Below are positions 1-31,652 of a stretch of DNA of 31,652 nt, piece by piece. The position numbers and the translations under genes are program-made. A model generated the notes under the pieces. It saw nothing but the letters and a program-made list of their open reading frames with translations. It did no database searches and was not told the DNA's origin. This stretch comes from a virus, in IMG/VR virus record IMGVR_UViG_3300030333_004222, positions 1 through 31,652 of that record. One strand, 5' to 3'. How positions within the stretch are numbered: the stretch's first letter is position 1; each line of letters begins with the position of its first letter.

Positions 1-2
1 TG

Positions 3-179
3 TTTAAAAACTTAGACATTGGACAGTTAACTATTACTGAGAATGAAGCAGGTGACGACAACAACTTAGCCACTAAAGAGTTCCAAATAAAGAACACAGT
101 ATTAGGTGCTAATTGGTCTGTTGTAGACAATGTTGAGTTGAACATGATTGAACCAACAATAGAGGTAGCAAACCCATAA
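3..179 (+). CDS. C-terminal fragment of an unidentified phage protein
   Basis: An open frame enters from outside the window and gives 58 residues, ending NMIEPTIEVANP, before a TAA at 177-179. The start is missing. The composition is acidic and polar (ENEAGDDNN near the middle), with no motif I recognise. The stop overlaps the next start as TAATG, so the two genes are probably translationally coupled in one plus-strand operon. If the genome is circularly permuted, this could be the tail end of the long plus-strand operon that leaves the right edge of the window. That link is inference. Confidence 0.5.
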   Translation, partial: FKNLDIGQLTITENEAGDDNNLATKEFQIKNTVLGANWSVVDNVELNMIEPTIEVANP

Positions 180-370
180 TGGAAAGTTATTTAATAATTG
201 CTGAAACAATGCATAAGTTAAAAGTAGATTACTTGGTAGACAACGCTAACTACCAAACAAATCTTAATCAAAATGTAATTAATGTTTTAGATACCTTACA
301 AGAAAGAATTATTAACGCTCTTCCTAGTGAGCAAGCAATTGAGTTTGAAGGGGAATGTAATGTTATTTGA
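179..370 (+). CDS. small hypothetical protein, 63 aa
   Basis: This ATG-started frame overlaps the preceding stop (TAATG) and encodes a mostly helical-looking 63-residue protein with no cysteine pair, signal peptide or membrane segment. The middle (TNLNQNVINVLDTLQERI) has the spacing of an amphipathic helix. I do not recognise a family. The 3' end carries the GAAGGGG ribosome-binding site of the next gene, and the reading frames overlap by 11 nt. This tight packing supports it as a real member of the operon, although no strong Shine-Dalgarno precedes it; expression by coupling to the upstream gene is likely. Confidence 0.5.
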   Translation: MESYLIIAETMHKLKVDYLVDNANYQTNLNQNVINVLDTLQERIINALPSEQAIEFEGECNVI

Positions 371-530
371 TTGGCTTTCTATATTTAGAAAAGAAATTTT
401 TGTTTTCTGCGTTAAATGCAAAAAGAAAGTAAAAGTTCTAAGAGTTCAATATGTAAATATGGAAGGTGGGCAAAAAAGAGTTAAAGGGATTTGCAATACA
501 TGCAAAAAAAAGGTGAGTTGTTTTGTATGA
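360..530 (+). CDS. DUF5679-like small zinc-ribbon protein
   Basis: The 56-residue product begins MLFDWLSIF and carries two CxxC knuckles, FCVKCKKKV and GICNTCKKK, separated by about 25 residues with a VNMEGGQKRVKG segment. This is the pattern I associate with DUF5679, a short zinc ribbon common in phages and some actinobacterial and Chloroflexi genomes. The ATG at 360 is preferred over an upstream in-frame start at 327 because GAAGGGG lies 6-7 nt before it. It overlaps the preceding gene by 11 nt and the following nuclease start by 8 nt. Zinc binding follows from the cysteines; the molecular role is unknown, possibly nucleic-acid or protein binding. The family call is from memory of the motif. 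Confidence 0.7.
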   Translation: MLFDWLSIFRKEIFVFCVKCKKKVKVLRVQYVNMEGGQKRVKGICNTCKKKVSCFV

Positions 531-966
531 ATACAAAGTAAAAATTACTAGAGTTGTTGATGGGGATACAGTTGATGCTGATGTGGATTTAGGCTTTGAC
601 ATATTTGTTAAGGACAGGATTCGATTAATGGCTATAGATACTCCTGAGAGTCGTACTAGAAATAAGTCGGAGAAGATATTAGGGCTTGCTTCTAAAAAAC
701 GCTTAAAAGAGTTATGTGCTATGCATAAAGGCAAAATAATATTAAAAACATCTAAGGAAGGCAAAGGGAAGTTTGGCAGAATACTCGGCTCACTTTATGC
801 AGAAGGTTCAGAGATTTCTTTTAATGATATTTTAATTGCCGAAGGTCACGCTAGACCTTATTTTGGTGGCAGTAAATCTGAAGAAGGAGAATGGACTACA
901 GAAATAGATGGTAAATTAATGAGATGGACTGCATCAGGTTACGTTGATTTTGAAAATCCAAAATGA
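523..966 (+). CDS. thermonuclease (staphylococcal nuclease-like, SNase)
   Basis: The 147-residue product is a single SNase (OB-fold) domain. The catalytic pattern is intact: DGD at 13-15, Arg34 in RIRLMAIDTPE with Asp39 and Glu42, and Arg86 in KFGR. These match D21/R35/D40/E43/R87 of the staphylococcal enzyme. No signal peptide is visible, so it should act in the cytoplasm as a calcium-dependent DNA/RNA endonuclease, perhaps in host DNA breakdown or nucleotide recycling. The start is TTG at 523: an in-frame TGA lies at 514-516, no in-frame ATG is close, and AGGTGAG (511-517) sits 5-6 nt upstream. The gene overlaps the zinc-ribbon gene by 8 nt. Confidence 0.9.
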   Translation: MYEYKVKITRVVDGDTVDADVDLGFDIFVKDRIRLMAIDTPESRTRNKSEKILGLASKKRLKELCAMHKGKIILKTSKEGKGKFGRILGSLYAEGSEISFNDILIAEGHARPYFGGSKSEEGEWTTEIDGKLMRWTASGYVDFENPK

Positions 967-1153
967 AATTAAACTATGGGTTAAAGAATTTACTACAGTT
1001 TCAGTTATGGGGAATTGTTTTGTATGTGGGTTTGAAACAGAATGGTATTCTGAAAAATGGGATAAATTCCTATGTTTTAATTGGGGAAGGTTTAACATGA
1101 GTTCGGATAGTTTTTGTGAGTTAAAATTTGAAAAAATAATTGTTAAGGAATAA
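944..1153 (+). CDS. small cysteine-containing hypothetical protein
   Basis: This frame runs to a TAA at 1153 and carries CFVCGF followed by further cysteines in FLCFNWG and SFCELKF, suggesting a small zinc-binding fold. The start is uncertain. TTG at 944 lies inside the nuclease gene with a weak AGGT before it; ATG at 1007 would give a 48-residue protein (MGNCFVCGF) but has no ribosome-binding site. A competing frame, 963-1100, begins with an ATGA overlap and encodes 45 residues without motifs. I prefer this frame because of the cysteine pattern and because it ends just before the next well-supported start. It may instead be a shadow. Confidence 0.4.
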   Translation: MILKIQNEIKLWVKEFTTVSVMGNCFVCGFETEWYSEKWDKFLCFNWGRFNMSSDSFCELKFEKIIVKE

Positions 1154-1158
1154 GAAAA

Positions 1159-1338
1159 ATGAAATTTGGAACAATAAGACCTCAGATATTTTTAGGAATA
1201 ATATGTGCAACTATATTTGGTTGCGTTGGGTTGTTGGTAGGAGTTGCAATGGAAGCAGTTGAAGTAATTACTGCTATTGTCGGAGGATTGTTTGGATTCT
1301 TAGGTGGTGTATGCCTCAAAGTATTAGAAAACGAATAA
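1159..1338 (+). CDS. small protein with two membrane segments, 59 aa
   Basis: ATG at 1159 is preceded by AAGGAA (1145-1150) at good spacing and opens a 59-residue protein. After a short basic start (MKFGTIRPQ) it has two hydrophobic stretches, about residues 10-30 and 37-54, the second rich in glycine, separated by an acidic turn (MEAVEV). It ends CLKVLENE. The layout is that of a small inner-membrane hairpin protein; phage holins can look like this, but so can many unrelated proteins, so I do not assign a function. It is the last gene before a strong plus-strand terminator at 1370-1411. Confidence 0.65.
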   Translation: MKFGTIRPQIFLGIICATIFGCVGLLVGVAMEAVEVITAIVGGLFGFLGGVCLKVLENE

Positions 1339-1369
1339 TAGCTAACTCCTCTTAGCTTTATAAGTTTGG

Positions 1370-1411
1370 AACCCCTTATAGAATATATCCCATGTTGTAT
1401 AGGGGGTTTTT
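1370..1411 (+). terminator. rho-independent terminator closing the plus-strand operon
   Basis: AACCCCTTATA (1370-1380) pairs with TATAGGGGGTT (1398-1408) through an 11-bp stem with one G-U and a 17-nt loop, followed by TTTTTATTTT. It lies 31 nt after the last plus-strand gene and just before the convergent minus-strand genes. The uridine run is only on the plus-strand transcript, so it mainly stops rightward transcription. Confidence 0.75.
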
Positions 1412-1414
1412 ATT

Positions 1415-1585
1415 TTACTCAAACTTGCGTAAAAATGTATCAACTCTTATTAATGCTTGTGAATCTAATTGGTCGGTATCCCAACCTAGTATCGTAATAA
1501 ATTCATCAAATAATTGTGTATTCCCTACAACCTTATCTAGCATCATATGTACAGATGTTTTATCTAGTGCTTCGTATAATTTCAT
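1415..1585 (-). CDS. small hypothetical protein, 56 aa
   Basis: The product (MKLYEALDKT at the start, FLRKFE at the end) is a 56-residue, mixed-charge, predicted helical protein with no recognisable motif. I place the start at the ATG at 1585, one base after the stop of the upstream metallopeptidase gene, with AAGAGG about 10 nt before it. A longer frame to 1624 would run into that gene without its own ribosome site. It is the distal gene of a two-gene minus-strand unit driven by the promoter at 2187-2215. Confidence 0.55.
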   Translation of the reverse strand: MKLYEALDKTSVHMMLDKVVGNTQLFDEFITILGWDTDQLDSQALIRVDTFLRKFE

Positions 1586-1586
1586 G

Positions 1587-2156
1587 TTAAATATTCCTCT
1601 TAGGTTTAATTGGAGTTTTGTCATGAAGTTTGCTACCTGAAACTTTTACTTTGTAACTTTTGGCTAATTTTCTTAATTCACTATAAGTTGGAATTATTTT
1701 TTCAGAATTAAAGTAGACTTCTTGTTTTTTCAGGAATCTGCTATAAAGTTTTAGCATGATTCTTGTAAATTCAGCTCCATGAGGTGATAATTTTTTAAGG
1801 CGATTATCTCTGTCCATGATTACATGGGCTACTTCGTGTAGTACTACATAATGATTCATTGCCCATTCGGTTTGTAATTTTATTCTATTGCAATTAGCAT
1901 TAGAACTTAAATTTCTGTCGTCGTCCTCGGATTGAGTGTTGAAAATAATTTCAATATGGTTATTGCCCATTCGACCATTCCACCATCTTAATGCTTTATT
2001 TGCTAACTGTTGGCATTCTTTTTTGGATAAATAACTAGTGTTTGCTTGGGAAAATTTCCATTCAAATTCGTAAAGTTTTTTTCTTTGGCTATCTAATTGT
2101 CTGCCATACCTGTCGATTGATACGTTCTTGCCATTAATAATCATTCTTCTTGCCAT
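1587..2156 (-). CDS. SprT/TIGR04338-like HExxH zinc metallopeptidase
   Basis: The 189-residue product has HEVAH at 107-111, and His126 in SPHGAEF 15 residues later is a likely third zinc ligand. The LHEVAHVIM...PHGAEF arrangement is that of SprT-like or TIGR04338 metallohydrolases found in actinobacteria and their phages. The N-terminal half is basic (MARRMIINGK, RKKLYEFEWKF) and may bind nucleic acid. No signal peptide is seen, so it is probably cytoplasmic. GAGGAG precedes the ATG by 7 nt and a TTGACA/TAGTAT promoter lies at 2187-2215, giving a leader of about 24 nt. The substrate is unknown. Zinc-dependent proteolysis is inferred from the motif. Confidence 0.75.
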   Translation of the reverse strand: MARRMIINGKNVSIDRYGRQLDSQRKKLYEFEWKFSQANTSYLSKKECQQLANKALRWWNGRMGNNHIEIIFNTQSEDDDRNLSSNANCNRIKLQTEWAMNHYVVLHEVAHVIMDRDNRLKKLSPHGAEFTRIMLKLYSRFLKKQEVYFNSEKIIPTYSELRKLAKSYKVKVSGSKLHDKTPIKPKRNI

Positions 2157-2186
2157 TTCTTAACTCCTCAACTTGTTTATATAGCT

Positions 2187-2215
2187 ATACTATATTATCT
2201 ATTTATCATTGTCAA
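2187..2215 (-). promoter_or_regulatory. minus-strand promoter P1 (TTGACA-N17-TAGTAT)
   Basis: Read on the minus strand, TTGACA (2215-2210) and TAGTAT (2192-2187) are separated by exactly 17 bp, upstream of the metallopeptidase gene. The perfect palindrome TATAGCTATA (2180-2189) overlaps the end of the -10 and the expected start site, and could be an operator. Confidence 0.8.
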
Positions 2216-2230
2216 CCAATTAAATATATA

Positions 2231-2261
2231 AAAAAAGAGGAGGTGGGAATCGGGCACCTCC
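2231..2261 (-). terminator. rho-independent terminator, minus strand
   Basis: GGAGGTG (2239-2245) and CACCTCC (2255-2261) form a 7-bp GC-rich stem with a 9-nt loop. On the minus strand it is followed by CTCTTTTTTT. It lies about 30 nt downstream of the 2291-2581 gene. A second copy of GGAGGTG occurs just upstream on the minus strand (2275-2281), without an obvious gene behind it. Confidence 0.75.
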
Positions 2262-2290
2262 CCTTTTGTGTTTGCACCTCCTTGATGTTT

Positions 2291-2581
2291 TTAATTTTGA
2301 TAATCTTCAAATCTAGGTAGATTGCCCACAAAAATATGGGCTTTAACTAATTGTTTTTTAATGTGATTTAATGCTACATTGGTGTCTTCGTCGACTTCTT
2401 CCCAGTCATCAACATATTCTGCATTTTCTATATCGCAATGTCCGTCTATAAAAGAGGCGGAAGCCATCATGTCAGCATCATTATCTAACCAAAAAGTCTT
2501 GCCAAAATCGTCACTTCTATAAGTGATTTGAAGTGCCCCTGTGATTGAAATCCCTTCAGTTTTGTTTTTAGTATCAGTCAT
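2291..2581 (-). CDS. acidic hypothetical protein, 96 aa
   Basis: The product starts MTDTKNKTEG and is strongly acidic, with DNDADMM and VDDWEEVDEDTN stretches. It has no membrane segment, cysteine cluster or known motif. The ATG at 2581 is chosen because GAGGAG sits 6 nt before it; an upstream in-frame ATG at 2614 lies within the likely start region of the P2 transcript. The gene is a single-cistron unit: promoter P2 at 2613-2641 and terminator at 2231-2261. A small acidic early phage protein of this sort may bind a host protein or mimic DNA, but nothing in the sequence proves that. Confidence 0.65.
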   Translation of the reverse strand: MTDTKNKTEGISITGALQITYRSDDFGKTFWLDNDADMMASASFIDGHCDIENAEYVDDWEEVDEDTNVALNHIKKQLVKAHIFVGNLPRFEDYQN

Positions 2582-2612
2582 TTTTAACTCCTCTGTTTTT
2601 GTTGTTAGTAAC

Positions 2613-2641
2613 ATACTATATTATATATTGATTATTGTCAA
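2613..2641 (-). promoter_or_regulatory. minus-strand promoter P2 (TTGACA-N17-TAGTAT)
   Basis: TTGACA (2641-2636) and TAGTAT (2618-2613) lie 17 bp apart on the minus strand, with the same AT-rich spacer style (ending ATAATA) as P1 and P4. It drives the 2291-2581 gene, leaving a leader of about 25 nt. No full TATAGCTATA palindrome follows the -10 here. Confidence 0.8.
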
Positions 2642-2658
2642 CAGTTTTGTTGGAGTTG

Positions 2659-2907
2659 TTAAAAATCTCTCATAAAGTAGGGGCTTTTATCTTTACCTGA
2701 TAAGCGAATACCTATTGTATCTTGTGGCTCTCTGCCTTTCCCAACAACTCTTTTTTTCTTTAAATGTCCAAATCCTTGAGAATTAAAATGTAGTTTTTCG
2801 TGGTTACAATGCTTGCATACTCCTAAAGAGTCTCTGCCTGTTTGGGGAGGTAGCATATAATGATGGGTACAATTTTGTTGTTTTTTTGTCATTTTTTTAT
2901 TTTTCAT
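2659..2907 (-). CDS. small zinc-finger protein, 82 aa
   Basis: The basic N-terminus (MKNKKMTKKQQN) is followed by CTHHYMLPP at 13-21 and CKHC at 31-34, a C-x-H...CxxC arrangement. This motif recurs in small phage proteins with the sense 'Cys-His, Pro-Pro, Gly-Val-Cys-Lys-x-Cys', which I recognise only as an unnamed family. The C-terminus is basic (HLKKKRVVGKGR), consistent with nucleic-acid binding. I place the start at 2907, 4 nt after the preceding stop; an ATG at 2892 is an alternative, and neither has a clear Shine-Dalgarno. It is the last gene of the series entering from 3507. Function unknown. Confidence 0.6.
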   Translation of the reverse strand: MKNKKMTKKQQNCTHHYMLPPQTGRDSLGVCKHCNHEKLHFNSQGFGHLKKKRVVGKGREPQDTIGIRLSGKDKSPYFMRDF

Positions 2908-2911
2908 TTTT

Positions 2912-3283
2912 TTATCCAAACATTTTAAGTTGATAATTATTGACAGTAATTTCACCATCTTCACTTGTTATATTCCAATTTTGTATTGGAACGTAATATT
3001 GCAATCCGTGACCTCTGTCGATAACAGATGCGTGTTGCATAAATTTTAAAAAGCCAATTTCGTATTCTTTTTTTGTATCTACTGCATAAACAATAAATTT
3101 AACAATTTTTTTAAAATTATCGTCAATTCCATCTTTGTCGAATGCCCATGCTTTAGGATATTTGAGCATATGCTTTTCTTCTGAAGCCGATTTGTAAAAT
3201 ACTCCGTCAGAATTAATTTTGCCAATAATTCTATATTTCCCTTCATATTGTGTGTTTTTTGAATAAACTACTTGTTCCTTCAT
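2912..3283 (-). CDS. hypothetical protein, 123 aa
   Basis: The product (MKEQVVYSKN to YQLKMFG) mixes beta-like strands (YRIIGKINSDGVFYKS, IVKFIVYAV) with a lysine-rich middle and has no cysteine motif, membrane segment or catalytic signature that I recognise. It overlaps the upstream gene by 4 nt (ATGA), with GGAG for its translation lying inside that gene. It is probably a cytoplasmic early phage protein co-translated with 3280-3507. I do not assign a function. Confidence 0.6.
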   Translation of the reverse strand: MKEQVVYSKNTQYEGKYRIIGKINSDGVFYKSASEEKHMLKYPKAWAFDKDGIDDNFKKIVKFIVYAVDTKKEYEIGFLKFMQHASVIDRGHGLQYYVPIQNWNITSEDGEITVNNYQLKMFG

Positions 3284-3507
3284 TGCTTTTCTTCTCCTTT
3301 TTTGTAAATTTTTTTACCTCGAGCAATTATGGGCTCATCTACAACAACTATTTTTAAATCAGGAACATGGTACTTAATTAAATCGTATATTTTTTTCCCT
3401 AATCTTTTGTGCCTACGATTAAATCCATGTAAAACAACTTTTGGTGTTAATTCACTTTGACTAACTATTGCTTCATCATCATTTAAGTTGTCTATTTCTT
3501 GTTGCAT
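3280..3507 (-). CDS. small hypothetical protein, 75 aa
   Basis: The N-terminal third is acidic (MQQEIDNLNDDEA) and the rest basic (FNRRHKRLGKKIYDLIKYH, then ARGKKIYKKGEEKQ), an arrangement seen in small DNA-associated phage proteins. No named domain is recognised. AAGGAG lies 7-8 nt before the ATG, so the start is firm. Upstream (3508-3627) is a hairpin immediately after the ATPase gene. I could not identify a convincing promoter between them, so read-through from the ATPase transcript may express this gene. Confidence 0.6.
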   Translation of the reverse strand: MQQEIDNLNDDEAIVSQSELTPKVVLHGFNRRHKRLGKKIYDLIKYHVPDLKIVVVDEPIIARGKKIYKKGEEKQ

Positions 3508-3588
3508 ATTGTTACTCCTTTTTATAAAATTATTGAGTATTTGACAGAGTAAGTAGTTATTCCCTTGCTTTGTACAAATCTCCTTTCT

Positions 3589-3625
3589 AAAGGGGTAGGT
3601 TTTATTGTGTTGTTCCTACCCCTTT
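3589..3625. terminator. hairpin between the ATPase gene and its downstream genes
   Basis: AAAGGGGTAGG (3589-3599) and CCTACCCCTTT (3615-3625) form an 11-bp stem with a 15-nt loop, directly after the stop of the minus-strand ATPase gene. The long T-run (3623-3629) is on the plus strand. In the direction of the genes only three U residues follow, so on the minus strand it is at best a partial terminator or an mRNA-stabilising hairpin. Confidence 0.55.
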
Positions 3626-3627
3626 TT

Positions 3628-4884
3628 TTAAAACCTAAGGTTTGCATTAATTGCCCAATTCCCATCAGTATCTTGTTCAAATCTGTCATCAGTAGCTAAT
3701 TTTTGAGCAAGTTTTTCTGTTTGTGAATTATCTATGCCTAAATATTCTGCTATATCTTTAACACTCATACTTTTTAGTTCTTTTTCAAGCACTCTATAGG
3801 CTCTTTCGCCATAACCTAAATCTTCGGCTAATACTGCATGGTCTGTAACATTAAATGCTTCTAAAGTAATACCGTTATTCCATGTCATTCGTAAGCCAAC
3901 AGGTTCTCTCAAAACACCAATGTTAGTTTTTCGGTGATGTAACGCTGTATCTATATAATTTTCGCCTCTTTTTTGTGCTTTCTTTAATTCAAAAGTAGTA
4001 CGAGGGAGGTTTGTCCAATAAACAGAACCGAATGGACCACTTTTACTACCACCGCTTTTTGTTATGTGAGCCAATGTAATAGTGGTAATTGGGTGGTCGG
4101 TTGTACCAAGACTTCTTAGGGCAGAAAAATACTGTAAACACGCTTGAGCATTTTCAGGTTCACCCCCACAGGCGGGACCTGCGGAGTCTACAATCACCAT
4201 ATCAATGTCTTTTGCTCTTATTTCTGCTCTTAAATGTTCAACTTCTGAAGCTAATGGTGCTGAACAAAATCTGTAATGCACCATTGCTTGTCGGTCTAAA
4301 GCCATTCCTGCCACTACATCATTACTTCTTCGCCATGTTTCTTCCCAACTAGCTTCATAATCTAAGACAAGAACATTACCTTTAACCACATTAAAAGATT
4401 GCCCAAGTGGTTGCCCTGCTTGTACCAATGTACCTAATGCAACTGCCAATGTGGATTTACCCATACCTCCATCACCATAAATCAAGGTCGGCATACCTTC
4501 ATATGCAATACCTGTAATTCTCTCAGGAGGTCTATCAGGAGCAGATTTTTTATCTAGTTTCATTATCGGCTCGCCTTTCCGATATTCTTCTAGGACGTGG
4601 TAAGTAGCCTGTTTCAATCTACCTGACCAATTTCTACCCTCTGCATCTTTTTCTAGTTCTCGTATAAGAGTAGACATTGCCTTTGTAATTGCAGTCCGAA
4701 TTGGACCCATTAAGTGTTGGCTTAATTGTTGTTTGTCTTTGATAACAATTTCAGCTTCAACATTAAAATCACTCTTTGTGTTAAGTGAATCCATAGTAAT
4801 TTCAACCCCATCGTCCCATGTAATTTTATAACCCATTCCATAAGGTTCTAAAGTTGGCAAACCTAATATATCTTCGTGGCTCAT
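3628..4884 (-). CDS. RecA/RepA-superfamily ATPase (AAA_25-like), probable replication helicase
   Basis: The 418-residue product has a Walker A motif GDGGMGKST at 137-145 and a Walker B strand DMVIVDSAG starting at about 228. The spacing and the TLAHITKSGG segment (sensor-like His) match the AAA_25/RepA group of hexameric RecA-fold ATPases. The C-terminal 60 residues (SVKDIAEYLGIDNSQTEKLAQKL) look like a winged helix. In phages such proteins serve as replicative helicase or helicase loader. This is the only replication-type ATPase in the window; no polymerase or primase is seen. ATGA overlap with the upstream gene puts it at the end of the 6760-3628 operon. Helicase activity is inferred from the family. 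Confidence 0.75.
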   Translation of the reverse strand: MSHEDILGLPTLEPYGMGYKITWDDGVEITMDSLNTKSDFNVEAEIVIKDKQQLSQHLMGPIRTAITKAMSTLIRELEKDAEGRNWSGRLKQATYHVLEEYRKGEPIMKLDKKSAPDRPPERITGIAYEGMPTLIYGDGGMGKSTLAVALGTLVQAGQPLGQSFNVVKGNVLVLDYEASWEETWRRSNDVVAGMALDRQAMVHYRFCSAPLASEVEHLRAEIRAKDIDMVIVDSAGPACGGEPENAQACLQYFSALRSLGTTDHPITTITLAHITKSGGSKSGPFGSVYWTNLPRTTFELKKAQKRGENYIDTALHHRKTNIGVLREPVGLRMTWNNGITLEAFNVTDHAVLAEDLGYGERAYRVLEKELKSMSVKDIAEYLGIDNSQTEKLAQKLATDDRFEQDTDGNWAINANLRF

Positions 4885-5225
4885 GAAGACTCACCCCCTT
4901 TGCGGATTTTAATTCCCAAAGGAACTCCACCTGTCTGTTTGGAATCAGTTGTAGTAGCCAAAGGTTGAGTATAGGTGGGGGAATCATTGTGTCCTATAGG
5001 TTTATCTAGTAGCAATTGGATTGTGGTCGATACTTGCTGTATTAATTGATTCAACCCTTTTTGTACTTCAACAATTCTGTCAGCAGATACGGAGGTGTTT
5101 GATTGCTGTAATAGGTACATATAGTCGACATATGCACAAACCCCACCTGCATTTATTTTAAAGTCATGTAGGTTACAAAAGCTAGTGGTACAAACAAGTT
5201 TTTCATATTCTACTGTTGTTACCAT
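4881..5225 (-). CDS. hypothetical protein, 114 aa
   Basis: The N-terminal part holds cysteines (VCTTSFCNLHDF, then GGVCAYVDY), which could bind a metal, followed by a helical region (RIVEVQKGLNQLIQQVSTTIQLLL) and a polar, probably disordered C-terminal tail ending RKGGESS. No family is recognised. It overlaps the upstream gene by 7 nt and the downstream ATPase gene by 4 nt (ATGA), so it is translated in step with the ATPase and may be a partner of it. That is inference from position only. Confidence 0.55.
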   Translation of the reverse strand: MVTTVEYEKLVCTTSFCNLHDFKINAGGVCAYVDYMYLLQQSNTSVSADRIVEVQKGLNQLIQQVSTTIQLLLDKPIGHNDSPTYTQPLATTTDSKQTGGVPLGIKIRKGGESS

Positions 5226-6055
5226 AAATCAGTACCTTCACTTCCCTCTATGTAAGAAGATATCAAGTTAAATAATGCTTGATAATCATTAGGGTGCTCA
5301 GCCAAAAAATCGTCTGAGGAATCCATTCCAATGCTAGCTAATGCTTGCTTACATTGTTCTGCTGTATATGCTCTAGCCGTAATTTCTTTGTTCATGTCAT
5401 CACGATTTTTAATTACAGTATTTGGGTTATCTTTAGATTGTTTTGTGGTTGGATACAACCAATCAGAACCTGTATGTCTGATAACAGTTCTTTTGTTTAG
5501 CCAATCAGCCATTTTTGTAGCACCTAATAACACATCTTCAATTGGCTCTGCCACAAAATAAGATGTTGATTGCATTAAAGCAGTTCTGTCATTAGTAGCC
5601 AATTCCCTTCTTAATGTTTGGATTTCCCCATCTGTAAGACGATTTGTAGGTGCTAGAGCAGATATAGATTCTGCGATTGATGGTGGTTTTGGTGTGGCTA
5701 TTTTTGAGGCAATAAATCCGTTAAATTCGTATTTGTAATTATTTGGATAATTTGGGTTTCTCGGTATACCTGCATTTTTACCACTTTTTGGTGGGTCAAG
5801 TAATTGCCCTCTTATTAAATCAATTTCGGCATCAAACTTATCGCAGTTACAATTACCATCACAATTTGCTTTAAAATCTTCACGTTTTATGCATTTTTCA
5901 ACAAAATTAGTTGGGAAAAATGCTCTGTCTATATTTACTCCATTAACAGTTGGAATAACCATGACATATTCTGAAATATCAGGAACTTGTACTATTAGTG
6001 CTTCTTTATCATAAAATTTCGTAGTACCACGAATATTTGCAGTATAAGTTGTCAT
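5219..6055 (-). CDS. hypothetical early phage protein, 278 aa
   Basis: The N-terminal half looks beta-rich (MTTYTANIRGTTKFYDKEAL, YVMVIPTVNGVNI) and contains a cysteine cluster CDGNCNCDKF near residues 65-74 that might hold a metal ion. The C-terminal half is helical and charged. I do not recognise a named family. Position between an HTH-led gene pair and the ATPase gene suggests a role in replication or recombination, for example as a single-strand DNA-binding or annealing protein, but no motif supports a specific choice. GAGGAGGC lies a few bases before the ATG. Confidence 0.6.
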   Translation of the reverse strand: MTTYTANIRGTTKFYDKEALIVQVPDISEYVMVIPTVNGVNIDRAFFPTNFVEKCIKREDFKANCDGNCNCDKFDAEIDLIRGQLLDPPKSGKNAGIPRNPNYPNNYKYEFNGFIASKIATPKPPSIAESISALAPTNRLTDGEIQTLRRELATNDRTALMQSTSYFVAEPIEDVLLGATKMADWLNKRTVIRHTGSDWLYPTTKQSKDNPNTVIKNRDDMNKEITARAYTAEQCKQALASIGMDSSDDFLAEHPNDYQALFNLISSYIEGSEGTDLW

Positions 6056-6069
6056 AAAGCCTCCTCGCT

Positions 6070-6510
6070 CTATTGTTGTTTAAATTTAATTTTTGGATTT
6101 GTTAAAACCCTAGCTGTCTCTATTACATCACGATATTTTTTCCCCTCCTTCGCAATGGTTTTTGTTTTTGTCATATTGAATTTGCCTGAAACTTTGGTTG
6201 TAACCTCATGTTCAGGAATATATCCACCAATAGAAATTAATCGCTCTAAAATTACTTCGTCTGCCAATAATGCTGAAAGCACATTATTATCCCATTCAAC
6301 TTTATAATCTAATTCAGCAATGCAATTACTAGTGGTGATTTGAGTTGCTTCTTGTTGTTCCATTTTTTTAATAAGCAAGAACTTCAAGTATTCTGATTTT
6401 TTAAAAACTTGCTTGGATTCAATTTCCATAGCATTGGAAAAATTAACAAGTTCATCTATATCTAAACCATTTGCTATTGCAATAAAATCAGGGTCTAAAC
6501 TATTGGTCAT
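6070..6510 (-). CDS. hypothetical protein, 146 aa
   Basis: The start is placed at MTNSLDPDFI (6510), where GGGAG lies about 8 nt upstream; an in-frame ATG at 6576 is inside the HTH gene with no ribosome site. The protein is helical with a lysine-rich C-terminus (MTKTKTIAKEGKKYR, ending NPKIKFKQQ) that could bind nucleic acid. No domain is recognised. It overlaps the HTH gene by 11 nt, so the two are probably coupled. I do not assign a function. Confidence 0.6.
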   Translation of the reverse strand: MTNSLDPDFIAIANGLDIDELVNFSNAMEIESKQVFKKSEYLKFLLIKKMEQQEATQITTSNCIAELDYKVEWDNNVLSALLADEVILERLISIGGYIPEHEVTTKVSGKFNMTKTKTIAKEGKKYRDVIETARVLTNPKIKFKQQ

Positions 6511-6760
6511 TTTTAGGTCTCCCAATATCTTTACCTTGTATAACCTTGAAGGGTTTTGGAATATACCAAACAGCACCCCTAGGAGTATCTTCTTTGACGC
6601 AATTACCTAGTCTTTTGCTCTTCAGTAATACATGAACTCGTTGTCGTGACACCTCTAAATGTTCAGCAACATCACTAACTGTTCCGTACTCTACCCCTTC
6701 CTCAAATTTGTGGATTAATTCCATAAGCTCATCTCCTTTTGCTTTACTCACCTTTTTCAT
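6500..6760 (-). CDS. HTH DNA-binding protein, possible regulator
   Basis: The 86-residue product (MKKVSKAKGDELMELI) carries a helix-turn-helix: TVSDVAEHLEVSRQRVHVLL at about 28-47, with SRQRVH as the recognition helix, followed by a basic segment and a wing-like stretch (RGAVWYIPKPF). The ATG at 6760 lies only 7 nt from the -10 of P3, so its main transcript is probably leaderless. A longer frame to 6811 would run through the promoter and is rejected. As the first gene of the 6760-3628 operon it may regulate the phage promoters, several of which share a TATA-GC-TATA operator-like palindrome, and perhaps its own. Alternatively it is an excisionase-like protein; no integrase is seen here. Confidence 0.7.
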   Translation of the reverse strand: MKKVSKAKGDELMELIHKFEEGVEYGTVSDVAEHLEVSRQRVHVLLKSKRLGNCVKEDTPRGAVWYIPKPFKVIQGKDIGRPKNDQ

Positions 6761-6767
6761 TATAGTT

Positions 6768-6796
6768 ATACTATTATAATTATTTACTGTTGTCAA
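6768..6796 (-). promoter_or_regulatory. minus-strand promoter P3 (TTGACA-N17-TAGTAT), leaderless start
   Basis: TTGACA (6796-6791) and TAGTAT (6773-6768) lie 17 bp apart. The -10 is followed by 7 bases and then the ATG of the HTH gene, so transcription should begin at or next to the start codon. TATAACTATA, one change from the TATAGCTATA palindrome, overlaps the start point. Confidence 0.8.
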
Positions 6797-6800
6797 CAAT

Positions 6801-7001
6801 TTAGCATTCACCCTCTTCGTTGGGATTGCATTTTTTACTTTTAGCTATATCTTCGTATATTTCATCTAGGATTAACCCTTCTATCCTATCTGTAACTCTC
6901 TCAGGATTGTCTAAGGCTGTATCTAGTAACTCAGATTCAAATACTGGTACTGTTTCAAAATCTTCGGAATCTATAATTTGCATATTTTTGATTATTCCCA
7001 T
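6801..7001 (-). CDS. small acidic hypothetical protein, 66 aa
   Basis: The product (MGIIKNMQIID to NPNEEGEC) is strongly acidic, with EDFETVPVFESELLDTALD and DEIYEDIA stretches and no known motif. AGGAG sits 7 nt before the ATG, with the recurrent AAACACA string between them. Its stop lies 5 nt before the -35 of P3, so P3 transcription starts after it. It belongs to the three-gene unit driven by P4 (7429, 7302, 7001). No function assigned. Confidence 0.6.
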   Translation of the reverse strand: MGIIKNMQIIDSEDFETVPVFESELLDTALDNPERVTDRIEGLILDEIYEDIAKSKKCNPNEEGEC

Positions 7002-7011
7002 TGTGTTTCTC

Positions 7012-7302
7012 CTATTGGTCTTGGCAACTACTAAAAGGAGTGTTGCTAAAAATTCTGTTTTTTGGTTCTAAATTAAATTGTTGTCTTAGTTCAGTTATAA
7101 AGGAACAACTTTCTAAAATGTCGGCTGTAGATGCGTTGTAATAATTCATTAATGCAATTCTTTTTAATTCTACAAACTGTTCTGAAAATCCAAGTTCTGT
7201 ATTGTAAATTTTGTAACTTGGTACATGGTTTTCTTGGATTTCTTGAATAGTAGTTAATGTTTTTATTAAGTTGTTTTGTGCTGTTAATTCGATATTATCC
7301 AT
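7012..7302 (-). CDS. hypothetical helical protein, 96 aa
   Basis: Starting at MDNIELTAQN, the product is predominantly helical with repeated Gln/Leu/Ile spacing (NLIKTLTTIQEIQENH) and a cysteine in SSCQDQ at the end. The ATG at 7302 is chosen over one at 7317 because GGAG lies 9 nt before it, inside the preceding small gene, whose frame overlaps by 8 nt. No family is recognised. Confidence 0.55.
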   Translation of the reverse strand: MDNIELTAQNNLIKTLTTIQEIQENHVPSYKIYNTELGFSEQFVELKRIALMNYYNASTADILESCSFITELRQQFNLEPKNRIFSNTPFSSCQDQ

Positions 7303-7429
7303 TGTCAATAACTCCATAATCTAAAAATAATTTTAATTCTTCTGCTGTAGCTTCTCTGCCCAATTCTTCTTGTAATTCTTCGGATTTGCTTTCTAGCCAA
7401 GAGTCTATGTCGATAATTTCTGTAGCCAT
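7295..7429 (-). CDS. small acidic protein, 44 aa
   Basis: This short gene encodes MATEIIDIDS to LFLDYGVIDNG, a 44-residue acidic helical protein. It has its own GGAG (spacing about 11 nt, with the recurrent AAAAAACACA string between), lies directly downstream of promoter P4, and overlaps the next gene by 8 nt with that gene's ribosome site inside it. These contacts make it a credible gene despite its size. Function unknown. Confidence 0.55.
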   Translation of the reverse strand: MATEIIDIDSWLESKSEELQEELGREATAEELKLFLDYGVIDNG

Positions 7430-7463
7430 TTTGTGTTTTTTCTCCTGTGTTTTATTTGAGTTA

Positions 7464-7492
7464 ATACTATATTATTTGTTGATAATTGTCAA
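7464..7492 (-). promoter_or_regulatory. minus-strand promoter P4 (TTGACA-N17-TAGTAT)
   Basis: TTGACA (7492-7487) and TAGTAT (7469-7464) are 17 bp apart on the minus strand, about 35 bp upstream of the 44-aa gene. It serves the 7429-6801 gene group. Confidence 0.8.
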
Positions 7493-7516
7493 CAAATTAT
7501 TAGCTATTAAATTTAC

Positions 7517-7550
7517 AAAAAAAATAAGCAGTTTTGAATCATGCTTAGGA
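7517..7550 (-). terminator. terminator hairpin A of a three-copy family
   Basis: On the minus strand TAAGCA (7547-7542 read as its complement) and TGCTTA (7530-7525) pair as a 6-bp stem with an 11-nt loop ending AAAC, followed by eight T residues (7524-7517) and preceded by TCC. No gene ends nearby; it closes the non-coding stretch at 7551-7790. Hairpins B (7791-7813) and C (9359-9381) have the same stem length, loop length and loop end. Confidence 0.7.
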
Positions 7551-7790
7551 TTGTTCAAAAAGGAAATTGCATTCGCTGTGTTTCAATTACCAAAACCACG
7601 AAACTGTCGGTCATAGGAGTTCATTGGGTACTTCTAAGGGTTATGCCCTGTTATCAAGAAGTATGGTATGTCCCTTTGTTTATTGTGGCTCTTAATACAA
7701 GATTTCTTTACTTTTCAAAAGTCAACTATTATGTTTTCATACCAACCACAGATAATTTATTTTTACAGACCTCGCAATTAAAATGAAAAA
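7517..7790 (-). ncRNA. candidate structured non-coding RNA between two terminators
   Basis: The stretch between genes at 7430 and 7824 holds no convincing minus-strand gene. On the minus strand it starts after terminator B and ends at terminator A with a U8 tract. Inside, 7626-7674 folds as nested stems: GGG/CCC outside (7626-7628/7672-7674), the 7-bp TACTTCT/AGAAGTA (7629-7635/7657-7663), and AGGG/CCCT around a 5-nt loop (7637-7640/7646-7649). A looser GTTTC/GAAAC pairing lies further 3' on the RNA. A TTGACT hexamer near 7725-7720 could be a -35, but no good -10 follows at 17 bp, so read-through of terminator B is the alternative source. No known RNA family recognised. Confidence 0.4.
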
Positions 7791-7816
7791 TGAGCAGTTT
7801 CAAGTCTTGCTCAGGA
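7781..7816 (-). terminator. terminator hairpin B after the DUF932 gene
   Basis: On the minus strand TGAGCA and TGCTCA (7813-7808 and 7796-7791) form a 6-bp stem with an 11-nt loop, followed by TTTTTCATTTT. It lies 9-12 nt after the stop of the DUF932 gene and is preceded by TCC. Relative to hairpin A, one base pair has changed from U-A/A-U to G-C on both sides, which is compensatory. Confidence 0.75.
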
Positions 7817-7824
7817 CTAGTGTT

Positions 7825-8847
7825 CTATTTAAATAAGCTATTATGGAGAAGAGCTGTCATTGCTCTTTCCCTAACTTTTACCCCCTTACCAAAGAAGTTG
7901 TAATTCATTCTACTGTTTACAATCCTATCGTCTGTTGCTCCAATGGTTTCTGAGTTTCTACCATAACCTTTGTGGTGGGAAGTAAATTCAGTAATTGCAT
8001 TGTAAGCATCCCATTTGGTTTTACCTTTATTGCCGATACCATTAGAAAATAAATCAATCATGGTATCTGCATTTGCTCTAACAGAAGAGGAAGCATACAT
8101 TTCTTGTAATTCGGTTTGGTTCCAATTTTCAAATTTTCTACCTAAAGAATGGTAAGCCAAATACTCCATTTTTTCTGAATCGAATGCTTGGTCAACCAAT
8201 GTGTTAATTTGTTCTTCCAATTGCTTTTGGTATTCAGTTTGTAATTGAAGGACTTCTTTGGCTTGATTTGCTTTTCTGATTACATTTTTTGTATGTCTAG
8301 CGTAAAACCTTTTTAAATCAGTCCTAGAATTTTTTGCCATCTCAAATGTGTTATAGCAAACAACTCGGATATCGCACCATTGCATTGTTAATGCTGAACT
8401 TCCATCATGGCTATTTTTAAGTAGTAAATATGAATCAATATTATCGCCATTATCTAGTTCTATGGATTCATTAAATTTAGCTAATAACCAAATTTTTTTA
8501 CCACCATTCAATGTACCAACCGTATCGTACCTTGCGTCACCATTGCCAACTACAGCATCAAAGAAATCAAAAGTATCTTTGTTTTGGACTGGAGTGTAAG
8601 ATTTACCAACCACCCCTAATACTTCTCCTGTGTCTTTCCTGTAGGTTGCTCTTTTGTTTGGGATTTCTACAGTATTGCCATTGATAGTGGTAGTAATTTC
8701 TGTAGTGTCTACTTCCCAACTCATGTTTGCAGATTCAATAGCTTCTGATGCAGTCATAGCGTCACCTTCAATTTTAACGCCTAGAGTATGCCAAGGGGCT
8801 TTCCCTGTATAAGCCATTCCATCTGTCTTTGTTATTCCTGCGGGCAT
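7825..8847 (-). CDS. DUF932 / TIGR03299 phage-plasmid protein
   Basis: The 340-residue product matches the DUF932 (LGT_TIGR03299) family: near the N-terminus GKAPWHTLGVKI, then a RATYRKDTGEVLGVVGKSYTPVQN block, a KIWLLAKF strand, and the LKNSHDGSSALTM...RVVCYNTF block. The family is common in phages and plasmids, usually single-copy and of unproven function. The length fits complete members. GGAGAT lies about 10 nt before the ATG, with promoter P5 upstream and terminator B downstream, making it a one-gene transcription unit. Strong dedicated signals suggest high early expression. Confidence 0.85.
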   Translation of the reverse strand: MPAGITKTDGMAYTGKAPWHTLGVKIEGDAMTASEAIESANMSWEVDTTEITTTINGNTVEIPNKRATYRKDTGEVLGVVGKSYTPVQNKDTFDFFDAVVGNGDARYDTVGTLNGGKKIWLLAKFNESIELDNGDNIDSYLLLKNSHDGSSALTMQWCDIRVVCYNTFEMAKNSRTDLKRFYARHTKNVIRKANQAKEVLQLQTEYQKQLEEQINTLVDQAFDSEKMEYLAYHSLGRKFENWNQTELQEMYASSSVRANADTMIDLFSNGIGNKGKTKWDAYNAITEFTSHHKGYGRNSETIGATDDRIVNSRMNYNFFGKGVKVRERAMTALLHNSLFK

Positions 8848-8889
8848 ATTATTTATCTCCTTTACTTGTTTATTAATAACCCTATAGTC

Positions 8890-8918
8890 ATACTATACTA
8901 ACTATTTACACTTGTCAA
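8890..8918 (-). promoter_or_regulatory. minus-strand promoter P5 (TTGACA-N17-TAGTAT)
   Basis: TTGACA (8918-8913) and TAGTAT (8895-8890) lie 17 bp apart on the minus strand, about 43 bp upstream of the DUF932 start. TATGACTATA follows the -10, two changes from the TATAGCTATA palindrome of P1 and P6. The rest of 8848-8992 has no gene; a 9-bp inverted repeat (GTTTATAAA/TTTATGAAC) overlaps the stop of the next minus-strand gene upstream. Confidence 0.8.
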
Positions 8919-8992
8919 CAGATTAATTAACTCCAAATAATAAGTTTTATATTTCCTATTTTTGTAATGTAAATCAACTTGTACCTCCGTGT

Positions 8993-9328
8993 TTATAAAG
9001 GCTTTTTATTTATGAACATATCTTTTTGTACTGCAATGATGCTATCTATTTGTTGTTCGCTAAAACCTGAATTTTGTAACCTAGCTTTTAGTACAACATC
9101 TACATCACAGCTATCGCAACATCTTCCATGTTCGCTGACTGGAAAAGGATTATTGCCCCCTTTCCAACCATTAATGTTTGGTTCAATTGGTTCCTCGCAA
9201 ATTACACATTTTAAAAACGATTCTGTAGTCAAGATAATCTCCTCCTTCTTAGGTCTAAAATCCCAAGAATAAACTTTGTTGTTTGGTAATTCAATAATTG
9301 GTTCAATTCCTATGTGATGCTTACTCAT
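8993..9328 (-). CDS. small cysteine-rich zinc-binding protein, 111 aa
   Basis: The product has CVIC at about 41-44 followed by EEPIEPNINGWKGGNNPFPV, an SEHGRCCDSCD motif, and a VVLKARLQNSGFS segment. This CxxC / G-GNN-P-PV / G-CC-xx-C arrangement recurs in small proteins of many phages and suggests a zinc-bound treble-clef or ribbon. The function is not known. GGAG precedes the ATG by 10 nt, and just before it lies the recurrent AAAAAACACAA string and hairpin C. No promoter of the P1-P6 type precedes it, so it may be expressed from the P6 transcript. Confidence 0.65.
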   Translation of the reverse strand: MSKHHIGIEPIIELPNNKVYSWDFRPKKEEIILTTESFLKCVICEEPIEPNINGWKGGNNPFPVSEHGRCCDSCDVDVVLKARLQNSGFSEQQIDSIIAVQKDMFINKKPL

Positions 9329-9358
9329 TTATAATTTCTCCAAATTGTGTTTTTTAAT

Positions 9359-9381
9359 TGAGCAGTTTTTATTCATACTCA
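9359..9381 (-). other. hairpin C of the three-copy family
   Basis: On the minus strand TGAGTA pairs with TGCTCA (right arm 9381-9376, left arm 9364-9359) as a 6-bp stem including one U-G wobble, with an 11-nt loop ending AAAC and TCC on the 5' side, as in hairpins A and B. On the plus strand the same position would be a C-A mismatch, so the minus-strand RNA is the folded one. It has no U tract (ATTAAAAAACAC follows), so it may be an intercistronic mRNA element rather than a terminator. Confidence 0.55.
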
Positions 9382-9390
9382 GGAATATAT

Positions 9391-9708
9391 TTATTTCGAG
9401 TGATGTGCAATAATTTGTTCCTCAGGTTCGATTTTGTCAAGAAATAAATCCCAGTATTGCATATACACTTCTTCGTCCATTTGAGGAGTTCCTGAATGCT
9501 CTGCAAGGTAGTCCTTAATTAAATTAAAAATTGGGGCTATATCCTCAAGTGAAGTGCCATGTATGGTTATTTTATGTTCAGACCTTTTTACAATTTCCTT
9601 AGCTTTTTCTTTGAATAAAATTCTGCCTTTTTCATTTCGCATACCCCTGTGTGCTACAGGTTGGTCAGTTCGTTGGATAACCATAAAGTATTTATTAAAT
9701 ATGTCCAC
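9391..9708 (-). CDS. hypothetical protein, 105 aa (GTG start)
   Basis: I place the start at GTG 9708 (MDIFNKYFMVIQRTDQP) because GGGAG lies 9 nt before it. An in-frame ATG at 9759 would fall inside the GC-rich hairpin at 9746-9764. The product has a basic middle (RNEKGRILFKEKAKEIVKRSEHK) and an acidic end (EEVYMQYWDLFLDKIEPEEQ), with no domain that I recognise. It is between a hairpin upstream and hairpin C downstream in the group transcribed from P6. Confidence 0.6.
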   Translation of the reverse strand: MDIFNKYFMVIQRTDQPVAHRGMRNEKGRILFKEKAKEIVKRSEHKITIHGTSLEDIAPIFNLIKDYLAEHSGTPQMDEEVYMQYWDLFLDKIEPEEQIIAHHSK

Positions 9709-9745
9709 TTTATTAAACTCCCTTTTTATTGTGTTTTTTAAAAGT

Positions 9746-9764
9746 GGGGGGATTTCCACCCCCC
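9746..9764 (-). terminator. GC-rich hairpin, partial terminator
   Basis: GGGGGG (9746-9751) and CCCCCC (9759-9764) pair around a 7-nt loop. On the minus strand it is followed by ACTTTT. It lies about 35 nt downstream of the 9799-10143 gene. The U tract is weak, so some read-through into the 9708 gene is expected, which would need it in the absence of another promoter. Confidence 0.5.
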
Positions 9765-9798
9765 TGTGTGTAAGGGTTTCCAGTTCTAAATTGTGTTT

Positions 9799-10143
9799 TT
9801 AAGCTGTTACCTCCTGTTCAAATCTTTTTTGAGTATTTATTTTTTGTTCATATCTTCTTTTAAGATTGTCTGTAGTTGATACGGCTGTTCTTAAAATAGT
9901 ATCCATTGCTTTTAAGTGTTTGACTTGACCTTTAGCCCTATCAAGATTTTCTTTAAGATTACCTTTGCTGAATTTTCCTGTTCTATTTGGATTGTTCTCA
10001 CCACCAAAAATTTTGTATTCTTTTTTAGCCCAATTTAATCTTCGTAGCCATATGTTAAGTTGTTGATGGTTTTCTTGGTAAGCATCTCGTATTTCAGCGA
10101 TTTCTTTGTTGAAAAATTCTATTGTTGTATCTGTACTATTCAT
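9799..10143 (-). CDS. hypothetical coiled-coil protein, 114 aa
   Basis: The product is almost entirely helical and charged (IEFFNKEIAEIRDAYQENHQ, later NLKENLDRAKGQVKHLKAMD and a basic KRRYEQKINTQKRFEQ end), with a polar break GGENNPNRTGKFSKGN near the middle. This suggests two helices forming a coiled coil, possibly dimeric. No family is recognised. AGGAG lies 6-7 nt before the ATG and promoter P6 about 38 bp upstream, so it is the first minus-strand gene of the divergent region and probably early. Confidence 0.6.
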   Translation of the reverse strand: MNSTDTTIEFFNKEIAEIRDAYQENHQQLNIWLRRLNWAKKEYKIFGGENNPNRTGKFSKGNLKENLDRAKGQVKHLKAMDTILRTAVSTTDNLKRRYEQKINTQKRFEQEVTA

Positions 10144-10181
10144 TTGTAACTCCTATTAATTTGTATTTACCTTATATAGCT

Positions 10182-10210
10182 ATACTATACAAATAGTTTA
10201 CGGCTGTCAA
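10182..10210 (-). promoter_or_regulatory. minus-strand promoter P6 (TTGACA-N17-TAGTAT)
   Basis: TTGACA (10210-10205) and TAGTAT (10187-10182) lie 17 bp apart on the minus strand. The perfect palindrome TATAGCTATA (10175-10184) overlaps the end of the -10 and the start point, as at P1. It is the outermost early promoter of the divergent intergenic region. Confidence 0.8.
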
Positions 10211-10237
10211 TGGTTTATATGAATGTTCAGAAAAATA

Positions 10238-10268
10238 GGAGGAATGAGTTCGGCAGAATGGGAGGAAT
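10238..10268 (+). repeat. GGAGGAAT direct repeats in the divergent intergenic region
   Basis: GGAGGAAT occurs at 10238-10245 and again at 10261-10268, 23 bp apart, about two helical turns. The segment is clearly less AT-rich than the surrounding 10211-10386 region, which otherwise is mostly A/T alternation. It could be a protein-binding site, for example for replication initiation, but this is only a reading of the pattern. Confidence 0.45.
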
Positions 10269-10315
10269 TGATATTAAAGGATTTTATATATTTACTTATA
10301 TATATATTAATTAAT

Positions 10316-10345
10316 AAAGCCAATTTATATAGGTAAATTGGCTTT
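10316..10345. terminator. 12-bp inverted repeat, bidirectional terminator or origin element
   Basis: AAAGCCAATTTA (10316-10327) is a perfect inverted repeat with TAAATTGGCTTT (10334-10345) around TATAGG, and is followed by TTTATATATA on the plus strand. It lies between the divergent P6 promoter and the first gene of the rightward operon, in the most AT-rich part of the window (10265-10386). It may insulate the two transcription units, or be part of a replication origin. Confidence 0.5.
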
Positions 10346-10371
10346 TATATATATAATAATTAGTATTTAGT

Positions 10372-10377
10372 TATACT
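10372..10377 (+). promoter_or_regulatory. probable -10 (TATACT) of the rightward operon
   Basis: TATACT lies 9 bp before the ATG at 10387, so the transcript would be leaderless or nearly so; there is no ribosome-binding site before that ATG. The -35 position is ATATAT, not TTGACA, so the promoter may be weak or need an activator. AGTTATACTATT is shared exactly with the plus-strand reading of P3 at 6765-6776. Confidence 0.45.
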
Positions 10378-10386
10378 ATTGTAAAT

Positions 10387-10791
10387 ATGGTTGATAAAAA
10401 TGTAAATAACAAAATTATTACAATTTCCGTCAAAACAGATGCAAGACTTACTAAGAATGGGTTAAAAAAAACGCATTACAGAATGATTGCAACACTTACA
10501 AAACAACATAGAGACAATGCATATTTATTGGCTAGTGTAGAAAAAGCTAACTCTAAATTAAAAACCCCTTTCAAGAAAGCTGTAATAAAAATTAAGAGTT
10601 ATTGGTGTGGAGTTCGCATGGACTATGATGGATTAGCTTGTTCGGTTGCTCCTGCAATTGATGGCATGGTTGATGCAGAAATTATTCTTGATGATAACCC
10701 TAGTATTGTTCAAGGTTATTACATGGAATATGAGCGTGTAAAAAGCAGGAAAGATGTGCGTGTTGATGTGAGCATAGAAGGTGTGCAATAA
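10387..10791 (+). CDS. RusA-like Holliday junction resolvase
   Basis: The 134-residue product has the late acidic cluster of RusA-family endonucleases: MDYD with Asp79 and Asp81, then Asp92 in APAIDGMVDAEII, and DDNPSIV with Asp102-Asp103. The length and the spacing of about 20 residues between the first pair and the last acidic group fit E. coli RusA. Usual family members have DxDN at the first site; here it is DYDG. RusA-type enzymes cut four-way junctions in recombination and packaging intermediates. It is the first gene of the rightward operon, with a probable leaderless start, and precedes the DNA-modification cassette. Catalysis is inferred. Confidence 0.65.
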   Translation: MVDKNVNNKIITISVKTDARLTKNGLKKTHYRMIATLTKQHRDNAYLLASVEKANSKLKTPFKKAVIKIKSYWCGVRMDYDGLACSVAPAIDGMVDAEIILDDNPSIVQGYYMEYERVKSRKDVRVDVSIEGVQ

Positions 10792-10821
10792 TTTCCGTAT
10801 ATTGAAATATAAGGATATCCC

Positions 10822-11310
10822 ATGAAAATTAAAGATAGGATAAAAGAATTAAGGCGAGTTAAAGGTTCCGATTTATTGCCTAACCCCAAAAATTGGAGGA
10901 CACACCCAGTTCACCAAGAAAATGCTATCCGTTCTGTTTTAGCTGAAATAGGATTTGCTGATGTAGCAATAGCAAGAGAAACAGAAAAAGGTTTAATGTT
11001 AATTGATGGGCACCTGAGAGCAGAGGTCGCTAGTGATACTGAAATCCCTGTGGTTATTGTTGATTTGAATGACGAAGAAGCAGATAAGGTGTTAGCAACT
11101 CTTGACCCAATTTCAACAATGGCAGAAGCTGATTCCGATATATTAGAAAACCTTATTACAGGGGCTGATTTTTCAGAAGATTTGCAAGACTTATTAAATA
11201 GTATTATTGACCGACAGGAAATCCCTGATGCACCTGACTCCTTCGATTCGTTTGATGATGATTTGGAAACTCAATATAAATGCCCAAAGTGTGGCTATGA
11301 GTGGGGATAA
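10822..11310 (+). CDS. ParB-like (N-terminal domain) protein with C-terminal Cys knuckle
   Basis: The 162-residue product opens with a ParB/sulfiredoxin-fold domain: NPKNWRTHP at 21-29, VLAEIGFADVAIAR, and the signature LIDGHLR at 60-66, followed by IPVVIVDLNDEEADKVLATLDP. It lacks the HTH of chromosomal ParB. An acidic linker (PDSFDSFDDD) leads to CPKCGYEW at the end, half of a zinc ribbon. Such proteins are common in phages, often fused or adjacent to DNA methyltransferases, and some are associated with base-modification clusters. It overlaps the next gene by 14 nt. It may locate or regulate modification, or act as a nuclease; no direct evidence separates these. Confidence 0.8.
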   Translation: MKIKDRIKELRRVKGSDLLPNPKNWRTHPVHQENAIRSVLAEIGFADVAIARETEKGLMLIDGHLRAEVASDTEIPVVIVDLNDEEADKVLATLDPISTMAEADSDILENLITGADFSEDLQDLLNSIIDRQEIPDAPDSFDSFDDDLETQYKCPKCGYEWG

Positions 11311-12127
11311 ATGGCAGTTCCGTGAAAAATTACGGAATATTTTAACTGCTGAAATTAATTCCCCCACAGTACATATTGCAACATCAGGTGGTATGGATTC
11401 ATCTGCACTAGTTGTATCTGCTATGGATATAGGGGTAACACCCATAATTACTTCCTTTACCTTAGATGACAGAGAGTCATCAGACTTTACGGCAGGGAAG
11501 AAACTTGCAAAACATTTCGATTTAGAATTTGTTCCAGTCATTATCCCAACAGATAGAGATTTTGTAGTTAAGGCTGTATTGCAGAACATGACTGATTATC
11601 ATTTACGCAAAAAAGCTGACATTGAGTGCCTATATCCAATTATATACATGATTAATTATATCCATGGACTTGGTGCTACAGATTTGATGATGGGGCATGG
11701 GGCAGATGGGCATTTTTGTTTATCTAAAAAAGGAATGATTCATTTCCGACATAATATTGAAAGCCTACAAAAATACAGGAAGGAACATTATACTCAAGGT
11801 CCATTAGGGCAAAGAAAAATTTACTATAAAATTTGCGAAAATCTTAACATTAAATATCATGACCCTTATTGGAATAAAATTATTTACGACACATTTTTTA
11901 ATTCTTCATGGGAAGAACTAAATAAACCTCGACAGAAAGAGCCTCTGCGTTCAGCATTTCCTGAACTTAATGCTTTAAAAGTTAAAAACCACAGTAATTT
12001 ACAACTTGGCGATTCAGGTATTGCCGAACTTGTTGGTAAAACTATGCAAGCTAAATTTGCGCCTAATAGTAAATCGCCAATATCTGCATATAACACAGTA
12101 GTTAGGAGAGGTCTTGTTGAAGCCTGA
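11297..12127 (+). CDS. asparagine-synthetase-like PP-loop amidotransferase without glutaminase domain
   Basis: Starting at MSGDKWQFRE, the 276-residue product has the pyrophosphatase loop TSGGMDSSAL (PP-loop at 30-36), then SFTLDDRESSDFTAGKKLAKH, MGHGADGHF at 132-140, and KEPLR at 214-218. These correspond in order to the synthetase domain of AsnB (SGG-DSS, GxGADE-F, K-PLR). The N-terminal Cys-nucleophile glutaminase of AsnB is absent. Enzymes of this group adenylate a carboxylate and replace AMP with an amine, usually ammonia. Between a ParB-like protein and a C5 DNA methyltransferase, the likely target is a carboxyl group on DNA. TTG or other upstream starts (frame opens at 11207) are less likely, as they extend far into the ParB gene. 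Confidence 0.75.
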   Translation: MSGDKWQFREKLRNILTAEINSPTVHIATSGGMDSSALVVSAMDIGVTPIITSFTLDDRESSDFTAGKKLAKHFDLEFVPVIIPTDRDFVVKAVLQNMTDYHLRKKADIECLYPIIYMINYIHGLGATDLMMGHGADGHFCLSKKGMIHFRHNIESLQKYRKEHYTQGPLGQRKIYYKICENLNIKYHDPYWNKIIYDTFFNSSWEELNKPRQKEPLRSAFPELNALKVKNHSNLQLGDSGIAELVGKTMQAKFAPNSKSPISAYNTVVRRGLVEA

Positions 12128-13250
12128 ATATAAAATCCCTTCAATGAAGGAAATTAATAATATCCCTGCAAAATTAAATGCAGTTTCCACTTTTAGTGGA
12201 GCAGGAGGTTCTTGTCTTGGGTTAAAGATGGGAGGTTTTAGAGTAAGGTGGGCGTCAGAGTTTATTCCTTCAGCACAAGAGGTGTATCGTTTAAATCATA
12301 AATCTACCCCACTTGACGAAAGAGATATTCGGCAAGTTACTGGTGACGAAATACTATCTACTGTTGGATTAGAAGTCGGAAGCCTTGATTTGTTGGAAGG
12401 GTCTCCTCCGTGTGCATCATTTTCCATGAGTGGTAAGCGAGATAAGAATTGGGGGCGAGTTGTTAAGTATTCCGAGACAAAACAAAGAGTAGACGATTTG
12501 TTTTATGAATTTGTACGATTAATAAAAGAATTACAACCAAAAGTTTTTATTGCTGAAAATGTTAGTGGATTAATTAGAGGAACAGCAAAAGGTTATTTTA
12601 AAGAAATATTTAAAGCAATGAAGGAATGTGGCTATGAGGTTGAAGCTCAATTATTAAATGCTCAATGGCTTGGTGTTCCACAATCTCGTCAGCGTATTTT
12701 TTTTCAAGGCGTACGGAAAGACCTTGGCAAAAAGCCTGTATTTCCAAAGCCTTTTGAATACTGCTATACGCTAAAAGAAGTTTTGCCATATGCTAAAAAA
12801 GTAATGGTTAGAAAGGATATGTGGAGAAATGCAGACGCTACCCCTCCAACTGTTTTGGCAAGTGGGGCAACTGTAACTGAGACTGCCCAAATGGGAGGAG
12901 CAGGGATTATAGAGGTGGATTTTCATAAGTATGCAATTGCTAAAGAATGGAAAAAATTAAAACAAGGAACTGCGTCACCTAAAATGTTTAATTTAAGGCG
13001 ACCTCATTTGGAAAAACCTTCCCCAACAATCTTGGCATCATGTGGAGACTTTGGAGCGTCAGGACTTGTTCACCCTACTGAGTTCAGAAAATTTACAATT
13101 GAAGAATTAAAAATAATACAATCATTCCCTGAGGATTTTAAGTTAACAGGCAAGTTTGCCCAACAATGGGAGCGAATAGGTAGAAGTGTTCCCCCATTAA
13201 TGATGCGTGAAATAGCAAAAACAATTGCAGAGGAGGTTTTGAATGATTAG
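12114..13250 (+). CDS. cytosine-C5 DNA methyltransferase with Arg in motif X, predicted carboxymethyltransferase
   Basis: The 378-residue product has all main C5-MTase motifs: I (FSGAGGSCLGL, 27-37), IV with catalytic Cys100 in GSPPCASFS, VI (ENV, 148-150), VIII (QSRQR, 190-194), a short target-recognition region of about 110 residues, IX (FTIEELKIIQSFPEDF), and X. Motif X reads GRSVPP (356-361) where the family has GN(S/A)VPP, so Arg357 replaces the Asn that lines the SAM methyl pocket. With a CmoA-like gene next door, this suggests use of carboxy-SAM. The start is TTG at 12114 (or 12117) after AGGAGAGG; it overlaps the upstream gene by 14 nt and the next by 8 nt. MTase fold is sure; the altered substrate is inferred. 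Confidence 0.9.
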   Translation: MLKPEYKIPSMKEINNIPAKLNAVSTFSGAGGSCLGLKMGGFRVRWASEFIPSAQEVYRLNHKSTPLDERDIRQVTGDEILSTVGLEVGSLDLLEGSPPCASFSMSGKRDKNWGRVVKYSETKQRVDDLFYEFVRLIKELQPKVFIAENVSGLIRGTAKGYFKEIFKAMKECGYEVEAQLLNAQWLGVPQSRQRIFFQGVRKDLGKKPVFPKPFEYCYTLKEVLPYAKKVMVRKDMWRNADATPPTVLASGATVTETAQMGGAGIIEVDFHKYAIAKEWKKLKQGTASPKMFNLRRPHLEKPSPTILASCGDFGASGLVHPTEFRKFTIEELKIIQSFPEDFKLTGKFAQQWERIGRSVPPLMMREIAKTIAEEVLND

Positions 13251-13998
13251 TACAGATACAGGGTATACGGCAGATAGGTGGGAATTTGATAAAGAGGTTA
13301 CTAGAGTATTTGATGATATGTTAAAAAGAAGCATTCCAAATTACGAGGGTATGCGAGACATTACAACAAGATTAATTAGCAAAACTATCCCTCGTGTTAA
13401 TGGGAGTATGCTTGACATTGGCTCATCTCAAGGGGAGACAATTGCAAGAATCTTAGAGCAAGGAAACTTTACTGATTTAAATGTGTTGGGCTATGAAATT
13501 AGTGAACCAATGTTGCAATTTAGTGAAAACAGATTTGCAAATGTACCGAATGTTAATTTTGAATCTGCTGACTTACGGCATGGGCTTCCAAAGGACTCGA
13601 TTGAATATTCAGGAGTTTCCTATTCGTCTAATGTTATAAATGCCTTTGATGTTGTTACCAGTATATTAACAATAATGTTTATTCCTATGGAACATAGACC
13701 ACATTTATTAGCAGATATATTTAATGCCTTAAAACCCGAAGGCAAATTGTTTTTAGTTGAAAAAATTATTGGAGGCAATTATGAATCTGATAATTTGTAT
13801 GTAGAAGCATATTATGACATGAAAAAGGAACATGGCTATTCAGAAGATGATGTGCAACGGAAGCGATTAGCATTGGAAGGCGTTTTGGTTCCTATGACTG
13901 CCAAGGCAAATGAGCAAATGGTTATAGATGCAGGGTTTAAAAGTATTGAGACTATTTGGGCATGGGGAAATTTTAGAGGTTGGATAGCAACAAAATGA
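13243..13998 (+). CDS. CmoA-like carboxy-SAM synthase
   Basis: The 251-residue product is a class I SAM-binding protein (LDIGSSQGE, 57-65) that resembles E. coli CmoA over its length, not just in motif I: FDKEVTRVFDDMLKRSIPNY (15-34), a late LKPEGKLFLVEK strand, GYSEDDVQRKRLALEGVL (198-215), and AGFKSIE...NFRGWIATK at the end. CmoA converts SAM and prephenate to carboxy-SAM for tRNA wobble uridine. Arg208 in KRLALE aligns with CmoA Arg199, which, from memory, contacts the cxSAM carboxylate. No tRNA-acting CmoB partner is present; the neighbour is a DNA C5 methyltransferase. GAGGAGG lies about 6 nt before the ATG. Confidence 0.8.
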   Translation: MISTDTGYTADRWEFDKEVTRVFDDMLKRSIPNYEGMRDITTRLISKTIPRVNGSMLDIGSSQGETIARILEQGNFTDLNVLGYEISEPMLQFSENRFANVPNVNFESADLRHGLPKDSIEYSGVSYSSNVINAFDVVTSILTIMFIPMEHRPHLLADIFNALKPEGKLFLVEKIIGGNYESDNLYVEAYYDMKKEHGYSEDDVQRKRLALEGVLVPMTAKANEQMVIDAGFKSIETIWAWGNFRGWIATK

Positions 13999-14007
13999 GA
14001 GTAGTTA

Positions 14008-14490
14008 ATGCCTACCAGTAAAGCTATGCAAGTTAATGCCCAACAAAGAAGGTACAGGGTTTTACAAGCTGTACTTGCAGGTGCATCAGAAAGGCAAATC
14101 GCAGAACAAGAGGGTGTTGCTCGTAGCCTTATAAATCGAGATAAAAAGAAAGTATTGTCTGATTTAGCAAAAGAGCATATAGGGTTAGCTGATGAAGTCC
14201 GTTCTGTTCAAATGGAACGATATAACCAAATTATGTTGAGGTGGTGGCAAAGAGCCATGTCAGGGGATAAAGAAGCGACAGATGTTATATTAAGAGTAAT
14301 GAAGGAAATCAATGTAATTAACGGAGTTATTCCTGACAAGCCATTAATAAGTTTCAATCAATTAAATGTAGGAACTGAATTTATAACTTTCAATATTGAG
14401 GCAAATGACGACACTACAGAAGCCAACAATGACATATCGGAGACCGAAGTTATATCCGAAACAAGAACAGGCTATATTCTCGAACAATAG
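14008..14490 (+). CDS. terS: terminase small subunit (TerS)
   Basis: The 160-residue product has an N-terminal helix-turn-helix (VLAGASERQIAEQEGVARSLINRDKK, about 22-47), a helical oligomerisation middle (VRSVQMERYNQIMLRWWQRAM), and a polar tail. This is the usual layout of small terminases, which recognise the phage packaging site and stimulate the large subunit. Its 3' part overlaps the large terminase frame by more than 80 nt. It follows the CmoA-like gene by 9 nt with no terminator, so modification and packaging genes share a transcript. The packaging site itself is not identifiable by eye. Confidence 0.8.
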   Translation: MPTSKAMQVNAQQRRYRVLQAVLAGASERQIAEQEGVARSLINRDKKKVLSDLAKEHIGLADEVRSVQMERYNQIMLRWWQRAMSGDKEATDVILRVMKEINVINGVIPDKPLISFNQLNVGTEFITFNIEANDDTTEANNDISETEVISETRTGYILEQ

Positions 14491-15601
14491 ATATGCTGTT
14501 ATTGAAGGGTCTACCAAATCAGGTAAAACAGTTGCCTGTTTGACTTGGTTACTAGAACAAGCAATTTTAGGTAAAGACGGTAATTCGTTTTGGTGGGTTG
14601 CCCCAGTTTACGGACAAGCAAAAATGGCGTTTCGTAGAATGAAACGTGGGCTACCTAAGAACATTTATACTAATAACGAATCCGAATTAACTATTACATT
14701 ACCTAATGGAGCAATTATTGCTTTTAAGTCAGGAGAAAAAGCAGACAATCTTTACGGAGATGATGTTTATGGAGCTGTTATTGATGAGGCAACAAGAGTT
14801 AGAGAAGAGTCTTGGCACGCAATCCGTTCAACATTAACAGCAACTAGAGGTGCTGTTCGTATTATTGGAAACGTAAAAGGTAGAAGAAATTGGGCATATA
14901 GATTAGCTAGGTTTGCAGAAAGCGGAGAACCTAATTGGCATTATGCAAAACTAACTGCTTATGATGCTGTAGATGCAGGGGTTTTAGAAGCTGATGAAGT
15001 AGAACAAGCTAAAAGACAATTGCCTGACCATGTTTTTCAGGAATTATATTTAGCAGAACCTAGTGATGATGGAGGGAACCCTTTTAATTTAACCAAAATT
15101 CATGAAAATATTAAAACAGTTTCCGATACAGAACCTGTTGTTTATGGAATTGACTTGGCTAAATCAGTAGACTGGACTGTTGCAATAGGATTAGATGCTA
15201 ACGGAAATGTTTGCAGTTATGACAGATTCCAAATGTCATGGGAGGAAACTTGCGTTAGGTTAAGTAGGTTAGTGGGGTATACTTCTGCTATAGTGGATTC
15301 GACAGGAGTTGGCGACCCAATAGTAGAAAGGTTACAGCGAGACTTGCCTAATGTAGAGGGGTTCCACTTTTCGTCTTCTAGCAAACAAAAATTAATGGAA
15401 GGATTAGCTATGGCTATTCAAACAAATGCAATAAGTTATCCTGACAATGAAATTGTCAATGAATTAGATGTTTTTACTTATGAATATACTAGGACTGGAG
15501 TTAGATATACTGCTCCTGACGGATTACATGATGACTGTGTAATGGCTTTAGGGTTGGCAGTTCACGCATTAACTAACAGTAGAGGATTAGGAGTTTGGTA
15601 A
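14405..15601 (+). CDS. terL: terminase large subunit (TerL)
   Basis: The product (about 398 aa from the ATG at 14405) has a Walker A-type loop GSTKSGKT near the N-terminus, Walker B in YGAVIDEATR, and the RNase H-like nuclease: GIDLAKSVDWT, AIVDSTGVGD, and HDDCVMALGLA near the end. It packages concatemeric DNA into proheads. The start is uncertain: TTG 14396, ATG 14405 and ATG 14429 are in frame; GAGG lies close before 14405. It overlaps terS by 86 nt and ends in TAATG shared with the next small gene. Compared with many TerL proteins, about 400 residues is on the short side but complete. Confidence 0.92.
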   Translation: MTTLQKPTMTYRRPKLYPKQEQAIFSNNRYAVIEGSTKSGKTVACLTWLLEQAILGKDGNSFWWVAPVYGQAKMAFRRMKRGLPKNIYTNNESELTITLPNGAIIAFKSGEKADNLYGDDVYGAVIDEATRVREESWHAIRSTLTATRGAVRIIGNVKGRRNWAYRLARFAESGEPNWHYAKLTAYDAVDAGVLEADEVEQAKRQLPDHVFQELYLAEPSDDGGNPFNLTKIHENIKTVSDTEPVVYGIDLAKSVDWTVAIGLDANGNVCSYDRFQMSWEETCVRLSRLVGYTSAIVDSTGVGDPIVERLQRDLPNVEGFHFSSSSKQKLMEGLAMAIQTNAISYPDNEIVNELDVFTYEYTRTGVRYTAPDGLHDDCVMALGLAVHALTNSRGLGVW

Positions 15602-15705
15602 TGGAATTTAGATGCGAAAAATGTAATAAGAAATTAGCAGAATGGGCAACTAAAGGTACTATTATTAGATGCCCTCGTTGCCATTATGTAAATAAAATGG
15701 TTTAA
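15601..15705 (+). CDS. Com-like zinc-binding mini-protein, 34 aa
   Basis: This 34-residue gene shares TAATG with the end of terL. The protein has CEKC at 5-8 and CPRC at 24-27 (FRCEKCNKKL then IIRCPRCHYVN), the pattern of the phage Mu Com family (translational activator of the DNA-modification gene mom). Com-like zinc ribbons are often found between terminase and portal genes in other phages, so position supports a real gene. Whether it regulates translation here is unknown. It is too short for many gene finders. Confidence 0.7.
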   Translation: MEFRCEKCNKKLAEWATKGTIIRCPRCHYVNKMV

Positions 15706-15711
15706 TAGTAA

Positions 15712-15723
15712 ATTATCGATAAT
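15712..15723 (+). other. 12-bp palindrome ATTATCGATAAT before the portal gene
   Basis: A perfect palindrome lies in the 56-nt gap between the Com-like gene and the portal gene, which otherwise ends in a strong AGGAGGG ribosome site (3-4 nt from ATG). It could be a small regulatory binding site. It is too short to act as a terminator. Confidence 0.35.
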
Positions 15724-15761
15724 AGTGGTCATGGCAAGTACCCTTTAAGCTAGGAGGGCTC

Positions 15762-17918
15762 ATGGCACGTTGGTTTCCTACCTTTAATAGAAAGCAAGAA
15801 GGAATGATTGCTTCTACAACTGTACCTCTAGTAAATGATTTATCATCAGTTGTTTATCCTGAAGATAACTATAAGAATTACGCAAAAGAGGGTTATGCAC
15901 GAAACACTATAGTTAATGCTTGCATACGAGAATTAGCTATTGGGGTGGCATCTGCCAAATTTTATGTTGAGCAAGAAACCGAAGATGGTTTTATTGAAGC
16001 AACAAACACTCCATTATCTCAGTTGATTATGTACCCAAATGCTGACCAAGATTTTTACCATTGGATTGAAAGAATGGTTACTTATCTTTACGTTAGCGGA
16101 AATGTTTATGTTCTTAAAGAACGAAACAGGGGTAATCAAATTACAGGAATGTATTTATTGAGACCTGACAGGGTTTCAATAATGCCTTCAGGAGAAGGTG
16201 TTAAAGGTTACTCTTATGAGATTGATGGCAAAGAATATTATTTAGATAAAGAAGATGTAGGGCATTTAAGTTTTCCTAATCCAAATGGTGACTTGTATGG
16301 ATTAAGCCCACTTCATGTTTTAGCAAGAACTATTAACCTTGATTTATCAATGACTGATTTTGCTAAACAGTATTTTCAGAATGCAGGAGTACCATCAGGG
16401 TTATTAAAAGTTAAGCGTCAATTAAGGAATCAAGAAGAAGCAGATAGAATCAGGTCAAGGTGGAGGACAAGTTTTGGTGGCACTAGGAATATGCACAAAA
16501 TAGCAGTCTTAGATGATGATGCCGAATACCAACAAATGGCAAGTGACCCATCTAATATGGCTATGACTGAAATGCACAATCATACCGAATCAAGAATCTG
16601 CTCTGTTTTAGGAGTTCCCCCAATACTGATATCAGCAAATGTAGGCTTGCAAAGGTCTACTTTTTCAAATTATAAAGAAGCTAGACTTTCTTTCCATAGT
16701 GAAACTTTAGAGCCTTTGATTGAAAAGATTGTAAGATTTTTGAATTACTGCGTTGGTATGGAATTAGGCGAAACTGTTGCTGTTGATTATTCCGTAATGC
16801 GAGCATTTATGGACGACAAAGAAACAGATAACAAAAGAGCAACAGATTTATTTACGGCAGGAATTATTACATTAAATGAAGCAAGAGCATTAGTTGGGCA
16901 AGAGTCTTTACCTGAAGGTGAAGTTAGAAGAATGCCTGTAAATATAATTGAATCAATGTCCGTGGGGTCAAATGCTTTCCCTGTTGGTACATCAGGATTT
17001 TTATCAACAGAAGCCGAAGAATCAAAAGAAGTTCAGTTCCCTGACGGCGATGCACCAATTATGGATTTGGGAAGAGTTGTTCAAGATGGAATGAAACTTG
17101 GTAACGACTTAAATCAAGAAAAAGTAAGGATTGCCCAAAAGTATACTCCAAGACTTAAAAAATATTTAGATAGAATTAGAAGTAGAGTGAGTGGCGTATT
17201 GGGTCGACATATGGAACGTCAATCAGAAATTACAAAAGACGGCTTCCCGTTTACGTCTGCCGACCTAGTTCTTGATTCAGATGTTGAAGATTTAGGCGAA
17301 ATCCTTTATGCAATGTATAAAGAAATAACTCAATCAACAGTAGGTTTAATTAATGAAAGTGGAGTAGCAGGAACAACAACATGGGAAGAAGATAGCCCTG
17401 TTGTTACAGCAGTATTAACCCAAGCACCTGTAAGAGCAAAACTTATTCACAGTACAACTCAAAAAAGAGTTCAAGAAGGAATTAAGGTTGCTTTTGAAAG
17501 AGGGTACTCAATACAACAATTAGCAAATGGAGTTCCTGATGAGGGATTCAAAGGGTTGCAAGCAACTCTAGGTGAGAGTGAAGTTAGGGCAAACTTAATT
17601 GCTAGAACAGAAATAATGAGAAGCCAAAACCTTACATCTTGCAATCTTTATAAAAGGCAAGGTTTTGAATGGTTAAGGGCTTACGATACTGACGGAAGTG
17701 AAAACGATACTTTTGTTAGTCCGACTGACCCTTACGGCAGAACTTGTGCAGAACGAAATGGAAAAATTTATAACGTAAATGATGCTTACGATATTGAGGA
17801 CCACCCCAATGGAACATTGAGTTGGATTCCAATGCCAAGAAACTATGTGCATTCAGAAACCTTAGGCGATTTAATTATTCATCAGAAGGAGATAAGTAAT
17901 GATTATCAAAAAACTTGA
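15762..17918 (+). CDS. portal protein fused to a MuF-type minor head protein
   Basis: Residues 1 to about 400 are an HK97-family portal: YVSGNVYVLKERNRGNQITGMYLLRPDRV, NPNGDLYGLSPLHVL, and SVLGVPPILI. The C-terminal part (about 540-718) resembles Mu gpF/SPP1 gp7: a long helical region, then ARTEIMRSQNL, a cysteine in RTCAERNGKIY, and EDHPNGTLSWIPM. Usual portals have 400-500 residues, so at 718 this is a fusion of the DNA-conducting dodecamer with the minor head protein. AGGAGGG precedes the ATG. It overlaps the protease gene by 20 nt. Confidence 0.88.
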   Translation: MARWFPTFNRKQEGMIASTTVPLVNDLSSVVYPEDNYKNYAKEGYARNTIVNACIRELAIGVASAKFYVEQETEDGFIEATNTPLSQLIMYPNADQDFYHWIERMVTYLYVSGNVYVLKERNRGNQITGMYLLRPDRVSIMPSGEGVKGYSYEIDGKEYYLDKEDVGHLSFPNPNGDLYGLSPLHVLARTINLDLSMTDFAKQYFQNAGVPSGLLKVKRQLRNQEEADRIRSRWRTSFGGTRNMHKIAVLDDDAEYQQMASDPSNMAMTEMHNHTESRICSVLGVPPILISANVGLQRSTFSNYKEARLSFHSETLEPLIEKIVRFLNYCVGMELGETVAVDYSVMRAFMDDKETDNKRATDLFTAGIITLNEARALVGQESLPEGEVRRMPVNIIESMSVGSNAFPVGTSGFLSTEAEESKEVQFPDGDAPIMDLGRVVQDGMKLGNDLNQEKVRIAQKYTPRLKKYLDRIRSRVSGVLGRHMERQSEITKDGFPFTSADLVLDSDVEDLGEILYAMYKEITQSTVGLINESGVAGTTTWEEDSPVVTAVLTQAPVRAKLIHSTTQKRVQEGIKVAFERGYSIQQLANGVPDEGFKGLQATLGESEVRANLIARTEIMRSQNLTSCNLYKRQGFEWLRAYDTDGSENDTFVSPTDPYGRTCAERNGKIYNVNDAYDIEDHPNGTLSWIPMPRNYVHSETLGDLIIHQKEISNDYQKT

Positions 17919-18528
17919 AATTAGTGAGACTAAAGCCATAGATGCCGAACAGGGTATGGTTGAAGCATTTACTAATTCTATGGGAGTCATAGATAAAGAT
18001 GGTGATGTAATTGACCCAGTTGCTTTTAATGGTTCGATTGCAAAAAATCTTCCTATTCCTGTTTTAGCAGGACATGACCAACATCAAGTTGTTGGAAAGG
18101 TCTTAACTGCTCGCCCTGTCCATATTAATGACAATGAATATAAATTATATACATTAATGCAAATGAATATGGAAACCCAAGCAGGTAAAGAGGCTTTTAG
18201 CAATGTAAAAGGTAATTACATAAGAGAGTGGTCTGTAGGATTTAATGTTGGCGAAGATGGCATTGAGTATGAAGGGAAAGGAAAAGACCAAGTCCGAAGA
18301 ATTAAAAACTTAGATTGGGTTGAAGTTAGTGCAGTTATTAGAGGGGCAAGTCCTCAAACTGCAACAATCTCTGCCAAATCAGATGACGATACAATTATTG
18401 CTGATGAACTTGAACAAACTGCCTTAGACACAGAAGTTGATAAGACTGATGCCTCTGACACAGAAATGGTTCAAGCACAGATAGACTTGCTTAAACTTAA
18501 AGCAAGAAAAAAGAAAAAGCCATATTAG
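17899..18528 (+). CDS. HK97-type prohead protease
   Basis: The 209-residue product fits peptidase family U35/S78: GHDQHQVVGKV carries the expected active-site His, REWSVGFN the Ser, and VSAVIRGASPQT the conserved C-terminal strand. It cleaves scaffold and capsid N-termini during head maturation. The tail (EVDKTDASDTEMVQAQIDLLKLKARKKKK) is helical and basic, perhaps a scaffolding-type extension. AAGGAGAT lies 5-6 nt before the ATG, inside the portal gene. It is directly before the capsid gene, which is the classic order. Confidence 0.88.
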   Translation: MIIKKLEISETKAIDAEQGMVEAFTNSMGVIDKDGDVIDPVAFNGSIAKNLPIPVLAGHDQHQVVGKVLTARPVHINDNEYKLYTLMQMNMETQAGKEAFSNVKGNYIREWSVGFNVGEDGIEYEGKGKDQVRRIKNLDWVEVSAVIRGASPQTATISAKSDDDTIIADELEQTALDTEVDKTDASDTEMVQAQIDLLKLKARKKKKPY

Positions 18529-18538
18529 GAGGCAAAAA

Positions 18539-19852
18539 GTGGAAACATCAGAGATGAGAAACCATGCAAACTATTTGCTTGAAAAAGCAGATGCAACTCT
18601 TAAGGAAGGTAAAGTTGAAGACGCTAAAGCATTAATTCTCGAAGCACAAAAAGAGATGGAAGATGCTGAAGCTAAAGAACAAGCACAGGCTGAATTAGAC
18701 AGAGCAAAAACTGACTTTGCAAAGCCTATTAACAATGTTCCTGTCGCATCAACAGACCTTAAGAACTATGACCCCAACGATACAGGGGCAACAATGAAGG
18801 CAAGTTACAAACCTGCAAGTTGGGTTAAAGGACTTCCTGCTGTTGCACAACCTATGTGGGTTCAAGAAAAAATGGGAGTCAGAGAAAAAGAAGAAGCTGA
18901 TTTCCAACGAGACACATTCGTAAAATGGATGTCGGCTCCTTCGCAAGAAATCTTCTTTAAAAATGCTAGCCCTGATGAAATCAAAGCTATGCAAGAAGAT
19001 ACTGACGCGGAAGGTGGATATTTTGTTCCTGAAGAGTTCGTTAACCAAGTAATTCACGATACAGGATTACCTTCAGGAGCATTACGAAGTGCTTCAACTG
19101 TTATCCGAGTAGCAAGCAAAGATGGATACATTCCAACTATTGCATCTGCATCTTGGGGAGCAATCGCTGAAGAGGCTGCGTTCTCAGACCAAACTCCTAC
19201 AGTTGGTCAAGTAGCTTTTTCAATTGAAAAATCAGGTGGATTGGTTAAAGTAACTAGAGAATTGTTGGACGATTCAGCAATTAACTTGCCTTCAATCCTT
19301 TCACAGATTTTCCAAGAAGCATCAGGAAGATTTGAAGATGTTGGAATCCTTAATGGTAACAACACTACAAACTACGCAGGAGTCCTACAGGGTTCATCAG
19401 CAGACTATGTAATGGCAAGTGCAACAGCAGTAACAACTGCTGACCTTCTAGGAATTTATTACACACTTCAGCCACAACACCGAGCCAATGCAACTTGGGT
19501 GATGAACTCCATGATTTCTAAGACTATAAACTCAATTCAGTCAACAGGTAATGGAGTTACAGGTATTACTGACTTAACAACTGCCCCTGCAAACTTCTTG
19601 CTCGGCAGACCAGTCATTAACAGTGACGTAAGTGGAAACGGACTTGCTGATTCCATAACTGCAAATGATGAAATTGCAATCTTTGGAGATTGGCGCAATT
19701 ACTACATCTTTGACAGGATTGGTTTCACTATCAGGCGAAACGATAGTCTATACATGGAAAATGACCAAATCGGTTTCTTTGGAACTCGAAGAGGTGATGG
19801 ACAAGTTGGACTAGCAGACTCTTTCAAAATCTTGAAAGCTGCCGCAAGCTAG
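18539..19852 (+). CDS. major capsid protein (HK97 fold)
   Basis: The 437-residue product has an N-terminal coiled coil of about 65 residues (HANYLLEKADATLKEGKVED, then many Ala/Glu/Lys), typical of a delta/scaffold region removed by the protease. After a linker comes the HK97 capsid core: AEGGYFVPEEFVNQVI, SGGLVKVTRELLDDSAINLPS, the N-rich LNGNNTTNYAGVLQG, and GDWRNYYIFDRIGFTIRRNDS. The start is GTG at 18539 after AGGAGG with 6 nt spacing. A stable hairpin (19866-19893) follows. The cleavage site is probably near residues 120-160, before AEGGYFVP. Confidence 0.9.
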   Translation: METSEMRNHANYLLEKADATLKEGKVEDAKALILEAQKEMEDAEAKEQAQAELDRAKTDFAKPINNVPVASTDLKNYDPNDTGATMKASYKPASWVKGLPAVAQPMWVQEKMGVREKEEADFQRDTFVKWMSAPSQEIFFKNASPDEIKAMQEDTDAEGGYFVPEEFVNQVIHDTGLPSGALRSASTVIRVASKDGYIPTIASASWGAIAEEAAFSDQTPTVGQVAFSIEKSGGLVKVTRELLDDSAINLPSILSQIFQEASGRFEDVGILNGNNTTNYAGVLQGSSADYVMASATAVTTADLLGIYYTLQPQHRANATWVMNSMISKTINSIQSTGNGVTGITDLTTAPANFLLGRPVINSDVSGNGLADSITANDEIAIFGDWRNYYIFDRIGFTIRRNDSLYMENDQIGFFGTRRGDGQVGLADSFKILKAAAS

Positions 19853-19865
19853 TAGATAGCAAATT

Positions 19866-19893
19866 GAAGGGAGGGTGTAAAAGCCCTCTCTTC
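19866..19893 (+). other. intercistronic hairpin after the capsid gene
   Basis: GAAGGGAGGG and CCCTCTCTTC pair as a 10-bp stem (one G-U) with an 8-nt loop. It is followed by TTAAAAAAA, not a T-run, so it should not terminate efficiently. In this position it may stabilise the capsid mRNA or reduce read-through into tail genes. Confidence 0.6.
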
Positions 19894-19913
19894 TTAAAAA
19901 AAGCGAGGAAAAA

Positions 19914-20105
19914 ATGAAAGTAACTTGTATAAAGACCGTATCAATAGGCAGTTTAGGCTTAGCTTTTGTAGAAGGTAAGGAATATGACATTCCTGCAAAA
20001 GAAGCGAACTCTTATCCTGAATATTTTAAGAAACACGCTACTACAACTAAAAAGAAAGCAACAACAGAAGAAAATAAAGAAGCAACTACAGAGGACAATA
20101 AATAG
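19914..20105 (+). CDS. small head protein, 63 aa
   Basis: The N-terminal 43 residues (MKVTCIKTVSIGSLGLAFVEGKEYDIPAK) form a small beta-like domain with an EGKEYDIPA pattern seen in short proteins after capsid genes. The rest is a Thr/Lys/Glu-rich, disordered tail. It may be a decoration or connector accessory protein; I cannot name a family. GAGGAAAAA precedes the ATG, and its stop overlaps the next GTG start by one base. Confidence 0.6.
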   Translation: MKVTCIKTVSIGSLGLAFVEGKEYDIPAKEANSYPEYFKKHATTTKKKATTEENKEATTEDNK

Positions 20106-21028
20106 TGGTTACTTATCATACTTATGCAAACAATGACGAATTAAGGGACTATTTGGCAGGAACTTCTTATAGTTCTAATTGGACTGCTGACGCAGGGATT
20201 ATAACTAGAATACTAGAAGCTAGTTCAAAACGCATTGACTCATATGTAGGTATGATAAGTTTTGGGGCGAGAACCGATACTCGGTATTATGATATTGGTT
20301 CAGGAACTTTAAGGCATAGCCGTCAAACTATTGGGGCAGTAGATGTTGGCTACAATATAGGTCCATCTGCATCATTAAGAAATTCTGTGGTTTTAGATGA
20401 TTGGTTGATTAGTGCTACTACAGTAACAAGCTATAAAGCTACTGACAGAAGTGAATCTGAAACATTAACCGAAGGTTACAATAATGATTATTGGCTGTTG
20501 CCATATAACGAATCCCCAAAAACAGAAATTCAGCTAAATGAAGATACTGCAAAAAGTTTCCATGCAGGGCAACAAACTCTAGCAATAGCAGGAGAATGGG
20601 GCTATCAGGATACGTTATCCCCTGCAAAAACTACAACAGGTACAATAGCTACTACTACCGAAACAGCATTTGGTGTTAATGATGCTTCGGACTTGGCTGT
20701 ATCTCAAACAGTAAAAATTGGTAGTGAGCAAATGTACATTACAGGGATTAGTAGTAATACTTTAACTGTAATAAGGGGTGTAAATGGAACAACGGCAACT
20801 GCTCATAGTGCTAGCACTTCTGTATATGTATATGTGTACCCATCATTAGTGGTACAAGCAACTTTAGATTTGGCGAAACTTTATTATAGGGATAGAGATA
20901 TGGGGATAACCCAAACCTTAGGTACAGCAGAAATGCAGGTAACTAGGGCTAGTTCAGAAATGCGAAACGTCTTAAAAACACTAGATGTTTACAAAGCTAT
21001 TAGTCCTGAGAGTCAGGTGGTTTTTTAA
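20105..21028 (+). CDS. head-tail connector (gp6-like) with inserted beta domain
   Basis: The N-terminal 60 residues (ITRILEASSKRIDSYVG) and the C-terminal part (ATLDLAKLYYRDRDMGITQT) fit HK97 gp6-like adaptors, which form the ring below the portal. Between them, at about 185-245, is a small beta domain (IGSEQMYITGISSNTLTVIR, then GVNGTTATAHSAS) often seen in phage structural proteins and probably surface-exposed. The start is GTG at 20105, overlapping the preceding stop. At 307 residues it is far longer than HK97 gp6 (about 110). Confidence 0.7.
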   Translation: MVTYHTYANNDELRDYLAGTSYSSNWTADAGIITRILEASSKRIDSYVGMISFGARTDTRYYDIGSGTLRHSRQTIGAVDVGYNIGPSASLRNSVVLDDWLISATTVTSYKATDRSESETLTEGYNNDYWLLPYNESPKTEIQLNEDTAKSFHAGQQTLAIAGEWGYQDTLSPAKTTTGTIATTTETAFGVNDASDLAVSQTVKIGSEQMYITGISSNTLTVIRGVNGTTATAHSASTSVYVYVYPSLVVQATLDLAKLYYRDRDMGITQTLGTAEMQVTRASSEMRNVLKTLDVYKAISPESQVVF

Positions 21029-21429
21029 TGCAAACTTCTATTACCCCAAAATTTGAAGGTAACTTTTTTAATAATAGAGATGTTAAATTTGCTAAGGCGT
21101 TAAACGATTCTTTGTTAGACATAAGTCAAGTTGGTGCGAAAAGAGTAAAAGACCAACTTTATAGAGGTCATGGTTTACAAACAGGATATTTGAGAGCGTC
21201 TGTTCATGGGGGATTAGTAAAAAATTTTCACGCACAAATTGATGCAGGGCAATTAGAAAAAGGTAGAAATGTTGAATATGCTGATTGGGTTGAAGGGGTT
21301 TCTGTTAAAAACCAAGTTAGCAGATTTAAGGGATATAAAATGTTTTACAAAACATTCCAATATTTAAGAAGAGTGCCTAAAGAAGTTAAAGACATAATGG
21401 CATTCCATATAAGGAAAAATTTAAATTGA
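21028..21429 (+). CDS. HK97 gp10-like tail-completion protein
   Basis: The 133-residue product begins MQTSITPKF and has the VGAKRVKDQLYRGHGLQTGYLRASV region typical of gp10/HK97 tail-joining proteins, followed by ADWVEGV, a frequent edge-of-barrel motif in this family. It should help close the head-tail interface or the tail end. Start ATG 21028 overlaps the upstream stop by one base. The C-terminus (DIMAFHIRKNLN) overlaps the next gene's TTG. Confidence 0.7.
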   Translation: MQTSITPKFEGNFFNNRDVKFAKALNDSLLDISQVGAKRVKDQLYRGHGLQTGYLRASVHGGLVKNFHAQIDAGQLEKGRNVEYADWVEGVSVKNQVSRFKGYKMFYKTFQYLRRVPKEVKDIMAFHIRKNLN

Positions 21430-21860
21430 GTAGAAGTGGAGCAATAACAACCATAGACACATTGCTTTCAGGAGTGAGTGACCCTACTTTTAGGACTGTG
21501 TTCAGAGGTGAACCTATGAGTGTTCCTGAAACTCCCTCTGTAGCTTTTTGGTTTGCAGGCAGAGATGTGGACTTTACTACTTTTACAGATGTTAGTTCTT
21601 TAAACGAATTTACTATAAGAGCGTATTGGAGATTGCAAGCGTCTACAAATATTCGAGAAGACATAGAATTAGAATTGTGGAACGCATCAGTAAGTATTCC
21701 AACGGCATTAAGAGGAGACTCAAATTTGTCAGGGAATGTGACTGATATGACGATTGGTGCATCTACTACAGCTTTTACAGAAATAGGTGGGATAGCTTAC
21801 AGAACATTGGATATTCCTTTAACATTAATTAATTACAGCGAGGTGACAATTACCCCATGA
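21426..21860 (+). CDS. probable tail terminator protein
   Basis: The 144-residue product starts at TTG 21426 (MSRSGAITTID), overlapping the preceding stop. It has an early helix followed by strands (TPSVAFWFAGRDVD, FTIRAYWRLQ) and ends in RTLDIPLTLINYSEVTI. Size, position between the gp10-like gene and the tail-tube gene, and this alternating pattern fit tail terminators (lambda gpU-like), which cap the tail tube. The sequence alone is not diagnostic. Confidence 0.55.
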   Translation: MSRSGAITTIDTLLSGVSDPTFRTVFRGEPMSVPETPSVAFWFAGRDVDFTTFTDVSSLNEFTIRAYWRLQASTNIREDIELELWNASVSIPTALRGDSNLSGNVTDMTIGASTTAFTEIGGIAYRTLDIPLTLINYSEVTITP

Positions 21861-22585
21861 GTAAGAAAAACGGTTTAAATACAAGATTATATGTAATGGG
21901 TAGGGATTTATCAGGAGACGCTAACTCCCTTGATAGTATCGGTTACACCCAAGCTGAACTAGAAACTACAGCTTTGAATCAAGATGCCCCTAGCAGAATA
22001 GTAGGGTTAGTTGATGGAACTGTAACTGTTAATGGGTTCTTTGATAATGCGTCAGGAGCAATCCATGATGTTTTTTCAAGTAATAGTGGGAACTTGCCTA
22101 CAGCAGACCAAATAGTAACTATCCCTTTGGGTTCAGCAATCGGTGATGACGCTTTAGGGTTAGTTTCTAAAGAAGCTGAATACAATATAAGCAGGGCAAG
22201 TGGTTCAGCTATAGGGGTGACTGCATCTTTCGCATCAACCGAAGGTATAAAACCTGAGTTTGCAGAAATGCTTACTGCTTTTGACGATACTCATTCATCT
22301 GCAACTAATGGTACTGCCATAGATAATGGGGCTTCATCAGCAAATGGAGCATCAGGATATTGCCATTGGTTTGCCTTATCATCAGGCACAGTTGTTGTCA
22401 AAATACAACACTCAGCTGATAATGCATCATGGTCGGATTTAATTACTTTTACTAGTACAGGTACTTCAGGCGTTGATACTGCCGAAAGGGTTTCAGCTTC
22501 AGGTACTGTAAATAGATATGTGAGAGTTGCTACAACAGGAACTTTCTCAAATGCACAAATAGCCGTAGCTTTTGCAAGACTATAA
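21857..22585 (+). CDS. tail tube protein 1 with C-terminal beta domain
   Basis: Residues 1 to about 135 match the following gene's product: RIVGLVDGTVTVNGFFDNAS with AIHDVF, and EYNISRASGSAIGVTASF, both typical of the phage tail-tube fold. Residues about 140-242 form an added domain (HWFALSSGTVVVKIQHSADN, ASWSDLITF, VNRYVRVATTG) like the Ig/jelly-roll decorations that project from tail tubes. It may bind cell-surface glycans. ATGA overlap joins it to the preceding gene. Confidence 0.75.
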   Translation: MSKKNGLNTRLYVMGRDLSGDANSLDSIGYTQAELETTALNQDAPSRIVGLVDGTVTVNGFFDNASGAIHDVFSSNSGNLPTADQIVTIPLGSAIGDDALGLVSKEAEYNISRASGSAIGVTASFASTEGIKPEFAEMLTAFDDTHSSATNGTAIDNGASSANGASGYCHWFALSSGTVVVKIQHSADNASWSDLITFTSTGTSGVDTAERVSASGTVNRYVRVATTGTFSNAQIAVAFARL

Positions 22586-22597
22586 AGGAGGTCAAAC

Positions 22598-23014
22598 ATG
22601 GCAAAGCAATCAGGGTTAGGCGATTATTTAGCAGTAGATGATTCAGGTGGGTCTGCAAGAGACATTTCAGACAATGTTATTAGTCTTGAAATCGGTCAAC
22701 CTCAGAACCTCCTTGATGTCACTACATTAAGTAAATCAGCCATAGAGAGAATAATCGGTCTTAGAGACTGCACTATTTCCATTACAGGTGTTTTTGATTC
22801 TGCATCAAACAAAATACATGATGTGTTCAAAACTCCAACAGGAAGCAGGACAGTAACTTATTGTATCGGTGGTAACTCAGGTGGAAATCCCAAATTAGAA
22901 TTTGAAGCTAATGTTACCGAGTATAATATTTCAAGGGGAACAGATGGGTCTCTTGGAGTGACAGCAGGACTTAGCTTAAATAGTGGTACTGCTCCTTCTT
23001 GGTCAACAGTATAA
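22598..23014 (+). CDS. tail tube protein 2, paralogue without the C-terminal domain
   Basis: The 138-residue product shares RIIGLRDCTISITGVFDSAS with IHDVF and EYNISRGTDGSLGVTAG with the preceding tube protein, at matching positions, but ends at the core. AAAGGAGGT precedes its ATG, the strongest ribosome site nearby, so it is probably made in larger amounts. It is a likely major tube subunit, with protein 1 as a minor or decorated variant. The paralogy is visible in the sequence; the division of labour is inferred. Confidence 0.75.
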   Translation: MAKQSGLGDYLAVDDSGGSARDISDNVISLEIGQPQNLLDVTTLSKSAIERIIGLRDCTISITGVFDSASNKIHDVFKTPTGSRTVTYCIGGNSGGNPKLEFEANVTEYNISRGTDGSLGVTAGLSLNSGTAPSWSTV

Positions 23015-23023
23015 GGATAGAAA

Positions 23024-23350
23024 ATGGGATTTAAGTTAGAGCGAAGAACAGCAAAGATAACTTTTCCTGACAATCACGAGTATGCAGGTTTAGAAATGGA
23101 ATGTAAGTTAGATGTTGATTTACAAACATTTTTAGAAATACAGTCTATGGCTGAATCTGCAACTCCTGATGGTAACGCAGGAGTCTACACTAAATTCGGA
23201 GAAGACATTTTAGTCAATTGGAATTTAGAAGATGAAGATGGTACTCCTGTTAGTGCTTGCGGTTCAGGATTTTTGACCTTGCCTCCTAATGTGGCAGGGG
23301 CAATTATTACTGCTTGGACAGAAGAGTTAACTACTGTGGGGGAAGCCTAG
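23024..23350 (+). CDS. tail assembly chaperone, short form (lambda G-like)
   Basis: The 108-residue protein (MGFKLERRTAKITFPDNHEY) is acidic, follows the tail-tube genes and precedes the tape measure, the fixed position of the G/GT chaperones. It has no recognised sequence signature beyond that. It ends at TAG 23348-23350 right after a GGGGGAA string at 23338-23344, where a -1 slip would continue translation into the overlapping frame. AAGGATAGAAA precedes the ATG. Confidence 0.75.
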   Translation: MGFKLERRTAKITFPDNHEYAGLEMECKLDVDLQTFLEIQSMAESATPDGNAGVYTKFGEDILVNWNLEDEDGTPVSACGSGFLTLPPNVAGAIITAWTEELTTVGEA

Positions 23351-23592
23351 AGACTGACATCAATAGATGGTTGTCGGTCAAAGGCGGAACAGATAGAGAT
23401 GGTAACCCTATAGAAAAACCATTATTTTTGGCTCAAGCAGAATTAATAGACGGTTTGTGCCAAAGGTATGGACAGTTACCCTCTGCTATTTTAAAAGAAA
23501 ATGCATCAGTATTAAAAATGGTTCACGCTGTAATATTAGCTGATGATACGCAAGAACAAATAGAAAAACAGAAAGCACAGTTTAGGAGATAA
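23314..23592 (+). CDS. tail assembly chaperone, frameshift extension (lambda T-like)
   Basis: This frame, -1 relative to the short chaperone, has only a TTG near its start and no ribosome site, so it is most likely entered by ribosomal frameshifting. The fused protein would join at ...ELTTVG to GSLETDINRWLSV and run to 23592. The extension has a mixed helical character (AELIDGLCQRYGQLPSAILK) typical of T domains, which bind the tape measure. Confidence 0.7.
   Translation: MDRRVNYCGGSLETDINRWLSVKGGTDRDGNPIEKPLFLAQAELIDGLCQRYGQLPSAILKENASVLKMVHAVILADDTQEQIEKQKAQFRR
23338..23344 (+). promoter_or_regulatory. probable -1 programmed frameshift site
   Basis: The frame-0 codons are GTG GGG GAA GCC TAG at 23336-23350. 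A -1 slip on the P-site GGG within GGGGG re-pairs perfectly with GGG and continues as GGA AGC CTA. It is not the classical X-XXY-YYZ heptamer, since the A-site GAA would mismatch at GGA. Conserved gene layout supports it more than the string alone. Confidence 0.55.
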
Positions 23593-23597
23593 CCCTC

Positions 23598-25421
23598 ATG
23601 GCAGGGAATGTCGTTAACATAGCAGTTAAAACAACAGGGGCTCAAAGTACTGCAAAGTCATTTGACCAAATCGGTCAAAAAGCAAGGGGGATTGGGCTTG
23701 CTATGACTGCTATGGGAGCAGGAATAATGCTCCTTTCAAATAGAATAACAGAGGCAAACCGAAAGTTAGTCGCCCAAACAGGTGCCACAGGGGCTGAATT
23801 AGACGCTTTAACCGATTCCTTTAGGAAAGTGGCAGGAAATGTTCCCCAAGACATGAGAGAGGTGGCTGATGCCGTTGGTGCTGTTTCAACCAAATTAGGG
23901 TTAACAGGTACTGATTTAGAAAATACTACTCGAATGTTTTTAGATTTATCAAGAATTACAGGCATAGAATTAGAGCCTGTGTTAAGACAAGTTTCAGATT
24001 CTATGGGCGTATTTGGTGTTGCGTCAACTGAAACTAGAACTGTTATGGACAGTTTACTTAGGGCTTCCCAAGATTCAGGTGTAGGTATGGGCAGACTATC
24101 TCAGCGTATGCAAGAGTTTGGTCCCGTTATGAAAAACCTAAACATGAGTTTCAATGAATCACTTGGTTTTGTGAGTGCTATGGAAGGGGCAGGTATTAGT
24201 TTAAGTAGGGTTATGCCTGCATTAAACATGAGTATGAGAAGGCTAGCTGAATCAGGAGTTAGTGATGTTAGGGGTGCTTTAAATGACCAAATGATTGCAA
24301 TTAAAAATGCTGAAAATTCTACTGAAGCATTAAGGTTGGCTACCGAAGTCTTTGGGGCAGAAGGTGCTCAAAGAATGTCGTTGGCTATTAAAGAAGGAAT
24401 AATTCCTGAATTAAATAATATGAACGAAGTGCTAGAAGATTCAGATGGTGCTGTTGCCAACTTAACTGAGGGAACAGACACTTTGGGTGAGAGTCTAAAG
24501 GTAATGGCTAATAAATTACAAATTAGCCTTGCAGGATACAATGATTTATTGGAAGTTTTAGGTCCCGTAATAGCATTGGTCGGAACATTAGGCGTGTCTT
24601 TTTTGGCGATTGCAAAATTTGGTTCAATAGCATTAACTACTGTGAAAGCAGTTGCCGTTGGTGTTGGGGTAGCGATTGCGGCGATACTAGGTGCTCCTGC
24701 TTTATTGATTGCACTTGTTGTTGGAGCTGTACTCGCACTAGGGGTATTAATAGCCAACCATTTTGATAAATTTGTTGAAGGATTGAAAAATATTTGGGAA
24801 GACGGTTTTAAGAAGATGTGGGAACCTGCAAAAGAGTTCGCTTTGGGGCTTAAAGATATTTTTATGAATGTGACAGATTGGGATTGGGAGGGTATAAAAA
24901 AAGGTTTTGGGCGAATGCTGAGAGGTTTGGAGGGAATGCTTGAGCATTTTGTAGAAGGAATAGGAAGGATATTAATTGAATTTGCAAATATATTTTCTTA
25001 CTTTTTTTCTTTGTTACCTAATCCTATAAAAGAAGCATTTTATTCAGTAATGCGTTTCATTGTTGATGGGCTTAACTTCATAATAAGAGCAATAAATAAC
25101 GTGTTGGGCGTGTTAGGCAAATTGCCTGACAGGTTTGGCGGAGATTTTTTTAGAGGACTTGAAATGTCTGAAATACGGCAAAACTCTTTTAGGACTCATG
25201 AAGCAACAGGCAGAATGCTGACTGATGCTAATATTGCACAACAAGCAGGCGACTTTATGGGAACAGGTGCTATTATTAATAATGTAACAGTTGAGATGTA
25301 TGGCAACAATTACGGGTTTGATGATTTTGATGAAGTGGTTGCAACATCTGTTAATAGAGGTTTAAATAATGGTGGGTTTAATGGTTTTGCCCCTGCCACA
25401 GAATTTGATAGCGGAGCGTAA
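23598..25421 (+). CDS. tape measure protein
   Basis: The 607-residue product is helical at the N-terminus (AMTAMGAGIMLLSNRITEANRK) and resembles phage-minor-tail TMPs (TP901-type): DALTDSFRKVAGNV, VADAVGAVSTKLGLTGTDLENT. A hydrophobic region at about 320-395 has three likely membrane segments, which may help DNA entry. Using about 0.15 nm per residue, the tail would be near 90 nm. It is placed right after the chaperones and is small for a tape measure. AGGAGATAACC precedes the ATG. Confidence 0.85.
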   Translation: MAGNVVNIAVKTTGAQSTAKSFDQIGQKARGIGLAMTAMGAGIMLLSNRITEANRKLVAQTGATGAELDALTDSFRKVAGNVPQDMREVADAVGAVSTKLGLTGTDLENTTRMFLDLSRITGIELEPVLRQVSDSMGVFGVASTETRTVMDSLLRASQDSGVGMGRLSQRMQEFGPVMKNLNMSFNESLGFVSAMEGAGISLSRVMPALNMSMRRLAESGVSDVRGALNDQMIAIKNAENSTEALRLATEVFGAEGAQRMSLAIKEGIIPELNNMNEVLEDSDGAVANLTEGTDTLGESLKVMANKLQISLAGYNDLLEVLGPVIALVGTLGVSFLAIAKFGSIALTTVKAVAVGVGVAIAAILGAPALLIALVVGAVLALGVLIANHFDKFVEGLKNIWEDGFKKMWEPAKEFALGLKDIFMNVTDWDWEGIKKGFGRMLRGLEGMLEHFVEGIGRILIEFANIFSYFFSLLPNPIKEAFYSVMRFIVDGLNFIIRAINNVLGVLGKLPDRFGGDFFRGLEMSEIRQNSFRTHEATGRMLTDANIAQQAGDFMGTGAIINNVTVEMYGNNYGFDDFDEVVATSVNRGLNNGGFNGFAPATEFDSGA

Positions 25422-25423
25422 TT

Positions 25424-27505
25424 ATGGCAAATGAGTTTAAACATGGGTCAGTAGGAACTTCTTTAACTCAATCCGAATGGGAAGGAGTTGGAACTCATGT
25501 GCTTGATAGTCAAGCTACAGGAGATATTATTTATGCATCTTCTGCAACTCAATTAAGCCGATTAGCTAAAGGCACAGATGGGCAAGTATTAACTCTAGCG
25601 AGTGGTATCCCATCATGGGCAACCAATTCCCCAACTGTAAAAGCAGACGATATTGCTACAGGTGATGGGGCAGTTAATTTTGCTACTACAAGTGGCAACA
25701 TAACTATAGATGCACAAGCTAATGATGCTGATGTAATAATCAAAGTTGATGATGGTGGTTCAAGTGTAACTGCCGTAACATTTGATGGCTCAGAAGCAGG
25801 TAAAGCTACTTTTGTTAGTGATGTAAATGTTGGTGGAGAATTGCAAACTGCCAACATAGGTTACACAGACGGCGATAACTCAATGACCATTGCTGATGGA
25901 GGTAAGGTTACTTTCTCAGCAGGATTTGCAGTAGGTTCAGATGCTAGTGGCGATATTCTTTATTCAAATGGAACAAATTATGTCCGACTTGCTAAAGGTA
26001 GTGATGACCAAGTTTTGACCTTAGCTAGTGGAGTGCCTTCTTGGGCAACTCCTGCAAGTGGAGGAGGTTCAATTACTAGAACAGCATCAGGGGCTTTAGC
26101 TAACGGAGACATGGTTTCAATTAATACAAATGGAACAGTTTCAAAAGCAAATGTGGTTATTAGCACTTCAACTACAATTGGAACATCTGTCGAATTTGAA
26201 GACGGTCAAGCACATAATATTTCGTGTGCTTACGATAGTGCAAACAATAGAGTCATAGTTACTTATAGCGATAACGCCGATAATTATGTAGGCAAGGCTT
26301 GTGTTGGCACAATATCAGGAACAACCATTTCTTGGGGAACTCCTGTAACTTTTGACTCAAATCAATTTATATATTATACGAATGTTACTTATGATAGTAA
26401 TGCAGAAAAAGTAGCTATTGTGTGGAGAAGAGCATCAGGGTCAACAGGAGTATACTCTTGCGTAGGAACAGTAAGTGGCACTTCAATTAGTTTTGGGTCT
26501 ACTCAATCTGTTTTAAGTTCAGGCATACCAAGTTACATGACGGAACTATGTACTACATTTGATTCAAACTCAAACAAAATTGTTTTCTGTTATGGAAATT
26601 CTGATGGAGATGGGTCAGGTGTGGTTGGTACAATTAGCGGAACAAGTATTACATGGGGAAGCGAAACTGTTTTTGAAACTGGGTCAGCTAACTACCCTTC
26701 CGTTTGTTTTGATAGTAATTTAAACAAAGTTGTTGTTGCGTATAGAGATGAATCTGATGGCGATAAGGGCAAGGCTTGTGTGGGAACAGTAAGTGGTACT
26801 GGCATTTCATTTGGCACTCCAGTTGAATTTCATACCGACCAAATAGTTCGCAGTTCTTGTGCTTTTGACACTGCTAGCAACAAGGTAGTTATTGCATATA
26901 AAGCGTGGGACGGAAGCAGTGCGTATGATGGGAAAGCTATAGTCGGTACAGTAAGCGGAACTTCGATATCATTCGGAACAGGAGTTGTGTTTGAGGACGC
27001 AGAAATAGATTATAACGCTACGGCGTTTGATGTTGCATCAGGACAAATCGCAATTGCATATGAAGATACAGGCAACAGTCAATATGGAACAATAGTATTT
27101 GGAACTGTCTCAGGAACAGCGATTACTTTTAGTTCTGCTCAAGTTTTTGAAAGTGACAGAATTGACGTAGTTGGAATTTGTTATGACAGTACCTCCGAAA
27201 ATCTTGCAATTGTTTACGCTGATTATGGCGATAGTGAAGACGGTTACGGAATCGTAGTTGATAGAGTAGTTGTTACAAATACCCCTGATTGGATTGGAGT
27301 TGCTCAAGGGGCAATAAGTGATGGAGCGTCAGGAACTATTGATATTGTCGGTTCAGTAAATAGTGGGCAATCAGGTTTAACAGTCGGTTCTAGGTATTAC
27401 CTTAAAAATGATGCCACAATTACAACGACAGTAACCGCAGGCAGAGAAGTTGGGCGTGCCGTATCTGCTACAGAATTACTAATTACTCAAGGAAGTGTAA
27501 CTTGA
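25424..27505 (+). CDS. receptor-binding tail protein with seven-bladed beta-propeller repeats
   Basis: The 693-residue product has two related N-terminal units (SGDILYSNGTNYVRLAKG with VLTLASGVPSWAT, and an earlier copy at about 30-66 with ATGDIIYASS), then seven tandem repeats of about 50 residues. Each contains a D-S-x-x-N-K-hydrophobic strand and ends in VGTVSGTSISFG or a variant; a folding of seven such blades into a propeller is expected. The last 60 residues (SSGTIDIVGSVNSGQ, SRYYLKND) form another beta domain. Position after the tape measure suggests a tail fibre or spike. Ligand unknown. Confidence 0.75.
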   Translation: MANEFKHGSVGTSLTQSEWEGVGTHVLDSQATGDIIYASSATQLSRLAKGTDGQVLTLASGIPSWATNSPTVKADDIATGDGAVNFATTSGNITIDAQANDADVIIKVDDGGSSVTAVTFDGSEAGKATFVSDVNVGGELQTANIGYTDGDNSMTIADGGKVTFSAGFAVGSDASGDILYSNGTNYVRLAKGSDDQVLTLASGVPSWATPASGGGSITRTASGALANGDMVSINTNGTVSKANVVISTSTTIGTSVEFEDGQAHNISCAYDSANNRVIVTYSDNADNYVGKACVGTISGTTISWGTPVTFDSNQFIYYTNVTYDSNAEKVAIVWRRASGSTGVYSCVGTVSGTSISFGSTQSVLSSGIPSYMTELCTTFDSNSNKIVFCYGNSDGDGSGVVGTISGTSITWGSETVFETGSANYPSVCFDSNLNKVVVAYRDESDGDKGKACVGTVSGTGISFGTPVEFHTDQIVRSSCAFDTASNKVVIAYKAWDGSSAYDGKAIVGTVSGTSISFGTGVVFEDAEIDYNATAFDVASGQIAIAYEDTGNSQYGTIVFGTVSGTAITFSSAQVFESDRIDVVGICYDSTSENLAIVYADYGDSEDGYGIVVDRVVVTNTPDWIGVAQGAISDGASGTIDIVGSVNSGQSGLTVGSRYYLKNDATITTTVTAGREVGRAVSATELLITQGSVT
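26170..27275 (+). repeat. seven tandem blade-encoding repeats
   Basis: Repeats of roughly 150-165 bp encode the motif VGT(V/I)SGT-x-I(S/T)(F/W)G and DS-x-x-N-K-(V/I)-V-(I/V)-x-Y. Counting these gives seven: they end near VGTISGTTISWG, VGTVSGTSISFG, VGTISGTSITWG, VGTVSGTGISFG, VGTVSGTSISFG, FGTVSGTAITFS and, diverged, DRVVVTNTPDW. Protein repeats are more similar than DNA repeats, so expansion is not recent. Confidence 0.75.
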
Positions 27506-27747
27506 AAACTTTAACTAAAAACAATGTTTCCATATACAAACTTGAAGATACTAAGCCAGTTTTTATTGATGATTCTCAAGTAACTATTGGTTATCCTCCG
27601 ACAATAATTCTTGCAGATTGTAGTTCTGCAAATTGTAAACTTTACGAGGGAGTCACTTTCCCTGAAGATTGGGCTTCCCATAAATACACTTTTGATGGGA
27701 CAACTTGGGCAAACAACCCTGATTATATTGCTAGCCCACCATTATAG
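27502..27747 (+). CDS. small tail-associated hypothetical protein, 81 aa
   Basis: The product starts at TTG 27502 (overlapping the previous stop by 4 nt) as MKTLTKNNVSIYKLEDTKPVF, is beta-like, and has two close cysteines in LADCSSANCKLY. It ends WANNPDYIASPPL. Its neighbours are the propeller-type tail protein and a minor tail protein. The Asp-Gly-Thr-Thr-Trp turn (TFDGTTWANN) is frequent in phage tail accessory proteins, but no family is assigned. Confidence 0.6.
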   Translation: MKTLTKNNVSIYKLEDTKPVFIDDSQVTIGYPPTIILADCSSANCKLYEGVTFPEDWASHKYTFDGTTWANNPDYIASPPL

Positions 27748-27756
27748 GAGAAAAGA

Positions 27757-27924
27757 TTGGATACCAATATTACAGAAGCAGACATCACTAAACTTTGTGA
27801 AATCAACCCTTTGGCAAGTGAGCAATTAAGGCGAATCTGCGCTGAAAGGCAAAGAGATGAACTCATTGCTGAAGCACAATTAAAGGAAATAGATGGTAAC
27901 TCAAGCGTACAAAATCCTAGTTGA
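27757..27924 (+). CDS. small helical protein, 55 aa (TTG start)
   Basis: AGGAG (27746-27750) sits 6 nt before a TTG at 27757, opening MDTNITEADITKLCEINPLA and a charged helix with RRICAERQRDELIAEA. It ends VQNPS at TGA 27922-27924 and overlaps the next gene by 32 nt. Good ribosome site and position in a tight operon support it, despite its short length. This layout recalls small proteins between fibre genes in other phages. Function unknown. Confidence 0.6.
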   Translation: MDTNITEADITKLCEINPLASEQLRRICAERQRDELIAEAQLKEIDGNSSVQNPS

Positions 27925-29455
27925 TTGGGATAATAATGGCAATTTTACAGGAACTTACGATAACATCACGGCAGATGTATTGTCAGTTCAATTCCGAAGA
28001 GGTAGAGACTTTGCTTCTACTATGGAAGGGAATTCAACAGCAGGTGTTCTAAAAGTTAGGCTCAATAATGAGTCAGGCAAATATTCCCCTAGCAATACTT
28101 CAAGTGTTTTAACAGGCAATATTAAGCCTTCAAAGCCTGTAAAATTTACGACTAGTAGTGCGGTTTTTCCTTCAACTTTTCCAATTACTTTTGATGAAAA
28201 CCCAATGTTTACAGGAAGGTTAGAGTCACTTAGTCCTCAACCAGTTTCCCAAACATTAGATGAAGCAGAATTAGTAGCAGTTGGTCCATTAGGTTATATA
28301 AACCAATTTGTTCCCAAAGGTTCAATTAATACTAATATCTATACTTCACAAGCAGTTAATGCCATTCTAGATGCAGTAGGTTGGTCGGCAACCGAAAGGG
28401 ATATCGATACAGGCAACACAGTAATTCCTAAGTATTGGTTTGATAGTCGTAGGACTATAGATGCGTTAAGGCTAGTAGAAGAAACTGAAGGTGGCTTCAT
28501 TAAAGAAACTTTTGATGGCAAAATAGCTTTTGAAAACAGGCTTGCTAGAACAAACAAAACATCTCAAGGAACATTTTCAGATGCTAGCGGAGCATCAATA
28601 TCTTACTTAACTATTCAGCAAGAAGACCCATTGCAATCAATTGTTAATACAATTAGAGCCTCAGTAAGGTTTTATTCAACTCAAACTATAGCAACAGTAT
28701 GGACAAGTGCAGAAAATGGCACAAATAGTAATAGTATTGCTTTAGTTCCAAATGAAACTAAGGAAGTTTACGCAAGATACCCCAACGGGACTACGCAGGC
28801 AGGAGGAGTGGCAATCGAATCTTGGACAACTCCTGTAGTTAATACTGACTTCACAGCAGACACCACTATTAGCGGTACATCAGGAAACATGAACTCTTAT
28901 TTAACTGTATCTGCCCCAACAGCAGACAAGCATGCTAATAGAATGAAAATTATCCTGACAAACACCCACCCAACTGCAACACTTTATGTTTCTAAGTTAC
29001 AGGCAAGAGGGACAGCTTTATTACAAACAGATTTTATTGACGTAGAATCGGTAGATAGTGATTCAGTAACAGCTTATGGCGAAAGGTCATATACGGCATC
29101 TACTCCGTTTTTCCCTAATGTTTTTGAAGCCCAAAGATGGGCAAACTACCATAAGCAAGTTTTTTCTAGTCCAATTAATTATTTAACTATGACGTTTTCA
29201 GCAAATGCTAATGACGCTTCTATGGAGCAAGCATTAAATAGAGAAGTTTCGGACAAAATTACTATCACGGCAACTTCCAATGCCAACTTGGGAATTAACT
29301 CAGATTTTTTTATTGAAGAAATAAAACACCACGTTAGTCGTGGTGGAACTCGACATATGGTAACATTTGTTTTAAGTCCTGCTATTGGAGGATACAGCCA
29401 ATTTTGGGAATTGGGGGTTGGTAAACTAGGCGAATCAACAGTTCCTGCTTATTAG
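27893..29455 (+). CDS. minor tail protein (baseplate hub-type)
   Basis: The N-terminus carries the signature of a known minor tail protein family: KILVDWDNNGNFTGTYDNIT, then VLSVQFRRGRDFAS, and LNNESGKYSPSNTSS. A central region includes EETEGGFIKETFDGKIAFENR, and the C-terminal part is beta-rich. These proteins occur near the tail tip and may form part of the hub that contacts the tape measure. ATG at 27893 has AAAGGA before it. At 520 residues it seems complete. Confidence 0.75.
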   Translation: MVTQAYKILVDWDNNGNFTGTYDNITADVLSVQFRRGRDFASTMEGNSTAGVLKVRLNNESGKYSPSNTSSVLTGNIKPSKPVKFTTSSAVFPSTFPITFDENPMFTGRLESLSPQPVSQTLDEAELVAVGPLGYINQFVPKGSINTNIYTSQAVNAILDAVGWSATERDIDTGNTVIPKYWFDSRRTIDALRLVEETEGGFIKETFDGKIAFENRLARTNKTSQGTFSDASGASISYLTIQQEDPLQSIVNTIRASVRFYSTQTIATVWTSAENGTNSNSIALVPNETKEVYARYPNGTTQAGGVAIESWTTPVVNTDFTADTTISGTSGNMNSYLTVSAPTADKHANRMKIILTNTHPTATLYVSKLQARGTALLQTDFIDVESVDSDSVTAYGERSYTASTPFFPNVFEAQRWANYHKQVFSSPINYLTMTFSANANDASMEQALNREVSDKITITATSNANLGINSDFFIEEIKHHVSRGGTRHMVTFVLSPAIGGYSQFWELGVGKLGESTVPAY

Positions 29456-29465
29456 GAGTTAAGAA

Positions 29466-29825
29466 ATGGCTTGGACATCACCAAATACATGGTCGGAAAC
29501 AATGGTCACAGCATCATTGCTTAATACGCATGTTCGTGACAACTTTAACCACTTGTCTACTCACAATCATGATGGAAGTGCAGGGAATGGTGGCAATACT
29601 CTTTCAATGGCTATAGTTATAGCAAGTCAAGCTAATGCTACATTTGTAGATGGTGGGGCAGTCCCTGATTCTACAGGAGCATTTAAAAGGAACGGCAATA
29701 CATTGTATTATTACAATGGAACAACAGTTGTTTCTATGGTAGGAGATGACCCAACTTATGGGAGTCGAAGGTCAATAGGAACAGGGGCAAATCAAGCTAG
29801 TGCAGGGAATCATACACACTCATAA
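29466..29825 (+). CDS. MAWT-type tail fibre/collar protein, short copy
   Basis: The 119-residue product begins MAWTSPNTWSETMVTASLLN with HVRDNFNHLSTHNHDG, a motif common in phage tail-tip proteins, and ends SAGNHTHS. It is related to the protein at 30054-30881 over its length: the same GTLYYYNG-type segment and a common RSIGTGANQASAGNHTH/RTLGTGATTASAGNHSH block. AGGAGTT precedes the ATG. Probably part of the host-contact fibre assembly. Confidence 0.7.
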   Translation: MAWTSPNTWSETMVTASLLNTHVRDNFNHLSTHNHDGSAGNGGNTLSMAIVIASQANATFVDGGAVPDSTGAFKRNGNTLYYYNGTTVVSMVGDDPTYGSRRSIGTGANQASAGNHTHS

Positions 29826-30052
29826 TGGCAGATAAAACAGAATCACAAATAAATACAGTAGCAGATTACATTAGAAACACTTTGTTTTCTTCTGAAGTTT
29901 CTGCTTTAAGTTCAACAGAATTTATATCTGTATCTGCTGATTATCAAGGGAAAATAATACTAGACACTAATGTAGAAGGACTAGACTTAAATGCTAAATT
30001 CACCACAGCAAAAGATGGTGGGGATTCTAAATTGACAGGTTGGAGTATCTAA
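29825..30052 (+). CDS. small hypothetical protein between two fibre paralogues
   Basis: The 75-residue product (MADKTESQINTVADYIRNTL) starts at TAATG and has a helix followed by a strand-rich end (YQGKIILDTNVEGLDLNAKF). No domain is recognised. Lying between two related tail genes, it may be an accessory or chaperone of the fibre. The next gene starts 1 nt after its stop. Confidence 0.55.
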   Translation: MADKTESQINTVADYIRNTLFSSEVSALSSTEFISVSADYQGKIILDTNVEGLDLNAKFTTAKDGGDSKLTGWSI

Positions 30053-30053
30053 T

Positions 30054-30881
30054 ATGGCTTGGACTGCACCAGTAACTTGGGTAGATGGAACAATAATCAA
30101 TGCGTCAGGGAGTGGTTCATTAAATGAGCAAATCCGAGACAATATGCTTGCATTATCAACTCATGCCCATTCAGGTGGAGCAGGTGATGGTTCTAGCACT
30201 TTAACAGGAGTTAGTTTTAGTAGCATTACTAGCATGGGCTTTGCTGACCAATCAGCTAACCCAAGTTCAACAGGTGTAATGCAAAGAAATGGAACTGCGG
30301 TTCTTTATTACAACGGCTCAAGTGCTATTGATTTAACAACGGCAGATGCTTCCGCAGGAACTGCATCATTAAGAACTTTAGGAACTGGTGCTACAACTGC
30401 ATCAGCAGGTAACCATTCACACACATTGACCGTTAGTGGGGGTTCAGGTACTACCTCAACAATTGTTTCATCAGCTTTGGCTAATGGTGACGGAACATCT
30501 GAGTTCGATTTGCATAATGCCACTTATACAGCATCAAGTAATGTTTCGGCTGTTGGAATTGTAGCAGGAACATTCGTTGCTAATGACCAACATGGTGGGA
30601 ACACTATGGTAACTAATCAGACATTAACTGTTAAATTATATTACGGTGGGGCTTTAAAACAGACAATTACAGGTTATTCAACCGCAGATACTTTCCCAAC
30701 AGGATATGGAACTGCAAATGCTTTAAGGTTTGTTGGAGTTGGCTCAACATCAGGTGCAGTTATTAGAGTTACTGCCCAAATAACTTCAGGTAGTGGGTGG
30801 TCACCATCAGACCCAACTCTTGGATATATTAGAGGTAGATTAAGTATTTATGAAAGTCAATTTTCATTAGGAGTTGCATAA
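30054..30881 (+). CDS. MAWT-type tail fibre/collar protein, long copy
   Basis: Residues 1 to about 120 parallel the 119-aa protein: MAWTAPVTWVDGTIINASGS with LNEQIRDNMLALSTHAHSGG, AVLYYNGSS, and RTLGTGATTASAGNHSHT. The remaining 150 residues form an extra beta-rich domain (TASSNVSAVGIVAGTFVAND, LTVKLYYGGALKQTITGY, IRGRLSIYES). This end may carry receptor binding. It is 1 nt after the preceding stop with no obvious ribosome site, so coupling is likely. Confidence 0.7.
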   Translation: MAWTAPVTWVDGTIINASGSGSLNEQIRDNMLALSTHAHSGGAGDGSSTLTGVSFSSITSMGFADQSANPSSTGVMQRNGTAVLYYNGSSAIDLTTADASAGTASLRTLGTGATTASAGNHSHTLTVSGGSGTTSTIVSSALANGDGTSEFDLHNATYTASSNVSAVGIVAGTFVANDQHGGNTMVTNQTLTVKLYYGGALKQTITGYSTADTFPTGYGTANALRFVGVGSTSGAVIRVTAQITSGSGWSPSDPTLGYIRGRLSIYESQFSLGVA

Positions 30882-30893
30882 AGGAATGAATTT

Positions 30894-31079
30894 ATGTCAA
30901 ATGATACACAATGGACTTTTTTACACAATCAATTAAACGACTTAAAAAAACTAGTAGCTAGGCTACAAAGAGAGATAATTATAATGAAGAAATTAATAGG
31001 ATTAGGCATAGGGATTGGAGTTACAGGTTTGGCAGTCGGTGTTTATGTCCTAGCAAGACAAATAGGAGATAGATTATGA
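30894..31079 (+). CDS. small coiled-coil and single-TM protein, 61 aa
   Basis: The N-terminal 33 residues look like a coiled coil (TQWTFLHNQLNDLKKLVARL with QREIIIMKK), followed by one hydrophobic glycine-rich segment (LIGLGIGIGVTGLAVGVYVLA, 34-54), and a short charged end. Such proteins after tail genes are sometimes holins, or hold host-envelope factors, but no endolysin gene is visible in this window. GGAATGAATTT lies before the ATG. ATGA overlap with the next gene. Confidence 0.6.
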   Translation: MSNDTQWTFLHNQLNDLKKLVARLQREIIIMKKLIGLGIGIGVTGLAVGVYVLARQIGDRL

Positions 31080-31652
31080 AACTTAGACTAGACAAGTTGT
31101 TGTTCAAGATTCTTGGACAAAACGCCACCTTTCCTCCTGAAAAAATTGCATTTTCATTCTCTCCTGTTTTCAAATTTTTAAGTTATTTATTTACTGCTTC
31201 ACTTTTACTGCTTGGTGCGTTTGGATTAGCGTCAGCATATTTAAACCCTGTCACTTATTTAATACCTTATGTGGATAACTGTTATTCATACTTAGGTGTG
31301 ACGGCTTGTGGAGCAGAAAGTTCATTAATCCAATTAGAGAGTTTATCCACAACCTTGTACCACAATATGTTGTATACGCTAGTTGGTTCTATAGCTATGC
31401 TCACTATAGGACTACTACAGCCTGAAGCTAGAAAGGTTTTCTTATCTCTACCAAGAAAAACCATTCAAACATACAGAGCAATGGTTGTCGCTAGAGATTG
31501 GCTTATCAATAAAATTGAAACATTAAATGCCGAATCAGGTAAATGGAAAACAACATTCAATGTACTTAAATCACCTTATTCATTACTTACTAAAATGGGA
31601 TTCTCCCCCAACATGGCTATCAGTTTTCTTGCTGTTGGTGGTGTGGCTACTA
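31076..31652 (+). CDS. membrane protein, N-terminal part (cut by the window)
   Basis: The ATG at 31076 overlaps the previous stop and opens a frame that leaves the window after 192 residues. It has membrane segments at about 33-56 (FKFLSYLFTASLLLLGAFGL), 98-114 (MLYTLVGSIAMLTIGLL) and perhaps from 178 (NMAISFLAVGGVA), and two cysteines (NCY, ACG) between the first two, in what may be an external loop. No family is recognised. It is cotranscribed with the TM protein before it, suggesting a membrane or lysis-related module. Confidence 0.6.
   Translation, partial: MKLRLDKLLFKILGQNATFPPEKIAFSFSPVFKFLSYLFTASLLLLGAFGLASAYLNPVTYLIPYVDNCYSYLGVTACGAESSLIQLESLSTTLYHNMLYTLVGSIAMLTIGLLQPEARKVFLSLPRKTIQTYRAMVVARDWLINKIETLNAESGKWKTTFNVLKSPYSLLTKMGFSPNMAISFLAVGGVAT

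Follow-up and report, generated by a model that had tools for sequence, protein, structure and literature searches.

What modification would a phage make to its DNA with a ParB-like protein, an AsnB-like enzyme, a cytosine C5-transferase, and a CmoA-like protein encoded side by side? The window analyzed here, a 31,652-nucleotide stretch of viral DNA (IMG/VR record IMGVR_UViG_3300030333_004222), carries such a cassette as four + strand genes with intact frames in 10822–13998. The cassette and its surroundings are as follows.

10387..10791, + strand: RusA-like Holliday junction resolvase, upstream context (phrog_1682, 8.3e-6)
10822..11310, + strand: ParB-like partner, 162 aa, with a C-terminal CPxC half zinc ribbon (phrog_620, phrog_498, model matched to 6sdk)
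11297..12127, + strand: predicted AMP-forming amide ligase of the CmoY type, 276 aa, confined to the AsnB synthetase domain (phrog_26038, 4.3e-40)
12104..12108, + strand: AGGAG ribosome-binding site of the transferase, within the ligase gene (read directly from the letters)
12117..13250, + strand: predicted CmoX-like DNA cytosine C5-carboxymethyltransferase, 377 aa, TTG start (match to 8yf3, SpCmoX)
13243..13998, + strand: predicted CmoA-like carboxy-SAM synthase, 251 aa (TIGR00740, 1.3e-35)
14008..14490, + strand: terS-like gene preceding terL, context outside the pathway (HTH_23, 0.0017)
14396..15601, + strand: terL, large terminase, context (Terminase_6N, 1.4e-13)

Successive cassette genes overlap by 14, 11, and 8 nt, in agreement with a sequence-only reading of this DNA that had described a four-gene cassette before terS/terL with overlaps of 8–14 nt. 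The ligase probably starts at ATG 11297; a longer ORF from TTG 11207 was considered and set aside as not needed, since the ATG suffices. For the transferase, TTG 12117 is the likely start and is preferred over the alternative at 12114 because AGGAG lies at 12104 and translation from 12117 yields MKPEYKIPSM, in agreement with the family N-terminus. Residue numbers of the transferase are counted here from 12114. A tRNA search of the window found none, and the terL, capsid, and transferase matches were all too distant to name a host.

The same pathway was proven experimentally in Synechococcus phage S-B43 in December 2025 (Yang et al., 2025; PMC12783734). In that system CmoA produces carboxy-SAM (cxSAM), CmoX forms 5-carboxymethylcytosine (5cxmC) at GC, and the asparagine-synthetase homologue CmoY joins glycine to 5cxmC, the resulting glycine amide, a dC+115 species at m/z 343.1, being the final base detected in S-B43 phage DNA (PMC12783734). 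SpCmoX accepts Cx-SAM as its sole cofactor, and 5cxmC blocks HhaI in vitro (PMC12783734). The same study retrieved 5,615 CmoX candidates from IMG/VR and other collections, many of them accompanied by CmoA, a ligase, and ParBc. It also described ligase clusters that differ in their active-site residues, and it pointed out the link with ParB without explaining what ParB does (PMC12783734).

The window cassette is a well-supported new example of this published system, not a new kind of system. Both loci group the three enzymes in one cluster, and they share the SPPC motif, the cxSAM-binding arginine, and a glutaminase-free ligase; ParB partners are known for many homologues of the S-B43 system, as in the window. 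Several differences nevertheless separate the two. The gene order is ParB-Y-X-A in the window and A-Y-X in S-B43, where no ParB is annotated beside the cluster, and the window ligase is about 30% identical to SpCmoY and falls within another clade. In addition, the DNA-recognition region of the window CmoX is unlike that of S-B43, so the GC motif is not transferable to the window. The route put forward in the sequence-only reading, from cxSAM through 5-carboxymethylcytosine to an amide, is thus backed by the homologous S-B43 system and by the diagnostic residues described below, while its novelty falls to prior publication (PMC12783734).

Evidence for the first half of the route centers on the transferase, which matches the C5 DNA_methylase family (6.9e-60) and whose best relative among all solved structures is SpCmoX (8yf3, E 3.5e-66), followed by M.HaeIII (3.1e-29). 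Its SPPC motif (residues 97–100) is invariant in 82 of 82 alignment rows, and R357, which aligns with the cxSAM-carboxylate-binding R350 of SpCmoX (8yf3), is an arginine in 78 of 82. Relatives were collected by CmoX alignment and comprise 80 viral loci and 80 bacterial or archaeal genome loci with related transferases, with CmoA and ParB neighbors scored within the fetched flanks of each locus; searches for related loci from a single CmoA or a single ligase sequence returned no loci. Within the viral set the R357 position is Arg in 76 loci and Asn in 4, and CmoA lies beside 72 of the former and none of the latter. Within the genome set CmoA accompanies Arg in 37 of 41 loci, Asn in 0 of 12, and Met in 0 of 23, four rows being unreadable at that position. 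Pooling the 156 loci gives CmoA in 109 of 117 with Arg and 0 of 39 without (Fisher 3.4e-29, uncorrected for kinship and thus inflated). On the tree the residue changes just four times, with CmoA following about 3.7 of the 4 changes, which puts significance out of reach. The association runs in one direction, meets no counter-case among the non-Arg loci, and has a structural reason. Several of the Arg loci that lack CmoA end close to the transferase gene.

An ordinary C5-methyltransferase, with CmoA retained for some other purpose such as tRNA modification, would suit the frequency of C5-methyltransferases in phages and the tRNA-modifying role of E. coli CmoA, but is very improbable given R357, the tracking of CmoA by arginine, and a nearest structure, SpCmoX, that takes only Cx-SAM (PMC12783734). 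We therefore hold with very high confidence that the cassette carries out cxSAM-dependent C5-carboxymethylation of DNA, the step that the earlier reading had assigned to this transferase.

Supply of the cofactor would fall to the CmoA-like protein, which scores 1.3e-35 against TIGR00740, below the 193-bit equivalog cut-off of that model (NCBIfam), and whose best PDB matches are the CmoA structures 1im8 and 4gek. Its Y34, D58, G60, and R208 correspond to Tyr39, Asp62, Gly64, and Arg199 of E. coli CmoA, all of which bind the cofactor, Arg199 through a salt bridge to the cxSAM carboxylate (PMC3663124). Arg199 was considered as a hallmark of phage CmoAs and rejected, with Glu found in 44 of 72, including the active SpCmoA. 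Because most phage CmoAs have Glu at this position, R208 supports cxSAM synthesis without proving it.

The ligase matches Asn_synthase (6.8e-6) and is 32% identical to SpCmoY (E 3e-28, tblastn); a phmmer search of PDB sequences gave no match. Its AlphaFold2 model (pLDDT 90.5) has asparagine synthetase 8sue as best PDB match (Z 21.8 over 260 residues), with beta-lactam synthetase also matched. The entire 276-aa model aligns to residues 226–526 of human ASNS, the synthetase half alone, and the N-terminal glutaminase is absent, as had been noticed from the sequence. The GExxDE motif that follows the PP-loop is not kept, both glutamates being lost: the window ligase reads GHGADG where glutaminase-bearing phage relatives read GEGSDE or GEAADE. 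The form G-x-G-A-D-G is common to the window ligase and SpCmoY, in place of the G-E-x-x-D-E of the glutaminase-bearing relatives, and across the family short-form ligases, these two included, mostly have G-x-G-A-D whereas full forms keep G-E-x-x-D-E. K106, E110, C111, K144, R161, K214, H232, and Q236 are also common to the window ligase and SpCmoY.

The linkage implied by the proposed pathway is borne out across the viral loci, where CmoA is present in 72 of 80 and ParB in 75 of 80 within the fetched flanks, and the association of the cassette genes is far beyond chance. A ligase is more variable, with a short form in 15 of the 80 loci, a full glutaminase-bearing form in 14, and none in view in 51. 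In loci without a ligase, the ORFs that separate CmoX from CmoA, inspected by eye, contained no recurrent new enzyme and were mostly terS/terL or low-complexity. Moraxella phage Mcat8 (KR093632) has ParB-CmoX-CmoA directly before terS/terL, like the window, but no ligase among its cassette genes. Such loci, together with the probable workability of 5cxmC as an end product, lend some appeal to a cassette that in practice stops at 5cxmC, its ligase weak, redundant, or decaying. For the window this is most improbable, as the ligase frame is intact, its neighbors overlap it, and every family-conserved residue is present. That the ligase goes on to form an amide is a conclusion we hold with high confidence.

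Which amine is joined is a separate matter. The missing glutaminase and the loss of GExxDE, as in glycine-using SpCmoY, favor an amino-acid amide over an ammonia amide, and glycine is our best guess from these sequence features, not a result. The earlier reading had instead named 5-carbamoylmethylcytosine, formed with free ammonia, as the end product. This base would be the cytosine parallel of the one made by phage Mu Mom, another case of phage DNA hypermodification that ends in an amide; Mom makes carbamoylmethyl-adenine, with an adenine target and a different enzyme class, and no Mom-like protein was found among the cassette genes. Ammonia amidation of 5cxmC probably does exist in the family, given the full glutaminase-bearing AsnB that occupies the same position in 14 of 80 viral loci, and it is from these separate ligase variants that the ammonia route is expected. 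Streptomyces phage TurkishDelight (NC_073473) is one such case: it resembles the window in having ParB, CmoA, and the closest annotated phage homologue of the window CmoX (48% identical), but the AsnB that serves as its ligase is complete, glutaminase included, and would be expected to use ammonia. The window ligase has neither the glutaminase nor the two GExxDE glutamates, a state it shares with glycine-using SpCmoY, and an ammonia product is here quite unlikely.

A third candidate is some other amine (a polyamine, ethanolamine, or another metabolite), which would yield a base not yet described. Because the window ligase shares only some 30% identity with SpCmoY and belongs to a clade of its own, six viral ligases with 100/100 support and separate from SpCmoY, the amine may indeed differ from glycine, and ligase clusters with distinct active-site residues exist (PMC12783734). 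Every family-conserved residue is kept, however, among them basic residues capable of holding the carboxylate of an amino acid, and we give this outcome a small probability.

The ParB-like protein matches phrog_620 (6e-11) and phrog_498 (2.9e-14), the latter being the ParB domain of ParB-methyltransferase fusions, and its model shows the ParB N-domain fold, matching ParB-CDP 6sdk (E 9e-7), with 7ng0 and 7bnr also among the top matches; Pfam ParBc gave no match to it. Its C-terminal tail has the consensus DExIETEHxCPKCGYEWSG, in which each chain contributes two cysteines, as would suit a zinc site formed jointly by a pair of chains, and F141, C154, P155, and C157 of the protein are invariant in 47 aligned relatives. 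Four of the five viral loci that lack ParB are truncated no more than about 450 bases from where the transferase starts. The same CPxC tail occurs in the second ParB of TurkishDelight and in most ParB neighbors of transferases with Asn or Met at the arginine position, all of which lack CmoA. The invariant CPxC tail of the ParB partner and its presence beside plain C5-methyltransferases are the new observations of this study. From the latter, and from the fusion of ParB domains to other phage methyltransferases (phrog_498), we infer that the role of ParB is probably not specific to carboxymethylation but a general one in how the transferases act, for instance in DNA loading or in the choice of sites. 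A bolder combination, in which a whole C5-transferase lineage, methyl and carboxymethyl enzymes included, has the CPxC ParB as a dedicated partner subunit that serves in DNA loading or in the choice of sites, and in which the window ligase clade adds a non-glycine amine to give an undescribed base, is rather unlikely.

Restriction-site counts bear on what the modification could achieve. Observed versus expected occurrences in the window genome are 0/68 for GATC, 0/38 for GGCC, 0/47 for CCNGG, 4/51 for GCNGC, 3/18 for GCGC, and 0/14 for AAGCTT. Synonymous-codon shuffling of 20.5 kb of coding sequence gave at least 42 GATC, at least 8 GGCC, and at least 7 CCGG, where 0 of each are seen. A near relative (L011) is likewise without GATC, and CCGG and CCNGG are almost absent from it. 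The sites missing from both genomes indicate a phage lineage under strong restriction pressure, answered partly by site loss. The modification gives no visible relief of this pressure at the avoided sites, and in palindrome statistics pooled over cassette-bearing phages only, those with a ligase show no relief of avoidance. The defense against restriction that had been suggested for the cassette is therefore plausible in that 5cxmC blocks HhaI in vitro (PMC12783734), but sits uneasily with the continued strong avoidance of GCGC, GGCC, CCNGG, and GATC. As SpCmoX targets GC and its product blocks HhaI, yet GGCC and GCGC are avoided here, the window enzyme may recognize another motif, modify its sites incompletely, or have been acquired recently.

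For the cassette as a whole, the best explanation, which we consider likely, is a DNA hypermodification operon of the CmoA-CmoX-CmoY type that also encodes a ParB-like partner. CmoA would convert SAM and prephenate to carboxy-SAM. CmoX would then flip the cytosine out, attack C6 with Cys100, and transfer the carboxymethyl group to C5 while R357 grips the cofactor carboxylate. The CmoY-like ligase would activate the new carboxylate in the manner of AsnB and join a small amine to it, and the ParB-like protein probably has both DNA and the transferase as binding partners. Each catalytic step is assigned by homology, to genes whose identity, diagnostic residues, ligase fold, and co-occurrence were established here. 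The amine, the modified motif, and the role of ParB are the least certain parts of this explanation. Against it stands the continued avoidance of several restriction sites, some of them containing GC, which is a poor fit to broad, complete modification of GC sites. The part given to R357 has a parallel in M.MpeI N374K, in which, as far as it is described in PMC12783734, a C5-methyltransferase gains the use of cxSAM through a basic residue in its cofactor pocket; that enzyme is engineered and targets CG, whereas the window enzyme is natural.

The cassette lends independent support to the 2025 discovery that phages place a carboxylate handle on cytosine and then decorate it. To this family it adds a residue-to-neighbor test, by which Arg at the cofactor-binding position goes with CmoA and Asn or Met goes without it. 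Two further points are made testable, namely the amines used by the other ligase clades and the function of the ParB partner; because ParB also stands beside plain C5-methyltransferases, a general role in transferase action is the one to look for.

Restriction-site avoidance in the window (1-31652) is strong. GATC (68 expected), GGCC (38), CCNGG (47), CCGG (18) and AAGCTT (14) do not occur at all, and GCNGC and GCGC are found only 4 and 3 times against 51 and 18 expected, respectively. Several relatives that bear the cassette avoid site sets of their own; one of them (L031) has no GATC, CCGG, CGCG, GCGC or AGCT.

An alignment of CmoA proteins revealed Glu at the position of E. coli Arg199 in 44 of 72 phage CmoAs, including the active SpCmoA of Synechococcus phage S-B43. 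Phage CmoAs with this Glu, again including SpCmoA, usually carry Arg where the E. coli protein has Gln231. This pattern suggests that these CmoAs hold the cxSAM carboxylate in another way.

Alignment with hhalign also identified a KxxxE motif common to the short and the glutaminase-bearing phage ligases (K106/E110, KADIE, in the window ligase; K305/E309, KAQVE, in that of the related locus L003). This motif may mark recognition of the 5cxmC substrate. In Salmonella phage Sen-NF (L009 3923-5446), a CmoY-like ligase adjoins a gene annotated as an oxygenase, and CmoA and CmoX were not among the annotations in the stretch of L009 seen. The Sen-NF ligase may decorate a different DNA handle.

Two further window genes are as follows.

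7825-8847, - strand: DUF932 / TIGR03299 phage-plasmid protein (6e-61)
10822-11310, + strand: ParB-like protein of the cassette

ParB-like neighbours also accompany plain C5-methyltransferases, which have Asn or Met at the cxSAM-binding Arg position and lack CmoA, in diverse bacterial genomes (loci L118, L129-L131, L143, L145, L152, L159-L161 and L163-L165), and most of these neighbours end in a C-terminal CPxC tail. The Verrucomicrobiota MAGs USDE_maxbin.037, FR_27 and H5_VER1 each encode several ParB-CmoX-CmoA copies, mostly on different contigs (loci L091-L093, L095, L097-L103, L105 and L108-L110), which may point to multiple prophages in each genome or to an element of another kind.
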